Shown here piece by piece: positions 1-64,000 of a DNA stretch of 64,000 nucleotides. Each line of letters opens with the position of its first letter. Position 1 is the first letter of the stretch. The translations under genes were made by a program, and so were the position numbers. The stretch covers positions 62,001 to 126,000 of the forward strand of contig NZ_JAJFAV010000008.1 of the NCBI RefSeq assembly GCF_020711235.1, in the 5' to 3' direction. The notes under the pieces were generated by a model, which was given only the letters and a program-made list of their open reading frames with translations, was not told where the DNA came from and made no database searches. This DNA is from Hymenobacter sp. 15J16-1T3B (GTDB lineage: Bacteria > Bacteroidota > Bacteroidia > Cytophagales > Hymenobacteraceae).

Positions 1-32
1 CACCCACAGTCGCACAGAGGTTGCTCCTGCCC

Positions 33-2597
33 TCACGCCTTCTTCTCGAACACGAACTTCACCTCGCCCTCGGCCGTGACTTCCAGCGCGGCCTCGAACT
101 TTTGGCCGGTGCGCTGGGAGGTGAAGCCGCGGATAACGTCGGATTTGCCGCGGCGCAGCAGCTTGGCCACTTGCGCGTCGGTGAGCTGGCGGCCGCACAG
201 CTCCAAGGGCACCCGGAACTGGCAGTCTTCGCGGAAGCGGGAGCAGCCCCAGGCGGTTTTGCCCTTGAGCATGGTACCCAGGCGGCACACCGGGCAGGGA
301 ATCTGCTGGGGCTTGTCTTCGGCAGCAGGCTTGCTTTCGGCGGCGCGCAGCAGCTCCGGCTCGTGCTTGGCGTTTAAGGCAATGGCTGCGTCAAACTTCT
401 GGCCCACGTCGTCGACGAAGCCCTTGATGACGGGCGTGCGGCCTTTGGTGAGCAAGGCCGACAACTGCTTGTCGGTGAATTTCTTGCCCTCAAACACCAG
501 CGGCAGGCGGAACTTGCAACCGTCTTTCCAGCCCGAGCAGCCGTAGGCCGTCTTGCCCTTGAGCACGTGGCCTTTGCCGCAGGCCGGGCAGGTGCCGAAG
601 GCGCCCTCGGGCGCGGGCGCAGCGGTGCTGGCTGCGGCGGGTTTGGCGGCCGGTTTCGCGGGGGCCTTGCTGCCGCCGTTCTTGGCCGCCGATGCCGCGG
701 CATCGGCCGCGGTGGGCGGCAGGGCGGTCATGCGGGCGCGGTCCTGCTTGACTTCCAGCACCATTTCCTGCACCAGCGCCTTCAGCTCGGCCAGGAACTG
801 GTCGGATTCCAGGTTGCCGGCCTCGATCTGGCGCAGCTTCCGCTCCCACTGCCCGGTCAGCTCGGCCGATTTCAGCGTGGGGTTGCGAATCAGGCCGATC
901 AGCTCGACGCCGGTGGGCGTGGGCACGATGCGCTTTTTCTCGCGCTGGATGTAGCCGCGCTTGAACAAGGTTTCGATGATGGCGGCGCGGGTGGAGGGCC
1001 GGCCGATGCCGTTTTCCTTCATGGCCTGGCGCAGCTCCTCGTCGTCCACGTTGCGGCCGGCGGTTTCCATGCCGCGCAGCAGCATGGCTTCGGTGTACTC
1101 GCGCGGGGGCTGGGTCATTTTCTGGTCCAGCTTGGGCTTGTGCGGGCCCGACTCGTCCTTCACGAACGAGGGCAGCACGGTATTCACCACATCGTCGTCG
1201 CCCTCGCCGGCCTTGGCCGTGCTCGGGGCCTGCTGCTGCGTGGGGTCGCCGTACACGATGCGCCAGCCGGGGTTCAGAATCTGTCGGCCGCGCACGCGGA
1301 AGGGGTAGCCGGCCGCCGCGGCCGTGACGGTGGTGTTCGAGACTTCGCAGTCGGGGTAAAACGCCGCCAGGAAGCGGCGCACGATGATGTCGTACACGTT
1401 TGACTCCCAGGTGCTCAGCCCGCCGGGCGCGTTGCCGGTGGGAATGATGGCGTGGTGGTCGGTGACTTTGTTGTTGTTGAAAACCTTCGAGGACTTGCGA
1501 ATCGGCTTGCCCAGCAGCGGCTGCACCAAGCTATGATACGGCCCGCTGATGCCCTGCAAAATGCCCGGAATCTTGGGGTACTGGTCGTCGGGCAGGAAGG
1601 TAGTGTCCACGCGCGGGTAGCTGACCACCTTCTTCTCGTAGAGGCCCTGCACCGTCTTGAGGGTGTCTTCGGCCGAGAGGCCGAGCTGGTTGTTGCACTG
1701 CACCTGCAGCGACGTGAGGTCGAACAGCGCGGGCGGCGACTCCAGCGCCTTCTTGATTTCGACGCCGGTAATAACCAGCGGCACGTCCTTCACGGCGGCC
1801 ATGGCCTTGTCGGCCTCCTCCTGGCTCACGAAGTAGCCGCGGGCCTTGAGGCGGGCTTTTTCGTCGGGCTCGTCGTCCTCCGCTTTGCCTTTTTTGGGCG
1901 GGGCCACGTGGCTGAACATGGTGCCGCGGTACTCGGTACGCAGCACCCAATAGGGCTCGGGCCGGAAGTTCTGGATTTCGTGGTGGCGGTCGACCAGCAG
2001 GGCCAGCGTGGGCGTCTGCACCCGGCCGAGGCTGAGCACCTGCCCGCGGCCCTGGGCGTACTTAAGCGTGAAGAGGCGCGTGGCGTTCAGGCCCAGCAGC
2101 CAGTCGCCGATGGCGCGGCTCTTGCCGGCCATGTACAGGCGGTCAAATTCCTTGCCGTCGCGCAAGTTCTGGAAGCCCTGGCGGATGGCCTCCTCGGTCA
2201 ACGACGAAATCCAGAGGCGCTTGAAGGGCTTGCGGTACTTGGCCTCCGTCAGCACCCAACGCTGAATCACCTCCCCTTCCTGGCCCGCGTCGCCGCAGTT
2301 GATGACTTCCTCGGCCTCGGCCAGCAGGCGCTTGATGACGGCAAACTGCCGGCGCACGCCGTCGTCCTCCATCAGCTTGATGCCGAAGTTGTCGGGGAGC
2401 ATGGGCAAATCGTGGATGCTCCAGCGCTTCCACTCGGGATGGTAGTCCTGTGGCTCCTTGAGGGTGCAGAAGTGGCCGAACGTCCAGGTGACCTGGTAGC
2501 CGTTGCCCTCGAAGTAGCCGTCCATGCGGCGGTTGGCGCCGAGCACGTTGGCAATTTCGCGGGCCACGCTGGGCTTTTCGGCAATGCAGACTTTCAC
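33..2597 (-). CDS. topB: DNA topoisomerase III (type IA)
   Basis: This enzyme nicks and passes single DNA strands to relax and decatenate DNA in the cytoplasm. The N-terminus carries the TOPRIM signature AEKPS (residues 6-10) and a DAGQEGE stretch near residue 103. The catalytic tyrosine is in SYPRVD at about residue 327, the expected place for TopB. After a low-complexity Ala/Pro/Lys linker there are two copies of a roughly 90-residue C-terminal zinc-ribbon-like module, starting near residues 668 and 766, each with CPxC and a later C-x(6)-C-type pair. The length of 854 aa exceeds E. coli TopB because of these modules. The chosen start is a GTG that gives the family N-terminus MKVCIAEKP. In the TOPRIM motif the second acidic residue of canonical DxDxE is replaced (DAGQE). 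I believe this is common in Bacteroidota homologues, but I could not check it. Confidence 0.95.
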   Translation of the reverse strand: MKVCIAEKPSVAREIANVLGANRRMDGYFEGNGYQVTWTFGHFCTLKEPQDYHPEWKRWSIHDLPMLPDNFGIKLMEDDGVRRQFAVIKRLLAEAEEVINCGDAGQEGEVIQRWVLTEAKYRKPFKRLWISSLTEEAIRQGFQNLRDGKEFDRLYMAGKSRAIGDWLLGLNATRLFTLKYAQGRGQVLSLGRVQTPTLALLVDRHHEIQNFRPEPYWVLRTEYRGTMFSHVAPPKKGKAEDDEPDEKARLKARGYFVSQEEADKAMAAVKDVPLVITGVEIKKALESPPALFDLTSLQVQCNNQLGLSAEDTLKTVQGLYEKKVVSYPRVDTTFLPDDQYPKIPGILQGISGPYHSLVQPLLGKPIRKSSKVFNNNKVTDHHAIIPTGNAPGGLSTWESNVYDIIVRRFLAAFYPDCEVSNTTVTAAAAGYPFRVRGRQILNPGWRIVYGDPTQQQAPSTAKAGEGDDDVVNTVLPSFVKDESGPHKPKLDQKMTQPPREYTEAMLLRGMETAGRNVDDEELRQAMKENGIGRPSTRAAIIETLFKRGYIQREKKRIVPTPTGVELIGLIRNPTLKSAELTGQWERKLRQIEAGNLESDQFLAELKALVQEMVLEVKQDRARMTALPPTAADAAASAAKNGGSKAPAKPAAKPAAASTAAPAPEGAFGTCPACGKGHVLKGKTAYGCSGWKDGCKFRLPLVFEGKKFTDKQLSALLTKGRTPVIKGFVDDVGQKFDAAIALNAKHEPELLRAAESKPAAEDKPQQIPCPVCRLGTMLKGKTAWGCSRFREDCQFRVPLELCGRQLTDAQVAKLLRRGKSDVIRGFTSQRTGQKFEAALEVTAEGEVKFVFEKKA

Positions 2598-2826
2598 TAC
2601 TGACAGCTTCCCGCTGATTCGCTTGCTGGCGCTGACGGCGGGGGCATCAGCGGCGTTGAATCAACAAAGATAACCGGAGAAAAAGTCGGTCGGGACGGCG
2701 GAAGTTGCGGGCCACGCAGGCCGAAAATCCGAGCTGGGGTTTTCCAGCAAGCCTCTTCCAACTTTCTGCGTCCCGGCCGGGTCATGTAGTGGCTGATAAT
2801 TATTTATTTACCCAATCTGATGCTTC
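2598..2826. other. Divergent intergenic region between topB and the sorted secreted protein
   Basis: This 229-bp spacer separates two genes transcribed away from each other, so it must hold both promoters. The stretch 2785-2826 is AT-rich (TAATTATTTATTTA) and is the likely promoter region of the rightward gene, but I found no exact TAnnTTTG box. A short open frame on the minus strand here has no recognisable domain and I do not call it a gene. Confidence 0.4.
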
Positions 2827-4185
2827 ATGCGCACCCTTTTATTCCTCTCGCTGTGCTGCCTCGGCACTAGCATTTCGGCCCGGGCCCAATGGCAACCCGT
2901 TACCGACCCGGTTGCGGTCCGCAATTACAGTTTTGCCAAAGTGGAGCCGGTCGATGCACAAACCGCGTGGTTTGCCTACGCGCCCCGGCCGGCGGCCCCC
3001 AGTGCCCCGGGCGTGCCGGAGGTGTACCGCACAAGTGATGCCGGCCGCACCTGGCAAAACGTGTCGCCCGCGCTGGCCGGCAGCCACTACCACTATTTTC
3101 AAGACCTGCAGGCGGTCGATAACCAGCAGGCGTGGGCCGTGGTTGCCTCGTCGGCCACGAGCGGCGGCCCCTACACCAACCAGATGCTCGGCACCACCGA
3201 TGGCGGCGCGACTTGGGCGCTCAGGAGCTTGCCGGCGCCGGATTTTGCTACGGGCTCCTTGTCGTTGCACTGGTTTAGCCGCAGCGAAGGCGTGCTGTTT
3301 AGCCAACACGCCCGGGCCTTGTACCGCACCACCGACGGGGGCCTGAGCTGGCAGCCGGTGCCCACGCTGCCGGCGCTGCCAGCCTCGGCCGCCAACATGC
3401 AGCTGTACGAATCGGGCGGGGTGCTCACGCTCTACAGCCAGACGACGGGCAGCAGCACCCCGCTCACGCACTGGGTCAGCACCACCCGCGGGCTGACGTG
3501 GCAGCTGTTGCAGCTCAACGCGGCGGCGCTGACGGGCCTGCCCGTTTTCCGGGATGCCCAGCACGCCCTGACGGTGCAGGCTGGCCAGCTCTGGAGCACG
3601 GCCGATGCCGGGCAAAGCTGGACGGCCGTGGCCGCACCGCCGTTTCAGCAGTACACCGCCTTCAGCCCGGTGCCCGGCACCGCCGCGTACGTCGCCGGGG
3701 CCTTCTCGTACCAGTACCTGAACAACACCGGCCCCAAGGGCTCCGCCATTACTTACGACGACGGCCGCACCTGGACGCTGCTGGAAAACCGCAATTCCTT
3801 CGCCACCATCCGCTTTGTGGCCCCCGATGCCGCTTGGTATTTGCAAGCCGACTTCGACCCGCTGGGCAGCATAGCTACTTTCGGCGCCATTGGCCGCTAC
3901 ACCGGCGCCGTCTTGGCAACGCGCCATGCTTCCCCGGCGGCCGCGGCCCTTCAGGTTTACCCCAACCCCAGTGCCAGCGGCCGCTTCACGCTGCACGTAC
4001 CCGCCACCGGACCCCGCATCCGCTCCGTGCGCGTGCTCGACGCCCTGGGCCGCGAGGTATACTGCGCCCAGCCCCTGGCCGCCGGGCAAGAGCTTGATCT
4101 GAGCGGGCAAGCCCAGGGCGTGTACTCGCTGACCGTGCAAACCGACGCGGGCCCCTTGCAGCGCACGCTTCTGATAAACCGCTAA
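2827..4185 (+). CDS. Secreted BNR/HCF136-like repeat protein with type IX sorting tail
   Basis: The protein begins with a signal peptide (about residues 1-21, ending ARAQ). The body has repeated motifs of the BNR/sialidase-like or photosystem-stability-factor-like type, seen as YRTSDAGRTW, TTDGGATW, TTDGGLSW, STADAGQSW and YDDGRTW, which form Asp-box beta-propeller blades. The last 80 or so residues form a type IX secretion tail, recognised by VYPNPSASGRF, VLDALGREV and a final LLINR. The protein should therefore be exported and anchored or released through the Bacteroidota-specific T9SS. Its substrate is unknown, and Asp boxes alone do not prove hydrolase activity. It stands alone as a monocistronic gene. 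Confidence 0.8.
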   Translation: MRTLLFLSLCCLGTSISARAQWQPVTDPVAVRNYSFAKVEPVDAQTAWFAYAPRPAAPSAPGVPEVYRTSDAGRTWQNVSPALAGSHYHYFQDLQAVDNQQAWAVVASSATSGGPYTNQMLGTTDGGATWALRSLPAPDFATGSLSLHWFSRSEGVLFSQHARALYRTTDGGLSWQPVPTLPALPASAANMQLYESGGVLTLYSQTTGSSTPLTHWVSTTRGLTWQLLQLNAAALTGLPVFRDAQHALTVQAGQLWSTADAGQSWTAVAAPPFQQYTAFSPVPGTAAYVAGAFSYQYLNNTGPKGSAITYDDGRTWTLLENRNSFATIRFVAPDAAWYLQADFDPLGSIATFGAIGRYTGAVLATRHASPAAAALQVYPNPSASGRFTLHVPATGPRIRSVRVLDALGREVYCAQPLAAGQELDLSGQAQGVYSLTVQTDAGPLQRTLLINR

Positions 4186-4247
4186 CTGCGGCCGCGGGTA
4201 GTTGAGGCGTCAGGCAGCCCCGGTTGCAGCTGACCGCTAAGCCAGCG

Positions 4248-4823
4248 TCAGGGGAAAGTCAGTCGCCCTGCTTGCTTGGCGGTCCGCTCCTCCTCGCCCG
4301 CCGCTAGGGCTACCTTCAGCTGCTCCATGCCGTCGATGACGCCCGAAAACTGCGCCGCCGCGAACCGCTCGTGGTACTGGTGGTACTGGCGCAGCAGCTT
4401 GTCGAGCACGAACTGCGTTTCATCGGCGTAGCCCTGCTGGCCCACGCACAGCAAGGCATCAAAAATCAGGGCCTTGATGTAATCGAGCCGCTGCACCGAC
4501 CACGCCAGGCACAGGGCCGTGATGACCTCGCGCCGAAAGCCGGGGGCGCGCTTCATGCGGCGCTTCCACTCGTTGTGCTGCACCTTGTGGGTCATGTACA
4601 CCACCGCGTCGTTTTCGCCCTGAAAGGCCTTGTTGAGCGTGCCCTGGGCCGAGCGCCAGTCCTTGTACTGGGCCGTGAGGTAGGTCACCAGCGGAATGAG
4701 CACGGCCAGCAGCGGCGCGTAGCTGCGAAACAGCGCCCACCCGGTGGTTTCGGGGGCCGCCAGGCTTTGGCCGAAGCCCGCAGCCGACACGAACAAGAAA
4801 GGAAAGGCGAATAGCCGTTTCAT
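4248..4823 (-). CDS. Small secreted or membrane-anchored protein of unknown function
   Basis: The start at the ATG of MKRLFAFPFLF is chosen because it opens a clear signal peptide (FPFLFVSAAGFGQ). The open frame runs further upstream, but that part overlaps a decayed oxidoreductase remnant and is not protein-like. A second hydrophobic stretch (AVLIPLVTYLTA, about residues 36-50) could be a membrane anchor. It is followed by a mostly alpha-helical, charged region to the end at 191 aa. I recognise no catalytic motif or family. The gene converges on the T9SS-sorted protein with only 62 bp between them. Confidence 0.6.
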   Translation of the reverse strand: MKRLFAFPFLFVSAAGFGQSLAAPETTGWALFRSYAPLLAVLIPLVTYLTAQYKDWRSAQGTLNKAFQGENDAVVYMTHKVQHNEWKRRMKRAPGFRREVITALCLAWSVQRLDYIKALIFDALLCVGQQGYADETQFVLDKLLRQYHQYHERFAAAQFSGVIDGMEQLKVALAAGEEERTAKQAGRLTFP

Positions 4824-4948
4824 CGAAGCAAGACAAGTAACCGAAGGCCCGCGCCCGCCGCCGGGCCGCGGACGCGAGCTTGAAGATAACCACCGCCGCC
4901 GCTTCGCCCCCAACAATGCCGCGCTGCACCTGACTTTTCGCGCCCTGC

Positions 4949-5199
4949 TCAGTGCGCCGTCAGCACGATTTTGCCGGCGGCGTGGCCCTGCTTGCTGTAG
5001 CGCTGCGCCGCGGCGGTATCGGCCAGCGCAAACGTGGTGTCGATGCCGGGGGGCACAGGGGGCCGCCATCAGCTTCCAGTCGGCAGGGTTGACGCTGCTG
5101 GCGTGCACGCGCGCAGCTCGTCGGCTTTGGGGTCGGGCGTGGGCAGCTCGCCGTACTGCAGCACGTCAACAGAGGCGTACTCGGCGAAATGGCTTTCAT
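4949..5199 (-). pseudogene. Decayed NADPH:quinone oxidoreductase (zinc-type MDR family) remnant
   Basis: Reading the minus strand in three shifting frames recovers both ends of a medium-chain quinone oxidoreductase. Its N-terminus is MKAIS, then after a frame change EYASVDVLQYGELPTPDP, then after another VHASSVNPADWKLM. This joins directly to a family-typical C-terminus (DTTFALADTAAAQRYS, then GHAAGKIVLTAH) and a TGA stop. Intact members are about 310-330 aa, so more than 700 bp of the middle, including the cofactor-binding domain, is gone. The remnant lies upstream of and partly in frame with the small membrane protein gene, which explains that gene's spurious upstream extension. Confidence 0.8.
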
Positions 5200-5366
5200 G
5201 GGGCGACACGCGGCGTTGAGGTCAAGGGCAATACGCTCGTTCGGCGCCAAACGACGCGCTGCTACTGCCGCAAAGAACCCTTGCAGGCGCCTTCCTAGCC
5301 CCGCTACTGCCGCCCCGGCGCGGCCCTCGGCGTCACCCCGCTAGCCCGCCGCAGACACGCCGGATG

Positions 5367-6431
5367 CTAAGCTTCGCCGGCAGTATCCCAGAACCGCTCA
5401 ACTGCCGCTTGCGCCGCGGCCAGCGGCTCTGCTGCCGCCGGCGGCAGCTCCCCGAACGGCCTCAGCGCTACGCCCGCAGTTTTGCCCAGCCCCCGTTGCC
5501 AGGTGCCCACCACTCGCCCTTTCACCACGATTATCGGCCGGAAGATGCCGTTGATGGTGAGTACTTGCCGGGTAAACGCGGGGTCGAGCACGGGGCTGCG
5601 GTCCTTGTAGGCCAGCAGGTACTCATCGAAGCCGGGGAGCAGCAGCCCCAGCGGGGGCTCGGGCACCGCGGCGGGCGGCGGGGGCAGCCAGTAGGTGTGG
5701 CCGCCGCTGGTAGCGGCCACCAGGCCCGGCTGCGCAGCTTCCAGGCCCTGCTGGGCCAGGCCCAGCGGCAGGCCGGCCCACCCGGCAAAATCGGCCAGGG
5801 TAGCGGGGCCGTGGCTGCGGAAGTAGCGCCGGGCCAGCTCGGCTACCGCTTCGGACGGCGCCAGGACCGGCGCCGGGGGCAGCCAGTCGTCGAGCAGGGC
5901 GAAGGTAGGCTCAGCGCCCTGCCGACCAGCCGGGCAGATAACGCCTTCCAGCACGGCGCGGTGCAGCAGGCTGTACAGCCGCTGCTCGTCGGTGCGGATG
6001 CCGGCCTGCTGCAGCGCCTCGGCGAGTCGGCGGCGCGGCTGCGGCGGCTGACCCGCCAAGAGTCGCTCCAGCACCGCCAGGGCGCGGCCGAGGGTGGCCG
6101 CGTCCAGCTCGCGCTGCCGGTACACGGCGGCGCCGGCCCGGATCAGTCGCGGCCCCACCAAAGCCAGCAGCCAGCGCACGTCGTCGGCCGCGGCCAGGTG
6201 CAGCGTGCCGCGCAGCAGCCAAGTACGCACGAGGCGGCGCTCGGCCACGGCCTGCTCCACCGCAGCCGCGGAGCTGCCGGGCAGGCGCACGCCCACGGCC
6301 CACAGGCAGTGGGCGTAGTCCTGGGCCTGCACCGGGCCCAGGTGCCCCAGCAAGGCGGCCGGCGACGGGGCGGCGGGAACGAGCAGGCCGTGGTTGAGCA
6401 GACGTAGGGGCAGCAGGGCGGCGGGGAGCAT
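5367..6431 (-). CDS. AlkZ-like winged-helix DNA glycosylase
   Basis: The protein belongs to the winged-helix DNA-binding family that includes AlkZ/YcaQ glycosylases, which unhook DNA interstrand crosslinks or remove alkylated bases. The diagnostic QxQ catalytic motif appears as VQAQDY with glutamines at about residues 35 and 37. The family segments TWLLRGTLHL, PGFDEYLLAYKDR and NGIFRPIIVVKGRVVGTW are all present. The length is 354 aa, close to the usual 350-400. The ATG at 6431 is chosen because the residues upstream of it overlap the terminator of the carbonic anhydrase gene. It is followed only by the oxidoreductase remnant, so it is probably monocistronic. Confidence 0.8.
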   Translation of the reverse strand: MLPAALLPLRLLNHGLLVPAAPSPAALLGHLGPVQAQDYAHCLWAVGVRLPGSSAAAVEQAVAERRLVRTWLLRGTLHLAAADDVRWLLALVGPRLIRAGAAVYRQRELDAATLGRALAVLERLLAGQPPQPRRRLAEALQQAGIRTDEQRLYSLLHRAVLEGVICPAGRQGAEPTFALLDDWLPPAPVLAPSEAVAELARRYFRSHGPATLADFAGWAGLPLGLAQQGLEAAQPGLVAATSGGHTYWLPPPPAAVPEPPLGLLLPGFDEYLLAYKDRSPVLDPAFTRQVLTINGIFRPIIVVKGRVVGTWQRGLGKTAGVALRPFGELPPAAAEPLAAAQAAVERFWDTAGEA

Positions 6432-6485
6432 ATGCAGCGGCAAACGGCCCTGCAAAGTACGCGGCCGGGCGGCTCGCCCGAAACG

Positions 6486-6521
6486 AAAAAAACCTCCGCG
6501 CCAAGGGCATCGGAGGTTTCC
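6486..6521 (-). terminator. Rho-independent terminator of the carbonic anhydrase gene
   Basis: A perfect 9-bp inverted repeat (AAACCTCCG, 12-nt loop, CGGAGGTTT) is followed on the minus strand by a run of T residues. It lies about 55 bp past the carbonic anhydrase stop codon, and the AlkZ-like gene begins just beyond it. Confidence 0.8.
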
Positions 6522-6574
6522 GGGCTGGGTGGGTGAGCTATTAACCCACGCCGGCACTATCGTGAGGCCGCAGC

Positions 6575-7411
6575 TTAAGCGCGGCGGCCGGTTTGTTTGC
6601 CGTTGCTGTTCAGGGCCAGCTCGGCCGGTTCTTCTTGCGAGGCGTCCGCCGCCAGGGGCTGGGGTTGCTCCTCCTGCTGCTGGGCGGCCGGCGCTTGGTA
6701 GTCGTTGTCTTCCTGCTGCAGCTTCTCCAGCAGCACCTGGGTGCCGGCGGTCAGCACGGCTTTGTCGCGCTGGTAGATGTGCTGGAACTCGTTCAGGTCC
6801 TCGGTGCTCACCTCCAGGTCTTTCAGAATGCCTTCGCGGATGTCGTACACCAAGCCGTGCAGCTTGGGCGGGTTCTGGCGCTTGCGGGCGTTCTGAATGA
6901 TGGTGGTCTTGGCCAGGTTGCGCACCTGCTCGATGACGTTCAGCTCCACCAAGCGGCGCAGGCGCTCCTCGTCGTCCTTGATGCGCAGCAGCTCCGTCTC
7001 GTGCAGGCGAATCACGTCACGGATGTTGGTCAGCCAGTTGTCGATGAGGCCGTACTGGTTGTTGGAAGCCGCCGCGGCCACGCCGCCGCAGCCGTAGTGG
7101 CCCACCACCATGATGACTTCCACTTCCAGCACTTCCACCGCGTACTGCAGCACCGAGAGTAAGTTCATGTCGGTGTGCACCACCAGGTTGGCGATGTTGC
7201 GGTGGGTAAACATTTCGCCCGGGCCGGTACCGGTGATGCCCGAGCCGGGCACGCGCGAGTCGGAGCAACCGATGAACAGGTAGCGCGGCTTCTGGCCCAG
7301 CGCCAGCTTTTCGAAGTATTGGGGGTCTTTGGCGAGTTGATCTTTTACCCAGCGGCGGTTGCCCTCGAGGATTCGTTTCATGTGGAGAGGTGTGGTCTTG
7401 GGAATGTCCAT
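6575..7411 (-). CDS. Beta-class carbonic anhydrase
   Basis: This cytoplasmic zinc enzyme interconverts CO2 and bicarbonate. The zinc ligands are visible as C49 in GCSDSR, H105 and C108 in GHYGCGG, with the Asp51/Arg53 dyad in the same CSDSR motif. The second family motif HRNIANLV is also intact. At 278 aa it is longer than most members (about 200-230). The extra part is a C-terminal Glu/Gln/Ala-rich tail after residue 220 with no recognised domain. It lies 77 bp after the SulP transporter gene on the same strand, which points to joint work in bicarbonate supply or pH balance. Confidence 0.93.
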   Translation of the reverse strand: MDIPKTTPLHMKRILEGNRRWVKDQLAKDPQYFEKLALGQKPRYLFIGCSDSRVPGSGITGTGPGEMFTHRNIANLVVHTDMNLLSVLQYAVEVLEVEVIMVVGHYGCGGVAAAASNNQYGLIDNWLTNIRDVIRLHETELLRIKDDEERLRRLVELNVIEQVRNLAKTTIIQNARKRQNPPKLHGLVYDIREGILKDLEVSTEDLNEFQHIYQRDKAVLTAGTQVLLEKLQQEDNDYQAPAAQQQEEQPQPLAADASQEEPAELALNSNGKQTGRRA

Positions 7412-7488
7412 GGCAGCGGTGTTCAGTAGATGAAAACGGGGAAGAAAGCAGATGACTAGTGTACGCGGTCTTCAGCCCGTCAGACATC

Positions 7489-9102
7489 TTAATGGCCCAC
7501 CAGCTGCACCTGGGGCACGTTGCGCAGCTCCAGCTGCACGCCGCGGTCGGCGGCGCTTTGGCGGAAATTTTCGATGGCTTCGAGCACATCGTAATCGACG
7601 GTGACGGAGTCCGAACCGTCCAAAATTACGCGGGTTCCGGGTTGGAAGCGGTCCAGCGTGGTGGTGATGGCAGCTTTGTTGAGGAAAGTCACGTGCTCGG
7701 AGAGCTTCAGGTGCACCGTACCGGGCAGGTGGTCAGGCTCGTAGTGAAAAAACAGCGCCGACTCGGCGTTGGCCTTCAGGATAAAGAAGGCGGCCACGGC
7801 CAAGCCCACGCCCACACCCTTGAGCAGGTCGGAAGCCAGGATGGCCGCTACCGTTACCACGAAGGGCAGAAACTGCGCCGCGCCCAGGCGCCACTGCGAG
7901 GAGTACAGCGCCGGCTTGGTGAGCTTGTAGCCCACCAGCAGCAACACCGCAGCCAGGGCCGAGAGGGGAATTAGGTTGAGCACGTCTTCGAGGAAGAGCA
8001 CCGCCAGCAGCAGCAGCACGCCGTGGATGAAGGCCGACAGGCGCGACTGGGCGCCGGCGCCGAGGTTGGCCGAGGAGCGCACGATAACGGCCGTCAGCGG
8101 CAAGCCGCCCAGCAGGCCCGAAATGGTGTTGCCCGCACCCTGGGCCAGCAGCTCGCGGCTGGTGGGTGTGCGGCGCTTCAGCGGGTCGAGCTTGTCGACA
8201 GCTTCCACGCTCAGCAAGGACTCTAGCGAGGCTACCGCCGCAATGGTGGCCGCCAACACGTACACGCCCGGGCCTTTGGTGAGCACCGACCAATCCGGGA
8301 AGCGCAGCACCTTGCTGATGTCGTCCAGGCCGCTGATGCTCGGCAGGTTCACGAGGTGGGCGGTTTGCACCTGCCACTCGGGGCGCACGACGGCCAGCAG
8401 CTCGTTGATGCCGATGGCGGCCAGCACCACCACCAGCGCCCCGGGCAGCAGCTTGAGCACCGGCACGCGCTTGATGAACGGCTGCTCCCAGATCAGCAGC
8501 ACCGAGAGCGAAATCACGCCGATGAGCATGGCCCCGGGCTGCAGCTTGGCCGCGGCGCGCTGAATTTTGTCCAGCGCCCCCACAAATTCCGACTCGAAAA
8601 GGTCCAGGTCCTTGAAAAAGTCTTCGCGCCCGCCCAGAAAGTGCGGTATTTGCTTCATCAGCAAGATGATACCGATAGCGGCCAACATCCCGCGAATCAC
8701 CGAAGTGGGGAAGTACATGCCGATAACCCCGGCTTTGAGCAGGCCCAGCCCGAACTGCAGCACCCCGGCCATAACCACGGCCACCAGGAATGCCTCGTAA
8801 CTGCCCATTTTCTGAATGCCGCCCAGCACGATGGTGGTCAGGCCGGCCGCCGGGCCGCTCACGCTCAGCTGCGAGCCGCTGATCCAACTCACCACCAACC
8901 CGCCGACGATACCGGCAATCAAGCCGGAGAGCAGCGGGGCGCCCGAGGCCAGCGAAATGCCGAGGCACAGCGGCAGGGCCACCAAAAACACCACTACCCC
9001 GGCCGGGAAGTCTTTGCCGATGGTGGAACCCAAGCCCTTGGGCTGGGGCGCGTTGGCCGTCATGTGCGGCTTCGCGTCCGGAACAACTTTGAATGCTTCC
9101 AT
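7489..9102 (-). CDS. SulP-family anion (probably bicarbonate) transporter with STAS domain
   Basis: This inner-membrane transporter has the SulP core. The opening segment has GVVVFLVALPLCLGISLASG, followed by the VSGPAAG motif and about 10-14 hydrophobic helices to residue 440. A C-terminal STAS domain (about residues 445-537) ends in the HTCS-like pattern VILDGSDSVTVDYDVLEAI. SulP members carry sulfate, bicarbonate or other anions. Immediate pairing with a carbonic anhydrase, a common arrangement for BicA-like members, favours bicarbonate, but this is inferred from context. A second ATG at 9063 is an alternative start. Regularly spaced direct repeats lie about 95-135 bp upstream. Confidence 0.9.
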   Translation of the reverse strand: MEAFKVVPDAKPHMTANAPQPKGLGSTIGKDFPAGVVVFLVALPLCLGISLASGAPLLSGLIAGIVGGLVVSWISGSQLSVSGPAAGLTTIVLGGIQKMGSYEAFLVAVVMAGVLQFGLGLLKAGVIGMYFPTSVIRGMLAAIGIILLMKQIPHFLGGREDFFKDLDLFESEFVGALDKIQRAAAKLQPGAMLIGVISLSVLLIWEQPFIKRVPVLKLLPGALVVVLAAIGINELLAVVRPEWQVQTAHLVNLPSISGLDDISKVLRFPDWSVLTKGPGVYVLAATIAAVASLESLLSVEAVDKLDPLKRRTPTSRELLAQGAGNTISGLLGGLPLTAVIVRSSANLGAGAQSRLSAFIHGVLLLLAVLFLEDVLNLIPLSALAAVLLLVGYKLTKPALYSSQWRLGAAQFLPFVVTVAAILASDLLKGVGVGLAVAAFFILKANAESALFFHYEPDHLPGTVHLKLSEHVTFLNKAAITTTLDRFQPGTRVILDGSDSVTVDYDVLEAIENFRQSAADRGVQLELRNVPQVQLVGH

Positions 9103-9195
9103 AGGGAGAAATCCGGAACGGGCCAGCCATGCCGCCTGCTGCGCTGCAAGCCAGGCATACTTTCCGATTCTAGCCCCTAAGGTTCCCTCCCCGTC

Positions 9196-9236
9196 TTAAG
9201 CTCCCGTTAAAAGGGTATTAAAAGGTCATTAAAAGG
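9196..9236. promoter_or_regulatory. Four-step 11-bp direct repeat, candidate response-regulator operator
   Basis: TTAAAAGG occurs three times with starts at 9207, 9218 and 9229, exactly 11 bp apart. A weaker fourth step (TTAAGCTC) sits at 9196 in the same register. Repeats on one helical face are typical of OmpR/PhoP-type regulators. The array lies 94-134 bp upstream of the SulP start. A response regulator and its kinase are encoded immediately next door. Binding is inferred. Confidence 0.55.
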
Positions 9237-9321
9237 CCCGCAAGGCGTCTGCAGCGGCTTCAACTCCCTCTTTTATCTAGCGTACGGCGCAACCGCAGGA
9301 CCACGGGGGCGCTTGCCCGGC

Positions 9322-10707
9322 TCAGGCCCGGGGCAGCTCCAGCGTTACGCGGGTGCCCTGGCCCAGCGTACTTTCCACGCGCACCGAGCCGCTGTGCAGC
9401 TCCATGATTTTGTGGGTCAACGGCAGGCCGATGCCGTGGCCGGGCACGCCGCGGGCGTTGTCGGCGCGGAAAAACGGGACGAACACCTGCTGCCGGTCGG
9501 CTTCGCTCATGCCCACGCCGCGGTCCTGCACGTCGAGCGTCACGCGGCCGGGCCAGCTGCTGAGGGTGGCCATGATGGGCTGCGCGGCCCCGCGCGAAAA
9601 CTTGCAGGCGTTTTCGAGCACGTTGAGCACGGCCGAGAGCAGCAGGGCTTCGTTGCCGCGCACCAGCGCGTCGGGCGCTTCCGGGGGCAGGTGGAATTCC
9701 AGGTCGATGCGGCAGGTGGGGTGGCGGCGCTGCAGCTCCTCGTGGGCCTGCAGCAGCAGCTCGTCGAGGTGCAGGGGCTTGAGCGGCACCTGCGAGGGGT
9801 CGTCGGAGGCACGGGCAATCTGCAGCAGACCGTTGGCGAGGTCCTTGAGCAGGCGGGCCGCGTCGAGGGTGTTGCGCAGCACTTGCTGGTAGCCCTCGGC
9901 GGTGCGCGGCTGCAGCAGGGCCACTTCCAGCTCCCCGATGAGCACCGTGAGCGGGGTGCGCAGCTCGTGCGAGGCGTCGCGGACGAAGGTACGCTGCCCG
10001 GCAAAGGCCGTTTCGAGCCGGTCGAGCAGGGAGTTAAATGTGCGCGCCAGCTGCGACACCTCGTCCTGCCCCTCGGCCCCAGAAAGGCGGCGGTGCATGT
10101 CGGAGGCCGTGATGCCGGCCATTTCCTGCACGGCGCGGCGCATGGGGCTCAGCGCCTGCCCGGCAAACACCCAGCCGCCGATGCCCGTCAGCCCCATGAC
10201 CACCAGCAGCCCGATGCCCAGCACGTTGCGCAAGGTGCCCAGCTGCCGCTGGCTGTCGGTATCCACCGACCAGGCCACCACCAGGTAGCGGCCGCCGTCG
10301 GGGGCTTGGTGGTGCAGGCCGAGGGTGTAGTGCCAGCCCGCGTCGCGGCGCAGCAGCGGTTCGGCGATGGACGTGAGCCAGCCGGCAGGCACCTGGCGGC
10401 GGGTGGTTCGGCCCTCGCGAAAGACCACGCGCCCCGCCATGTCGTAAATGCGCACTTCCTCGTCGGGCAGGGTGCGGTAGAGCTGGCGCAGGTAGCGGGT
10501 GTAGGCGGCGCGGTGCCGCTCGTCGGCCCGCGGGTGCTGCCCGTCGAAGTACACGTGGCCGACCACCTGGGCACGGCTGTGCAGCGTTTCGGCAAAAAAC
10601 TGGCTGCGCGAGTAGTAGGTGAAGCCGTAAATCAGCGCCGAAAACAGCAGCAGCGTCACGGCCACAATGGCCATGTACTGCAGCGCCAGCCGCAGACGAA
10701 TCGACAT
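9322..10707 (-). CDS. Sensor histidine kinase (HAMP, OmpR-partner type)
   Basis: This membrane-bound sensor has a first membrane helix at about residues 10-30, a periplasmic sensing region to about residue 155 and a second helix at about 162-184. A HAMP linker follows to about residue 235. The dimerisation box ASHELRTPL holds the phospho-accepting H247. The ATP-binding domain has the N box (NVLENACKFS), G1 (DRGVGM) and G2 (GHGIGLPL) motifs. The length of 461 aa is normal. It is transcribed just after its response regulator gene. The 100-bp gap between them is filled by an intercistronic inverted-repeat element. The signal sensed is unknown. Confidence 0.93.
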   Translation of the reverse strand: MSIRLRLALQYMAIVAVTLLLFSALIYGFTYYSRSQFFAETLHSRAQVVGHVYFDGQHPRADERHRAAYTRYLRQLYRTLPDEEVRIYDMAGRVVFREGRTTRRQVPAGWLTSIAEPLLRRDAGWHYTLGLHHQAPDGGRYLVVAWSVDTDSQRQLGTLRNVLGIGLLVVMGLTGIGGWVFAGQALSPMRRAVQEMAGITASDMHRRLSGAEGQDEVSQLARTFNSLLDRLETAFAGQRTFVRDASHELRTPLTVLIGELEVALLQPRTAEGYQQVLRNTLDAARLLKDLANGLLQIARASDDPSQVPLKPLHLDELLLQAHEELQRRHPTCRIDLEFHLPPEAPDALVRGNEALLLSAVLNVLENACKFSRGAAQPIMATLSSWPGRVTLDVQDRGVGMSEADRQQVFVPFFRADNARGVPGHGIGLPLTHKIMELHSGSVRVESTLGQGTRVTLELPRA

Positions 10708-10714
10708 AGGGCAA

Positions 10715-10806
10715 GTGGTGAAATGGTGAAAGGTGAAGTTGTGAAATCGTACTTAGCCTGCCCGATTAGTTGCCTGCCCACAACTTCACAAGGTCACAAC
10801 TTCACT
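10715..10806. repeat. Intercistronic inverted-repeat element, copy A (8-mer arms)
   Basis: The left arm consists of roughly four tandem units resembling KGTGAANT, 33 nt long, ending at a core that starts with CGT. The right arm is an imperfect inverted copy (CACAACTTCACAAGGTCAC and onward). The element fills the whole spacer between the response regulator and kinase genes. It is a more divergent member of the family seen at 30678-30789 and 49678-49789. Confidence 0.6.
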
Positions 10807-10807
10807 C

Positions 10808-11485
10808 TTATTCGTTGACTTTGGCCACGTAGCCCATGCCCACGAGGGTATGGATGAGCTTGGGCGTGAAGTCTTTGTCGATTTTTTTGCGCAGGAAGTT
10901 GATGTACACGTCGATGACGTTGGAGCCGGTGTCGAAGGAGGTTTCCCAGACGTGCTCCAGAATGTCGACGCGCGACACGACGCGGCCCTGGTTGCGCAGC
11001 AGGTAGTGCAGCAGGGCAAACTCGCGGGCGGTGAGCTGAATGGGCTGTCCGGCGCGGGTGACGACTTTGCTGACGGGGTCCAGCGTGAGGTCGGCCAGGC
11101 GCAGCTGGGGCTGGGCGGGCTGCTCCTGCCGGCGGCGGGCCAGGGCCCGGATGCGGGCCAGCAGTTCTTGAAAAGCAAAGGGTTTGACGAGGTAGTCGTC
11201 GGCGCCGGCGTCGAGGCCGCGGATTTTATCGTCGGTTTCGCCCAGGGCGGTGAGCATCAGGATGGGCACCGCGGGGTCGTGGGCGCGCACCTGCCGGCAC
11301 ACTTCCAACCCGCTCAGGCCGGGCAGCAGCTGGTCGAGAATGATCAGGTCGTAGGAGGTGGAAAGGGCTTGGCGCAGGCCCAGCAGTCCGTCGGCAGCCA
11401 CGTCCACGGCGTGGGTCTGCTCGCTCAGGCCTTTTTGTAGGAAGGAAGCCACTTTGGGCTCGTCTTCAACTAAGAGAATCTTCAT
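10808..11485 (-). CDS. OmpR-family response regulator
   Basis: The receiver domain (residues 1-120) has the acidic pocket ED at residues 7-8, the phosphorylatable D51 in LILDQLLPG, and K101 in LVKPF. The C-terminal winged-helix DNA-binding domain of the OmpR/PhoB type includes LTAREFALLHYLLRN and ends with the typical TLVGMGYV. The ATG at 11485 is chosen because it opens the receiver fold directly (MKILLVEDE). The gene is first in a minus-strand order of regulator, kinase, SulP transporter and carbonic anhydrase. Two TTAA boxes 11 bp apart upstream of it suggest self-regulation. Confidence 0.94.
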   Translation of the reverse strand: MKILLVEDEPKVASFLQKGLSEQTHAVDVAADGLLGLRQALSTSYDLIILDQLLPGLSGLEVCRQVRAHDPAVPILMLTALGETDDKIRGLDAGADDYLVKPFAFQELLARIRALARRRQEQPAQPQLRLADLTLDPVSKVVTRAGQPIQLTAREFALLHYLLRNQGRVVSRVDILEHVWETSFDTGSNVIDVYINFLRKKIDKDFTPKLIHTLVGMGYVAKVNE

Positions 11486-11790
11486 ACGCGCAAGGAATAC
11501 GCAGCCGAAGGTAGGCAGTTGCCCGCGCATCCAAACCGCCCTAAGCAATTTAATACGGCTTTAACACCAAGCAAGCAACTCGACAGCAACAAAAACTATT
11601 ACAAATAATTACCGGAATAAGTAAAAAATAACTTGACTCTTAAAGTTAAGTCCTATATGTTTAAGGAAAAATTACATCACTATGATTCTTCAACGCTTTT
11701 CTAGCTGATAGACCTCTTGAAGTAGGCGCCCGCGCCACTGGGGGCCTGCCTTTCGGATGTCCATCGGTATAAGCCAACCTCTCCACCACC
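11486..11790. promoter_or_regulatory. Divergent AT-rich promoter region: response regulator and EPS locus
   Basis: This 305-bp region separates the minus-strand regulator gene from the plus-strand export gene. On the left, TTAA boxes start at 11550 and 11561, 11 bp apart, like those before the SulP gene. On the right a Bacteroidota-type promoter is visible: TTG at 11633-11635, 20 bp, then TATGTTTA at 11656-11663 (one mismatch to TAnnTTTG). This leaves an untranslated leader of about 120 nt before the Wza-like start. An 8-5-8 inverted repeat (ACTTGACT / AGTTAAGT, 7 of 8 matching, 11631-11651) overlaps the -33 box and could be an operator. Confidence 0.5.
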
Positions 11791-12585
11791 ATGGCTTACC
11801 CTTCCTGGATCAACCGCCTGCGACTGGCGGTGCTGTGCTTGCCGCTGCTGTGGCTGGCCGGCTGTATTTCGCAGCGCAAGCTGCCCTACCTGCAGGGCTC
11901 GACGTACTCGACCCGCACGCCCGTGACAGCCGTCAACGCGCCCCAACCCTACCGCCTGCAGCCCAACGACGTGCTTTCGGTGCGGGTGCAGAGCGTGCAG
12001 CCGGCTCTCAACGACATCTTCAACGTCACCGATTCGCGCAGCGTAATGGCCGGCGACCCGGGCAACATGTTCCTGGCCGGCTACAACGTGGATGCGGGCG
12101 GCACCATCAACCTGCCCACCGTGGGCAAGGTGAAGGTGCAGGGCCTGACCATCGACGAGGCGCAGGCGCTGGTGCAGCAGCAAGTGAGCCGCTTCGTGCG
12201 CGACGCCAACGTGCTGGTGAAGCTGCTCTCCTTCAAGATAACCGTGCTGGGGGAAGTGCGCAGTCCGGGCCGCTACTTCGTGTACAACGGGCAGGCCACC
12301 GTGCTGGAGGCCCTGGGCCTGGCCGGTGACCTGACCGAGTTTGGCAACCGTCAGAACATCAAGCTGATTCGACCCACGCCCCAGGGTAATGAGGTGGTGC
12401 TGCTGGACCTGACGGACCCGGCCCTGCTCACCTCGCCCTACTTCTACCTGCTGCCCAACGACGCGCTGTACGTGGAGCCGCTGGCGGCCCGCACCCGGCG
12501 CGCCAACGCCGGCAACCTCGCCCTGCTCTTCTCGGGCATCTCGGCGCTGGTGCTGATTCTGAACTACATCAAAATAACCAATTAG
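11791..12585 (+). CDS. Wza-like polysaccharide export outer-membrane lipoprotein
   Basis: The protein forms or gates the outer-membrane exit for the polysaccharide. A lipoprotein signal peptide ends at the lipobox WLAGC (about residues 23-27). The polysaccharide export (Poly_export) domain follows (YRLQPNDVLSVRV), then SLBB-type segments (DAGGTINLPTVGKVKVQGLT; ITVLGEVRSPGRYFV). A hydrophobic stretch near the C-terminus (NLALLFSGISALVLILNYI) is usual in Bacteroidota members. It is the first gene of the plus-strand EPS operon, 58 bp before the Wzc-like kinase, its normal partner. Confidence 0.93.
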   Translation: MAYPSWINRLRLAVLCLPLLWLAGCISQRKLPYLQGSTYSTRTPVTAVNAPQPYRLQPNDVLSVRVQSVQPALNDIFNVTDSRSVMAGDPGNMFLAGYNVDAGGTINLPTVGKVKVQGLTIDEAQALVQQQVSRFVRDANVLVKLLSFKITVLGEVRSPGRYFVYNGQATVLEALGLAGDLTEFGNRQNIKLIRPTPQGNEVVLLDLTDPALLTSPYFYLLPNDALYVEPLAARTRRANAGNLALLFSGISALVLILNYIKITN

Positions 12586-12643
12586 TCACGGCGGCCGGGC
12601 ATGCTCCGCGCCGCCCGGCCGCTTTCGAAAATCTGCCCTGACT

Positions 12644-15022
12644 ATGGAACCACGCACCTCTGCCTCCGACGAGCTTGACCTGCACCTGTTGTTTTTCAAG
12701 CTGCGGGCCCGCTGGCCCCTATTTCTGGTTGGGCTGGTGCTGGCCGGGGCATGCGCCTGGCTCTACCTGCAGACCAAAGCGCCGGTATACGACTTCCGGG
12801 CCACCATGCTGCTGGGCAATCAGAGCTCGGGCTCGAAGCGGGCCCAGGAGCTGCTGAACCTGCTGGAAGTCAAGGACCGCGGCATCAAGATGGAGGACGA
12901 AATCGGCCTCATCAGCTCGGCCGGCATGGTGCGCCAGGCCGTGCAGCGCCTGCCCGAGTTTCAGGTGAGCTACTACGCCGCCCCCGACAACTGGCTCAAC
13001 AAAGTGCGCCTGCTGCAACTGCGGGAGCGGCCCCTGGGCTCGGTTCCCTTCCGCGTGGTGCCCGACGCGGCCGCGGCCCAGCTCAGCGGCCTGCGCGTGC
13101 AGGTGCAGCCGCTGCCCGGCGGCAAGTTTCGCCTCACGGCCCAGGCCAAGCGCGGGCAGCTCACCAGCCTGCCCACCGGCGAGCTGGTGCGCGAGGTCTT
13201 CGACGTGGACCTGGACCAAACCGTGGCCGCCGGCCAGCCCCTGCAGCACCCGCTGCTGAGCCTCACCATCGAGCCGGAACCCGGCGTGGCACCCGACCCG
13301 AAGGAACGGTACTACTTCACCCTCAACGACCTGGGCAGCGTGGCCGGCGACTACCAGGGCCGCCTGCAGGTGCGCTCCGTCGACCACGAGTCGCGCATCA
13401 TCGAGCTGACAACCAAGGGCACGGTGCCGGCCAAGGAAAAGCAGTTTCTCGACACTTTGATGAGCGTATTCATCGCCGAGGACCTGCGCGAAAAGAACTT
13501 GACGGGCCAGAAAACGGTGGCCTTCCTCGACGGCGAAATCCGCAAGCTCAGCCAGGCCCGGCAGCAGTCGGCGGCGGCGCTGAGCACCTTTCGGGCCGCC
13601 CGCGGCGTGGTGGACGTGAATGCGCAGTCGACGGCGGGCATTCAGCAGACGGCCGGGCTGGAACTGGAACGCAGCCGCCTGACCTCGCAGCGCAGCTACT
13701 ACCAGAACCTGCTGGCCCAGCTGCGCGCCGACCGCACCGTGACGGCCGCCTCGGCCGCCGGCGTGTCGGACGGGGTGCTCAGCTCCCTGATTCTGCAGCT
13801 GGCCGACCTCTCGAACCAGAAAGCCGGCTTGGTGGTGAATGCCAGCGTGAACAACCCGCTGGTGACGGTGCTCGATGAGCGCATCAAAACCACCAAAGCC
13901 TCGCTGGAGCAGAACCTGGCCAGCATGATCCGCAACATGGACATTCAGCTGGCCGACATGGGCGGGCAGCTGGGCAAGCTGCGGGCCGACATGAGCCGCA
14001 TGCCCGAAAATGAGCGGGAACTGGCCGTGCTCAAGGGCAAATCGGACTTCAACGACAAGAACTACAACTTCCTGGTGGAGAAGCGGGCCGAAGCCGCCAT
14101 TACGCTGGCCACCAACTCCACGGACAAGAAAGTCATCGACGCGGCCACCATGAGCGGGGCAGGCCCTTCGGCCCCGCGGCCCATGTTTGTGGGCCTGATA
14201 GCCATGCTGGCCGGCTTGCTCGGGCCGCTGGGCCTGGCGCTGTTGCTCGACAAGGCCAACCGCCGCATCCAGAGCAAGGAAGACCTGGTGCGCGTGACGG
14301 ACATTCCGATGCTGGGCGTGGTGGCCCACGGCAACAAAGCCGAGCGGGCCGGCATGCTGCGCAACCCCAAAGGCCCCATTGCCGAGTCGTTCCGCTCCAT
14401 CCGGGTCAACCTGCAGTACCTCTCGGCGGGCCTCGACAAGAAGGTGCTGGGCGTCACTTCGTCGGTACCGGGCGAGGGCAAAAGCTTCTGCGCGGTGAAC
14501 CTGGCCGCGGAGCTGGCCCACTCGGGCCGCCGCGTGGCGCTGGTGGAAACCGACCTGCGCCGCCCCACCATTGCCGGCTACTTCGACCTGGACCGCGACG
14601 CGCCGGGCCTGGCCGCTTACCTGGCCAACCTGGAGCCGCTGGGCCGTTGCCTGCGCGCCTCGGGCATTGCCAACCTCGACGTGCTCATCTGCGGCAGCGT
14701 GCCGCCCAACCCCACCGAGCTGCTGGAAAGCCCGCGCATGGCCTCGCTGCTAGAGCAGCTGCGCGCCGAGTACGACTACGTGCTGCTCGACACCCCTCCG
14801 GTGGGCTACGTGTCGGAGTACTTCGTGCTGCTGCGCTACCTCGACGCGAACATCTACGTGGTGCGCCAGAACTACACCGACCGCTCGCTTATCACGCAGA
14901 TCAACGAGCTGTACGCCGAGGGCAAAATCAAACACGTGTATATGATTATCAACGACATGCACTTCAACAAGACCTACGAATACCGCTACAAGAAAAACGC
15001 CTACGCCTACGGCTATAGTTAA
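12644..15022 (+). CDS. Wzc-like polysaccharide co-polymerase and tyrosine autokinase
   Basis: This inner-membrane protein sets chain length and couples polymerisation to export. The N-terminal Wzz domain has a membrane helix at about residues 27-46, and a long coiled periplasmic region follows. A second helix lies near residues 507-530 (FVGLIAMLAGLLGPLGLALL). The cytoplasmic BY-kinase has Walker A SSVPGEGKS at about 604-612, Walker A' near 630 (VETDLRRPT) and Walker B YVLLDTPP at about 712. The final 15 residues hold six tyrosines (within YEYRYKK and AYAYGYS), the usual autophosphorylation cluster. The length of 792 aa fits the fused proteobacterial/Bacteroidota form. Confidence 0.95.
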   Translation: MEPRTSASDELDLHLLFFKLRARWPLFLVGLVLAGACAWLYLQTKAPVYDFRATMLLGNQSSGSKRAQELLNLLEVKDRGIKMEDEIGLISSAGMVRQAVQRLPEFQVSYYAAPDNWLNKVRLLQLRERPLGSVPFRVVPDAAAAQLSGLRVQVQPLPGGKFRLTAQAKRGQLTSLPTGELVREVFDVDLDQTVAAGQPLQHPLLSLTIEPEPGVAPDPKERYYFTLNDLGSVAGDYQGRLQVRSVDHESRIIELTTKGTVPAKEKQFLDTLMSVFIAEDLREKNLTGQKTVAFLDGEIRKLSQARQQSAAALSTFRAARGVVDVNAQSTAGIQQTAGLELERSRLTSQRSYYQNLLAQLRADRTVTAASAAGVSDGVLSSLILQLADLSNQKAGLVVNASVNNPLVTVLDERIKTTKASLEQNLASMIRNMDIQLADMGGQLGKLRADMSRMPENERELAVLKGKSDFNDKNYNFLVEKRAEAAITLATNSTDKKVIDAATMSGAGPSAPRPMFVGLIAMLAGLLGPLGLALLLDKANRRIQSKEDLVRVTDIPMLGVVAHGNKAERAGMLRNPKGPIAESFRSIRVNLQYLSAGLDKKVLGVTSSVPGEGKSFCAVNLAAELAHSGRRVALVETDLRRPTIAGYFDLDRDAPGLAAYLANLEPLGRCLRASGIANLDVLICGSVPPNPTELLESPRMASLLEQLRAEYDYVLLDTPPVGYVSEYFVLLRYLDANIYVVRQNYTDRSLITQINELYAEGKIKHVYMIINDMHFNKTYEYRYKKNAYAYGYS

Positions 15023-15102
15023 GCGGCGGGGCGCCGACCACCGTCCCGCCACCCGCTTATCCCTGCCGCGCCGCCTATTCTCCACCCCTGCCCCCCGCGC
15101 GT

Positions 15103-16683
15103 ATGGCTTCCTCTCCTACCCCAACCCCCGCCGACGAAACCCAAAGCCTGACCAAGGCCGCCGTCCACGGCGTGAAGTGGACCACCGCGGCCACGCTGAC
15201 CACCTCCGTGCTGCAGGTGGGCTACACCGCCGTCATGGCGCGGCTGCTCACCCCGGAGGCCTTCGGGCTGGTAGCGCTGGCGGGCATCTTGCTGCGCTTC
15301 GGCTCCTACTTCGCCCAGATGGGCATGGAGCAGGCCATTATCCAGAAAGCCGAACTGACCGAGCGCGACGTGCGCGCCGCCTTTACCTGCTCGGTGGGGC
15401 TGAGCGCGGTGTTTGCCGGGCTGCTGATGCTGCTGGCCCCGGTGGGCGGGCACTTGCTGGAGCAGCCGGCCGTGGTGCCGGTGGTGCGCGCCATGGCGTG
15501 CGGGCTGGTCATGGTGGGGCTGCACGCCACCGCCATCAGCCTGCTGCGCCGGCAGATGCGCTTCCGCAGCTTGGCCACGGTGGAAGTCTTGGCCTTTGTG
15601 GTGGGCTACGCGGGCGTAGGCATTGTGCTGGCCTGGCGCGGCTACGGGGTCTGGAGCCTGGTGGGTGCCCAGCTGGCCCAGGCCACCGTGCTGACGGTGC
15701 TGGCCTACGCGGCCACCCGCCACGCCGTGCGTCCGCTCTTCGACTGGGCCACTTACCGCCCGCTGGTGCACTACGGCGGCTGGTCCTCGGTCATCAGCTT
15801 CTGCGAGTACATGACCGGCGAGCTGGACAAGCTCAGCATCAGCCGCCTGTGGGGCGCCGCCGCCGTGGGTTTGTACTCCCGCGCCTGGATGCTCATCGGC
15901 CTTCCGATTTACACGCTGTCCTCCAGCGTGGCGCGGGTGGCCCTGCCCTCCTTCAGCCAGGTGCAGCACGACCGGCCGCGGCTGCGGGCGGCCTACCTGC
16001 GCAGCTTGGTGCTCATCGGCAGCGTGATTCCGCCGGTGTGCCTGGGGGCCGCCGCCGCCGCCCCGGAAGTGGTGCAAGTGATGCTGGGGGCCAAGTGGCT
16101 CGACGCCGTGCCGGTGTTTCGGTTGGTGTGCGGGGTATTTGCCCTGAGCATGATGAATATGTTTGCCGCCACCGTGGCCGACGCCACGGCCACGCTCAGC
16201 CGCAAGTTCTGGCTGACACTGGCCCACGCCGGCGCATTGCTGGGCCTGTTCTGGCTGCTGCGCGGCTTCGGGCTGATCGGGGTGGCCGTGGGCGTGCTGC
16301 TGGGCGAGGTGCTGCGCACCGTCTTCTACGTGATACTGATGCGCCGCGTGCTCGACGTGGCCCCGCTGCGGGTGCTGGCCTGCTACGGGCCGGCCTTGCT
16401 GCTGAGCGCGGGCGTGGCCCTGAGCATTGCGGCCGTGGCCTGGCTCGGGCAGCAGGGGCACTGGCCGCTGGCCCTGCGCTTCGCGGCCGAGCTGGCCACC
16501 GGCGCCGTGAGCCTGGGCGGCCTGGCGTTGCTGCTGCCGCTGCGGGAACTGCAGACCGAAGTAGCCCGCCACCTGGGCCACCTGGAAGTGCCGGGCACCG
16601 CCGGGCTGCAGGCCTGGCTGGGCCGCCACCAGGCCGCCGCGGCGCGCGTATCCGATTCCACCGCTAGCGTGCTGGTGCCATGA
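15103..16683 (+). CDS. WzxC-like lipid-linked oligosaccharide flippase
   Basis: This MOP-family membrane protein has about 12-14 hydrophobic segments and begins with the family pattern VKWTTAATLTTSVLQVGYTAVMARLLTPEAFGL, here split by short loops. The similarity is to the WzxC/colanic-acid branch, which flips undecaprenyl-linked repeat units to the periplasmic face. Its stop codon overlaps the start of the polymerase gene by 4 bp (ATGA), so the two are translationally coupled. The length of 526 aa is slightly longer than typical. Confidence 0.9.
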   Translation: MASSPTPTPADETQSLTKAAVHGVKWTTAATLTTSVLQVGYTAVMARLLTPEAFGLVALAGILLRFGSYFAQMGMEQAIIQKAELTERDVRAAFTCSVGLSAVFAGLLMLLAPVGGHLLEQPAVVPVVRAMACGLVMVGLHATAISLLRRQMRFRSLATVEVLAFVVGYAGVGIVLAWRGYGVWSLVGAQLAQATVLTVLAYAATRHAVRPLFDWATYRPLVHYGGWSSVISFCEYMTGELDKLSISRLWGAAAVGLYSRAWMLIGLPIYTLSSSVARVALPSFSQVQHDRPRLRAAYLRSLVLIGSVIPPVCLGAAAAAPEVVQVMLGAKWLDAVPVFRLVCGVFALSMMNMFAATVADATATLSRKFWLTLAHAGALLGLFWLLRGFGLIGVAVGVLLGEVLRTVFYVILMRRVLDVAPLRVLACYGPALLLSAGVALSIAAVAWLGQQGHWPLALRFAAELATGAVSLGGLALLLPLRELQTEVARHLGHLEVPGTAGLQAWLGRHQAAAARVSDSTASVLVP

Positions 16684-17969
16684 AAATCAACCTGCGCTTC
16701 CTGGTGCTCGGCGTATTCGTGGCCATCCTTGTCACCGACCGGGGCTTCAACCAGCTGCTGTTCGAGCGCGAAGACGACCCGCTGCTCAACAAATACCACT
16801 ACCTGCTGGTGGGCTTCTCGCTGGCGCTGAGCCTGCTGAATTTGCGCTACATGTCGGTGGGCATGCGGCGCTGGTTCTGGGCGGTGGTGGCCTCCTTGGG
16901 GCTGCTGGCGCTGGAGTCGTACCAGGGCTGGGGCACTTGGATGGTGTACCCGCACGTGTTCAGCAAGCTCACCGTGCTGCTGCACATCTTCGGGGCCTAC
17001 GCCTACTACCGCCGCGTGGGCCAGCCGCCCTTCGGCCCGCTGGTGGTGCTGATTCTGCTTGGCCTGGGCATCAACCTCGCCTTTTTCAACAGCGACTCCC
17101 TGTCGCTCAACGCCTTTCTCAACAACGAGCGGGGCTTCGTGACCACCTCGGCCTACCTGTTCCTGGTGGTGGGCCTGCTGACGCTGAATTGGTTTTTGCA
17201 GCGCGGCCACCTGCTGTACGCCTGCCTCTTCTTCGTGTGCATGGCCATGATTGTGTTCTTGCAGCACCGCACGGTGTGGGTGAGCACGGCCGTGGCCCTG
17301 CCCCTGAACCTGCTGCTGCTGCGCCGGGTGCCGGGCGTGCGGTTTTCGCCCCAGCGCCTGCTCATCCTGGGCCTGCTGCCGACCCTGGTGGGCGGCGTGG
17401 GCGGGGTGGCAGCCATTCTGGACAACCCCAACGTCATCAAGCGCCTGGAAGCCAGCATCGAGGACATTCAGAACCCCGACAAGCAGGGCACCGGCAGCTG
17501 GCGCATGAAGCAGTACGAAGCCTACGAACCCGTCTTAAAGGAGCGGCCCGTGCTCGGCTGGCGCATCGAGGGCTTCGAGCTGCCGGTGCAGTTCTACAGC
17601 GACGAAACCGACGCGCCGATTTGGGAAAACTTCACCGGCCACCACTTTCACAGTTTTTACCTCGACCGCCTGTTCTACTTCGGCATCGTGGGCGTGCTGC
17701 TGGTGCTGCTGATGCCGATTTACGTGGTGGCGAAGCGCCTGCTCCAGCCCGGGCCCATTCCGGGCGAAACCGCGGCGCTGATGGCCAGCTGCGCCACCCT
17801 GGTGGTGTACGCCATTTCCTACGACTGGCCAGCCTACTACTACGCCCTGGTGGGCCTGATGCTGGCCGGCGTGCAAGCCTCGACCCCGGTGGCCGCCTCG
17901 GCCCGGCTGCGGCCGGCGGCCCGCGTCCTTCCGTCCCCGGAGCCGGCTCCGCCGGCGCTTACCTGCTAA
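16680..17969 (+). CDS. O-antigen ligase/Wzy-like polymerase
   Basis: This integral membrane protein has about 11-12 hydrophobic helices. A large periplasmic loop is followed by the ligase/polymerase-type signature with an essential-looking His (HHFHSFYLDRLFYFGIVG). It should join flipped repeat units into the polymer, and the place next to Wzx and Wzc supports Wzy over a lipid-A ligase. Sequence families of polymerases are weakly conserved, so the assignment rests on topology, the HxxxY-type motif and context. The start overlaps the flippase stop by 4 bp. Confidence 0.8.
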   Translation: MKINLRFLVLGVFVAILVTDRGFNQLLFEREDDPLLNKYHYLLVGFSLALSLLNLRYMSVGMRRWFWAVVASLGLLALESYQGWGTWMVYPHVFSKLTVLLHIFGAYAYYRRVGQPPFGPLVVLILLGLGINLAFFNSDSLSLNAFLNNERGFVTTSAYLFLVVGLLTLNWFLQRGHLLYACLFFVCMAMIVFLQHRTVWVSTAVALPLNLLLLRRVPGVRFSPQRLLILGLLPTLVGGVGGVAAILDNPNVIKRLEASIEDIQNPDKQGTGSWRMKQYEAYEPVLKERPVLGWRIEGFELPVQFYSDETDAPIWENFTGHHFHSFYLDRLFYFGIVGVLLVLLMPIYVVAKRLLQPGPIPGETAALMASCATLVVYAISYDWPAYYYALVGLMLAGVQASTPVAASARLRPAARVLPSPEPAPPALTC

Positions 17970-18003
17970 CGCCGCTGCTTGCTCCACCTCTTCTCCTTAT
18001 TGT

Positions 18004-19197
18004 ATGCGCATCCTCTGGCTGGCCCCGTTCCCCCATCCGCACCGGAGCACCACGCACCCCGCCCCTTGGCTCACCTCCCTGGCCCGCGCCCTCGTCACCC
18101 AGCCCGACCTCGAGCTGACCATCCTGAACTGGGATGAGCAGCAAACCGCGCCGGTCGAAGAGTTCGAGCACGACGGGCTGCGCTTCATCTTCCTGCGCAC
18201 GCCCCGCAACCGGGCCGATATTCTGACACTCTACACCCGCCGCATTGCCCGCACCGCGGAGTTCCTGCGCCAGCACCACCACCGCTTCGACCTGATACAC
18301 GTGCACGGCTCGGAGCTGCAGTACCAAGCCGCCGTGGCGGGTCTCGAGGTGCCCGTCCTGCTGTCGGTGCAGGGGCTGGTGTCGGAGTGCCTGCAGCGCC
18401 TGCCCGAGCGGCTGACCATGCGCCGGGCCCTCTGGACGCTGGCCAGCTACTACGAGCGGCGGCACCTGCCGGGCATCCACCATTTCTCCTGCCGCACCCA
18501 CTGGGACAAGGCCTGCATCAACCGCCTGAGCCCGGGCGCCCACATTCACCACAACTGGGAGATGCTGCGGCCGGAATTTTTCCGGGCCCAGCGCCCCGCC
18601 CACACGTCCGCCACCCCGCAGATTCTGTTCATGGGCGGCACCCAGCGCATGAAGGGCTTCCGCGAGGCCATGCAGGCCTTTGATCTGGTGCGGAAGCAAG
18701 TGCCCGCCCGGATGGTGCTGGTCGGCGACTCCCACCCCGAAGAAATAACCCAGTATATCCGCCAAGCCGGGCTGCGCCACGTGCAGCCCGCCGACGTGGA
18801 CTGCCGCGGCTACCAGAGCACCACCGAGCTGCTGCGGCTGTTCGGGCAGTCGTTCTGCCTGCTGCACCCTTCTTACATCGACAACAGCCCCAACAGCGTG
18901 TGCGAGGCCCAGGTGGCCGGCCTGCCGGTGGTGGCCTCCGACGTAGGCGGCGTCTCCTCGCTCATTGAGCACGAGCACACCGGCCTGCTCTCCGACCTCA
19001 CGCCCGCCAACCTCGCCGCGCAGGTGCTGCGCCTGTACCAGGAGCCCGGCCTGGCCGGACGCCTCGCCGCCGCGGCCCAGGACGTCGCGCGCCGCCGCCA
19101 CGACCCGGGCACCATTCTGGAGCGCACCCTCGCCATTTACCGCACGGTGCAACAGGCCCACGTGGGGCCCATGGCCCGGCCTCTTGCTTACGCCTAA
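18004..19197 (+). CDS. Glycosyltransferase family 4 (GT-B fold)
   Basis: The protein has the two-domain GT-B layout. The N-terminal acceptor half has HVHGSELQY. The C-terminal half has the donor-binding pattern ILFMGGTQRMKGF near residue 205 and the EX7E-type signature around NSVCEAQVAGLPVVASDVGG (about residues 297-316). It would add one sugar of the repeat unit from a nucleotide-sugar donor at the cytoplasmic face. Donor and linkage cannot be read from sequence. The length of 397 aa is normal, and it is 12 bp upstream of the acetyltransferase gene. Confidence 0.88.
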   Translation: MRILWLAPFPHPHRSTTHPAPWLTSLARALVTQPDLELTILNWDEQQTAPVEEFEHDGLRFIFLRTPRNRADILTLYTRRIARTAEFLRQHHHRFDLIHVHGSELQYQAAVAGLEVPVLLSVQGLVSECLQRLPERLTMRRALWTLASYYERRHLPGIHHFSCRTHWDKACINRLSPGAHIHHNWEMLRPEFFRAQRPAHTSATPQILFMGGTQRMKGFREAMQAFDLVRKQVPARMVLVGDSHPEEITQYIRQAGLRHVQPADVDCRGYQSTTELLRLFGQSFCLLHPSYIDNSPNSVCEAQVAGLPVVASDVGGVSSLIEHEHTGLLSDLTPANLAAQVLRLYQEPGLAGRLAAAAQDVARRRHDPGTILERTLAIYRTVQQAHVGPMARPLAYA

Positions 19198-19209
19198 CTC
19201 TCCTCCGCC

Positions 19210-19890
19210 ATGAATCCTTTGTTTCGTATCTGGGGCGTCCGCAAGGCCGTGCATTTGCTACTCAACGCCTGGTTCAACGCCCGCTACGCCCGCCGCCTCG
19301 GCAACGCGGTGCAGGTGTTTGGCCTGCCGCTGCTGGAAGTTGAGAACTGGCAGAACATCCGCATCGGGCGCGGCGCCTGGCTGATATCGGACTCGTTTTT
19401 CAGCCAGCCCGGCGTCAACCACCCGGTGATGATCCGGCTGATGAGCCCCGAAGCCCGGCTCACCATCGGCGACGATTTCGGCATCAGCGGCGGGGGCATC
19501 TGCGTGCAGACGGAGGTGCGCATCGGCCACGGCGTGATGATGGGCGCCAACGCCTTCGTGGCCGACACCGACTTTCACCCGCTGGGCACCGACAGCCGCC
19601 GCTTCAACTTCGACGGCATCCGCAGCCGGCCGGTGGTCATCGAAGACAACGTGTTCATCGGCATGAACAGCATCATTCTCAAGGGCGTCACCATCGGCCA
19701 GAACGCCGTCATCGGCGCGGGCAGCGTGGTCACGCGCGACGTGCCGGCTAACGAAATCTGGTCGGGCAACCCGGCCCGCTTCGTGCGCCGCCTCACGGCC
19801 GACGCGCCCCGCCCCGACGCCGCGCCAGAGCTATCTGTCGCGGGTGTGCCAGCCCCGGCCCTGCCCGCGGTGGCGGCGCCCCTTGCCTAA
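19210..19890 (+). CDS. Hexapeptide-repeat acyltransferase (LbH type)
   Basis: The middle of the protein consists of left-handed beta-helix hexapeptide turns (IGDDFGISGG, IGHGVMMGAN, IEDNVFIGMN, IGQNAVIGAG). The catalytic histidine is in DTDFHPLG at about residue 122. These enzymes move an acetyl or related group from a CoA donor onto a sugar, so this one probably decorates the repeat unit. The C-terminal 25 residues are Ala/Pro-rich and unassigned. The length of 226 aa fits the WcaF/WcaB-like class. Confidence 0.88.
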   Translation: MNPLFRIWGVRKAVHLLLNAWFNARYARRLGNAVQVFGLPLLEVENWQNIRIGRGAWLISDSFFSQPGVNHPVMIRLMSPEARLTIGDDFGISGGGICVQTEVRIGHGVMMGANAFVADTDFHPLGTDSRRFNFDGIRSRPVVIEDNVFIGMNSIILKGVTIGQNAVIGAGSVVTRDVPANEIWSGNPARFVRRLTADAPRPDAAPELSVAGVPAPALPAVAAPLA

Positions 19891-19911
19891 GTTCCTCCTT
19901 TCCTCTCTTCC

Positions 19912-20961
19912 ATGACCGCCACGCCTACTGCCCCGTTTCCGACTTCGGTGCTGCTGCTGGTTTTCAACCGGCCCGAGCCCACGCGCCGCGTGCTCGACGC
20001 GCTGCGCGAGGTCCGGCCGGCCCGCCTCTACGTAGCCGCCGACGGCCCCCGCCCCCACCGCCCCGCCGACGCGGCCCTCTGCCAGCAGGTGCGCGAGCTG
20101 GTGCGCGCGGCCGTCGACTGGCCCTGCGAGCTGCACACGCTCTACCAGGACGTGAACCTGAACTGCGGCGTGGGGCCGGCCACGGCCATCAGCTGGTTTT
20201 TCGGCCACGAGTCGGAGGGCATCATCCTCGAAGACGACTGCGTGCCCGCCCCGGAGTTCTTCCCGTTTTGCCAGGAGCTGCTGGCCCGCTACCGCCACGA
20301 CACCCGCGTGATGCACATCGGCGGCAACAACTTCGCCCGCGAAGCCGCCCGCCCCCTGCCCGCCGGCGCCGACTCCTACTACTTCTCGGGACAGGTCAAC
20401 AGCTGGGGCTGGGCCACCTGGCGCCGCGCCTGGCACCTGTTCGACTTTCACCTGCGCCTCTGGCCCGAGCTGGCGCGGCGCGGCCAGCTGCAGCAGCTGT
20501 ACCCCTCGGCCCTGGAGCGGCGCTACTGGCTGCCCAAGTTTGCCGCCCTGCACGCCGCCCCCGCGCCGCCCGACATCTGGGACTACCAGTGGCATTTCGC
20601 CGTGGCCGCCCATTCGGGTCTGTGCATCGTGCCGGCCGTGAACCTGGTGCGCAACATCGGCTTCGGCGCCGACGCCACCCACACCTTCGACGCGGGCGAC
20701 GCCCACGCCGACGTGCCCACGGCCGCGCTGCCCTGGCCCCTCCGCCACCCGCCGGCCGTGCTCCGCGACCGGGCCCGGGACCGGCGCCGCTTCCGCGCAT
20801 TCATGCTGGAGCGCGTGGCGGCCCAGGTGCAGCGCCTGCTGCGCCGCCTGCTGCCCGGCGCCGAACAGCCCGCCCTCCCGGCCCCCCCCGCGGTGGCGCC
20901 CCTGCCGCCCGCCGCGGCCCCGCAGTTGACTTCCTCCGCCATCCAACTTGCCCGCTCATGA
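19912..20961 (+). CDS. Glycosyltransferase family 2-like (nucleotide-diphospho-sugar transferase)
   Basis: The first 120 residues show a GT-A nucleotide-sugar fold: VLLLVFNRPEPTRRVLDAL at the start and the DxD-type acidic pair in IILEDDCVPAPEFF near residue 107. The following VNSWGWATWRRAW motif is typical of a GT2-like subgroup often labelled haemolytic protein HlpA-like. The tail after residue 290 is Ala/Pro-rich. The stop overlaps the next gene by 4 bp (ATGA), so they are coupled. The sugar transferred is unknown. Confidence 0.82.
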   Translation: MTATPTAPFPTSVLLLVFNRPEPTRRVLDALREVRPARLYVAADGPRPHRPADAALCQQVRELVRAAVDWPCELHTLYQDVNLNCGVGPATAISWFFGHESEGIILEDDCVPAPEFFPFCQELLARYRHDTRVMHIGGNNFAREAARPLPAGADSYYFSGQVNSWGWATWRRAWHLFDFHLRLWPELARRGQLQQLYPSALERRYWLPKFAALHAAPAPPDIWDYQWHFAVAAHSGLCIVPAVNLVRNIGFGADATHTFDAGDAHADVPTAALPWPLRHPPAVLRDRARDRRRFRAFMLERVAAQVQRLLRRLLPGAEQPALPAPPAVAPLPPAAAPQLTSSAIQLARS

Positions 20962-22262
20962 ATGTGCTGCTCTCGGCGTATGCCTGCAACCCGCGCCACG
21001 GCGGCGAAAGTGGCAACGGCTTTCACTGGGCCTGGGAACACGCCCAGCAGGGCCACCAAGTGTGGTGCCTAGTAAGCACTTTCGAACGCGAGGACCTGGA
21101 CTCCTACCTGGCCGAGCACGCCCACGACCCGGTGGCCCAGCGCCTGCACGTGGTGTATGTGAGCGTGGCGGCCTGGGTGCTGTTTCTCTACCGCTGGCAG
21201 TTCGGCGTGTACCTGCACTACCTCGTGTGGCAGCACCAAGCCCTGCGCCAAGCCCGCCTGCTCGAGCGCGAAGTCAACTTCGACCTGGTGCACCACGCCA
21301 CCTACGGCAGCCTGCAGATGGGCTCCGAGCTCTGGCGCCTGGGCAAGCCGCTGATTTTCGGGCCCGTGGGCGGGGGGCAGCGGGCCCCCAAAGCCTTCCG
21401 CCGCTACATGCCCGGCTGGTTCAAGACCGAAACCATGCGCGACGCCATCGGCTGGCTGCTGATGACGCTGAGCCCCAACGCCCGCCAAACCCTGCGCCAC
21501 GCCGCGCTGGTGCTGGCCGGCAACCGCGAAACGGCCGACTTGGCCCGCCGCCTCGGCGCCCGCCGCGTCGAGCTGTTTCTCGACACGGGCCTGCCGGAGT
21601 CGTTTTACGGCCGGCAGTACGCGGAGCGCGCGGCCGGCCCCGAGCTGCGCCTGCTCTGGCTGGCCCGTCTCTACCCGCGCAAGGCCCTGCCGCTGGTGCT
21701 CGAAGCCCTGGCCCAGGTAGCGCCGGGGGTCCGGTTTCACCTCACCGTCATCGGCGACGGGCCGCTGGGGCCCCTGGTGCCCGGCTGGATAGCCAAGTAC
21801 GGCCTGACCGACCGCGTAACCTGGCGCGGCGAAGTGCCCTGGCCGCTGATTCAGGGCGAAATGCTGGCCCACGACGTGTTTCTGTTCGGCAGCCTGCGCG
21901 ACTCTTTTGCCTCGCAGTTTCTCGAAGCCATGGCCTGCGGCCTGCCCATCATCACCCTGAACCACCAGGGCGCGCGCGACTTTATCCCAGATTCGGCCGC
22001 CATCAAAGTGCCCGTCACCACGCCCGAGGCCACCTCGGCCGCCCTGGCGCGGGCCGTGGAGCAACTGGCCGCCGCGCCCCGGCGCCGCGCCGCCATGGGC
22101 CGCGCCGCCTACGAATATGCCCTGACCCAAACCTGGCCCGCCCGCGCCGCCCGGTTCCGGGCCCTGCTCGGCCCGCTGGCCCTGCGGCAACCCCTGACCG
22201 CGCCCGTGGCCCTGCCCACGCCGGCGGCCCCCGCGCAGCCGGCCGTGCTGGCCGCCGGCTGA
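20958..22262 (+). CDS. Glycosyltransferase family 4/1 (GT-B fold)
   Basis: The ATG at 20958 is used because it overlaps the previous stop and opens the GT-B N-terminus MNVLLSAYACNPRHGGESGN, in which the Gly-rich loop GGESGNG binds donor phosphates. Further support comes from LLWLARLYPRKALPLVLEAL near residue 235 and the C-terminal donor site LRDSFASQFLEAMACGLP with a conserved Glu. The open frame continues far upstream but only antisense-like to the previous gene. The length of 434 aa is usual. Donor and acceptor are unknown. Confidence 0.87.
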   Translation: MNVLLSAYACNPRHGGESGNGFHWAWEHAQQGHQVWCLVSTFEREDLDSYLAEHAHDPVAQRLHVVYVSVAAWVLFLYRWQFGVYLHYLVWQHQALRQARLLEREVNFDLVHHATYGSLQMGSELWRLGKPLIFGPVGGGQRAPKAFRRYMPGWFKTETMRDAIGWLLMTLSPNARQTLRHAALVLAGNRETADLARRLGARRVELFLDTGLPESFYGRQYAERAAGPELRLLWLARLYPRKALPLVLEALAQVAPGVRFHLTVIGDGPLGPLVPGWIAKYGLTDRVTWRGEVPWPLIQGEMLAHDVFLFGSLRDSFASQFLEAMACGLPIITLNHQGARDFIPDSAAIKVPVTTPEATSAALARAVEQLAAAPRRRAAMGRAAYEYALTQTWPARAARFRALLGPLALRQPLTAPVALPTPAAPAQPAVLAAG

Positions 22263-22297
22263 GCCGGCTCTTCCCGTTCCACCTTACCTGCTTACCG

Positions 22298-23137
22298 ATG
22301 CTGTATATCGTCATTCCGGTGTTCAACCGCCTGGCGTACACCCGGGCCTGCCTCGACGCACTGCGCGGCCAGACCGCCCAGCAGTTCCGTACGGTGGTCG
22401 TCGACGACGGCTCCACCGACGGCACCGCCGAGGTGCTGGCCCGCGAATACCCCGAAGTCATCGTCGTGCCCGGCAATGGGCAGCTGTTCTGGACGGCCGG
22501 CGTCAACGCCGGGCTGCGCCGGGCCCTGGCCGAAGGCGCCGACCGCCTCATGACCATGAACAACGATGTGGTGGCCGCGCCCGACTTCGTGGCCCGCATG
22601 CTGCACTGGGCCGAGCGCTACCCCGACGCGCTGCTCGGCGCCCTGGAGCTGGACGTGCACACCGGGCAGCCGGTGTACGGCGGCGAGCAGTTCAGCTGGC
22701 TCACCCACCGCAGCGAGGACTTGCTGACCAAGCTCAGCCCGCCTCAGCGCCGCGGCCTGCATCCCGTCACCTACCTGCCGGGCCGCGGCCTGCTCATTCC
22801 GGCCCAGGTGGTAGCCGCCATCGGCCTGTTCGACGAAAAGCGCCTGCCCCACTACCTGGCCGATTACGACTACACCAGCGTGGCGCGCCGCCACGGCTTC
22901 CCGGTGTACCTGAACTACGACGCGCACCTGCTCACCTACCCCGACGAGAGCGGGCAGGAGCAAACCCGCAAGCAGCGCAGCCTGCGCGGCTACTACCAGC
23001 ACCTGTTCGGCATCCGCGGCGGGGGCAACCTGGTCAATTTCACGCACTTCGCCCTGAAGAACTGCCCGCCGCTGCTGCTGCCCTCCTTTCTGCTCAACGG
23101 CTACGTGCGCCGCCTCGGCGGTTATTTCCTGCACTGA
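22298..23137 (+). CDS. Glycosyltransferase family 2
   Basis: The ATG at 22298 starts a GT-A domain: YIVIPVFNRLAYTRACLDAL, then VVVDDGSTDGT (residues 33-43) and the metal-binding NNDV at about residue 88. Later GRGLLIPAQV and LADYDYTSVARRHGFPV match rhamnosyl- or GlcNAc-transferase-like GT2 enzymes. At 279 aa it is a compact single-domain member. The sugar donor is unknown. The gene ends 29 bp before a palindromic repeat element. Confidence 0.88.
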   Translation: MLYIVIPVFNRLAYTRACLDALRGQTAQQFRTVVVDDGSTDGTAEVLAREYPEVIVVPGNGQLFWTAGVNAGLRRALAEGADRLMTMNNDVVAAPDFVARMLHWAERYPDALLGALELDVHTGQPVYGGEQFSWLTHRSEDLLTKLSPPQRRGLHPVTYLPGRGLLIPAQVVAAIGLFDEKRLPHYLADYDYTSVARRHGFPVYLNYDAHLLTYPDESGQEQTRKQRSLRGYYQHLFGIRGGGNLVNFTHFALKNCPPLLLPSFLLNGYVRRLGGYFLH

Positions 23138-23165
23138 GTTACCTCGTTACAACACCGGAGAAGAA

Positions 23166-23273
23166 CGTCATGTCGAGCGAAGTCGAGACATCTCGCGGGC
23201 TGACACTGGGAAGCAATATCCTGCTGATTGGAATTACTACCGAGCAAGATGTCTCGACAAGCTCGACATGACG
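23166..23273. repeat. Dispersed inverted-repeat element (CGTCATGTCGAG type), copy 1
   Basis: The left end CGTCATGTCGAGCGAAGTCG, continuing to 23196, is nearly the reverse complement of the right end at 23244-23273. About 47 bp of unique sequence lies between them, giving a 108-bp palindromic element in a spacer. Short repeats of this GTCGAG-rich kind are scattered through many Bacteroidota genomes. The spacer after it (23290-23320) has TTTCACTTCACCTCACCAT, which resembles a decayed arm of the 8-mer elements. Confidence 0.75.
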
Positions 23274-23321
23274 GCCTGCAGTAGCTCGCCACTTTCACTT
23301 CACCTCACCATCTCGCCACCG

Positions 23322-24221
23322 ATGGTTATCTTGATCAAGCGCTTCGGCCAGTTGGGCAACCGCTTATTCCTCTTTGCGCACCTGGTGGCCAACGCCGCCG
23401 AACACGGCTACGCCCTGGCCAACCCGAGCTTCAACGGCTACGCCCGGTACTTCCAGGCCCCGGCCACCGGCGACTTCGGCGGTCTGCCCATCCGCGTCAA
23501 CGTGCTGCTGGGCTCCCGCTCGGAGCGTTGGCTGGAGCGGCTCTTTAATCTGGTGCAGCGCCCGGCCGTGTTCGGGGCCCTGCACCGGCTGCGGCGGCAG
23601 CTGCCCGCCCCGGCCCTGCCCGAACTGCTTTACCTCGACGACGACCACGGCTACGACCTCAACCAGCCCGACTACCTCTCGCTGGCCCGCAGCCAGAAAC
23701 CCGTGCTGCTGCACGGCTGGTGCTTCCGCGACCGGCCTAACCTGCGCAAGCACGCCCCGCTCATCCGCGAGCTGTTTCAGCTCATCGAGCCGCACCGCAC
23801 GGCCGTGGCGGAATGCCTGAGCGCCGCCCGCCGCCACGCCGACGTGCTGGTGGGCGTGCACATCCGCCGCAGCGACTACGCCACCTACCTCGACGGCCGC
23901 TACTACTACGACGACGCGACCTACGCCCACTTCATGCAGGCCGTGGCGGCCCAGTTTCCGCCCGACCGGCGCGTGGCCTTTCTCGTGGCCTGCTCCGAAG
24001 CCGCCCCGCCCGTCGAGGCCTTTCCCGGCGTGCAGGTGCATTTCGCCCCCGGTCACTTCGTGGAAGATATGTACGCCCTGGCCGGCTGCGACTACCTGAT
24101 GGGCCCGCCCAGTTCCTACTCCATGTGGGCCTCCTTCTACGGCGAAGTGCCCCTGCTGCACCTCGAAACGCCCGGGCAGGCCGTGCCGCTGGCCGCGTTC
24201 CAGGTGTATTCCGACGACTAA
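23322..24221 (+). CDS. GT11-type alpha-1,2-fucosyltransferase-like enzyme
   Basis: The start at the ATG of MVILIKRFGQLGNRLFL places the GT11 opening motif (GxLGNxxF) at the N-terminus, as in the family. The GDP-fucose-binding motif HxRRxDY is present as HIRRSDY at about residues 180-186. A third motif region (YLMGPPSSYSMWASFYG) corresponds to the family's SxFSWWxA-like segment. GDP-fucose for this enzyme can be made by the gmd and fcl products encoded further on in the same locus. The family is divergent, so linkage and acceptor are inferred. The length of 299 aa is normal. Confidence 0.78.
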   Translation: MVILIKRFGQLGNRLFLFAHLVANAAEHGYALANPSFNGYARYFQAPATGDFGGLPIRVNVLLGSRSERWLERLFNLVQRPAVFGALHRLRRQLPAPALPELLYLDDDHGYDLNQPDYLSLARSQKPVLLHGWCFRDRPNLRKHAPLIRELFQLIEPHRTAVAECLSAARRHADVLVGVHIRRSDYATYLDGRYYYDDATYAHFMQAVAAQFPPDRRVAFLVACSEAAPPVEAFPGVQVHFAPGHFVEDMYALAGCDYLMGPPSSYSMWASFYGEVPLLHLETPGQAVPLAAFQVYSDD

Positions 24222-24247
24222 GCCCCTTCCCGCCTTTTCCCGTGCTG

Positions 24248-25456
24248 ATGATTTTGCGCCTTGCCCATTTCTGCACCCTGCTGCTGCCCGGCACCTGCCT
24301 GCTGCTGCCCTCTTCCCAGTCAGGTGCCCAGCTGGGCGGCGAGGTGCTGGTGGTGCGGCACGGTGGCCGCTACACCGGGCGGTTTACCAGCCCCAACTCA
24401 GCCGTTCCCTGCGTGCTCATCAAAACTGCCGAGCCGGTGGTGCTGGACGGCTGCACACTGCACGGGGCCGGCGACTTGATTGTAGCCGAGCCCGGTGCGC
24501 GCCTGACTGTGCGCAACTGCCGTGGCTACGGCCTCACCCCGAGCGCCGACAACATCAGCCGGGGCCGCTTTCTGTCGGCCACCGAGGCCCGCAGCCTGCG
24601 CGTCGAGCACAATTACTTTGAGCACACCATCGGCATCCTGGTGTACCGCTGGGGCGGCGACGGCAGCGTCGCGCAAACCCTAACCGTGCGCTACAACCGC
24701 GTGCGCAACATCGACGGGCGCTACCGCAACGGCGAGGCCGACGCCACGGCCAGCTTTCTGGGGCTGAACCAAGTGCGCGGCGTGGCCGGCATCGACATCA
24801 GCTACAACGAAGTGGTGAACGAGCCCAACCAGTGCGCCACCGGCGACGTGGTGAACTTCTACAACTCCTCGGGTACCGCGCGCAGCCCTATCCGCTTTTT
24901 CCACAACTACATCCAGGGCGCCTACCCCTACCCCGCTACGGCGCCGCACTACACCGGCACCGGCCTGACCACCGACGGCGACGGGGTGTCGGCCCTGACC
25001 ACCACGGCTTACGTGGAGGCGGCCTACAACCAGATTGTGAGCACCTGCAACGCGGCCATGAACATTGCCGCCGGGCACCACAACCGGTTTCACCACAACC
25101 GTATGGTGACCAGCGGCCTGCTGCCCGACGGGCAAGTCCTGAAAGCGACGTACGCCGCCACGTCCATTTTCAACGCTTACCGCCAGCCCAAGACGGTGTT
25201 TTTCGGCAACCGCGTCGACCACAACGTCATCGGCTACGCCAAGCCCGGCTACCAGGTGCCCGCCGCCAACCGCCACGACCTGAGCAGCGGTAATTGCACC
25301 GGCTGCACCGACAACGAGCACCTGCCCAATCCCATTACCCTCGCTACCGAGCAGCAGGAGTGGCAGCGCTGGCAGCACAAGCTCCAGCGCCGGGGCATCC
25401 GCTTGCCGTCCGCCCAGGCAAGGCACCCCCCGTTTCGCCCCTTGGCCCAGCGTTAA
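24248..25456 (+). CDS. Secreted right-handed beta-helix protein
   Basis: A signal peptide (about residues 1-27, ending SGAQ) precedes a parallel beta-helix with Asn-rich turns such as VRYNRVRNIDGRY, ISYNEVVNEPN and FFHNYIQGAYPYP. It closely parallels the first 400 residues of the larger beta-helix/malectin protein encoded at 26179-29262. Shared stretches include VYRW, NFYN-SGTA, TTDGDG and MNIAAGH. Such folds occur in polysaccharide lyases, epimerases and depolymerases, but no catalytic residues are established here. Its location in the EPS operon suggests action on the secreted polymer. It ends about 125 bp before a strong terminator. Confidence 0.78.
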   Translation: MILRLAHFCTLLLPGTCLLLPSSQSGAQLGGEVLVVRHGGRYTGRFTSPNSAVPCVLIKTAEPVVLDGCTLHGAGDLIVAEPGARLTVRNCRGYGLTPSADNISRGRFLSATEARSLRVEHNYFEHTIGILVYRWGGDGSVAQTLTVRYNRVRNIDGRYRNGEADATASFLGLNQVRGVAGIDISYNEVVNEPNQCATGDVVNFYNSSGTARSPIRFFHNYIQGAYPYPATAPHYTGTGLTTDGDGVSALTTTAYVEAAYNQIVSTCNAAMNIAAGHHNRFHHNRMVTSGLLPDGQVLKATYAATSIFNAYRQPKTVFFGNRVDHNVIGYAKPGYQVPAANRHDLSSGNCTGCTDNEHLPNPITLATEQQEWQRWQHKLQRRGIRLPSAQARHPPFRPLAQR

Positions 25457-25579
25457 GAATTCATTCGCTGCGTGCCTCCGCTAAATAGCCGGGATGGTTA
25501 CGCAGTAGTTACCTGACTTACAGGAAGGTACTGCTGCTTCCCGCCGGACCGGTGGCCCAGCCAGCCGTAAGTACCTCCT

Positions 25580-25602
25580 AGCCTCCTTCGGGAGGCTTTT
25601 TT
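25580..25602 (+). terminator. Rho-independent terminator after the first beta-helix gene
   Basis: A perfect 7-bp stem (AGCCTCC / GGAGGCT) with the stable TTCG tetraloop is followed by six T residues. It should end the first EPS operon segment and make the second beta-helix gene depend on its own promoter. Confidence 0.9.
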
Positions 25603-25717
25603 GTGCCCATTCTGCGGTAGCCGTAAAAGATATCTGCAATTCAGGGCGCGCATTTCGAAGCACTATTTGATCAATTATATATTAATAAAACACAAATAAT
25701 GATTTTTTCAGCAAGTA

Positions 25718-25746
25718 TTGCCTTCTGACATTTTTTTATACATTTG
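25718..25746 (+). promoter_or_regulatory. Bacteroidota-type promoter of the beta-helix/malectin gene
   Basis: The -33 element TTG (25718-25720) is separated by 18 bp from TACATTTG (25739-25746), an exact match to the Bacteroidota -7 consensus TAnnTTTG. Transcription would start near 25752, giving a 5' leader of about 425 nt. Confidence 0.7.
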
Positions 25747-25874
25747 CAGTAAGCCGGCCCGAGATAAATTGAATTATTTCAATCTAACGAAGGCAGCTTA
25801 ACGCTCAAACGTCCGCTTATTTGCCGCGAAACGGCCTTTGCAGTTGGACTATGAGAACGGAGCGGCTCTCGGGG

Positions 25875-26075
25875 CCAGTGTGGTCAGAAGCTGAGTGATG
25901 TTGGACAAGCGCAGAAAGACAATGGCTTCATTTACTGCTGAAAAGCAACTTTTCAAGGTTCCTCCGGCCTAAGGCGTTCTGCGCCTAGGTCCGCTGCCCG
26001 ACACCGAGTCGGGCTGGCCTATCCCGGGAAACTCGCGCCGACACGGCGCAAAACGGGAACATCTGACCACTTTGG
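25875..26075 (+). ncRNA. Candidate structured leader RNA (unassigned)
   Basis: The segments 25875-25888 (CCAGTGTGGTCAGA) and 26062-26075 (TCTGACCACTTTGG) pair over 14 positions with one G-U and a single U-U mismatch, enclosing 173 nt. Inside are four local hairpins: TGAAAAG/CTTTTCA (25939-25955), CCTAAGGCG/GCGCCTAGG (25968-25989), GCCCGA/TCGGGC (25996-26014) and GCGCCG/CGGCGC (26035-26049). The last may be enclosed by TCCCG/CGGGA. This is a multi-branched fold in the long leader of the gene at 26179. It matches no riboswitch class I can recall in full. It could be a riboswitch-like leader or a separate small RNA. Confidence 0.5.
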
Positions 26076-26142
26076 GAATAATTGCACAAAAAAAATCAGC
26101 TCACCGGAACGGATTGACTTCTCATCCGGTTAAGCACTCAAC

Positions 26143-26160
26143 AAACCCTATATAGGGTTT
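26143..26160. promoter_or_regulatory. Perfect 18-nt palindrome before the start codon
   Basis: AAACCCTATATAGGGTTT is its own reverse complement and ends 18 nt before the ATG at 26179. In RNA it forms a 7-bp hairpin with an AUAU loop next to the ribosome-binding zone. In DNA it could be an operator. A second hairpin (ACCGGA / TCCGGT) lies just upstream near 26103-26131. Confidence 0.5.
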
Positions 26161-26178
26161 CTCATAAACAAAAACAGA

Positions 26179-29100
26179 ATGCAAAAAACCTCTGGAAACA
26201 TCCGGCCGCGGTTTGACCGTGAAATGTCCTCTGGTGCACGCTTTCTGCCGTTGGTGGCGCTCGTGCTGTTGGTAATGAACTTCCTGGCGCTGCCGCTCTC
26301 GGCCCAGAACGTTCCGAATGTGTCATTTCAAGGGCCCATCAACATTACTCAAGGCGGTACTTACACTGGTAACTACCGCAGCAATGACTCCAGTACTCCG
26401 GCCGTGACCATTAGTACCACGCAGCCGGTAGTGCTCCAAAACTGCATCATCGCCAGCGCCAGCGACCTGATCCGCGCGGGGGGCGGCAGCAACGTCACGA
26501 TTCGCAACAGCCAGGGCTACGGCCTGACGCCCACGATGGACAACGTGCCGCGCGGCCGCTTCATCGTCATCAGCGACGGACGCAATCTGGTGGTGGAAAA
26601 CAACTACCTCGACCACACCTGCGGCATCGTGGTGTACCGCTGGACGGGCAACGGCTCGACTTCGGAGACGGTGCGCGTGCGCTACAACCAAGCTACGAAC
26701 ATTGACGGGCGCTTCCGGAACCAGATTTCGGGCAGCGCGCAGGAATACAACGGCAGCTTCATCGGTTTCAACACCGTGCAGGGCGTAGCCAACATGGAGG
26801 TGGCCTTCAACCAGGTCATCAACACGCCCAACGAAAGCTCGACGGGTGACATCATTAACTTCTACAACGCCTCGGGCACGGCTTCGAGCCCGGTGCGGGT
26901 GCACGACAACTTCATCAAGGGCGCCTACCCCTACCCGGCTACCAGCACCAGCTACTCGGGCACGGGCATGACCACCGACGGGGACGGCTCCTCGCCGAGC
27001 ACGACCACGGCCTACGTGGAAGCGTACAACAACCAGTTCCTGGCCACCTCGAACGCGTCGATGAACATTGCCGCCGGCCACGACAACTACTACCACGACA
27101 ACCGTCTGATTACCAGCTCGTACTTCCCCGACGGCTCGCCGATGCGCGCCGTGTACGCCGCTACTTCGATCTTCAACTCCTACCAGATGCCGAGCAACGT
27201 GTTCTTCGGCAACCGCGTGGAGAACAACACCATCGGCTTCCGCAGCGTGGGCTACAACATTCCGTACCCCGACCGCCACGACCTGAGCTACGGCAACTGC
27301 ACCCCGTGCACGGGCACCACGCACCTGCCGAACCCCATCACCCTGGCCACCGAAGACAACGAGTTCGTGTTGTGGCAGCAGAAGCTGCAGCAGAACGGCA
27401 TCACCATCGGCGCCAGCGGCGTGAACCCCACCACGCCGTCGACCAGCCCCGGCTCCACCACGCCGACCACGCCGACCGCCCCCTCGACCGGCACCGGCAC
27501 CACGGGTAGCGGCAACACCGGCAGCACGCCGATGGCCGGCCCGAGCGGTTACACCTTCTTCCGCGGCCTGAACCTGAACGGCTCGGCCGTGACCCTGGAC
27601 GGCAACAACTGGGAAGCCGCTAGCGGCGCCGCCGGCGTATCTGTCAACGCCACGCCCTACTCGGCCCCTGCGGTGACCCTGACCCCGAACACCGACGCGG
27701 CCCGCGCCGACATGATTCGCAACTTCGTGTACGGTCGCAACGTGACGGCTTCGGTTGGCAACGTGGCCAACGGCACCTACGGCGTATACCTCTACGTGTG
27801 GGAAGACAACAACGCCGAAACCTACGACATCTCGGTGGAGGGCCAGACGGTGCGCACGGGCTTCAACAGCGGCGCCGCCGGCAGCTGGCAGCGCCTGGGT
27901 CCCTTCACGGCCAACGTGACCGACGGCACCATCTCGGTGGCTACCTCGGGCGGCGACGCCAACCTCTCGGGCATCGAAATCTGGAAGCAGAGCACGGTGG
28001 CCAACCAGAACCCGACCGTGACCCTGACGGCCGCCAGCACCGTGACGGTGAACACCGCCCTGGCCCTTTCGGCCACGGCCGCTGACGCCGACGGTAGCGT
28101 GGCCAAGGTGGAATTCTTCAACGGCACGACCAAGCTTGGCGAAGACACCTCGGCTCCCTTCACGCTGAGCTACACCCCCACGACCACCGGCACGCTGTCG
28201 CTGACGGCCAAGGCCACGGATAACGCCGGCGGCACCGCCACCTCGACGGCCGTGAGCGTAACGGTAGGCGCGGCTACGGTGGTTACCCCGCCCACCAGCG
28301 GCGGCACCACCGGTCCGACGGGCTACACCTTCTTCCGCGGCCTGAACGTGAACGGCTCGGCCATGACCCTGGACGGCAACACCTGGGAGGCTGGCAGCAA
28401 CGCCGCCAACGTGACTTACAGCGGCGGCTCGCCGCTGACGAGCACCGTGGCGCTGAACCCGAGCACCGACGCTTCGCGCACCGACCTGATCCGCTCCTTT
28501 ATCTGGGGCTACCACGTGACGGCTTCGGTGGGCAACGTGGCCAACGGCACCTACGCCGTGTACCTCTACGTGTTCGAAGACAACAACCCCGAAACCTACG
28601 ACATCTCGGTGGAGGGCCAGAAAGTGCGCACGGGCTTCAACAGCGGCTCGGCCGGTAGCTGGCAGCGCGTGGGCCCCTTCACGGCCAACGTGACCGACGG
28701 TAACGTTTCGGTGGACCTGCAGGGCGGCGCCGCCAACCTCTCGGGCATCGAAATCTGGAAGCAGAGCACGACGACCACCACCCCGACGACGCCTCCGACC
28801 ACCACGCCCACGACGAGCACGCTCTTCCGCGCCATCAACGTGAACGGCTCGGCCACGACCATCGACGGGCTGAACTTTGAGGCGGGCACTACCCCGGCCA
28901 ACGTCAGCACCAACGGCACGCGCCTCACCGCGCCCAACGTGACGCCGAACCCGGCCACCGACGCCGCCCGCACCGGCATGCTCCGCTCCTTCGTGTACGG
29001 CCAGAACCTGCGCTACAACGTGACGAACGTGCCCAACGGCACCTACGACGTGGCCTACTACTTCTTCGAAGACAACGCCGCGGAGACCTTCAGCGCGACG

Positions 29101-29262
29101 GTGAACGGGCAAGCGGTGCTGACCAACTACAACAGCGGCCCGGCCGGCACCTGGCGCAAGACCACCCCGGTTCGGGTGACGGTCAGCAACGGCCAGATCC
29201 TGCTGCAAACCAACGGCGGCTACGCCAACCTCTCGGGCCTAGAAATCTACAAGGTCCAGTAA
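26179..29262 (+). CDS. Secreted beta-helix protein with three malectin-like domains and one Ig-like domain
   Basis: The N-terminus has a signal peptide ending at LPLSAQN (about residue 43); a second ATG at 26224 is a possible start. Residues 50-410 form a right-handed beta-helix paralogous to the protein encoded at 24248-25456. After a Thr/Pro/Ser linker there are three malectin-like carbohydrate-binding domains (about 457-604, 715-862 and 880-1027). Each has FFRGLN or LFRAIN, then NGTY-V, EDN-ET and NLSGIEIW/NLSGLEIY. A bacterial Ig-like domain (about 608-697, with ALSATAADADGSVAKVEFF) sits between the first two. No type IX sorting tail is visible. The domain set suggests a polymer-binding or polymer-processing protein of the cell surface or matrix. 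The catalytic function is unproven. Confidence 0.82.
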   Translation: MQKTSGNIRPRFDREMSSGARFLPLVALVLLVMNFLALPLSAQNVPNVSFQGPINITQGGTYTGNYRSNDSSTPAVTISTTQPVVLQNCIIASASDLIRAGGGSNVTIRNSQGYGLTPTMDNVPRGRFIVISDGRNLVVENNYLDHTCGIVVYRWTGNGSTSETVRVRYNQATNIDGRFRNQISGSAQEYNGSFIGFNTVQGVANMEVAFNQVINTPNESSTGDIINFYNASGTASSPVRVHDNFIKGAYPYPATSTSYSGTGMTTDGDGSSPSTTTAYVEAYNNQFLATSNASMNIAAGHDNYYHDNRLITSSYFPDGSPMRAVYAATSIFNSYQMPSNVFFGNRVENNTIGFRSVGYNIPYPDRHDLSYGNCTPCTGTTHLPNPITLATEDNEFVLWQQKLQQNGITIGASGVNPTTPSTSPGSTTPTTPTAPSTGTGTTGSGNTGSTPMAGPSGYTFFRGLNLNGSAVTLDGNNWEAASGAAGVSVNATPYSAPAVTLTPNTDAARADMIRNFVYGRNVTASVGNVANGTYGVYLYVWEDNNAETYDISVEGQTVRTGFNSGAAGSWQRLGPFTANVTDGTISVATSGGDANLSGIEIWKQSTVANQNPTVTLTAASTVTVNTALALSATAADADGSVAKVEFFNGTTKLGEDTSAPFTLSYTPTTTGTLSLTAKATDNAGGTATSTAVSVTVGAATVVTPPTSGGTTGPTGYTFFRGLNVNGSAMTLDGNTWEAGSNAANVTYSGGSPLTSTVALNPSTDASRTDLIRSFIWGYHVTASVGNVANGTYAVYLYVFEDNNPETYDISVEGQKVRTGFNSGSAGSWQRVGPFTANVTDGNVSVDLQGGAANLSGIEIWKQSTTTTTPTTPPTTTPTTSTLFRAINVNGSATTIDGLNFEAGTTPANVSTNGTRLTAPNVTPNPATDAARTGMLRSFVYGQNLRYNVTNVPNGTYDVAYYFFEDNAAETFSATVNGQAVLTNYNSGPAGTWRKTTPVRVTVSNGQILLQTNGGYANLSGLEIYKVQ
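27547..27990 (+). repeat. In-gene tandem domain repeat, unit 1
   Basis: This segment encodes the first malectin-like domain. It is highly similar at DNA level to 28321-28765 (unit 2), including long exact stretches around the codons for YDISVEGQ and RTGFNSG. The third unit (28816-29262) is more divergent. The near-identity of units 1 and 2 points to a recent duplication. Confidence 0.75.
28321..28765 (+). repeat. In-gene tandem domain repeat, unit 2
   Basis: This segment encodes the second malectin-like domain and closely matches unit 1 at 27547-27990 in DNA sequence. It is separated from unit 1 by the Ig-like domain. Confidence 0.75.
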
Positions 29263-29283
29263 ATTTCCACCAGCTCCTCGGTA

Positions 29284-29313
29284 CAGCGCCCGGCCCTGCA
29301 AGGCCGGGCGCTG
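29284..29313 (+). terminator. Strong terminator hairpin after the beta-helix/malectin gene
   Basis: A perfect 12-bp GC-rich stem (CAGCGCCCGGCC / GGCCGGGCGCTG) with a 6-nt loop begins 22 bp after the stop codon. The T-tract after it is short, so it may act with the next hairpin. Confidence 0.7.
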
Positions 29314-29382
29314 TTGCGTTATAGCCCCGTTGCGGGGCAAATCGGCGCCCGCTTACCAGCAGAAATAGATTTTCCTTTCCCC

Positions 29383-29409
29383 AGCCCGCCCCGTGGTGCG
29401 GGCTTTTTT
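29383..29409 (+). terminator. Second rho-independent terminator before gmd
   Basis: AGCCCGC and GCGGGCT form a 7-bp stem with an 8-nt loop, followed by six T residues. With the hairpin at 29284-29313 and a small GCCCC/GGGGC hairpin at 29324-29338, it isolates gmd from upstream transcription. The AT-rich stretch 29430-29560 that follows is the probable gmd promoter region. Confidence 0.85.
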
Positions 29410-29562
29410 GTGCTTAGCCCCCACATATAGAATTATTCCGCTCAATTAAATAATTTTTCCTACAACAACCATTGCAATTACCAATTCAAATACAATTATT
29501 TGCTGGCAAAGTTCTAGAGTGCTGCTTTTCCAGAATTTCCACCAATTATAGTTTCTCCGCCC

Positions 29563-30675
29563 ATGAAGCGCGCCCTCATCACCGGTATCACCGGCCAGGA
29601 TGGAGCCTACCTGGCTGAACTGCTCCTCAGCAAAGGCTACGAAGTGCACGGCATCAAGCGCCGCTCCTCGCTCTTCAATACCGACCGTATCGACCACCTC
29701 TACCAAGACCCGCACGAATCGGATGTGCGCTTCAAGCTCCACTACGGCGACTTGACGGACTCGACCAACCTGATCCGCATCGTGCAGGAAGTGCAGCCCG
29801 ACGAGATTTACAACCTCGGCGCCATGTCGCACGTGAAGGTGTCGTTCGACACGCCCGAGTACGTGGCCGACGTGGACGGCATCGGCACCTTGCGCCTGCT
29901 GGAGGCCGTGCGCATCCTGGGCCTGACGCACAAGACGCGCATCTACCAAGCTTCGACCTCGGAGCTGTACGGGCTGGTGCAGGAAGTGCCGCAGCGCGAA
30001 ACCACGCCGTTTTACCCCCGCTCGCCCTACGCCGTGGCCAAGCTCTACGGCTACTGGATTACGGTCAACTACCGCGAGGCGTACCAGATGTACGCCTGCA
30101 ACGGCATCCTCTTCAACCACGAAAGCCCGCTGCGCGGCGAAACCTTCGTCACCCGCAAAATCACCCGCGGAGTGAGCCGCATCGGGCTGGGCCTGCAGGA
30201 CAAAATCTACCTGGGCAACCTGGACGCGCGCCGCGACTGGGGCCACGCCAAAGACTACGTGGAGGCCATGTGGCGCATCCTGCAGCAGGACACGCCCGAG
30301 GACTTCGTCATTGCCACCGGCGTAACGACCACCGTGCGCGACTTTGTGCGCATGGCCTTTGCCGAGCTGGGCGTAGAGTTGACTTTCTTCGGCGAGGGCG
30401 CCGACGAAACCGGCCACGTGGTGGCCTGCCACAATTCGGATTACCAGCTGCCACTGGGCAAGGAAGTGGTGGCCGTGGACCCCACCTATTACCGCCCCAC
30501 CGAAGTGGAGTTGCTCATCGGCGACCCCACGAAAGCGCAACAGAAACTGGGCTGGACGCCCCGCTACGATCTGCCCGCGCTGGTGCAAGACATGATGCAG
30601 GCCGACCTGGAAGTATTTCGCCGCGACGCGGTGCTGCTCGAAGCCGGCCACCGCGTGCTCAACTACTACGAATAG
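29563..30675 (+). CDS. gmd: GDP-mannose 4,6-dehydratase
   Basis: This enzyme turns GDP-mannose into GDP-4-keto-6-deoxymannose, the first step to GDP-L-fucose. The extended-SDR NAD(P) motif is [12 protein letters not shown] (residues 8-19). The catalytic set is STSELYG with [10 protein letters not shown] (YxxxK). The hallmark GMD sequence [16 protein letters not shown] is intact. The length of 370 aa is standard. It is followed by GDP-fucose synthase across a 121-bp spacer filled with an inverted-repeat element. Confidence 0.97.
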
Positions 30676-30677
30676 CC

Positions 30678-30789
30678 GTGACCTGGTGAGGGGGTGAACT
30701 GGTGAGTTGACGTTCCGCTTGCGCAAGCTGCGCGGTGCGCGCCACCAGCCCATCCAGCTCACCGGCTCACCCCCTCACAATTTCACCTT
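30678..30789. repeat. Intercistronic inverted-repeat element, copy B (8-mer arms)
   Basis: This 112-bp element has a 33-nt left arm of four 8-mer units related to KGTGAANT (for example GGTGAGGG, GGTGAACT). A 28-nt core begins with CGTTC and contains GCGC-N5-GCGC. The right arm is inverted; the two arms match at about 26 of 32 positions. It occupies almost the entire gmd-fcl spacer. Its length and core offset are identical to copy C at 49678-49789. Confidence 0.75.
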
Positions 30790-30796
30790 TCCAAAC

Positions 30797-31759
30797 ATGG
30801 ACCTGAACGCCAAAATCTACGTGGCGGGCCACCGCGGCATGGTGGGCTCGGCTTTCGTGCGGCGCCTGCGCCGCGCCGGCTACACCAACATCGTTACGCG
30901 CACCTCCAAGGAGCTGGACCTGCGCGACCAGGCAGCCGTGACGGCATTCTTCGCCGAGGAGCAGCCCGAGTACGTGCTGCTGGCCGCCGCCAAAGTGGGC
31001 GGCATCTACGCCAACAACACCTACCGCGCCGATTTTCTGTACGACAACCTCATGATTGAGGGCAACGTGCTCGACCAGGCCTACCGCCACGGCGTGAAGA
31101 AGCTGTTGTACCTGGGCTCCTCTTGCATCTACCCCAAGCTGGCCCCGCAGCCCATCCGCGAGGAGTACCTGCTGACCGGGCAACTGGAGCCGACCAACGA
31201 GCCCTACGCTATTTCCAAGATTGCCGGCCTGAAGATGTGCGAAGCCTACCGCGACCAGCACGGCTGCAACTTCATCACGGTGATGCCCACCAACCTCTAC
31301 GGCCCGCACGACAACTACGACCTGCAGAACTCGCACGTCATGGCCGCGCTGCTGCGCAAATTCAGCGAAGCGGCCGAGCTGAACCTGCCCGAGGTGACCG
31401 TGTGGGGCAGCGGCGAGCCGCGCCGCGAGTTTCTGCACGTGGACGATTTGGCCGACGCCTGCCTGCACCTGATGCTGCACTACGACGGCCGCGAGCCGGT
31501 GAACGTGGGCACCGGCGAAGACCTGACCATCCGCGAGTTGGCGGGCCTGCTGGCCGAGCTGACGGGCTTCCGCGGCCAGGTTGTGTTCGACAGCAGCAAG
31601 CCCGACGGCACCATGCGCAAGCTGCTCGACGTGAGCCGCCTGCACGGCCTGGGCTGGCACCACCGGATCAGCCTGCGCGAGGGCCTGGTTCGCACCATCG
31701 CCGACGCCGAGTGGCGCCACCTGCTGGCCCCGCAACCCGAACCGATGCTGGCGGCCTGA
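30797..31759 (+). CDS. fcl: GDP-L-fucose synthase
   Basis: This SDR enzyme epimerises and reduces GDP-4-keto-6-deoxymannose to GDP-L-fucose, completing the pathway begun by gmd. The start at 30797 gives [19 protein letters not shown] with the Rossmann glycine motif. The catalytic residues are in [13 protein letters not shown] and YAISKIAG (YxxxK), and [10 protein letters not shown] is family-typical. The length of 320 aa is normal. The upstream open frame lies in the repeat element and is not used. Confidence 0.97.
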
Positions 31760-31798
31760 GCCCGGGCGAGTTTCCACCCTCTACCCCCTGCTTGGCCC

Positions 31799-33046
31799 AT
31801 GCACCAGCTACTCGAACGAGCCCAACGCCGCGCCGGCCGCCTGCTGCGCGAGTGGGTCCCCCTGAACCTGCACTACCGTCCGGTGGGCATTCACCCCAGC
31901 AGCCGGGCGCTGCCCGAGGTGCCCAGCGCCGCTGCTACGTACTACGAAGTGGTGGCGGCCCACACCTCGCAGACCGATATTCCGGCCGCGTTTTACGAAG
32001 CCGCCTCGGCCTACGGCGGGCACTTGCACAGCAAGCCCCCGCGCACCGAGGAAGTGCCCGCCGCCTTTGTGCTGGAGCTACATGATGGGCGCCTCTACGC
32101 CGACAACAACGACTCGGTGGCCGTGGTGGCCGCCGACGACCGGCTGGTGGGCGACGCCTCGTTTCAGTACACCAACAAAACCTGGGAAACCATCCGGCCC
32201 GAGGACAACAACATCTTCCGGCAGGCTTATTTCCTGGAGCCAGTGCCCGTGCGCGGCACCGTGTGCAGCCTGCTGGCGGGCGGCGGGGCGGCCATCGGCA
32301 ACTTCTACCACTGGCTCATCGACTCGGTGCCGCGCCTGCATTTGCTGCAGGCCGCCGGGCTGCTGCGCGAGGTGGACTACTTTCTGGTGTACAACCGCGA
32401 CTGGCGCTTCGTGCAGCAGACGCTCACGCCGCTGGGCATCCGGCCTGAGCAAATCATCGACGTGCGCACCCACCGGCACCTGCGCGCCGACCGCCTGCTG
32501 GTGACCTCGCCGGTGCGCGGCACCGGGGCGCACACGCCGGAGTGGGCCTGCGACTTTTTGCGCCGCAGCTACCTGCCGCCCGATCCAGGCCTGGTGGAGG
32601 CGCGCAAGTTCTCGCCCTACGTCTACATCAGCCGCCGCGACGCCGACGCCCGCCACGTGCTCAACGAGGCCGCCGTGGAAGAGCTGCTGCGGCCCTACGG
32701 CTTCCGCACCTACGTGCTCAGCCAGCTCTCCTTCGCCGAAAAAGTGGCGCTGTTTGGCGGCGCCAAGGCCATTGTGGCGCCCGTGGGCGCCGGGCTGAGC
32801 AATTTGGTCTTTGCCCCGACGGATACGCCGGTGCTGGAGCTGCTGCCCCAGGGCTTCGTGGTACCCGATTTCATGGAGCTGAGCTACCGGCTCGGGCTGG
32901 CGTACCACTGGCTGGTGTGCCCGAATCCGCAGGCCGCCACCAACCTGGGCGACGCCCGTCGGGAGCACCTTACCGTCGACCTGAACGCGCTGCGTTCCTG
33001 CCTTCCCCACCTGCTCGGCCAGTCGGCCGGGGCGGTGGCCCCCTGA
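31799..33046 (+). CDS. Glycosyltransferase family 61 (DUF563-like)
   Basis: The central block GNFYHWLIDSVPRLHLLQAAG (split by variable residues in relatives) and the later YVYISRRDADARHVLNEAAV and IVAPVGAGLSNLVFAP segments match GT61/DUF563 capsule enzymes. Members act in capsular polysaccharide synthesis and transfer xylose or related sugars in other organisms. A neighbouring UDP-xylose-synthase-like gene makes a pentose donor conceivable, but that is inference. The length of 415 aa is ordinary. Confidence 0.8.
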   Translation: MHQLLERAQRRAGRLLREWVPLNLHYRPVGIHPSSRALPEVPSAAATYYEVVAAHTSQTDIPAAFYEAASAYGGHLHSKPPRTEEVPAAFVLELHDGRLYADNNDSVAVVAADDRLVGDASFQYTNKTWETIRPEDNNIFRQAYFLEPVPVRGTVCSLLAGGGAAIGNFYHWLIDSVPRLHLLQAAGLLREVDYFLVYNRDWRFVQQTLTPLGIRPEQIIDVRTHRHLRADRLLVTSPVRGTGAHTPEWACDFLRRSYLPPDPGLVEARKFSPYVYISRRDADARHVLNEAAVEELLRPYGFRTYVLSQLSFAEKVALFGGAKAIVAPVGAGLSNLVFAPTDTPVLELLPQGFVVPDFMELSYRLGLAYHWLVCPNPQAATNLGDARREHLTVDLNALRSCLPHLLGQSAGAVAP

Positions 33047-33106
33047 CGACCGCGGCCGCGGGGCGCCACCTCTCCGGCCTGTTTTTTTCTCTGACTTCCG
33101 CCAGTC

Positions 33107-35113
33107 ATGGGTGCTAGCACTCCTTCCGTTTTGCTGTCCATCGTGAGCTGGAACAGCGCCGCCACCATCGAAGCCTGCCTGCGCTCGGTGCTGCGGCAGA
33201 GCTACCGCGACTTCGTGGTGTGGGTGGTCGACAACGCCTCGGCCGACGACACCTGCGCCCGCGTGGCCGCCCTGGCCGCCGAGGACGCCCGCGTGCGCCT
33301 GCACCGCCTGCCGCAGAACACTGGCTTCTGCGGCGGCCACAACTACGCCCTCGACCGCACCCGCACCGACTACGTGCTGCTGGTGAACCCCGACGTGGAC
33401 ATGGCGCCCGATTACCTCGCCCGCGCCCTCTCGGCCATGCAGCGCGACGCCCGCATCGGGGCCGTGTGCGGGCTGCTGGTGCAAAGCCACGACGCGGACC
33501 CGCGCATCGACTCGGCCGGGCTGCTGCCCTTGGCGGGCGGACGCTACGGCCTGCGCCACCACAACGAACTGCTAAGCCAAGCCAACGTGCAGCCCGGCTG
33601 GGTGGCCGGCGCCGACGGGGCCCTGCCCCTGTACCGCCGCCGTTTCATCAACGATTTGCGGGTGGAAGGACAGTTTTTCGACGAGCGGTTTTTCGCCCAC
33701 AAAGAAGACTGGGACGTGGCCTGGCGCGGCGAGCTGTACGGTTGGCGCACCTGGCTGGAGCCGAGCTGCCGGGCCGTGCACCCGCGCGTGTTCCGGCCCG
33801 GCAACTGGGCCCTGCGCCAGCGACTGAACGGCGCCATCAAGGCCGACGCGGTCAAGAACCAACTGCTGCTGCTGATCAAGAACGCCCCCGCGGGCCGCGC
33901 GCTGCGCACTTGGCTGCGCGCCTTGCCCCGGCAGCTGGCCATTCTGCTGTTCCTGGTGTTGCGCGAACCCCGCTCCCTGACGGCTTACCGCTACGTGTGG
34001 CGGCACCGCCGGGCGTTGTGGGCGTCGCGGCAGCGGGTGCAGACCCGCGCCCACCAGGGCTGGCCTCCGCCGCCCGAGCAGCCCCTGCCTACCCCGCCCC
34101 TGCTCAGCATTTGCGTGCCCTGCTACCACCGCCCCGAGCTGCTGAGCCGGGCGCTGGCCTCCATTGGCCCGCTGCCGGCCGAGGTGGAGGTCATCGTTTC
34201 CGACAACTCCGTGGCCGACGACGCCTGCGAGGAAGCAGCCCACCGCCTGCTCGTGCCCCAGCCCGCCGCCCAGTGGCGCTACTACCGCAACCCCGCCGGC
34301 AGCACCGCCGTCGACAACTTTCGCCTGTGCCTGCAGCGGGCCCGCGGCCGCTACGTGCTGCACCTGCACGACGACGACTACCTGCTGCCCAACGGCTTGG
34401 AGCAGATGCTCAGCACGCTGCGGCGGGTGCAGCTGACCCACGCGGCCGTGCTCTTCGGCGTGGAGGTGGTGGACATGCAGCAGCAGCGCTTGCGCTACCA
34501 GCGCGCCCGCCAGGAAAGCTACCTACCGCCGGCCGAAGCCGTGGAGCAGCTGCTGACCAATTCCTCGTTTGTGCGCATTCCGGCCATTGTGGTGAGCCGG
34601 GCGGCCTACGCCGAAGCCGGGGGCCTCGACGAAAGCCAGGGCAGCACCGCCGACACGGACCTATGGGCCCGGGTGTTTGCCCGGCACGGCGTGCTGCGCG
34701 TGCCCGCCTGCACGGCGGCCTACACGGTGCACACCGGAGCCATTACGGCCCGCATGTTCACCCCCGCTACCGTCGACAACCTGCTGCGCATTTTCGAGAA
34801 GGTGCGCGCCACCGGGCTGCTGCCCGAGCCGCGGCTGCGCCGGGCACGGGCGCACTTCTTTCACCAGTTCATCCTCGCCGGGGCCTACCGCAGCCTGCAG
34901 CAGCACGACGCCGACGCCGCCCGGCAGGTGTTGCAGCTCTTCGAATTGCCCGCGCTGCGCCCGCTTGCCGTGCCGGCCCGCTGGGCGCCAGCCCGCCTGG
35001 GCCTCACGGCCCTGTTGCGCGGCACGCCGCGGCTGCCCGGGTCCGGCACCTCGGCCCCGCCCACCGCGGCCCGCTCCGCTTCATCTACTGCCACACCCGC
35101 TACGGCCCACTAA
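33107..35113 (+). CDS. Fused double GT2 glycosyltransferase
   Basis: Two complete GT-A domains lie in one chain of 668 aa. The first (about 1-300) resembles rhamnosyltransferases, with VVDNASADDT, the NTGFCGGHNYAL motif and VNPDVD as the metal site. After an Arg/Pro-rich linker, the second (about 325-600) restarts with LLSICVPCYHRPELL and has DNSVADD and LHLHDDDYLLP. Such fusions can add two consecutive sugars or a repeating pair. Single-domain GT2 enzymes are usually 250-350 aa. Donors are unknown. Confidence 0.85.
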   Translation: MGASTPSVLLSIVSWNSAATIEACLRSVLRQSYRDFVVWVVDNASADDTCARVAALAAEDARVRLHRLPQNTGFCGGHNYALDRTRTDYVLLVNPDVDMAPDYLARALSAMQRDARIGAVCGLLVQSHDADPRIDSAGLLPLAGGRYGLRHHNELLSQANVQPGWVAGADGALPLYRRRFINDLRVEGQFFDERFFAHKEDWDVAWRGELYGWRTWLEPSCRAVHPRVFRPGNWALRQRLNGAIKADAVKNQLLLLIKNAPAGRALRTWLRALPRQLAILLFLVLREPRSLTAYRYVWRHRRALWASRQRVQTRAHQGWPPPPEQPLPTPPLLSICVPCYHRPELLSRALASIGPLPAEVEVIVSDNSVADDACEEAAHRLLVPQPAAQWRYYRNPAGSTAVDNFRLCLQRARGRYVLHLHDDDYLLPNGLEQMLSTLRRVQLTHAAVLFGVEVVDMQQQRLRYQRARQESYLPPAEAVEQLLTNSSFVRIPAIVVSRAAYAEAGGLDESQGSTADTDLWARVFARHGVLRVPACTAAYTVHTGAITARMFTPATVDNLLRIFEKVRATGLLPEPRLRRARAHFFHQFILAGAYRSLQQHDADAARQVLQLFELPALRPLAVPARWAPARLGLTALLRGTPRLPGSGTSAPPTAARSASSTATPATAH

Positions 35114-35171
35114 GCCCATTACTCCTCACCGGCCTGCTGCAACCGACTTCTCCACCAACAACCGCTTCCTC

Positions 35172-36503
35172 ATGATTATTATCGACAAACTGCTGGAAGC
35201 CCGGCAGCGCGCCGGCCGCCCCGTTCGGGTGGGCCTGTGGGGCGCGGGCGAAATGGCCCAGGGCATGGTCAACCAGGTAATGCGCTACACGCCCGGCATG
35301 GAAGTCAGCGTCATTGCCAACCGCACCCTCAGCAAAGCCCACCAAGCCTACGCCTACACCGGCCACGTGGCCCGCGAATGCAGCAGCCGCGCCGAGCTGC
35401 AGGCCTGCCTCGACGCGGGCCAACTGGCGGTGGTCGACGACGGGGAGCTGCTCTGCGAAGTCGACGGGCTGGACCTGTTGGTGGAGTGCACCGGCACGAT
35501 TCACTACGCCGCGGGGCTAATTATGAAAGCCATTGAAAACGGGCGCAACGTACTGCTCTTCAACCCCGAAGTCGATGCGCTGATCGGGCCCATCCTGAAG
35601 GTGTACGCCGACCGCGCCGGGGTGCTGCTCAGCGGCTGCTCCGGCGACCAGCCCGGCTGCATCCTCGATTTGTACCGCTTCGTGCAGGGCATGGGCCTCA
35701 CGCCGCTGCTCTGCGGCAACATCAAGGGCCTGCAAGACTACTACCGCAACCCCACCACCCAGGCGGGCTTCGCCGCGCAGTGGCACCTGACGCCTGAAAT
35801 GGTGACCAGCTTTGCCGACGGCACCAAAATCAGCATCGAGCAGGCCACCGTGGCCAACGCCACCGGCATGGGCGTAGCCCGCCGCGGCATGTACGGCTAC
35901 CGCCACGACGGCCACGTGGACGACATGACCTCCTGGTACGACATCGAGGAGCTCAAGCGCCTGGGCGGCATCGTGGACTACGTGGTGGGCCCCAAGCCCG
36001 GCCCCGGCGTGTTCGTGTACGCCACCACCGACGACCCCAAATCCAAGCACTACCTGGCCTACGGCAAGCTCGGGCCCGGGCCGCTGTACTCGTTTTACCA
36101 GCCCTACCACCTGATTTACGCCGAAATTCCGCACTCCATTGCCCGCTTGGTGCTGCTGCAGGACGTGACCATGGCCCCGCTCGGCGCGCCCGTGGTGGAG
36201 GTCATCACCCTGGCCAAAACGCCGCTGCCGGCCGGCCACCGCCTCGACGGCCTCGGCGGCTACGACACCTACGGGCAGTGCGAAAATGCCGGCACCGCCC
36301 GGCAGGAAAACCTGCTGCCCGTGGGCCTGGCCGAGGGCTGCGTGCTCCGCCGCGACGTAGCGCGCGACACCCCGCTGACCTTCGACGACGTCATCTTGCC
36401 CGACGACAACCTGGTGCAGCGCCTCTGGCGCGAGCAGCAGGCGCGCTTCTTCCCGCAGGTGCCGACCCCGCAGCCCAGCAGCACGGCCGCCGCCTTGGCG
36501 TAA
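35172..36503 (+). CDS. Homoserine-dehydrogenase-like NAD(P) oxidoreductase with C-terminal SAF domain
   Basis: The ATG at 35172 opens MIIIDKLLEARQRAGRPVRVGLWGAG with a Rossmann glycine motif (GLWGAGEMAQG). The middle has DLLVECTGT, GCSGDQPGC and a dimerisation/substrate domain. The last 80 or so residues form a SAF domain (LPAGHRLDGLGGYDTYG, then LAEGCVLRRDVARDTPLTFDDV). This matches the group described as predicted homoserine dehydrogenase with SAF domain. The reaction is not established. Its place between a glycosyltransferase and nucleotide-sugar enzymes suggests a role in making an unusual sugar or acid substituent. Confidence 0.75.
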   Translation: MIIIDKLLEARQRAGRPVRVGLWGAGEMAQGMVNQVMRYTPGMEVSVIANRTLSKAHQAYAYTGHVARECSSRAELQACLDAGQLAVVDDGELLCEVDGLDLLVECTGTIHYAAGLIMKAIENGRNVLLFNPEVDALIGPILKVYADRAGVLLSGCSGDQPGCILDLYRFVQGMGLTPLLCGNIKGLQDYYRNPTTQAGFAAQWHLTPEMVTSFADGTKISIEQATVANATGMGVARRGMYGYRHDGHVDDMTSWYDIEELKRLGGIVDYVVGPKPGPGVFVYATTDDPKSKHYLAYGKLGPGPLYSFYQPYHLIYAEIPHSIARLVLLQDVTMAPLGAPVVEVITLAKTPLPAGHRLDGLGGYDTYGQCENAGTARQENLLPVGLAEGCVLRRDVARDTPLTFDDVILPDDNLVQRLWREQQARFFPQVPTPQPSSTAAALA

Positions 36504-36633
36504 CCGCCGCCCTGGCTGCGCGCCACCGCCGGGCCGCTTTTGCCTTCTTCTCCAACCTCCTTCTTAACTGCCGGCGCCCCGGCGCTCCTGCCCGCGCGGC
36601 GAGGAAGCCGCGGCAGAGGCCTCCTTCTCCACC

Positions 36634-37752
36634 ATGGAAGCTGTAGCCACCACCACCGACAACCGCATCCTCCGCGAAGACCTAGCGGCGGTATACGCCA
36701 CGCTCACCGCCGCCGAGCGAGCCAAATTTCAAGACGCCACCGTGCTTATTACCGGGTGCGGGGGCTTTCTGGGGTATTTCTTCATGCACTTCTTCGCCGA
36801 ATACGCCCCCGAGCTGGGCCTGCGGCGGGTGGTGGCCCTGGAAAACTTCCTGACCGGCACCAAGGACTGGCTCGACGAGCTGACCGCCCGGCACCCTGAA
36901 CTGATTGACTTGCGCGAGTTCAACGTCATCACCGACGACGTGGCCGCGGTGCCCGGCGCGGCCGAGGCCGACCTGGTCATTCACCTTGCCTCCATTGCCT
37001 CGCCCACGTTTTACCGCATCTACCCGCTCGAAACCGTCGACGCGAACGTGACCGGGCTGCGCCGCCTGCTCGATTACTACGCCGAGCGGCCTTTGCGCGG
37101 CTTCCTGTTCTTTTCGAGCAGCGAAATTTACGGCGACCCGCAGCCGGAATTTATTCCGACCCCCGAGGACTACCGCGGCAACGTGGCCAGCATCGGCCCG
37201 CGCGCCTGCTACGACGAGGCCAAGCGCTTCGGCGAAACGCTCTGCTACCTCTTCGCCCAGAAATACGGGATGCCGATTGGCATAGCCCGGCCCTTCAACA
37301 ACTACGGCCCGGGCATGAACCTGAACGACAAGCGCCTGCCGGCCGACTTTGCCCAGGCCGTGGTGCAGGGCCGCGACCTGGAAATCCTCTCCGACGGCTC
37401 GCCCACGCGCACCTTCTGCTACATCGCCGACGCCATCAGCGGCTACCTGAAGGTGCTGCTGCACGGCCGCTTCGACGTGTTCAACATCGGCCAGGACCAG
37501 CCCGAGCTGTCGGTGCGCGCGTTTGCGGAGTTGTTTACCGCCGCCGGGCGCGACATTTTTGGCTACCCGGGCCGCATCACGTTTCAGGTTTCCACTGATA
37601 AAGAGTATCTTACTGACAACCCCAACCGCCGCTGCCCGGACCTCACCAAGGCCCGCACGGTGCTGGGCTACCAGCCCACGGTCGACGTGGCCACGGGCAT
37701 CCGCCGCTACCTGCAGTTTCTCCACCATTCCCTTACCCGTAGCGCCTCATGA
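36634..37752 (+). CDS. NAD-dependent epimerase/dehydratase, UDP-glucuronate decarboxylase-like
   Basis: This extended SDR has VLITGCGGFLGYF (residues 32-44) as its cofactor loop. The catalytic FSSSEIYGDP and CYDEAKRFGE (YxxxK) are typical of UDP-xylose synthases, as are GIARPFNNYGPGM and RTFCYIAD. It would act on a UDP-hexuronate. The next gene, overlapping by 4 bp (ATGA), is a UDP-glucose-dehydrogenase-type enzyme that could supply UDP-glucuronate. A plain 4-epimerase or related activity cannot be excluded. The N-terminus is about 30 residues longer than the core fold. Confidence 0.8.
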   Translation: MEAVATTTDNRILREDLAAVYATLTAAERAKFQDATVLITGCGGFLGYFFMHFFAEYAPELGLRRVVALENFLTGTKDWLDELTARHPELIDLREFNVITDDVAAVPGAAEADLVIHLASIASPTFYRIYPLETVDANVTGLRRLLDYYAERPLRGFLFFSSSEIYGDPQPEFIPTPEDYRGNVASIGPRACYDEAKRFGETLCYLFAQKYGMPIGIARPFNNYGPGMNLNDKRLPADFAQAVVQGRDLEILSDGSPTRTFCYIADAISGYLKVLLHGRFDVFNIGQDQPELSVRAFAELFTAAGRDIFGYPGRITFQVSTDKEYLTDNPNRRCPDLTKARTVLGYQPTVDVATGIRRYLQFLHHSLTRSAS

Positions 37753-39032
37753 TTACCGTACTCGGATTGGGCTTTGTGGGGCTGACCACGGCCCTGGGCT
37801 TCAGCAAGAAAGGCTTCAAGGTCTACGGCATCGACGTGGACGCGGCGCGGGTGGAGAGCATCCGCCGCTACGAGGTGCCCTTCTACGAGCCGCACCTGGA
37901 AGACGCGCTGCGTGAGGAGCTGGGCCACAACTTCGTGGTGGATGCTTCGCTGGAGGAGGCCGTCAACGACAGCCGGGCCGTCATCATTTGCGTGGGCACG
38001 CCCGGCCTGCCCGACGGGCAGGCCAACCTCAGCTACCTGCTCGATGCAGTGCGCGCCGTGTTCGAGGTCAGCGACGCCGATTACCGCGTACTGGTCGTGA
38101 AATCGACGGTGCCGCCTTCCACGGTGGCGCGCGCAGTGCAGCCCTTCGTGGCCGAGCTGAGCGCGCAGTACGGCCGGCAGCTGGGCCTGGCCTCGAACCC
38201 GGAGTTTTTGCGCGAGGGGCACGCCTGGAACGACTTCATGCATCCCGACCGCGTGGTGGTGGGCGTGCAGGACGAGGCGGCCAAGGAAGTGCTGGATGAA
38301 TTGTACCTGCCGTTCAACGCGCCGGTGCACTTCGTGGACTTTAGCACCGCCGAATTCGTCAAGTACCTCTCCAACACGCTGTTGTCGACGCTGGTGAGCT
38401 TCGCCAACGAAATGGCCATGATTGCCCACCACATCGGCGGCATCGACGTGCCGGCGGCTTTTCAGCTGCTGCACCAGGACCGGCGCTGGTCGGGCACGCC
38501 GGCGGCCATGGCCAGCTACGTGTTTCCGGGCTGCGGCTACGGCGGCTATTGCCTGCCCAAGGACACGGCCGCCCTCAACAGCATTGCCCAGAACCACGGC
38601 TACCAGCCCAAAATGCTGCCCGCGAACCTGCAGATCAACGAGGACATCAAGGACTTCGTGGTGGCGCAGCTGGCCGCGCAGCTCACGCCGCAGCAGCGCA
38701 TCGGCATTCTCGGTCTCTCCTTCAAGAGCGGCTCCGACGACGTGCGCCTGAGCCCGAGCCGGGCCATCATCGAGAAGCTGCGGGCCCGCGGCTACACCCG
38801 CATCGTGGCTTACGACCCACTGGCTAACGAAGTCTTTGCCCGCGAAACCCAGTTGCCCATTGCCTACGCCGACACCCTGCCCGAGCTGGTGGAGCAAGTC
38901 GACGCGCTGGTGCTGCTCACCAGCTGGCCCGAGTTTCGGCAGCAGCGCGAGCTGTTGGCCACCAAGCCGCTGTTCGATTTCCGCTACGCCCTGACCGAGC
39001 CGCAGGCGCAGCACGTGCCCGTGGCGCGCTGA
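37749..39032 (+). CDS. Nucleotide sugar dehydrogenase (UDP-glucose 6-dehydrogenase family)
   Basis: This enzyme oxidises a UDP-sugar C6 alcohol to the acid with two NAD+. The N-terminal motif is VLGLGFVGLTTALGF. The substrate-contacting LASNPEFLREGHA is present, and the catalytic cysteine lies in PGCGYGGYCLPKD at about residue 265 with the following GLSFKSGSDDVRLSPS. The length of 427 aa is typical. Its translational coupling to the decarboxylase-like gene suggests UDP-glucose to UDP-glucuronate to UDP-xylose, though the family also includes UDP-ManNAc and UDP-GlcNAc dehydrogenases. Confidence 0.9.
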   Translation: MITVLGLGFVGLTTALGFSKKGFKVYGIDVDAARVESIRRYEVPFYEPHLEDALREELGHNFVVDASLEEAVNDSRAVIICVGTPGLPDGQANLSYLLDAVRAVFEVSDADYRVLVVKSTVPPSTVARAVQPFVAELSAQYGRQLGLASNPEFLREGHAWNDFMHPDRVVVGVQDEAAKEVLDELYLPFNAPVHFVDFSTAEFVKYLSNTLLSTLVSFANEMAMIAHHIGGIDVPAAFQLLHQDRRWSGTPAAMASYVFPGCGYGGYCLPKDTAALNSIAQNHGYQPKMLPANLQINEDIKDFVVAQLAAQLTPQQRIGILGLSFKSGSDDVRLSPSRAIIEKLRARGYTRIVAYDPLANEVFARETQLPIAYADTLPELVEQVDALVLLTSWPEFRQQRELLATKPLFDFRYALTEPQAQHVPVAR

Positions 39033-39059
39033 GTCCGGAGAGGTCTTCGCGTCGTTACC

Positions 39060-39092
39060 AGCGCCGCTTTCCGAAAGGAAGGCGGCGCTTTT
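39060..39092 (+). terminator. Terminator of the plus-strand EPS operon
   Basis: The stem AGCGCCGC / GCGGCGCT is extended by CTTTCC / GGAAG around a GAAA loop and followed by TTTTG. It lies 28 bp after the nucleotide sugar dehydrogenase stop. Confidence 0.85.
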
Positions 39093-39118
39093 GTGTAGCA
39101 GCAGTGGGTCAAGCCGTT

Positions 39119-39290
39119 CGTTACCCTGAGCAGCGCGAAGGACCTTCCTTGCAGCACCGCCGATGCCAATGCTCAAGCGTTGATCAGCTAAACGCAACAG
39201 CGCAGCCACTACGGCCCGGACAATAGGGCGTTGGTAGCTGCGCTTTTTAGTTAGTGCGGGGCGAGGAAGGTCCTGCGCTGTGCGGACGCC
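39119..39290. repeat. Dispersed inverted-repeat element, copy 2 (degenerate)
   Basis: The left end at 39119-39152 contains CAGCGCGAAGGACCTTCCTT. The right end at 39261-39290 is its imperfect reverse complement (GAGGAAGGTCCTGCGCTG). The arrangement resembles the 23166-23273 element but with a different sequence class, and a smaller hairpin with a T run is nested inside. Confidence 0.55.
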
Positions 39291-39434
39291 AGATACGGGA
39301 TAACAACCGAATTAGAGCGCAAATAATCAAGTCATTGAACAGCCACTACCCCCCTCGCCCACCCCGAAATAACAACGCCGCCGACCTCTTACGAGGCCGA
39401 CGGCGCGGCACCTGAACGGAAACTGCTCCACCTT

Positions 39435-40811
39435 TCAGTTTCGCGCCCGGTACACGGGTTGCACAGCGCGGCCGTGCAGGTATTTGTCGAGGCCTTCGTC
39501 GAGGGCGCGGCGGTACACGCCCAGGGCCTCGTGGATTCGTTCGGCGGTCATCTCGATGTCGGCGGGCTGGTGGGCGTAGCTCACGATGAGCGAGGGCAGC
39601 AGCAGGCCGCGGCGCAGCGTTTCCTGCAAAAACAGAGTGCGGAAGCCCTGCGAGGGTTGCCCGGCCTCGTCGCGGGTACTGTAGATCAGGCACTGGGGCG
39701 GCCCCTGCAGGCCGAAATAACCCGCCAAGCCGTGTTCGGCGATGGACTGGTTGAGCAGGCGGCGCAGGTAGCTACCGGCTTGGTGCAGGTGCTCGATGAC
39801 GGGCTCGCGGCGGTAGGTAGCCAGTACCTCGCGCATGGCGGCCAGAGCGTGGCTTTCGGCGCCGTAGGTGGTCGAGAGCAGGAACACGCGCTCCTTGTCG
39901 TGGCGCAAGCCGCCCAGCTCCATCAGCTCGCGCCGGCCGGCGAGGGCCGCCACGCTGAAGCCGTTGCCGAGGGCCTTGGCCCAGGTGCTCAGGTCGGGGC
40001 GCACCCCGTAGAAGGCCTGAGCGCCGCCCACGTGCCAGCGCAGGCCGCTGATAATTTCGTCGAAGATGAGTACGGTGCCGTGCTGCGAACAGAGCCGGCG
40101 CAGGCCGGGCAGAAACTCCGGCGCGGGCGGCACGTCCTTCTCGATTTCGAGAATGAGGCAGGCCAGCTGGCCGGGATGCTCCCGAAACAGCTGCTCCACC
40201 GAGGCCAAATCGTTGTAGCGGAAGGTCAGGGTCAGGTCGCGCACGGCCTGCGGAATGCCGGCGCGCACCGCCGTGGTGCCGATAAACCAGTCGTCGCAGG
40301 AGAAAAACGGGTGGTCCTGGCACAGGGCTACCAAGTCGCGGCCGGTGGCGGCGCGGGCCAGCTTCACGGCCGCCGACGTCACATCGGAGCCGTTTTTGGC
40401 GAACTTTACCATGTCGCCGGCGCCGGTGGTGGCCAGGAAATCCTCGGCGGCGCGCAGCTCCAGCACGGTGGGCCGGCCCACGTTGGTGGTGCCGCGGCTG
40501 ATTTCGCGCTGGGCGGCCCGCACCACCGGGGCGTAGGCGTGGCCCAGCGTGACGGCGCGCAGCCCCATGCCGTACTCCACGAACTGATTGCCGTCGGCAT
40601 CCCACACGCGGCAGCCGCGGCCGCGCACCAGGTACGGGGCCAGGCCCTCGGGAAACTGGTCGTCGCCCTTGGCGTAGGTGTGGCTGCCGCCCGGAATGGC
40701 GGCGTGGAAGCGTTCCTGCAACGCCTGCGAGGCCGTAAAGCGGCGGGGCAGCAGGTCGGGGGCCGCGAGGGGCTGGCAGGCCGGGGGCGACGTGGAAGTA
40801 GTAAGCGTCAT
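39435..40811 (-). CDS. Class III aminotransferase, glutamate-1-semialdehyde aminomutase-like
   Basis: This PLP enzyme has IPGGSHTYAKGDDQ near residue 40, KFAKNGSDVTSAAVKLARA for phosphate binding, FDEIISGLRW with D251, and the PLP lysine K279 in STWAKALGNGF. True HemL belongs to tetrapyrrole synthesis, but HemL-like enzymes inside sugar clusters are thought to transaminate sugar-derived aldehydes or ketones. Its place as the last gene of an eight-gene minus-strand sugar operon supports such a role. The length of 458 aa is slightly longer than HemL. The exact substrate is unknown. Confidence 0.82.
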   Translation of the reverse strand: MTLTTSTSPPACQPLAAPDLLPRRFTASQALQERFHAAIPGGSHTYAKGDDQFPEGLAPYLVRGRGCRVWDADGNQFVEYGMGLRAVTLGHAYAPVVRAAQREISRGTTNVGRPTVLELRAAEDFLATTGAGDMVKFAKNGSDVTSAAVKLARAATGRDLVALCQDHPFFSCDDWFIGTTAVRAGIPQAVRDLTLTFRYNDLASVEQLFREHPGQLACLILEIEKDVPPAPEFLPGLRRLCSQHGTVLIFDEIISGLRWHVGGAQAFYGVRPDLSTWAKALGNGFSVAALAGRRELMELGGLRHDKERVFLLSTTYGAESHALAAMREVLATYRREPVIEHLHQAGSYLRRLLNQSIAEHGLAGYFGLQGPPQCLIYSTRDEAGQPSQGFRTLFLQETLRRGLLLPSLIVSYAHQPADIEMTAERIHEALGVYRRALDEGLDKYLHGRAVQPVYRARN

Positions 40812-40948
40812 GAGCGAGGAGGTGGAGAGCGAGGCCGGCCGGGGCCGGCAACTGGCAAGCAGTTAGCGTAGTTAAGAGCGGCGGAACGAGGAGCCGAAGC
40901 GTGGCAGACCTCGGCTCGTTGCCCCGCCGGGCAGGGTTGGCCGCCGGA

Positions 40949-41869
40949 CTAAGCCGGGACGGGCTGCATCACGGCCGGGTCGAGCAGCGGGGTGCCGGGC
41001 TCGTACTCGTCGGTGAGCTCCTTGGGCAAGCGGGCCAGATCCGAGACGCGGAAGAAGTCAATCAGATTGGTGCCGGTGCTGGCGGAGTCGTGGTTCGGGG
41101 CGCCGCGGTGGGCCCGCACGTCGTCGACGTGCACGGTGCGAAAATCGATGCTGTAACGGGTGCGGCCGGTGAAGTTGACCACCGTGGAGTGCATCTGCGC
41201 GGCCGAGAAGATGGTCACTCCGCCGGGGGGCAGCACCAGGCGGATCTGCGGGTCGAGCTGGTCCAGCTCGTCGTAGGCGCGGGGCCGCTCGCGGCGGTCC
41301 GGCTCGCCGGTGGCGGCCAGGCGGGCGCCCTCGGCGTACCACTCGTGCATGTGGTAGTTTTCGGAGCCGTTGGCCACGCCCCGGTCCCAGTAGTGCGGGT
41401 GAAACGCCAAAGCATTACCGGACTCGTGCTCGTACATGGGAAACCACCAGTTCAGCTGGTTGAGCGGGGCCGAAAACCACGTGTCGCGGTGCGTGTCGAA
41501 GCGGTAGGCCAGGCCGTGGGTCAGGAAGTTGTGGCTGGTCACGGTGCGCATGCGGGGCACGTCGAAGTAGGTCTTCTCCGGGTCGCAGCCGAAGTCGAGT
41601 AGCAGCTGCTGCACGAGTTGCTTGGACTTCTCGTGGTTGATGAAGCGCGGCTTGAAGTCGGCCAGGATGGCGTTGTAGGCTTCGGGGCTCATCATGTGCT
41701 GGGCCAGGGCGGGGTCGACGTCGCCGAAGGCTTCGCGCACAAATTCACGGCCGAATTCCACCAGTGCCAGCACGCTGGGCCGGGGTTGGAAGGCAAACAA
41801 CTGCCCTTGGTAAAGCTGCTCCCGCCGCTGGTCGTCGGACATGGGCGAGTCGAAGTACACGGTATTCAT
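40949..41869 (-). CDS. Fe(II)/2-oxoglutarate dioxygenase-like (phytanoyl-CoA dioxygenase superfamily)
   Basis: The facial triad is visible: H127 and D129 in THRDTW, and H227 in AAQMHSTV. R238 in GRTRYSIDFR is suited to bind 2-oxoglutarate. The double-stranded beta-helix core between them (LNWWFPMYE; LPPGGVTIFSA) is intact. Such enzymes hydroxylate or otherwise oxidise small molecules. In this operon the target may be a nucleotide sugar or a sugar-linked side chain. I do not recognise a closer characterised relative. The length of 306 aa fits the superfamily. Confidence 0.72.
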   Translation of the reverse strand: MNTVYFDSPMSDDQRREQLYQGQLFAFQPRPSVLALVEFGREFVREAFGDVDPALAQHMMSPEAYNAILADFKPRFINHEKSKQLVQQLLLDFGCDPEKTYFDVPRMRTVTSHNFLTHGLAYRFDTHRDTWFSAPLNQLNWWFPMYEHESGNALAFHPHYWDRGVANGSENYHMHEWYAEGARLAATGEPDRRERPRAYDELDQLDPQIRLVLPPGGVTIFSAAQMHSTVVNFTGRTRYSIDFRTVHVDDVRAHRGAPNHDSASTGTNLIDFFRVSDLARLPKELTDEYEPGTPLLDPAVMQPVPA

Positions 41870-41934
41870 ATAGCTACTTGGGGTTAGAGTGGTCAGGAGC
41901 AGAAAGCGGCGGATGCGGCGCGGGGCCGGCGGGC

Positions 41935-43167
41935 TCAGAGCACGAGGCTGTCCCCGGCGAAGCCGAGCTGCCGGGCCTGGGCCAGGATTTCGGCGGCGTA
42001 GGTCGGGTTGGTTATCAGCAGCAGGTCGGGCTGGTAGCTCAGTAGCTGCTCCGGCGCAATGACCGGGTGAGCCGTGAGCGGCAAGAACTGCCCCTGCCGG
42101 CGCGGGTTGATGTCGACCACGGCCTGCACAGTGTCAGCCAAATCGAAAGTGGTCAGGAAGCTCATGGCGCGGGAGCCGGCGCCCCAGCCCACCACGCGGC
42201 GGCCGCTGCGGCGCAGCTCGTCCACGCGCTCGGCCCACTCCCCTATCACGCGGCGGGCCGAGCTGCCGAAGGCGCGCACGGCGGCGGGCGTGTCGGGGTC
42301 GTCGGTAGGCGCCAGCGTAGCCGCCTCGGGTATAGTTGTGGGCCGGGCCGTGAGGCCGATGTACTCGCCGTGCCAGCAGGGCTGTACGTCGAGCACCTCG
42401 AAGCCGGCGCTGCGGAAGAGGTAGCTGAGCGAGGCGGGCGTAAACCAGGAGGCGTGCTCGTTGACGATGTTCCACACCACCTGCTCGCCGATGTCGTAGA
42501 GCGCGTTGGGCACTTCCACGTACACCGTGGGCGTGGCCCCGGCCGGAATGGCGGCGCGCAGGTCGCGCACAAACTGTGTGACGTGGCCGGCCAGCACGTT
42601 GAGCATGTGGCGGCAGCTGATGAAGGTGGCACCCTCCAGCACCTGCGCGGTGGCCGGGCCGAAGTAGTCTTTCACGAAGGTCACGCCCAGGGCCTCGTTG
42701 GTGCCCGCGGGCAGGCCGGGCGGCGAGGCGTAGCCCGGGTCGATGCCCAGGCCCGTGTTGCCGCCCAGGCGGCACAAGGTGCGCAGAAAGTCCCCGTCGC
42801 CGCAGCCGATGTCCACGATGCGGCCACCGCGCACGTTGTAGCGCTCCACTAGGTCGGTGGCCAGGCCCAGGGTGAAGGCCCGGAACGAGGGCGAAAACTC
42901 CAGCGAGAAGTCGTTGCGGGTGTGGGTAATTTTGCCGGCCTCGTAGGCCTCGTTGTGCATGTAGTGGCAGTGAGGGCAAAACACCAGCCGGATGTCGGTG
43001 GTGGGCGCGTGGCGGGCGGCCTCGGCCGTGGGCCACAGGATGCCGGATTGCGTGGGTACGCCGTGCGCTTCGTAAAACACTTCGCCGGCCGCGGAGCCGC
43101 ACACCGGGCAGGGCTGGGTAGCAGCGGCCGGCGGCGCGGTAACGGGAGCAAGCAGTTCGGTTTCCAT
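41935..43167 (-). CDS. SAM-dependent C-methyltransferase-like protein with zinc-binding N-terminus
   Basis: The ATG at 43167 is chosen; the longer frame upstream is low-complexity. Cysteine pairs CPVCG and FCPHCHY form a likely zinc site. The SAM-binding motif is GGRIVDIGCGDGDFL at about residue 115-130. A C-terminal Rossmann-like methyltransferase domain (VVGWGAGSRAMSFL and later VVDINPRRQGQFLP) matches the three-part layout of sugar C-methyltransferases. Another such enzyme lies two genes upstream in the operon (44529-45800). The two probably act on different intermediates or one is inactive on sugars. Confidence 0.8.
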   Translation of the reverse strand: METELLAPVTAPPAAATQPCPVCGSAAGEVFYEAHGVPTQSGILWPTAEAARHAPTTDIRLVFCPHCHYMHNEAYEAGKITHTRNDFSLEFSPSFRAFTLGLATDLVERYNVRGGRIVDIGCGDGDFLRTLCRLGGNTGLGIDPGYASPPGLPAGTNEALGVTFVKDYFGPATAQVLEGATFISCRHMLNVLAGHVTQFVRDLRAAIPAGATPTVYVEVPNALYDIGEQVVWNIVNEHASWFTPASLSYLFRSAGFEVLDVQPCWHGEYIGLTARPTTIPEAATLAPTDDPDTPAAVRAFGSSARRVIGEWAERVDELRRSGRRVVGWGAGSRAMSFLTTFDLADTVQAVVDINPRRQGQFLPLTAHPVIAPEQLLSYQPDLLLITNPTYAAEILAQARQLGFAGDSLVL

Positions 43168-43204
43168 GGAGCTGAGAATATGGTTGGTGGAGGAAAGCCG
43201 GCGC

Positions 43205-44563
43205 TCAAGCGGTAGCCGGCAGCGGAGCGAGTAGGTCGGCGGCCTGCAGCTGATCGGCGGCGCGGCGGATGACCTCGAACGGCAGGCCGCTTCGCTCGGC
43301 AATGGCCAGGAGGTCGTGCTGGCCGTCGGAGTAGCTGAGCGTCCAGAGCAAAGCCATTTCCGCTTGGCGGGGGTTGCCCTGGCCTTTCACGGCGCCGTAG
43401 AGGCCGCGGCGGCCGAGCTGCGGCTCGCCGTAGGGCTGCCGGTTCTGGTAGCGCTGGTTGCCTTCGAGCACCCGCAGCACCTCTTCGTAGAGCTGCAGCG
43501 ACTCGGCCAGCTGATCGGGTTGCACGAAGTCGCAGTTGTCGGCCGAGGTGTGGTACTCCGGGAATTCGCCGTGCGGGGTGCGCGAAAGGCAGCCCACCGG
43601 CAAATCGAAGCCCGGGGAGCAGTACTGCCGCTCGTCGTAGCCGTAGGGCACAAAGTCGCGCAGCTCGTGGGGGTAGCCGCCGCGGCGCAGCACCTGGGCC
43701 ACTACCCTATCGATATCGGCCCGGCCCAGGCGGGTGCGCTTGTAAGTAAAGGCGCCGGGGCCGCCGAGCAGGGTGGCCACCAGCCCGTGCCGGATGCGCG
43801 CCAAGCTCGCGGGCGTTTGCCGGCTCAGCCAGGTAATGGAGCCGATGGTGCCGGGCACGAACAGAAAGCGGTACGAGAGCCGGTGCGGCTGCTGACCCAA
43901 GGCCGCGGCCAGGTGCGCGGCCACCACGAGGCCGGAGAGGTTGTCGTTGGCCAGCGAAGGGTGGCAGATGTGGCAGGAAATCAGTACTTCATCGTCCACT
44001 TCGCCGGGCAGCAGCAGCTCGCCGTAGGTCAGGCTGCCCGTGGGGTCCAGCTCGGCGTCGATGCAGACTTCGTAGAGCGGCTCGTTTAGCGCGTCGAGCT
44101 GGCGCTGCGAGACGCAGAAGCCCCAGTTGGCGTGGTAGTATGAGGTGCGGTACGGAATCAACTCGGGCTGGGCGGGCAGCGCGTGCAGGTGCGGGCGCAA
44201 CTCGTCCAGGGTCAGCCAGCTTTGCACCGGCTGGCTGTAGCCGAGCACGTGCAGGTTGTGCGCGTGCCAGTCGATGATCCGCTCCCCCTCGGCCGTGGCC
44301 ACGTACGCGTCGCGAAGGCGCCACTCGGCGGGCACGGTCCAGTCGAGCACCGGGGTGCCGCTGGGCACCTCGTGGAGGACGAGGCCGGGCAGCAGGCGCC
44401 GCTGCAGCAGCTGCAGCGTCTGGCGCACGCCGTCGCCGGTGAGGCTGCGCGGCACGGGGTACAGCTCGCGCAGCAGCGCGTGCAGGCTGGCGCCCCGCCC
44501 CGACGCGGGGGCCGCGGCTACCGCCGGCTCAGAAAACGGGGGCGGTGCGGGCGCGGCTTGCAT
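43205..44563 (-). CDS. DUF4910-type, aminopeptidase-like protein
   Basis: The protein resembles the DUF4910/aminopeptidase-like family, with an M28-type zinc site suggested by SCHICHPSLANDNLSG (His and Asp at about residues 198-207). It also has EVCIDAELDPTGSLTYGE, ERQYCSPGFDLPVGCLSRTPHG and YHTSADNCDFV. The last 60 residues look like a winged-helix segment. These proteins recur in O-antigen and EPS loci without a proven reaction. Removal or transfer of an amino-acyl group from a sugar is only a guess. The ATG at 44563 is preferred over a GTG at 44572; it overlaps the upstream methyltransferase by 35 bp. Confidence 0.75.
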   Translation of the reverse strand: MQAAPAPPPFSEPAVAAAPASGRGASLHALLRELYPVPRSLTGDGVRQTLQLLQRRLLPGLVLHEVPSGTPVLDWTVPAEWRLRDAYVATAEGERIIDWHAHNLHVLGYSQPVQSWLTLDELRPHLHALPAQPELIPYRTSYYHANWGFCVSQRQLDALNEPLYEVCIDAELDPTGSLTYGELLLPGEVDDEVLISCHICHPSLANDNLSGLVVAAHLAAALGQQPHRLSYRFLFVPGTIGSITWLSRQTPASLARIRHGLVATLLGGPGAFTYKRTRLGRADIDRVVAQVLRRGGYPHELRDFVPYGYDERQYCSPGFDLPVGCLSRTPHGEFPEYHTSADNCDFVQPDQLAESLQLYEEVLRVLEGNQRYQNRQPYGEPQLGRRGLYGAVKGQGNPRQAEMALLWTLSYSDGQHDLLAIAERSGLPFEVIRRAADQLQAADLLAPLPATA

Positions 44564-45800
44564 GGCCTTCACTGAAAATGTGCAGGCTCGGAATGGCCGT
44601 CACGAATTGCCCGCCCCAGGTGCGGATGTAGCTCAGGTTATCGGCCACCTCGGCGCTGATGTTCCAGGGCAGGATGACCACGAAATCGGGTTTTTCTTCC
44701 CGGATGGCCTCCGGCGACAATACCGGAATGTGCGAGCCGGGCAGGTACTTGCCCTGTTTGTAGGGCGAGGCATCGACCACGACGGGCATCAAATCGGTGC
44801 CCTGAATGCCGCAGTAGTTGAGCAGGGTATTGCCCTTGGCAGCGGCGCCGTAGCCCACTACCTTCTTGCCGGCGCGGCGCTGCTCCAGCAGAAACTCCAG
44901 AAACTCGGCCCGCACCGTCTCGATGCGCGGCTGGAAGTCCTGGTAGTACTCCAGCGTCAGCATGCCGGCGGCCCGCTCCCGCGCCAGCAGCTCGCGCACC
45001 GCGTCGGTAACGGGCTTGCTGCGGTCGGCCGAGTGCCGGGCGAAGACGCGCAGGGAGCCGCCGTGGGTGGGCAGTTCCTGCACGTCGAACACCGTCAGGC
45101 CCTGGGCGGCGAAGACGCGGGCCACGGTGCTCAGCGAGAGGTAGCTGAAGTGCTCGTGGTAGATGGTATCAAACTGGCAGTCCTCCACCAAGTTCAACAG
45201 GTGCGGAAATTCCAGGGTGGCCACGCCGCCGGGCTTGAGCACCAGCTGCATGCCGCCCACGAAGTCGTTCATGTCGGGCACGTGGGCCAGCACGTTGTTG
45301 CAGATCAGCAGGTCGGCTTTTTGGCCGTCGGCCACCAACTCGCGGGCTAGGCGGGTGGTGAAGAAATCCACCAGGGTGCGCACGCCGCGGCCGGCGGCAA
45401 TGCGGGCGGTATTGGCCGTCGGGTCAATGCCGAGCACCGGCACGCCGCGCTGATGGAAATACTGCAGCAGGTAGCCGTCGTTGGAGGCGGCTTCCATCAC
45501 GAGGGAGTCCTCGGTGTACTCGAAGCGCTCCATCATCATCTCCACGTAGCGGCGGGCGTGCTCCAGCCAAGAGGTCGAGTACGAGGAGAAGTAGGTGTAC
45601 TCCTCGCCAAAAATCTCAACGGCTTTTTTCACCTCCCCGATCTGCACCAGCCAGCAGTTGTCGCAGACGTAGGTTTTCAGCGGGTAGTGTTGTTCGGGCT
45701 CTTCCAGCTGCGCGGCGCTCAGCATGGAGTTCGAGGGCGGGCAATGGCCCAGATCGGCAAACACGTGGGTCAGCTCGGTTCCGCAGTGACGGCAGTTCAT
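44529..45800 (-). CDS. NDP-hexose C-methyltransferase-like protein
   Basis: The N-terminal zinc module has CRHCG and VCDNCWL. The SAM domain has VMEAASNDGYLLQYF near residue 110. The family hallmark YHEHFSYLSL is at about residue 210, and a C-terminal domain starts with VVGYGAAAKGNTLLNYCGI. This layout is that of TylCIII/TcaB9-type sugar C3-methyltransferases, which install methyl branches on 4-keto-deoxy sugars. It follows the epimerase gene by 57 bp and overlaps the DUF4910 gene. The length of 423 aa is normal. Confidence 0.87.
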   Translation of the reverse strand: MNCRHCGTELTHVFADLGHCPPSNSMLSAAQLEEPEQHYPLKTYVCDNCWLVQIGEVKKAVEIFGEEYTYFSSYSTSWLEHARRYVEMMMERFEYTEDSLVMEAASNDGYLLQYFHQRGVPVLGIDPTANTARIAAGRGVRTLVDFFTTRLARELVADGQKADLLICNNVLAHVPDMNDFVGGMQLVLKPGGVATLEFPHLLNLVEDCQFDTIYHEHFSYLSLSTVARVFAAQGLTVFDVQELPTHGGSLRVFARHSADRSKPVTDAVRELLARERAAGMLTLEYYQDFQPRIETVRAEFLEFLLEQRRAGKKVVGYGAAAKGNTLLNYCGIQGTDLMPVVVDASPYKQGKYLPGSHIPVLSPEAIREEKPDFVVILPWNISAEVADNLSYIRTWGGQFVTAIPSLHIFSEGHASRARTAPVF

Positions 45801-45857
45801 GGCGCTTGGGAGTCAGGGGCTGGTGGAAAAGAGGAATAAGGGCTGCAGGGCCGAGCG

Positions 45858-46400
45858 TCAGTGCGACACGAGCAGCTGGAAATCGGGATGTTTTCGGTCT
45901 TTATCGGAAATCAGCGTCGGCACGGCGGGCCACTCGATGGCTATGGCCGGGTCGTTCCAGCGCAAGCCGCGCTCGTAGCCCGGCGCGTACTTGGCCGACA
46001 CTTGGTAGCACACGTCGGTATTATCCTGCAGGGTGAGGAAGCCGTGGGCGAAGCGGGCCGGCACGTAGAGCATGCGGAACGAATCGGCCGTGAGCTCCAC
46101 GCCCAGCCACTGCCCGTAGGTCGACGACTCCTCGCGCAAGTCCACGATGACGTCGTAGATGGCGCCGCGGGTGCAGCGCACCAGCTTGGTTTCGCCGTAG
46201 GGCTCCAGCTGGTAGTGCATGCCGCGCAGCGTGCCGCGCCGGGGGTTCGAGGATAAGTTGGCTTGCACCGGCGGCGTAAGGATGCCGTGAGCGGCAAACT
46301 CGTCTTCGCACCAGGACCGGGCAAAGAAGCCCCGCTCGTCGGACATGCGGTCCACGTCGATGATAAAAGCGCCGGCGAGTTCGGTTTCGGTGAAAATCAT
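45858..46400 (-). CDS. rfbC: dTDP-4-dehydrorhamnose 3,5-epimerase family protein
   Basis: This cupin-fold enzyme epimerises 4-keto-6-deoxy sugars at C3 and/or C5. Family motifs are FARSWCEDEFAAHGI, TLRGMHYQ with the catalytic-base histidine, YVPARFAHGFLTL, and the later YAPGYERGLRWNDP. The length of 180 aa is standard. No rmlA, rmlB or rmlD is present in the window, so it probably serves the neighbouring CDP-sugar branch as a 3- or 5-epimerase rather than dTDP-rhamnose synthesis. The gene symbol therefore denotes family only. Confidence 0.87.
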   Translation of the reverse strand: MIFTETELAGAFIIDVDRMSDERGFFARSWCEDEFAAHGILTPPVQANLSSNPRRGTLRGMHYQLEPYGETKLVRCTRGAIYDVIVDLREESSTYGQWLGVELTADSFRMLYVPARFAHGFLTLQDNTDVCYQVSAKYAPGYERGLRWNDPAIAIEWPAVPTLISDKDRKHPDFQLLVSH

Positions 46401-46509
46401 GGCGGTGGGGATTGGGTAGTCGGTAGGTAGTATCAGGAAGCGGGTAGCGGGCCGGTGCGGGTTTCGAGGCGGGCACCCGGCCGGGGTATATCTGCCGCCA
46501 GAGCCCTTA

Positions 46510-47607
46510 TCAGGCCACCAGCTCGGGGTCGGCGGCCACGAGGGGGCGGGCCACGGCGCTGCGCTGCCACTCCAGCTCCTCGTTGAGGCGGCCGGCTTCG
46601 CGCAGGGCCGTGAGCACCCGCAGGCGCATCAGCTGCGAAACCCGGAACTCGGCGTCGTGAAAGCCCATGTGCTGCAGCTGGTCGCGCAGTTCCACGATGG
46701 TGTCGGGCAGGGTGCGCTGGGGCTGGTGAAAGGGCGCCAGCCGGCGGAACAAGCTGAAATCGACGCGGTACGAGCGTTTGTCGGGCGGGGCTTCGTGGTT
46801 GAGCGTGACCTCGGTGCCGGGCACAGCGGCGGCCACGGCCGTGGCCAGCTCGTGCACCTGGTAGTTCCAGGCGTCGGCGCCCACGTTCACGGCCAGGAAG
46901 GCGCCGCCATTGGCCGCCGGGCGCTCCACGGCCCATTCGATGGCGCGGGCCATGTCCTGCACGTGGATGAGCGGGCGCCAGGGCGTGCCGTCGCTGAGGA
47001 TATTGATGCGCCCGGTGGCCACGGCCCCGGCCACGAAGTCGTTCACCACGAGGTCTAGGCGCAGCCGCTCGCTCCAGCCGCAGGCCGTGGCGAAGCGCAG
47101 GCAGGTCACGCGGAAGTGCTCGTCGGCCAGCGGGGCCAGGTCCTGCTCGCTGAGCACCTTGCTGCGGGCGTAGGCGGTGAGCGGGTTCAGCACCGCCGAC
47201 TCGGTGCGCGGGGCGTCGGCGCCGGCGCCGTACATGCTGCACGACGACGCAAACACAAAGGAGCGCACGCCCGCGGCCTTGGCCCGACGGGCCAGCTCAA
47301 TGCCGGCGCGGTGGTTTACAGCCAGCGTCACGTCCTCGAAGGCGTGGCTCATCGGGTCGTTGCTGATGGCGGCGAGGTTCACCACCACGTCGACGCCCGA
47401 AAGCAAATCCAGCGGCAGGCGGCGCACGTCGCCGAACACCTGGCGGTCCAGGCGAATTTCGGGCAGGCAATCGGCCCCGGTGAGGCAGTGGGCGAAGAAA
47501 CCCAGGTCGTAACCGATCAGCTCGGCACCGGGAAAGGCCTGGCGTAGGCGGCGCACGACGCCCGGCCCCACGTACCCCATGTTGCCGGTAATCAGGATGC
47601 GTTTCAT
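46510..47607 (-). CDS. NAD-dependent epimerase/dehydratase (extended SDR)
   Basis: The cofactor motif is ILITGNMGYVGPGVV at residues 4-18. VVNLAAISNDPM, ASSCSMYGAG and YARSKVLSE (YxxxK) complete the SDR catalytic set. The 365-aa protein is most like SDR enzymes paired with glucose-1-phosphate cytidylyltransferase in O-antigen loci. It lacks the signatures I know for CDP-glucose 4,6-dehydratase (RfbG). It may be a reductase or epimerase of a branched or deoxy sugar. It sits 98 bp after the cytidylyltransferase gene. Confidence 0.82.
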   Translation of the reverse strand: MKRILITGNMGYVGPGVVRRLRQAFPGAELIGYDLGFFAHCLTGADCLPEIRLDRQVFGDVRRLPLDLLSGVDVVVNLAAISNDPMSHAFEDVTLAVNHRAGIELARRAKAAGVRSFVFASSCSMYGAGADAPRTESAVLNPLTAYARSKVLSEQDLAPLADEHFRVTCLRFATACGWSERLRLDLVVNDFVAGAVATGRINILSDGTPWRPLIHVQDMARAIEWAVERPAANGGAFLAVNVGADAWNYQVHELATAVAAAVPGTEVTLNHEAPPDKRSYRVDFSLFRRLAPFHQPQRTLPDTIVELRDQLQHMGFHDAEFRVSQLMRLRVLTALREAGRLNEELEWQRSAVARPLVAADPELVA

Positions 47608-47705
47608 GTGGTGGAAGTGTGTTGGGAGAATATGGTTGTCGGCCGGGAATGATCGGGTTGCCCGCTAGCTAGCTAGGCGCCAGACTGCCCTGCCGGACAG
47701 CTCAC

Positions 47706-48596
47706 TTAATCAATCGGTAACACGGTAGGACCGGCCACGCGCTGGCCCTGGGGCGCCTGCACCGGCGAGGTCAGGATTTCGGCCAGCACGGGGTCTTCGT
47801 GGGCGGGTTCGGGCTGGTCGTCCCACACTTTCCAGCGGGCCTTGCCGCTCTGCCACAGTTCTTCCAGCAGGTTTCGGTCGCGCAGCGTATCCATGGGTTG
47901 CCAGAAGCCCTGGTGGCGGTAGGCGGCCAGTTGCCCGGCGGCGGCCAGGCGCTCCAGCGGCGCTTTCTCCCACACCGTGTCGTCGCCGTCGAGGTAGTCG
48001 AACACCCCAGGCTCCAGCACGAAGAAGCCGCCGTTGATCCAGGGCGTTTCGCCCCCCTCGGGCTTTTCGGTAAAGGAATTGACGGTGCCCGAGCCGTCCG
48101 AGAGGTTGAACACCCCGAAGCGGCCAGGCTGGCGCACCGCCGTGAGCGTGGCCAGCACGCCCTGCTGGCGGTGGAAGCGGATGGCTTCGCGGATGTTCAC
48201 GTCGCCTACGCCGTCGCCGTAAGTCAGGCAGAAGGTGTCGTCGCCCACGTACTCCCGGACGCGGCGCAGGCGGCCGCCGGTCATGGTTTCCTGGCCGGTA
48301 TCCACCAGCGTCACCGTCCAGGGCTCGGCGTGGTGGCGGTGCACCTGCATCTCGTTGCGGTCCATGCGGAACGTCACGTCGGCGCTGTGCAGGAAGTAAT
48401 CGGCGAAATACTGCTTGATCAGGTGGCCCTTGTAGCCGCAGCACACCACGAAGTCGCGGATGCCGTGGTGGGCGTAGATCTTCATGATGTGCCACAGAAT
48501 GGGCTTGCCGCCCACTTCGACCATGGGCTTGGGACGGATGCCGCTTTCTTCGCTGATGCGGGTGCCGTAGCCCCCGGCGAGTAGAACTGCTTTCAT
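47706..48596 (-). CDS. rfbF: Glucose-1-phosphate cytidylyltransferase
   Basis: This nucleotidyltransferase makes CDP-glucose from CTP and glucose-1-phosphate, the entry to CDP-deoxy sugars. The N-terminus [17 protein letters not shown] with [18 protein letters not shown] is diagnostic. [14 protein letters not shown] carries the metal-binding Asp, and [18 protein letters not shown] follows. At 296 aa it is about 40 residues longer than usual RfbF; the C-terminal extension has no recognised domain. It is the first gene of the minus-strand sugar operon, behind a 187-bp AT-rich region with a promoter-like sequence. Confidence 0.93.
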
Positions 48597-48718
48597 CGCG
48601 CAGAATGAAATAAGGGTGGAAAAAACGACGCGGTCAGAGAAGGAAATCAGCTAAAGCAGCCCCTCTTCGTGCACTGCTCTCAGTATAACTAAAGGTATTT
48701 TTAATTATAATTTATCAA

Positions 48719-48745
48719 CAAAAATATAGACTAAATATTTTCAAA
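48719..48745 (-). promoter_or_regulatory. Possible promoter of the rfbF sugar operon
   Basis: On the minus strand TATTTTTG (48719-48726) fits TAnnTTTG. TTTG lies 15 bp upstream (48742-48745), a slightly short spacing. The surrounding 48680-48782 is very AT-rich compared with its neighbours. Confidence 0.35.
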
Positions 48746-48782
48746 AGTCTAATGCAAGTGGTAATAGTTATAAAAAAGCGTG

Positions 48783-49661
48783 CTATTGTGTGCTGATATC
48801 TGCCGTACCGCGCCATTGAACTGCCGCATGGCGCAGCATCAGCCACACGAAGCGCGAATTGGTGACGAGGTAGCGCCGCCACAGCCGGCGCGGCTCCAGC
48901 CACAGCCGGTAGGCCCATTCCAGCCAGAGTCGGCGGGCCCAGGTGGGCAGGCGCTTTTCCAGGCCGGCGTAGGTCATGAACGCCTGACCGACCCCCAGCA
49001 TGCAGGCGCGGATGCGGCCCTGGTGGGCGGCCATCCACTGCTCCTGCCGCGGGCAGCCCAGGGCCACAAACAGCAAATCGGGGTCGGCGGCGTTGATGCG
49101 GGCCACGTCGGCGGCGTCTTCCTCGGGCGTGAGCGGCCGGAAGGGCGGCGCGTGCAGACCGGCGAGGCGCAAATCGGGCAACTCGCGCCGGATGCGGGCT
49201 TCGATGGCTGCCAGCACCTCGGGCGTGGTACCGTAGAAATACACCGACTGCCCGCGCCGGGCGGCTTCGGCCAGCAGCAGGGGCAGTGCATCCATGCCCG
49301 CCACCCGGGGCTGGGCGGGGCCGCCAAACCAGCGCACGGCCGCCGCCACCGGACTGCCGTCGGGGGCTACCAAGGCGGCGCGGTTGACGACTTGCCCAAA
49401 CGCGGGTTGGCGGTGGGCTTCCACCACCATGTGCACGTTGGCAAAGCACACGTAGGACGACGAGCGGGCCGCCCCCAGCCGCAGCACGGCATCGACGAAG
49501 GCCGGCGCCGGGCCGGTGGAAATGAGGGACGAGAGGACGGGGTAGCGCGGTAGCACGGCTCGGAATCGGTGTGGTGCGAAAACGGAGCGGCCGGGGACCA
49601 ACGTCCTGGCGTCCGGACGCCCGAAGGCGCCATCAGTCAGAACGTTGGTACCCCGGTCCAC
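48783..49661 (-). CDS. WecG/TagA/CpsF-family glycosyltransferase
   Basis: This GT26 enzyme transfers a ManNAc-type or related sugar to a lipid-linked acceptor. Visible motifs are FANVHMVVEAH (about residue 75), APDGSPVAAAVRWFG (the DG of the active site), SVYFYGTTPEVL and FVALGCPRQEQWMAAH. The C-terminus WRRYLVTNSRF matches the membrane-associating tail of the family. The first 28 or so residues, read from a GTG, lack family similarity, so the true start may be further in. It follows the WcaJ-like gene, with an 8-mer repeat element between them. Confidence 0.87.
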   Translation of the reverse strand: MDRGTNVLTDGAFGRPDARTLVPGRSVFAPHRFRAVLPRYPVLSSLISTGPAPAFVDAVLRLGAARSSSYVCFANVHMVVEAHRQPAFGQVVNRAALVAPDGSPVAAAVRWFGGPAQPRVAGMDALPLLLAEAARRGQSVYFYGTTPEVLAAIEARIRRELPDLRLAGLHAPPFRPLTPEEDAADVARINAADPDLLFVALGCPRQEQWMAAHQGRIRACMLGVGQAFMTYAGLEKRLPTWARRLWLEWAYRLWLEPRRLWRRYLVTNSRFVWLMLRHAAVQWRGTADISTQ

Positions 49662-49677
49662 CTCCGGGGTTTCGATT

Positions 49678-49789
49678 TGTGAAGTTGTGAAGTGGTGAAA
49701 TTGTGAGTGTCGTTCTGCCTGCGCGAATTGCGCAGTACTGGCTCCCGAACAGCAAACTCACCATTTCACGAATTCACAATTTCACCTTT
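49678..49789. repeat. Intercistronic inverted-repeat element, copy C (8-mer arms)
   Basis: This 112-bp element has a 33-nt left arm of four 8-mers (TGTGAAGT, TGTGAAGT, GGTGAAAT, TGTGAG..). The core begins CGTTC with TGCGC-N5-GCGCA. The inverted right arm matches at about 25 of 30 positions. The 28-nt core differs from copy B at seven positions, all transitions. It fills the spacer up to the stop codon of the WcaJ-like gene. Confidence 0.75.
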
Positions 49790-49790
49790 G

Positions 49791-51188
49791 TCAGTAGGCA
49801 TTCTTTTCGCCGCGGACCATGTTCCACACGGTCTGGCCGATAATCTTCATGTCGAGCCCGAACGACCAGTTTTCCATGTATTTCAGGTCGTACTCCACGC
49901 GTTTTTCCATGGTGCCGGCTTCGCGGGTTTCGCCGCGGTAGCCGTTGACCTGGGCGTAGCCGGTAATGCCGGGGGGCACGGCGTGGCGCAGCTGGTACTG
50001 GCTGATGTGCTTGCTGTACTCTTCCAGCTGCGAAATCATGTTGGGCCGCGGGCCAACCACCGACATGTGGCCGAGCAGCACGTTGAAGAATTGCGGTAGC
50101 TCGTCGAGGTTGTACTTGCGCAGGTAAGCTCCCACGCGGGTGATGCGCACGTCGTTTTTGGTGGCCTGCAGCTCGGTGCGGCCGTGGTCGGTGCGCATGG
50201 TGCGCAGCTTGTAGCACGGAAACAGCTGGTTGCGCTTGCCGGGTCGCATTTGCTTGAAGAACACGGGGCCGGGCGAGTCAATCTTGATAATGAGGGCCAG
50301 AATGGGCAGGATGAAGGGGAAAACGGTGAGGATGACCGTCAGGGAAAAACCAATGTCGAACAGGCGCTTGAGCAGCTGATTGGTGCGGATGCCCAGCGGC
50401 TCGTGCCGGATGGTGAGGATGGGCAGGTGGTCGTAGAAGTACACGCTCACGTCTTTGCGCACGGTGCCGCTGAAATCGGGCACGATGCGAAAGGCCAGAA
50501 AGTGCTGGTCGGCAAAGCCCGACAGGTCCTCAATCAGGTCGCGGCGGTCGAGCGGCAGCGAGAAGTAGATTTCGTCGACGTGGCTGCGTTGGCAGTAGCT
50601 CTTCAGGTCGGCCAGGTTGCCGCGCACCAGGGGCCGCAGGCCGCCCGGCACGGGCTCGTCGGCGAAGAAACCGGCGAATTCGTTGCCGTCGGGGTCGTGC
50701 GAGGTCAGGAAGCGGTACAGGCTCTGCCCGCTCTCCCCCACCCCCACGATGACGTAGCGGCTGACGGGGCGCGAGAGGTACTGCACGTACTGGCGGTAGC
50801 CGAACGTGAGCAGGAAGCGCCCACCCACCACGGCCAGCATCGACAGCGAGTACACCGAGAGCAAGTAGCGTGCGGGCACCCAGTACTGGTCGAGCAGCAC
50901 CGCCCCGGCCATCAGCAGCACGGCGTGCAGCAGGAAGGTGCGCACTAGGTACAGCAGCTTCTCGGGGTAGGTGATGAGCTTGTCGACGCGGTAGATGTTG
51001 GCGTAGTGGCCCGACAGGATCCACCACAGCATGGCAAACACCGCGTATAGGGCCGGATACAAGCCATCAAAGGACCAGTAACCGGCGGTGATGTACCCGG
51101 CCAGACGGAAGGCGCCCAAAATGAGCAGCACATCCACCACGGGCAGCACGATGCGAGAGGCATCGGAATAGTGACGGTAGCGTTCCAT
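49791..51188 (-). CDS. Undecaprenyl-phosphate sugar phosphotransferase (WcaJ-like)
   Basis: This membrane enzyme starts repeat-unit synthesis by moving a sugar-1-phosphate to undecaprenyl phosphate. The N-terminal half has four hydrophobic helices and a CoA-binding-like domain (YVIVGVGESGQSLYRFL). The C-terminal bacterial-sugar-transferase domain has KIDSPGPVFFKQMRPGKRN, CYKLRTMR, LRKYNLDELPQFFNVL, SVVGPRP and PPGITGYAQVNGYRGET. The ATG at 51188 gives 465 aa, matching E. coli WcaJ. A TTG 24 codons upstream is less likely. It is the first gene of the minus-strand EPS half. Confidence 0.93.
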   Translation of the reverse strand: MERYRHYSDASRIVLPVVDVLLILGAFRLAGYITAGYWSFDGLYPALYAVFAMLWWILSGHYANIYRVDKLITYPEKLLYLVRTFLLHAVLLMAGAVLLDQYWVPARYLLSVYSLSMLAVVGGRFLLTFGYRQYVQYLSRPVSRYVIVGVGESGQSLYRFLTSHDPDGNEFAGFFADEPVPGGLRPLVRGNLADLKSYCQRSHVDEIYFSLPLDRRDLIEDLSGFADQHFLAFRIVPDFSGTVRKDVSVYFYDHLPILTIRHEPLGIRTNQLLKRLFDIGFSLTVILTVFPFILPILALIIKIDSPGPVFFKQMRPGKRNQLFPCYKLRTMRTDHGRTELQATKNDVRITRVGAYLRKYNLDELPQFFNVLLGHMSVVGPRPNMISQLEEYSKHISQYQLRHAVPPGITGYAQVNGYRGETREAGTMEKRVEYDLKYMENWSFGLDMKIIGQTVWNMVRGEKNAY

Positions 51189-51599
51189 AAGCTGGCGGAG
51201 AGGAGCTACAGGGACTGGACTCTGGCAGCGACTTGCGGGTGACTGCCTTTCGGTATCCAAGGAAGGAATATTTAGACTTTAAACAATATTTATTTATACT
51301 TAATTTATAAATAGTCATACTTAAATAAGGATTGTGCAATGCAATGGTTCTGCCAGGCATTACTAATCTGTTTGTACCTCAATTATTTGCGCCCTTCCGC
51401 AAGTCATTTAGCAGTTCAGCTAGGGCACAAAAAAACGGCCGCCGCTCCAACTGCAGAGTTAGAACGGCGGCCGGAAGGTCCGTTGGGGGGTGCTGAGCCG
51501 CGTTACGGCTTGTGAGTCCGAGCATCGGGGCGCACGTCGCGCCGAACACAGCCCGCGGGACACGCGGAATCACGCCCGACGACCTGGCCTCTCAACTGC
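51189..51599. other. Intergenic region between the EPS locus and the PUL
   Basis: This 411-bp gap holds the upstream region of the WcaJ-like gene on its left and the terminator of the PUL on its right. The stretch 51270-51400 is very AT-rich and contains ATACTTAA twice (51296-51303 and 51317-51324), exactly 21 bp apart, a possible regulator site. I found no exact TAnnTTTG box and no coding frame worth calling. Confidence 0.55.
51428..51472 (-). terminator. Terminator of the polysaccharide utilisation locus
   Basis: The perfect 9-bp stem CGGCCGCCG / CGGCGGCCG, with an inner AACT/AGTT pairing, is followed on the minus strand by seven T residues. It lies about 130 bp after the GH3 stop and ends the long minus-strand catabolic operon. 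Confidence 0.88.
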
Positions 51600-53990
51600 T
51601 TAGTTCGCCGAAGCCGAGCCAGAATCTGCTAGGGTAACTTTTTTCACTTGGTCGCCGATGCGGATTTCAAACTCGCCGGCTTCCAGCACTTTTTCACCGT
51701 CGCGGCCGGTGTAGCTCAGCTCCTGGGCGGGCAGGGTGAACGTGACAGTCTTTGTTTCGCCGGGCTTGAGCGTGATTTTGTCGAAGCGACGCAGGCGACG
51801 CACGTCGGGGGCAATTTGGGCGGCCACCAAGTCGCTGGAGTAGAGCTGCACGGCTTCCTTGCCCTCGCGCGGGCCGGTGTTGGTCACCTGCACTTTCACC
51901 GTCAGCTGCCCGTCCTTGGTCAGGGAGGTGCGGTCCAGCTCCAGGTTGGCGTACTTAAAGCTGGTGTAGCTCAGGCCGTGGCCGAATTCCCACTGCGGGT
52001 TGTAGTCGGCTTCGTAGTTGTACACCCCGTCGCCGCGCTTCTGCTCCTCGGCGTACTTGTGGATGTAGCTCACCAGGGCGTTGGGGTAGCGCGGGTAGTT
52101 GTAAGGCAGCTTGCCGGAGGGGTTCACGTCGCCGAACAGGATGTCGGCTAGGGCCTCGCCGCCGTGGTTGCCGGGCAGGTAGGTATGCACCACGGCCGCC
52201 ATCTGCGGCTCAAAGGCCGAAATGACGCGCGGGCGGCCTTCGTTGAGCACCAGCACCACGGGCTTGCCGGTGGCCGCCAGGCGCTTGGCCAGCTCAATCT
52301 GCAGGGGCGAAATGGTCATGTCGTTCAGGTCGCCGGGCTTTTCGGCGTAGCTGTTCTCGCCCAGGCAGAGGATGATGGCGTCCACGTCCTTGGCGGCGGC
52401 CACGGCCTCGTCCAGCTTGTCCACCGTCTCGTCGTAGTATTTGCCGTCCTGCTTGGGGTTGTAACTCACGCCGGGCACGTAACGCACGTTCGGGGCCCCG
52501 ATTTCGCGCTGCAAGGACTCCAGAATGGTGTTGTACTGGGCGGCGAAGTCCTCCACCTTTTCGCCCTGCCAGGAGTAGGTCCAGGCGCCGTTGAGGGTGC
52601 GCATGGAGTTGGCATTCGGGCCCGCCAGCAGCACCTTGCTGGTTTTCTTCAGCGGCAGGATGCCGTTCTGGTTTTTGAGCAGGGTAATGGCTTCGGCGGC
52701 CATGTCGTAGGCGGCCTTTTCGTGCTCGGGGCTGCCAAATTTGGGGTAATCCTTGGTGCGCGTGACGGGCTGCTCGAACAAACCCAGCTGCATTTTCAGC
52801 CGCAGGATGCGCCGCACCGCGTCGTCGACGCGGGCTTGCGGCACCTTGCCTTCTCGCACATTAGCCGCCAGGTTGTCGCAGAACTCCTCGTACTGGTAGG
52901 CCAGCATGCCCATGTCGATGCCCGAGTTGATGGCCAAGGCAATGGCCTCCTTCACGTTGCCGACGATGTGGTCCCGCTTGTAGAGGTTGTCGATGTCGCC
53001 CCAGTCCGTCACGATGAGCCCCTGGAAGCCCAGCCGCTCGCGCAGCAGCTTGGTCAGGATGTCGTAGTTGGCGTGCATGGGCACCCCGTTGATCATCCCC
53101 GAGTTGATCATAATGGAGTGCGCCCCAGCGTCGATGGCGGCCTTGAAGGCCGGCAGGTGGTACTCGTAGAGCGACTCCAGCGGGATGTAGGCGTTGGTGC
53201 GGTCCTTGCCCGACTGCGGCACCTGGTAGCCCATGAAGTGCTTGATGCAGGCGGCCACGTGCAGCTGGTCGTTCACGGTATTCTGCTCGCCCTCGTAGCC
53301 CTTCACCACTTCCCGGCCCAGCTCGGCGGCCAAATAGGGGTCTTCGCCGTAGGTTTCCCACTGCCGCGGGGAGCGGGGGTCGGAGCCCAGGTCGAGCACC
53401 GGCGAAAACACCCAGGGAATGGCCGAGGCGCGGGTGTCGTAGGCCGTGATTTCGGCCCCGCGGCGCACCAGGGCGCGGTTGCGGGCGGCGGCCTGGGCTA
53501 TCTGCTGCGGAAACATGGTGGCCCCGGCCGTGTATGTTTCGCCGTGCACCGCGTCGATGCCGTAGAGCACTGGGATTTTCAGGCGGGTTTCCGTAGTGGC
53601 CACGTCCTGAATCTGCTGGATGATGCCCTCCCACACCTGCGGGGTGCGGGCCCGGTTGTTGGCCGCGTTCAGGATGGAGCCCAGTTTGTACTTGCCCACC
53701 GCGTCGCGCAGCTTGGCCGGGTCCAGGGCGAAGGGTTCGTCGCTGGCGAAGCGCGTCTTGCCCTTGCCGACCACGTCGAGCGTGACCTGGGCCATCTGCC
53801 CTACTTTTTCTTCCAGCGTCATCTGGGCCAGCAGCGCTTCCACGCGCCGGTCGAGGTCGGCGGCGGACGGCGCGGCGGGCGCGGCTTGGCCGGCTTTGGT
53901 TTTAACTTTTACTTTCTGCTTCTGGGCCTGGGCGCTGAGCGCGAGGCCGCCGGACAGCAGCGTGAGCAGGGCAATTCGGGAAAGATGCAT
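51600..53990 (-). CDS. bglX: Periplasmic GH3 beta-glucosidase (BglX-like)
   Basis: This enzyme releases glucose from beta-linked oligosaccharides. The ATG at 53990 starts a signal peptide (MHLSRIALLTLL to AQAQ). The GH3 N-terminal barrel contains VLYGIDAVHGETY, CIKHFMGYQVPQ and GLIVTDWGDI, in which the Asp at about residue 329 is the likely nucleophile. The C-terminal GH3 domain and a fibronectin-type-III-like tail follow (PQWEFGHGLSYTSF; DKITLKPGETKTV). The length of 796 aa is close to E. coli BglX (765). As the last gene of the PUL it would finish laminari-oligosaccharide breakdown. Confidence 0.92.
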   Translation of the reverse strand: MHLSRIALLTLLSGGLALSAQAQKQKVKVKTKAGQAAPAAPSAADLDRRVEALLAQMTLEEKVGQMAQVTLDVVGKGKTRFASDEPFALDPAKLRDAVGKYKLGSILNAANNRARTPQVWEGIIQQIQDVATTETRLKIPVLYGIDAVHGETYTAGATMFPQQIAQAAARNRALVRRGAEITAYDTRASAIPWVFSPVLDLGSDPRSPRQWETYGEDPYLAAELGREVVKGYEGEQNTVNDQLHVAACIKHFMGYQVPQSGKDRTNAYIPLESLYEYHLPAFKAAIDAGAHSIMINSGMINGVPMHANYDILTKLLRERLGFQGLIVTDWGDIDNLYKRDHIVGNVKEAIALAINSGIDMGMLAYQYEEFCDNLAANVREGKVPQARVDDAVRRILRLKMQLGLFEQPVTRTKDYPKFGSPEHEKAAYDMAAEAITLLKNQNGILPLKKTSKVLLAGPNANSMRTLNGAWTYSWQGEKVEDFAAQYNTILESLQREIGAPNVRYVPGVSYNPKQDGKYYDETVDKLDEAVAAAKDVDAIILCLGENSYAEKPGDLNDMTISPLQIELAKRLAATGKPVVLVLNEGRPRVISAFEPQMAAVVHTYLPGNHGGEALADILFGDVNPSGKLPYNYPRYPNALVSYIHKYAEEQKRGDGVYNYEADYNPQWEFGHGLSYTSFKYANLELDRTSLTKDGQLTVKVQVTNTGPREGKEAVQLYSSDLVAAQIAPDVRRLRRFDKITLKPGETKTVTFTLPAQELSYTGRDGEKVLEAGEFEIRIGDQVKKVTLADSGSASAN

Positions 53991-54070
53991 CGCCGGGTAA
54001 TCAGGAAAGTGAGAATTCGAAGGTGTTGGGACGGAGGTCGTCAGGCGCAAGGCTACTGGTCTGGGGCCGG

Positions 54071-54532
54071 CTACCGCGCCGCGGCTTCGGCCGGCAGCAG
54101 GCTGCGCAACCGCTGCCAGGCTTTGGCCACGGTGGCCGGGCTGATGGAGCGGGTACAGCCCTGCTCCACGAGGTAGGCGGCGAGGCGCCGCAGGGGCCAG
54201 TGGCTGGCCTCGTCGGCTTCGAGGCCGGTAATGAGGGCGGCCAGGGCGGTTTCCACGGCCGGGGTGAGCTTGGTGGGCGCGCCGCCCTGGGGCGGCGCGC
54301 TGAGGTAGGCCTCCAGCCCCTGCAGGCGGTAGAGGCGACGCAGGGCGTACACCCGGCCCACCGTCATGCCCAGGCGCCGGGCGGTGTCGGCCACGGGGCG
54401 GGCCGCGTCCCAGTCGAGCAGGGTTGCGGCGCGGTTGCGCTGGCGCGGGTCCAGCTCGGGCTGGGCCAGGCAGTGGCGGAGGGCCGCGCGCTGGGCAGCC
54501 GTCAGCCGAAGCGGGTCACGGTGGCGGCCCAT
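54071..54532 (-). CDS. Helix-turn-helix protein related to the N-terminal part of IS630 transposases
   Basis: The 153-aa protein has a helix-turn-helix of the type RNRAATLLDWDAARPVADTARRLGMTVGRVYALRR. A second winged-helix part follows (LTPAVETALAALITG..WPLRRLAAYLVEQGCTRSISPATVAKAWQRLRS), as in the DNA-binding half of IS630/Tc1-like transposases. The DDE catalytic domain is absent and no terminal inverted repeats were seen. It starts only 4 bp after the stop of the sugar transporter gene and is in the operon, which argues for a retained, perhaps regulatory, role rather than a random fragment. Confidence 0.65.
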   Translation of the reverse strand: MGRHRDPLRLTAAQRAALRHCLAQPELDPRQRNRAATLLDWDAARPVADTARRLGMTVGRVYALRRLYRLQGLEAYLSAPPQGGAPTKLTPAVETALAALITGLEADEASHWPLRRLAAYLVEQGCTRSISPATVAKAWQRLRSLLPAEAAAR

Positions 54533-54536
54533 GGCG

Positions 54537-55859
54537 TCAGACGCTTTGGATGGGTACGGCTACTGCTTCGGCGGCCGGGCGGTGGCCTTTGAGGCCGTAC
54601 CAGCAGATGTAGAGGTAGCAGGCGGCGGGCAGCAGGAAAGCCAGGCGCAGGGCGTGCACGCCGCCGCCGCCCAGGGCGCTGTCGGCCACCAGGCCGAAGA
54701 GCGGGGGCACGACGGCCCCGCCCACGATGGCGGCCGAGAGCAAGCCCGACGCGTCTTCGGTGTGGCGGCCCAGCCCGGCCACCGCGAGGGTGAAGATGAC
54801 CGGGAACATGATGCTGTTCATCAGCCCCACCGCCAGCAGGCTCCACATGGCCACCGCCCCGGTGGTGTTAATCGAAATCAGCAGCAGCACCACCGCGCCT
54901 ACTGCGTTGGCGGCCAGCACCCGGCCCGGCCGCACCGCCCGCAGCAGGAAGATGCCGACGAAGCGCCCCACCATGGCCGCGCCCCAGTAGTAGGCCACCT
55001 GGTAGCCGGCGGCTTGGGCGCTGAGGCCGACCACCTCGGGCTGCTGCAGGTAGCTCACGATGTGCGAGCCGATGGCCACCTCGGCCCCGACGTAGGTGAA
55101 AATGCCCACCAAGCCCAGCAGCAGGTGCCCGTAGTGCCAGGCCCGGCGCGTGTCCTCGGGCGCGGCGGGGGCGTGCTCGATGCGCGGCAGCCGCAGAAAC
55201 AGCAGCAAGCCGCTAATGAGCAGCAGCACGGCGGCAATGCCCAGGTAGAGGTACTGCACCGAGGTGACGTCCAGCGCCGCCGCTTGGGCGGGCGTGAGGA
55301 GCTTGAGGTCGGGCAGGTGCGAGAGGATGAGCCGGGCGCCCAAGACCGGGGCAATGGTGGTGGCCAGCGAGTTGAAGGCCTGGGTGAGCGAGAGGCGCGA
55401 GGAGGCCGTTTCGGGCGGACCCAGGATGGCCACGTACGGGTTGCCGGCCACTTGCAAGGTCACGATGCCGGTGGCCAGCACGAACAAAGCCGCCAGGAAC
55501 AGGCCGAAGGTGCGGCCTTCGGCAGCCGGGAAAAAGAGCCCCGCCCCGAGCGCGGCCACCACAAAACCCACGAGCATGCCGCCCTTGTAGCCCAAGCGCT
55601 TGACCAGCAGCCCGGCCGGCACGCCCATGACCAAGTAGGCCCCGAAAAAGCAGAAGTTCACCAGGTTCACCTCCGCGTAGCCGAGCGTGAAGAGGCCCTT
55701 CAGGTAGGGAATCAGGATGTCGTTCAGGCAGGTGATGAAGCCCATCATGAAGAACAGCACCGTCAAGGACGCCAGCGCCGGGGCGTAACTAGGCCGGGGC
55801 GCGTCGGGCGCAAGGGGCGCGGCGGGCGGCGCGGCAGCGGATACAATGGGAGCAGCCAT
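54537..55859 (-). CDS. FucP/GluP-type sugar:proton symporter (MFS, FHS family)
   Basis: This inner-membrane transporter has about 12 helices. It opens with SLTVLFFMMGFITCLNDILIP, the FHS-family signature containing the essential Asn-Asp pair, and includes GNPYVAILGPPETASSRLSLTQAFNSL. Members carry fucose, glucose or galactose. In this PUL, glucose released from beta-glucan is the likely cargo. The ATG at 55859 is chosen since the residues before it are not family-like. The length of 440 aa is standard. Confidence 0.9.
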   Translation of the reverse strand: MAAPIVSAAAPPAAPLAPDAPRPSYAPALASLTVLFFMMGFITCLNDILIPYLKGLFTLGYAEVNLVNFCFFGAYLVMGVPAGLLVKRLGYKGGMLVGFVVAALGAGLFFPAAEGRTFGLFLAALFVLATGIVTLQVAGNPYVAILGPPETASSRLSLTQAFNSLATTIAPVLGARLILSHLPDLKLLTPAQAAALDVTSVQYLYLGIAAVLLLISGLLLFLRLPRIEHAPAAPEDTRRAWHYGHLLLGLVGIFTYVGAEVAIGSHIVSYLQQPEVVGLSAQAAGYQVAYYWGAAMVGRFVGIFLLRAVRPGRVLAANAVGAVVLLLISINTTGAVAMWSLLAVGLMNSIMFPVIFTLAVAGLGRHTEDASGLLSAAIVGGAVVPPLFGLVADSALGGGGVHALRLAFLLPAACYLYICWYGLKGHRPAAEAVAVPIQSV

Positions 55860-55910
55860 AGCGAAGTCGGAGGGGAAGAAGAATAGAATCAACGGCCGGG
55901 GCGGCGCGGA

Positions 55911-56777
55911 TTAGTCTTGTTTGAGGCGGTAGTAGCGCACGTAATCCACCAGCATCTGCTGCGGGAAGGCCGCCTCGTCGATGCCCTTGCGGCCGCCCCA
56001 CTCCCCGCCCACGGCCACGTTCAGCAGCAGGTGGAACGGGTGGTCCCAGGGCCAGGCCTGCCAGCCCGAGTGCTCGTTGCGGCTGGTGAAGTAAGGCTGG
56101 TTGTCGACGAAGGCGGTGATGGTTTCGGGCGTCCACTCCAGGGCGTACACGTGGAAGGCCGTGGGGGCCGAGGCCACGGCCACGGAGTCGGTTTTCTGGT
56201 TGTTGGTGCGGAAGTAGTACTTGCGGCAGTGGGTGGAGGCCTGCACAATGCCCGGCCGGTAGCCCACGTACTCCATGATGTCAATTTCGCCGTTGTCGGG
56301 CCAGCCTTTGTCGCCGTACTTCCAGTCGTCGGGCAGCATCCAGATGGCGGGCCAAGTGCCCCGGGCCGCTGGCAGCTGGGCCCGCACTTCCACCCGGCCG
56401 TAGGCGAGGCTGCCCCCGCCCTTGGCCTTCGACACCATCCGCGCCGAGGTGTAGGGGTTCTGGGCATTGAGCGCCTCCCGCCGGGCCTCGATGACGAGGT
56501 GGCCGTTCTCGACGCGGGCGTTTTCGCGGCGGGCCTTGGTGTAGAATTGCAGCTCCTTATTGCCCCAGCCGTGGCCGCCCACGTCGTAGCCCCACTTGCT
56601 AGAGTCGGGCAGGCCGGTGTAGTTGAACTCCTCGCGCCAGATCAGCTCCTTGAAAGAGTAGCGCGGCGCGCGGCTGACGGCGGGCGGGGAAGTTTTCTGA
56701 GTAGCAGCTAGGCTGCCAAAAGCCAACAGCAAGCCCAGGGCCACCCCGAAACGGGGGTGCCAAAAGTCGTATTGCAT
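55911..56777 (-). CDS. GH16 beta-glucanase (laminarinase-like), secreted
   Basis: A signal peptide (about residues 1-26) precedes a GH16 jelly roll. The catalytic motif EIDIME is at residues 164-169, with E164 as nucleophile and E169 as acid/base. FNYTGLPDSSKWGYDVGGHGWGN and TWPAIWMLPDDW are characteristic of bacterial endo-beta-1,3(4)-glucanases. At 288 aa it is a single-domain enzyme. It has a sister GH16 gene two positions upstream, and both would cut beta-1,3-linked glucan such as laminarin. Confidence 0.92.
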   Translation of the reverse strand: MQYDFWHPRFGVALGLLLAFGSLAATQKTSPPAVSRAPRYSFKELIWREEFNYTGLPDSSKWGYDVGGHGWGNKELQFYTKARRENARVENGHLVIEARREALNAQNPYTSARMVSKAKGGGSLAYGRVEVRAQLPAARGTWPAIWMLPDDWKYGDKGWPDNGEIDIMEYVGYRPGIVQASTHCRKYYFRTNNQKTDSVAVASAPTAFHVYALEWTPETITAFVDNQPYFTSRNEHSGWQAWPWDHPFHLLLNVAVGGEWGGRKGIDEAAFPQQMLVDYVRYYRLKQD

Positions 56778-56790
56778 AGCAGAGAAAGAG

Positions 56791-57591
56791 TTAGCGCCGC
56801 GGATTCGCCTGGGCCGCTACCGGCACGAGCGTGCCGAATATGCCGGCGTCAATCCAGCCCCGGTTTTTGTCGTCGCCGGCCACCACTTCGCTGCCGAAGA
56901 AGTTTTCCCGCTCGGGGCTGTTGTCGTTGTCGCAGTAGGCCAGGGCGAAGCCGATGGGCTGCCCGGCCCGGATGGTCAGCGGCTTGTTCGCCGCCGGGTG
57001 CTGGTCGTTGTAGGTGTCGGCATACAGGGCCACCGAGGTTTCCCAGGTGGTTACCTGGCCCTGCCGGCGGTGCTTGCTCTGCACATGCGAGTCGAAGAGG
57101 TGGCCTTTCTGGTCGGGCCCCATGTCCACCACGTGGCCGTCGAGGGCCACGTGGTAGGCCCAGGCGTTGTAGTTGTACTGGTGGCCGCCGCCGGAATGGT
57201 CCGGGTCGACGAAGATTTCCAGACAGTCGTCGTCCCACCACTTGTCGAGCGGATCGGCGTGGGTGTCCGTCACCTTATCGTCGGTGATTTCGGCCAGCAC
57301 GTAGAGCCGCGCGGGCGTCCAGACGACTTTGTAGCGGCCGCTGAAATCGGCGGCCGTGGTGGGCGGGCCCACCCAGCGCTGGTCGAGCGGGCGCCACTCG
57401 GCGCGGGCCCAGCAGGCGTCGTCGGCCCGGCCATCGAGCACGGGCGCGGTGGTGGCCTGCGGGGCCTGGTACGGGTGGCCCGCGGGTGCGGCCCCGACAA
57501 ACGCCCCTGTTCCCAGAATGGCCGGTCCCACAACCAGCGCATTCCAAATTCGTTTGCCGCGGGCCGCCCCAAAGGACATTGATTGCTGCAT
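56791..57591 (-). CDS. CBM9-like carbohydrate-binding protein, secreted
   Basis: The protein has a signal-like N-terminus (AILGTGAFVGAAPA) followed by a CBM9/DOMON-type beta-sandwich. Family elements are VLDGRADDACWARAEWRPL, RLYVLAEITDDKVTD, WWDDDCLEIFVDPDHSGG and IGFALAYCDND. Such stand-alone domains bind sugar ends or glucan chains and are common in PULs next to GH16 enzymes. No catalytic site is visible. The gene is 13 bp upstream of the GH16 gene at 55911-56777, which implies joint translation. Confidence 0.82.
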   Translation of the reverse strand: MQQSMSFGAARGKRIWNALVVGPAILGTGAFVGAAPAGHPYQAPQATTAPVLDGRADDACWARAEWRPLDQRWVGPPTTAADFSGRYKVVWTPARLYVLAEITDDKVTDTHADPLDKWWDDDCLEIFVDPDHSGGGHQYNYNAWAYHVALDGHVVDMGPDQKGHLFDSHVQSKHRRQGQVTTWETSVALYADTYNDQHPAANKPLTIRAGQPIGFALAYCDNDNSPERENFFGSEVVAGDDKNRGWIDAGIFGTLVPVAAQANPRR

Positions 57592-57664
57592 GTATTGCGT
57601 GGTTAGCAGGTGCTCAGGTTTCGGAGGGCTGCGAAGCGGCGCCGCCGGGCTGAGCCCTATTCCC

Positions 57665-58543
57665 CTACTCCGGGTACTGGAAGAAGTGTACGTAATCGAC
57701 CACCATTTCCTTGGGGAAGGGTTCGGTAGCCGACGGGTCGCCGCCGAAGTCGCCGCCCACGGCCACGTTCAGGATGGCGTAGAAGGGGTTATTGAACGGG
57801 TAGGGCGCCAGCTGCGAAGAATTCACGGAGTAGATTTCCGTGCCGTCGACAAACCAGCGGATCTGGTTTTCGCTACGGATGAGGCTGAACGTGTGAAAAT
57901 CCTGGGAGAAGTCGCCGGTGGGCAGGCGCCAGTTCGCGGTTTTGACGAGGTGCGCGGTGGCGCTGGGGCCGTAGTGCACGGAAGTCACGTTTACGTCGGG
58001 CTGGGAGCCGCGCAGCTCCATAATATCGATTTCGCCGCAGGCCGGCCAGCCGGCCGTGGCGTCGTCGACGCCCAGCATCCAGATGGCCGGCCAGATGCCC
58101 TGGCCCTTGGGCAGCTTGGCGCGCACGTCGAGGCGGCCGAAGCCGTAGTTCATCTTGTTTTTGGTGACGATGCGCGCCGAAGTGAACGGCTTGCCGTTGT
58201 AGGCTTCGCGCCGGGCCACGATGTGCAGCTTGCCGTCGTCCAGAAACAGGTTGTTGGGCGAGTTGGTGGTGGCCTGCTTCTCGTCGTTGAACCAACTGTC
58301 GCGCACCTCGAAGCTCCACTTCTGCTGGTCCAGGGCCCCGCCGCCGAAGTCGTCGCTGTTGGCGGCCACCGGCCGGGTGTAGTCGGCAAAGGGCCGGGCG
58401 GCGGCGTTGGGCGCCGGCGTGGTGGGCGCGGGCGTGGGCTTGGGTTTGGCGGGCTCCTCGGTGCAGCCGGCCAGGCTCAGCGCCAGCCCGAGGCTGGCGC
58501 CGGCCCACCACGTGCGGCGCAGGTAATCAAAAGCGGTACTCAT
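57665..58543 (-). CDS. GH16 beta-glucanase, lipoprotein
   Basis: The signal peptide ends at the lipobox SLAGC (Cys at about residue 27), so the enzyme is probably anchored to a membrane, perhaps on the cell surface. A Pro/Thr-rich spacer (PKPTPAPTTPAP) follows. The GH16 domain has EIDIME at residues 171-176 with E171 and E176 catalytic, and GIWPAIWMLG. Compared with the sister GH16 it lacks the extra N-terminal strand region. It likely makes the first endo cuts in laminarin-type glucan at the surface. Confidence 0.92.
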   Translation of the reverse strand: MSTAFDYLRRTWWAGASLGLALSLAGCTEEPAKPKPTPAPTTPAPNAAARPFADYTRPVAANSDDFGGGALDQQKWSFEVRDSWFNDEKQATTNSPNNLFLDDGKLHIVARREAYNGKPFTSARIVTKNKMNYGFGRLDVRAKLPKGQGIWPAIWMLGVDDATAGWPACGEIDIMELRGSQPDVNVTSVHYGPSATAHLVKTANWRLPTGDFSQDFHTFSLIRSENQIRWFVDGTEIYSVNSSQLAPYPFNNPFYAILNVAVGGDFGGDPSATEPFPKEMVVDYVHFFQYPE

Positions 58544-58579
58544 CAGGCGAAGGAAAGGAAACTAGCGGCGTGGCGTAAG

Positions 58580-59875
58580 TTACTTCACGCGCAGCTTCAT
58601 GGTAAAGACGGTGCCCGCCGTGGGGCGCCCGGCGCGCAACACCATGGTTTGGTCGGTGATGGAAATGATGCGGTACACCAGGTCCGGCGCGTCCGTCACG
58701 CCGATGAAAGCCCCGGTGCGGCTGAGCTCAAACTGCGCCACGCCCGCCCCGGTGGCCGGGCCGAAGAGGAAGTTCGAGGTACCCGAGAGCGGCGCCGAGC
58801 AGCCCACGCCGCCGGCCACGAGGGTTTGGGTCTTGGCGTCGTAGGTGTACACGTTGGCCGTGCTGAAGGTAAACTCGTCGTCGGCCTGGCAGGGCGGCAG
58901 GGAGCCGGCCGGCCCGCCGCCGTACCACTGGCCAGGGTTGGCGTCGTCGGGGCCCACGATGATGGCCGCGGCCTGGGTGTTGTCGAGCACCCAGGTACGC
59001 GAGGAGCCGCCGGTAAGCTTCTGCTTCACGATGTCGAGGGCCGAGAGCTGGGGCAGCAGGGTCACCTCGGTCTTGGTGCCGTCGGGGTTGGTGCCCTGCA
59101 GGCGCAGGCGGCTGGCCGAGGCCTCCACGATGTCGTAGGTTTTGTTGACCACCGAGTCGGCCGGACCGATGAAGGCACCTTTGCCCTTCAGGATGATCTG
59201 CCCGAGCACGCTGCCGCTGCCGGCTTTGTAGACGAAGCCGGAGTTGGCGGTGCGGGGCGCGCCGCAGGTGCCGGCGCTGTAGGTGCCGGCGCCCGCGTCG
59301 TAGCTGTAGGCGAAGGTGTTGGCAAAGGAAAACTGGTCGTCGCCCTGGCAAACGGGCAGCGGCGCCGCTGAAGACGAAATGACCGCCCCGCTGGCCGAGA
59401 GGCGCTTGATGGCGCCGGGCTGGTCGCTCAGGCGCCAGGAGGCCGCGCCGGTGCCGCTGCAGGCGGTCAGGGCGTTAAAGGTTGCGTCGCCGCAGAGCGA
59501 GGGGATGGTCACCGTTTGGGCCGGCGAAATGGCCGTGCCGCCGCGGCCAGCGGCCGTCAGCTTCACTTGGTAAGCGCCGGCGCGGGTGTAAGTGTGCTTC
59601 ACCACCTCGCCGGCCGTGTGGGTTTCCAGCGGCGAGTTGTCGCCGAAGTTCCACTGCTCCAGAAAGCCGTCCTGGCTGCTGCTGGTGAAGGTCACCTCCA
59701 CCGGGTACTGCGTGGTGTTGAGCTGGGAGCTGAACGTGGCCGTGGGCACCGGGCCGTCGAGGCCGTCGGGGTCTTTGTCCTGGCAGCCGCCGAGCAGCAG
59801 GGCGCCGGTCAGCAGCAGGGCCGCGCTACCGGTCAGGGCCGGGCGGCGCAACGGGAATAGCGTATCGAAATGCAT
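58580..59875 (-). CDS. PKD-domain surface lipoprotein with a duplicated module (SusE/SGBP-like)
   Basis: The lipobox LLLGGC places the acyl cysteine near residue 31. A PKD domain follows (about 50-125; PVEVTFTSSSQDGFLEQWNFGD, HTYTRAGAYQVKL). The rest contains two related modules of about 130-150 residues. Each begins with a tryptophan segment (SWRL; TWVL), then CQGDDQFSF or CQADDEFTF, a YSYDA/YTYDA strand and an L..G..C pair. Its place just after SusD fits a surface glycan-binding protein. Binding specificity is inferred from the neighbouring GH16 enzymes. Confidence 0.78.
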   Translation of the reverse strand: MHFDTLFPLRRPALTGSAALLLTGALLLGGCQDKDPDGLDGPVPTATFSSQLNTTQYPVEVTFTSSSQDGFLEQWNFGDNSPLETHTAGEVVKHTYTRAGAYQVKLTAAGRGGTAISPAQTVTIPSLCGDATFNALTACSGTGAASWRLSDQPGAIKRLSASGAVISSSAAPLPVCQGDDQFSFANTFAYSYDAGAGTYSAGTCGAPRTANSGFVYKAGSGSVLGQIILKGKGAFIGPADSVVNKTYDIVEASASRLRLQGTNPDGTKTEVTLLPQLSALDIVKQKLTGGSSRTWVLDNTQAAAIIVGPDDANPGQWYGGGPAGSLPPCQADDEFTFSTANVYTYDAKTQTLVAGGVGCSAPLSGTSNFLFGPATGAGVAQFELSRTGAFIGVTDAPDLVYRIISITDQTMVLRAGRPTAGTVFTMKLRVK

Positions 59876-59896
59876 GGGAATGACGCGGAAAGGAGG

Positions 59897-61378
59897 TTAG
59901 TAGCCGGGATTCTGCACCAGCTTGGGGTTGATGTCGCGCTCCGACTGCGGAATGGGCAGCAGCACGTTGAAGTCCTGAATGTTCTTGCCCCGGGCGCGCA
60001 TCGTCGAGACGAGCTTGTTGGTGCGCTTCAGGTCGTACCACCGGTCGTCTTCGAAGGCCAGTTCGTAGCGCCGCTCGCGCAGCACGGCCGCCTGGAAGTC
60101 GGGCGTGTTGGCCGGGGTCAGGTCGTGGTTGTTGTCGCCGAAGGCGCGGCGGCGCACGATGTTCAGGTTGTCGAAGCCGTCGGCGCTGGGCCCGGAGGCT
60201 TCGGCCAGAATCAGGTACATCTCGGCCAGGCGCAGCACCGGAATGTTCAGCTCCGAGTCGTGGCAGCAGTTGTTGGCGCGGCCCACAAACCACTTCTTCA
60301 CGTTCAGGCCGTTGGGCGAGCCGGGCAAGGAGTTGGGCTGCTGGGTGCCCGCGGCCGTGCCGGCGGGGTACGGGTCGCCGGGGCGCCAGATGGTGACGGG
60401 GCGGCGGGTGTCGCCGGCTTCGTAGCCCTGCGAGAATTCCAGCATGGGCACGTTGAAGCCGTAGCCGCTGTTGGGCGTCAGGCCCTGCCCGCGCGGGGCA
60501 AAGAACTCGTTGCCCTTGAAGCCCACCCCGTTGTCGTTCCAGGTGGTCACGCTCGACTTGAACTGCACCTCGAAGATGGATTCCTGCCCATTTTCGGTGG
60601 CCACCTTGAAGTTGTTGGCGTAGTCGGTCCAGAGCTGGTACTTGCCGGAGTTAATCACCTGCCGGGCCGCGGCGGCGGCCTGGGGCATGTTGCCGCGCGT
60701 CAGCTCCACCTTGGCCAGCAGGGCCACGGCGGCCCACTTGGTGGCCCGACCCAGGTCGGCGCCGGTGTAGGCTTCGGGCAGGTTGGTGGCCGCGGCGGTC
60801 AGGTCCTGCACAATCTGGTTGTACACGTCGGCCTGCGGCGAGCGGGCAATGAGGGCTTCGGCGGCCGATTTCGGCGGGGTCGTAATCAGCGGCACGTCGC
60901 CGTAAATGCGCACGAGGTGGAAGTAGTAGAGCGCGCGCAGAAACTGCGCCTCGCCCAGGCAGCGCTTGCGGATGGCCTCCGTCATGGTGATGCCCGGCAC
61001 GCGCTCCAGCACGATGTTGGCCCGGCCGATGCCCACGTAGCAAGCCCCCCAGTGCGCCGAGATGAGCGGGTTGGTGGCCGCGATGGTGTAGTTGTCGAGC
61101 TGCACGTACTCGGCCCCGTCGCCGCCGCCGCCGCCGCCGGTTTCGGAGTTGTCCGACATGATGTCGCCGAAGCCCCAGAGCGAGCCGTTGTAGAGGCCCT
61201 GCTGCGGGAGCACCGCGTAGGCCGCGTTGGTGGCCTCGATGGCGTCAGTTTCGGTTTTGTAGAAGGTTTCTTCGGTAAGGCGGTCGGTGGGCGACTGGTC
61301 CAGGAACTTGTCGCCGCAGCCGCTGAGCAGCAGGCTCACGAGCAGCGCCGTGCCCAGAAAACGTTTGGTATGTAGCAT
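59897..61378 (-). CDS. susD-like: SusD/RagB-family glycan-binding lipoprotein
   Basis: This outer-membrane lipoprotein forms the lid of the SusCD transporter. The lipobox is LLLSGC (Cys near residue 21), followed by the SusD start DKFLDQSPTDRLTEETFYKTETDAI. Helical TPR-like segments include LGEAQFLRALYYFHLVRIYGDVPL and ATKWAAVALLAKVELTRGN. The C-terminal region has LRLAEMYLILAEA and ERRYELAFEDDRWYDLKRT, both diagnostic. The length of 493 aa is normal. It lies 78 bp downstream of the SusC gene. Confidence 0.96.
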   Translation of the reverse strand: MLHTKRFLGTALLVSLLLSGCGDKFLDQSPTDRLTEETFYKTETDAIEATNAAYAVLPQQGLYNGSLWGFGDIMSDNSETGGGGGGDGAEYVQLDNYTIAATNPLISAHWGACYVGIGRANIVLERVPGITMTEAIRKRCLGEAQFLRALYYFHLVRIYGDVPLITTPPKSAAEALIARSPQADVYNQIVQDLTAAATNLPEAYTGADLGRATKWAAVALLAKVELTRGNMPQAAAAARQVINSGKYQLWTDYANNFKVATENGQESIFEVQFKSSVTTWNDNGVGFKGNEFFAPRGQGLTPNSGYGFNVPMLEFSQGYEAGDTRRPVTIWRPGDPYPAGTAAGTQQPNSLPGSPNGLNVKKWFVGRANNCCHDSELNIPVLRLAEMYLILAEASGPSADGFDNLNIVRRRAFGDNNHDLTPANTPDFQAAVLRERRYELAFEDDRWYDLKRTNKLVSTMRARGKNIQDFNVLLPIPQSERDINPKLVQNPGY

Positions 61379-61456
61379 GGGAATGAGAGGCTGGAAAGGG
61401 AACTGGGGAGCCGGGACCGGGCCCGCCGCGAGGGGCGCCCGGCCGGCCGACTACTG

Positions 61457-64000
61457 CTAGAAGCCGATGTTGACGCCGCCGAGGAAGGTGCGGGCCTGCG
61501 GGTAAGTGCCGCGGTCCACGGCGTTGCCGCCCACCTCCGGGTCGAAGCCCGAGTACTTGGTCAGCGTCAGCAGGTTCTGCGACGAGACGTACACCCGCAC
61601 CTGCTGCCCGCCGATGGCGCCGAGCCACTGCTTGGGCAGGGCGTAGCCGAGCGTGAGCGTCTTGATGCGCATGTAGGAGCCGTCTTCCACGTAGTAGCTG
61701 CTCACGCGCAGGTTCTGGTTCGGGTCGCCGGCCACGGCGCGGGGCACCGTGTTGCTGGTGCCCGGGCCGGTCCAGCGGTCCAGCACGCGGGTGGTGGAGT
61801 TGCCGTTGCCGTTCAGGCCGCCCTCGGTGTAGAAGCGGTTCAGGTTGTACACGTCGTTGCCCTGCGAGCCTTGCAGGAACAGGTACAGGTCGAAGCCCTT
61901 CCAGCTCAGGTTGTTGATCAGGCCGTAGGTGAAGTCCGGGTTGGGGTTGCCGATCTGCGTGCGGTCCTTGTCGCTGATGACGCCGTCGCCGTTCAGGTCC
62001 TTGAAGCGGATGTCGCCGGGGGCGGCGCCGGTCTGAGTGGCGTGGCTGCGCACGTCCTCAGGCGTCTGGAAGAGGCCGTCGGCCACGTAGCCGCGGAAGA
62101 AGCCGAAGGGGTGGCCTTTGTCGTAGCGCACCACCGCGCCGCTGCGGTACGTCTGCCCGTCGTAGGGCAGGCCCGAGCCCAGCGAGGTCAGCTCGTTTTT
62201 AAAGGTCGAGAAGTTCAGCGTGGTCGACCAGGTAAAGTCGCCCTTGGCCACGTTGTGGGTGGTCAGGGCCAGGTCCAGGCCGCGGTTGTAGGCCGAGGCC
62301 GCGTTGGTGGGCGGCGACTCGTAGGTGCCCGACACCAGGGACGGCGGCACGCCCGCAATCAGGTTCGGCGACTTGCGGTTGTACACGTCGATAAAGGCCT
62401 CGACGCGGTTTTCCCACAGGCCCAGGTCCAGGCCCACGTTGAGCTGCTGGTTTTTCTCCCACTTCAGGTAGGGGTTGGGCAGGATGGTCGGGCCCGAGCC
62501 CTGGTTGACCACCTGACCCTGGTCGCCGAAGGGGTAAATCAGCCCCGGGTTGATGGTGGCCAGCGAGGCAAACTGGCCGGCGTTGGCCGGGTTGCCTACT
62601 ACGCCGTAGCCGGCGCGCAGCTTCAGGTTGCTGATGAGGCGGTTTTCCTGCAGGAAGCCCTCCTCCGAGATACGCCAGCCCGCCGACACGCCCGGGAACA
62701 AGCCAAACCGCTCCCCTTTCTTAAAGGCCGACGAGCCGTCGTAGCGGACCGTGGCAGAGAGGATGTACTTGCCGGCAAACTCGTAGTTGAGGCGGCCGAA
62801 GTACGAGGCCAGCGAGGTTTCTTTGCTGGTGCCGTAGTTGTAAAGTTGGTCGTTGCGCGGGCCGGCGTCCAGTTCCTGCAGGTCGGGGCGCACGTAGCCG
62901 CCGCGGCCGCCGCCCACGTTGTAGCTGTTGAACTGCTGGCCCGACTGGCCCAGCAGCAGCGTCAGCTGGTGCTTGTCGGCGAAGAGGCGGTCGTAGGTGG
63001 CCGTGTTTTCGATGAGGAAGCTCGGCGAGTAGGTCGAACCGGAGTTGGCCGTGCGCAGCGCGTACTTCGGAATGTCGGGCAGGCCCGGGCGGAAGTAGCG
63101 GTTGTAGTCGAAAATCAGGTCCACGCCCACGTTGGTGCGGAAGCGCAGTCCTTTGACCGGCTCCACCTCGGCGTAGAAGGTGTTGAGCACCCGGTTGCGG
63201 GTGAACTTCTTCTTGTCGAGCAGGGCTTCGATGAGCGGGTTGGGCTCCGAGAAGCCGTCGGCCACCGGGTCGGGCATGTTCCAGCTGCCGTCAGCCTTGT
63301 AAGGCTGCACCGTGGGCGGCATCTGCAGGGCCAGCGTCACGATGCCGTTGAACTCGTCGGTGGTGTTGACCTGCCGGTCGTTCAGGTTCGTGAGCGAGAG
63401 GCTGTTGCCGATGCGCAGCCACTTCTTGATGTCCAGGTCGCCGTTGGCGCGCAACGTGAAGCGCTCAAAGTGCGAGCCGACCACCGTGCCGTCCTGCTTG
63501 TAGTAGCTGCCCGACACGGCGAAGCGCGCTTTGTCGCTGCCGCCGGTGGCCGAGAGGGAGTAGTTCTGAATGGCCGCGCGGCGGAAAATCTGGTCCTGCC
63601 AGTTGGTGCCTTCGCCCAAGGACTGCGGGTCCTGCAGCTTGGGCAGCAGGGCCTGGCCGGCGGCAATGCGCCCTTCGTTGTTGATGACGGCGTACTCACG
63701 GGCGTTGAGCATGTCCAGCTTGCGCCACACCTGCTGCACGCCGCGGTAGGCGTCGAAGTTGATGCTGGCCTTGCCCGACTTGCCGCGCTTGGTGGTGATG
63801 ATGACCACCCCGTTGGCGGCGCGCACGCCGTAAATGGCCGTGGCCGAGGCGTCCTTGAGCACGTCGATGCTCTCGATGTCGTTCGGGCTGATGGCGTTCA
63901 GCTGGTTTTCATCGCCGGAGGGCAGCGGAAAGCCGTCGACCACGTACAGCGGCGCGTTGTAGCCGGCCGAGGTTACGCCGCGCACCCGCACCGAGGTGCC
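61457..64000 (-). CDS. susC-like: SusC/RagA-family TonB-dependent transporter (partial)
   Basis: This outer-membrane barrel imports oligosaccharides with TonB energy. The reading frame stays open to the window edge, so the signal peptide, carboxypeptidase-like domain and start of the plug are missing. What is present covers the plug ([40 protein letters not shown]) and the complete barrel to its C-terminus ([10 protein letters not shown]). SusC proteins are usually about 1000-1100 aa; 847 codons are seen here. It heads the PUL segment in view, and its promoter and any regulator lie outside. Confidence 0.95.

Follow-up and report, generated by a model that had tools for sequence, protein, structure and literature searches.

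Positions 25752-26178 of the window, the 64,000-nucleotide stretch of Hymenobacter sp. 15J16-1T3B DNA analysed here, are probably the 5' leader of a single gene, designated bhL, and a divergent member of an unlisted family of structured, cis-acting leader RNAs in Hymenobacter and its close relatives. In our computations the RNA occurs once in each matching genome, in the same place between promoter and bhL and at near-constant length, and across the family three 5' helical domains are under compensatory selection. A conserved 3' block runs to the start codon and is clearly present in the window. We infer that the RNA acts in cis and sets the amount of the bhL protein, most likely after transcription start; cis action fits because the unit sits between terminator-like hairpins and the gene order is conserved. 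The features of the region are collected in Table 1.

Table 1. Features in and around the bhL leader (positions of the window)
Feature	Position	Strand	Remarks
Terminator-like hairpin + T-run	25580..25602	+	Follows the short beta-helix gene upstream; would insulate the leader unit
Bacteroidetes-type promoter, TTG-18-TACATTTG	25718..25746	+	Read from the window sequence
Leader RNA, ~427 nt	25752..26178	+	Fold z -4.80; homologous leaders of near-constant length in relatives
Hairpin H1, ATTGAA/TTCAAT	25768..25783	+	Alifold of the window and two relatives; sequence invariant among them
Domain II, proposed P2/P3 counterpart	25804..25855	+	Three-sequence consensus fold; window folds
Hairpin H4, window counterpart of ~5 bp	25864..25876	+	Three-sequence consensus fold
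Long-range helix 25875-25888/26062-26075 with four branches	25875..26075	+	Window fold; not conserved
Candidate small ORF MLDKRRKTMASFTAEKQLFKVPPA	25898..25972	+	24 codons; length shared by three genomes
Conserved 3' block AAUUGCACAAA...GGAACGGAUUGAC...CACAGA/AUG	26080..26178	+	R3 match
Hairpin H6 AAACCCUauauAGGGUUU, 18 nt before the start codon	26143..26160	+	Core-pair variation in a chosen subset
bhL, secreted protein with Big_7 and malectin domains	26179..29262	+	Pfam; first 35 codons unusually conserved (DNA)
Terminator-like hairpin + T-run	29383..29409	+	After bhL

Promoter, leader and the fold of the leader

The consensus promoter claimed in the earlier note (TTG followed by 18 bp) is present in the window sequence, with TTG at 25718-25720, an 18-nt spacer and TACATTTG at 25739-25746. 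According to PMC9723704, the -7 consensus of Bacteroidetes-type promoters is TAnnTTTG. This box stands 440 nt before the MQK/MQN start in the window, in agreement with the distance of ~440 nt that characterizes the family. Because the promoter is conserved, a putative transcription start was placed near 25752, and the distance from the promoter to the bhL ATG (26179) gives a leader of ~427 nt, close to the ~425 nt predicted earlier. Pfam assigned Big_7 and Malectin to the bhL product, in which a long N-terminal extension precedes the signal segment. The word beta-helix is a name from the earlier note, and a Beta_helix match below the Pfam threshold lies in the short paralog upstream of bhL, not in bhL.

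Comparison with dinucleotide shuffles, a check that had been proposed for this RNA, showed that the 427-nt leader is more stable than expected (z -4.80, 0/100 shuffles equally stable), and so is the fold of 25870-26080 (z -3.32, 1/200 as stable). A helix between 25875-25888 and 26062-26075 had been described as closing a multi-branch fold. It does pair in the window: of 14 positions, 13 are paired, and there is a single U-U mismatch and a single G-U pair; the four branches said to lie within it appear in the minimum-energy fold of 25870-26080, closed by that helix. In the nearest relatives, H. jeollabukensis and H. edaphi, whose leaders are 72-75% identical to the window's, the same columns pair at only 8/14 and 6/14 positions, which rules out the 14-position helix as a conserved core. 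Their whole leaders are no stabler than shuffles (z -0.1 and -0.9, 40 shuffles each). Two of the surviving pairs in the relatives are compensatory, so the helix may exist within the window's small group, but the RNA is not recognized by it. Of the proposal of a structured regulatory leader, the part that stands is that the leader is long, structured and conserved in relatives, while the closing helix fails as evidence for it. The structural evidence is instead different helices in the first 150 nt, plus the conserved 3' block. Picking a helix from a single sequence can thus mislead although the RNA itself is real.

Distribution of the leader family and its 5' helices

Relatives of bhL residues 1-411, with the short paralog counted, occur in 117 of 200 sampled Hymenobacteraceae genomes. 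Upstream regions were examined at 71 loci, comprising the first 30, 40 further stretches and L013. The gene starts with MQK or MQN at 42 of the 71, and a TAnnTTTG box, sought solely within 390-470 nt upstream of the bhL start, lies 426-443 nt upstream of the gene at 36 of these 42 (36/71 loci); homologous leaders, for which a search of related Hymenobacter had been advised, were found by this spacing. Thirty-three of the 36 leaders, with the box 434-443 nt before the start codon, were kept for alignment, and L061, L076 and L081 were dropped as poorly alignable, with outlier box distances of 426, 427 and 440 nt. The length of the leader is nearly fixed across relatives despite a sequence divergence close to the limit of alignability, and 24 of the 33 whole leaders have z below -2. 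The leaders were sorted by eye into groups A to F, between which the middle of the leader is unalignable.

Covariance model R1, built from 12 group A leaders, was run against 59 other sources and gave 21 matches at E below 0.01 (1.4e-16 to 9.3e-3), in groups B, C, D and F and in L049, L013, L028, L029, L031 and L037. Over 204 Hymenobacteraceae genomes it matched 32, at one place apiece; 31 of the 32 places are upstream of bhL, including a new one (L098, gene translated), and the remaining one is in G063 (E 0.00998). Model R2, built from 31 leaders, found L031, L013, L017 and L040 outside its training set (E 1.5e-10 to 5.1e-5), a set that held relatives of L017 and L031 and none close to L013 and L040. 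With R2, 22 of 61 named loci gave a match (E at most 0.0037), many of them genomes already counted, and the matches include H. gummosus (E 8.7e-8) and Solirubrum puertoriconensis. Among 390 genomes of the order, which cover part of Hymenobacteraceae, there were 16 hits in the family and a single weak one outside it (E 0.0032).

For the window itself these models gave little: R1 found no match in it and none in its genome at E up to 1, the order-wide R2 search did not return it, and R2 run with filters off on 501 bases of it reached a weak 3.2 bits (E 0.32). Of the sister loci, L015 (H. jeollabukensis) was matched by R2 at E 0.0015 and L016 gave no hit. The consensus fold of the window and two relatives has an H1-like hairpin, domain II and an H4-like hairpin at matching places, and the window may keep the 5' domains in diverged form. 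Its 5' domain taken singly is no stabler than shuffles (z -0.99; L015 -0.36, L016 -1.70), and z was below -2 in 9 of 14 single folds of this part.

The three 5' domains (~150 nt) were drawn by eye and from group folds. The first, H1, is a two-storey hairpin that follows the transcription start directly; domain II comes next, a long hairpin made up of helices P2 and P3; H4 is the third. Domain II of the window pairs CUCA (25804-25807) with UGAG (25852-25855) and GUCC (25811-25814) with GGAC (25846-25849). Similar single folds with three domains, as judged by eye, arose unaided in several divergent members, e.g. L047, L080, L060, L049 and L025. In a structure-blind MAFFT alignment of the 12 group A leaders (A4), 85.2% of cells are paired, against 31-51% with the partner strand slid; two-sided changes occur in 14 pairs and 35 cells, where shuffles give 7.8 and 13.4, and 0/500 shuffles reach these values. 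The corresponding alignment of 33 leaders (A3, including those 12) has 63.6% of cells paired, with 27 such pairs against 22.5 and 136 cells against 68 (0/500). Further pair types are not raised in A4 or A3, being reached by 167 and 189 of 500 shuffles. The structure scored on A4 and A3 was drawn from some of the same sequences, which favours it over the slid versions, and shuffle counts overstate independence because the sequences share ancestry.

Model-fitted alignment gave 32 of 35 pairs and 213 cells changed on both sides, against 22.2 and 67 in shuffles, with a covariation of 0.41 against 0.17 shuffled and at most 0.12 slid; a fitted alignment with 31 rows gave 29 pairs and 182 cells against 21.1 and 59. 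Alignment A5 holds 36 rows, of which 35 are loci and the other is a spurious antisense row from L026, and A6 holds 31 rows at E <= 0.0003. Fitting leans towards the structure, so it is the unfitted A4 and A3 that carry weight. By helix, changes on both sides were seen in 8/8 outer pairs of H1 (model-fitted alignments), 8/8 pairs of P2 and 5/7 of P3 (fitted alignment), and 9/9 pairs of H4 in one fitted alignment and 8/9 in the other; P3 is the least regular helix, with 65.7% of cells paired. The covariation that had been suggested as a test of the leader is found in the family's 5' helices (14 pairs against 7.8, 0/500 shuffles in A4); the 25875/26062 helix is not conserved.

Several other approaches and candidate elements were set aside. 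For the full alignment, the result of a column-pair G-test (average-product correction applied) mainly reflected shared ancestry. RNAalifold, given the first 225 columns of 33 sequences, produced a weak consensus (-7.7), which we attribute to indels shifting the helices, and a covariance model was used instead. A long-range helix from the segment after H4 to the 3' block is clear in group A alone (mean -31.8 kcal/mol against -19.5 cross-group); groups B, C and D and three singletons self-pair worse than cross-group and E and F are ~1 kcal/mol better, and this helix is not claimed for the window. A hairpin with a self-complementary six-base loop, which would allow a kissing-loop dimer, occurs in 18 of 33 leaders against 13.0 shuffled, which is not significant. 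A GGCGCC loop is constant near position 255 on varying stems in nine leaders, all members of groups A and B (L047, L051, L075, L080, L022, L030, L033, L042 and L046).

The 3' block and the start of bhL

Model R3 uses sequence only and was built from the last 100 nt of 22 chosen leaders (A10), with the window's group deliberately left out. It matched 26080-26178 of the window at E 3.2e-10, and the match is the only hit in the whole genome (E 1.5e-8). The window thus belongs to the leader family clearly by its 3' end and weakly by its 5' domain. Of 18 given sources, 9 were matched by R3, and L028, L029, L031, L037, L040, L018, L061, L076 and L081 were not; the first five of these have a 5'-domain hit and lack the 3' block. 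Over 204 genomes R3 matched 40. Its best 34 places (E at most 1.5e-8) comprise the leaders of L098 and G115 and all of the 33 aligned ones except that of L040, and the best places end at the bhL start codon, within a few bases in G006 and G115. Weaker matches in G151, G153, G166 and G095 also lie just before bhL by coordinates; besides these there were weak hits in G106, G013 and at a second place in G003.

Two kinds of loci depart from the common form. L054, L063, L064, L068, L069 and L071 have an MQK-starting bhL without a TAnnTTTG box at 390-470 nt upstream, and since five of these six genomes (not G217, that of L068) match R3, the leader there is probably shortened or altered. L028, L029, L031 and L037 carry the 5' domain in front of a bhL with a different N-terminus and no obvious ATG, and have no R3 match.

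Within the 3' block, hairpin H6 has a core pair that is C-G, G-C or U-A and is paired in 12/12 rows of a subset that was picked for having that hairpin form, and in 14/30 overall; the outer pair 102/115 is paired in 4/12 only. Ahead of the start codon, groups D, E and F, L013 and L049 have a CCU strand paired with an AGG downstream of it, and in most group A folds the same strand pairs with an upstream GGA-type strand; L013 has both partners. These predicted alternatives suggest a switch beside the ribosome landing site.

The first 35 codons of bhL (26179-26283) are unusually constant at the DNA level. The window and L013 use the same codon at 22 of 23 shared residues, as do the window and L017 (again 22/23), against 95/142 and 109/157 further along the gene; the pair L013 and L017 agrees at 17/21 in this stretch and 106/166 further on. 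The bhL proteins compared at synonymous sites are 54-59% identical overall. The conservation of the first 35 codons suggests that an RNA- or DNA-level constraint reaches into the coding start.

Locus, known systems and rival explanations

On both sides the leader and bhL are flanked by terminator-like hairpins, and bhL therefore seems to be the only gene in the leader's unit. The count of terminator-like sites in 25300-26300 is not above chance (1 against 1.7 in shuffles). In scans without shuffle control, 18 of 33 leader loci have a hairpin with a T-run no more than 170 nt ahead of the promoter, and a terminator-like hairpin is present in the post-bhL gap in 9 of 10 neighbourhoods (absent in L182); a perfect TAnnTTTG box was found in 0/10 gaps after bhL. 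In 8 of 9 fetched neighbourhoods, bhL is followed on the same strand by matches to gmd, GT61 and GT2, with none downstream in L181, and a GDP-fucose-synthase-like match is listed in 6 of 9. In L181 (L028, G143), the one neighbourhood fetched from the subgroup with the different bhL N-terminus, there is no gmd block after bhL. The window locus has a strong gmd match and a GDP-L-fucose synthase-like gene at 484.9 bits, just under the 500-bit cut-off; by Pfam/NCBIfam the neighbours are gmd, GDP-fucose synthase-like, GT61, GT2 and Wzy_C. Neighbour domains and synteny place the leader in an exopolysaccharide locus, a position shared with epsC/EAR elements, and the locus is most likely a fucose-polymer locus with bhL inside it.

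The statement that no Rfam family fits, and the search recommended to check it, agree with what was found: cmscan against Rfam 15 returned nothing at gathering scores in the window or in 20 related loci. At relaxed scores there were 2 matches in the leader and 7 in nine loci, all far below gathering. RF01735 (epsC/EAR) is not among the matches listed for the window, the leader or the related loci, and the same searches gave no match to known riboswitch aptamer models. Beyond the gut Bacteroidales, Bacteroidota are not known to have many structured regulatory RNAs.

JUMPstart lies upstream of surface-polysaccharide genes and has a role there, and the autoregulatory protein-binding leaders of the ribosomal-protein type combine one RNA per gene with a narrow taxonomic spread. 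The Hymenobacter leader resembles the former as an RNA element upstream of surface-polysaccharide genes, and the latter in having one RNA, one gene and a narrow spread. It differs from the ribosomal-protein type in that its target is a secreted protein and its protein partner is putative. JUMPstart (RF01707) appears as a named RNA element of gammaproteobacteria in a table of PMC2864571. The Hymenobacter leader gave no match to it and is multi-domain and much longer. The same source (PMC2864571) describes the epsC motif or EAR RNA (RF01735) of Bacillales as a structured 5' leader element at an exopolysaccharide locus, which is where the likeness lies; the Hymenobacter leader has no RF01735 match, belongs to another phylum and seemingly serves a single-gene unit between terminator-like hairpins. 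The wcaG and manA motifs (PMC2864571) likewise belong to 5' leaders, there of genes for exopolysaccharide and mannose; they stand ahead of more than one kind of gene and have cyanophages among their hosts, unlike the Hymenobacter leader with one gene, one family and no match. The kind of element, a structured leader RNA at a surface-polymer locus, is thus already known from epsC, JUMPstart and wcaG, whereas the bhL-leader family gave no Rfam 15 family in these scans and is probably new. We found nothing on a Hymenobacter bhL leader in PMC full text among the part of the matches that was listed.

EAR RNA causes read-through of downstream terminators, and by analogy the bhL leader might work by processive antitermination, with an RNA-modified polymerase reading through the post-bhL terminator into gmd, fcl and the glycosyltransferases. 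The leader does head a conserved block in which gmd, GT61 and GT2 follow bhL (8/9 neighbourhoods), and the gaps after bhL usually have a terminator-like hairpin (9/10) and no perfect promoter box (0/10). However, these gaps of 243-476 nt could house imperfect promoters, and a conserved block that reaches the bhL start codon and the first codons points to an effect on bhL itself, so we regard read-through as rather unlikely. A metabolite riboswitch, sensing for instance a nucleotide sugar such as GDP-fucose or a second messenger, would account for the complex 5' domain with its covariation and for the alternative hairpin that may form downstream of it, close to the start codon, and the locus has gmd and a GDP-L-fucose synthase-like gene (484.9 bits, cut-off 500). 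We hold it to be unlikely: in the searches made, the RNA goes with one gene, in one copy per genome and one bacterial family, its helices vary freely, no large strictly conserved unpaired core was identified, and the known aptamer classes in Rfam gave no match. Such a distribution (one gene, one copy per genome and one family, a few weak hits aside) suits an autoregulatory leader, or a cis-regulator devoted to a single gene, no less well than a metabolite sensor.

That the region is a chance-stable untranslated stretch without RNA function appears quite improbable. It would be in keeping with the z of -0.99 for the window's 5' domain and of -0.1 and -0.9 for the sisters' leaders, and with the failure of the 5' models to find the window (R1 none, R2 E 0.32), but it leaves out the family-wide covariation, the near-constant length, the association with one gene and the clear match of the window to R3 (E 1.5e-8). 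Very improbable, in our judgement, is attenuation through a leader peptide. In the window and its relatives H. jeollabukensis and H. edaphi, the 24-codon ORF at 25898-25972 has equal length and an in-frame stop, but scanning the remaining 30 leaders gave no equivalent (3/33 carry it), and the changes among the three ORFs have no clear coding signature by hand count. Small ORFs were accordingly rejected as a conserved element of the family, the 24-codon one being kept solely by the window's group.

For the preferred reading, a cis-acting leader that sets the amount of bhL protein, the mechanism could run as follows. The signal bound by the 5' domains would be a small molecule or a protein, the latter perhaps bhL itself or part of the polymer-assembly machinery, and binding would change the pairing of the 3' block. 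The CCU strand would then have two possible partners, one upstream and the other the AGG that directly precedes the start codon, and the altered pairing would change the access of ribosomes or RNase. A bolder version, doubtful as it stands, places the leader of ~430 nt in a new class of signal-responsive RNA that would monitor polymer assembly, through the secretion machinery, a nucleotide sugar or a second messenger, and would switch the start-codon hairpin of a gene for a large secreted protein bound to the polymer; the RNA element would then extend over the first 35 codons. If so, control of an extracellular polymer protein would be tied to a dedicated RNA, and Rfam would gain a family. The leader is long, covaries well within the family and is tied to one gene, and because it occurs in named, sequenced strains, it is directly testable.

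Elsewhere in the window, a large inverted repeat, TGTCGAGCGAAGTCGAGACATCTCGC ... GATGTCTCGACAAGCTCGACATGACG, lies at 23160-23275 between two glycosyltransferase genes and looks by eye like a mobile or REP-type element.
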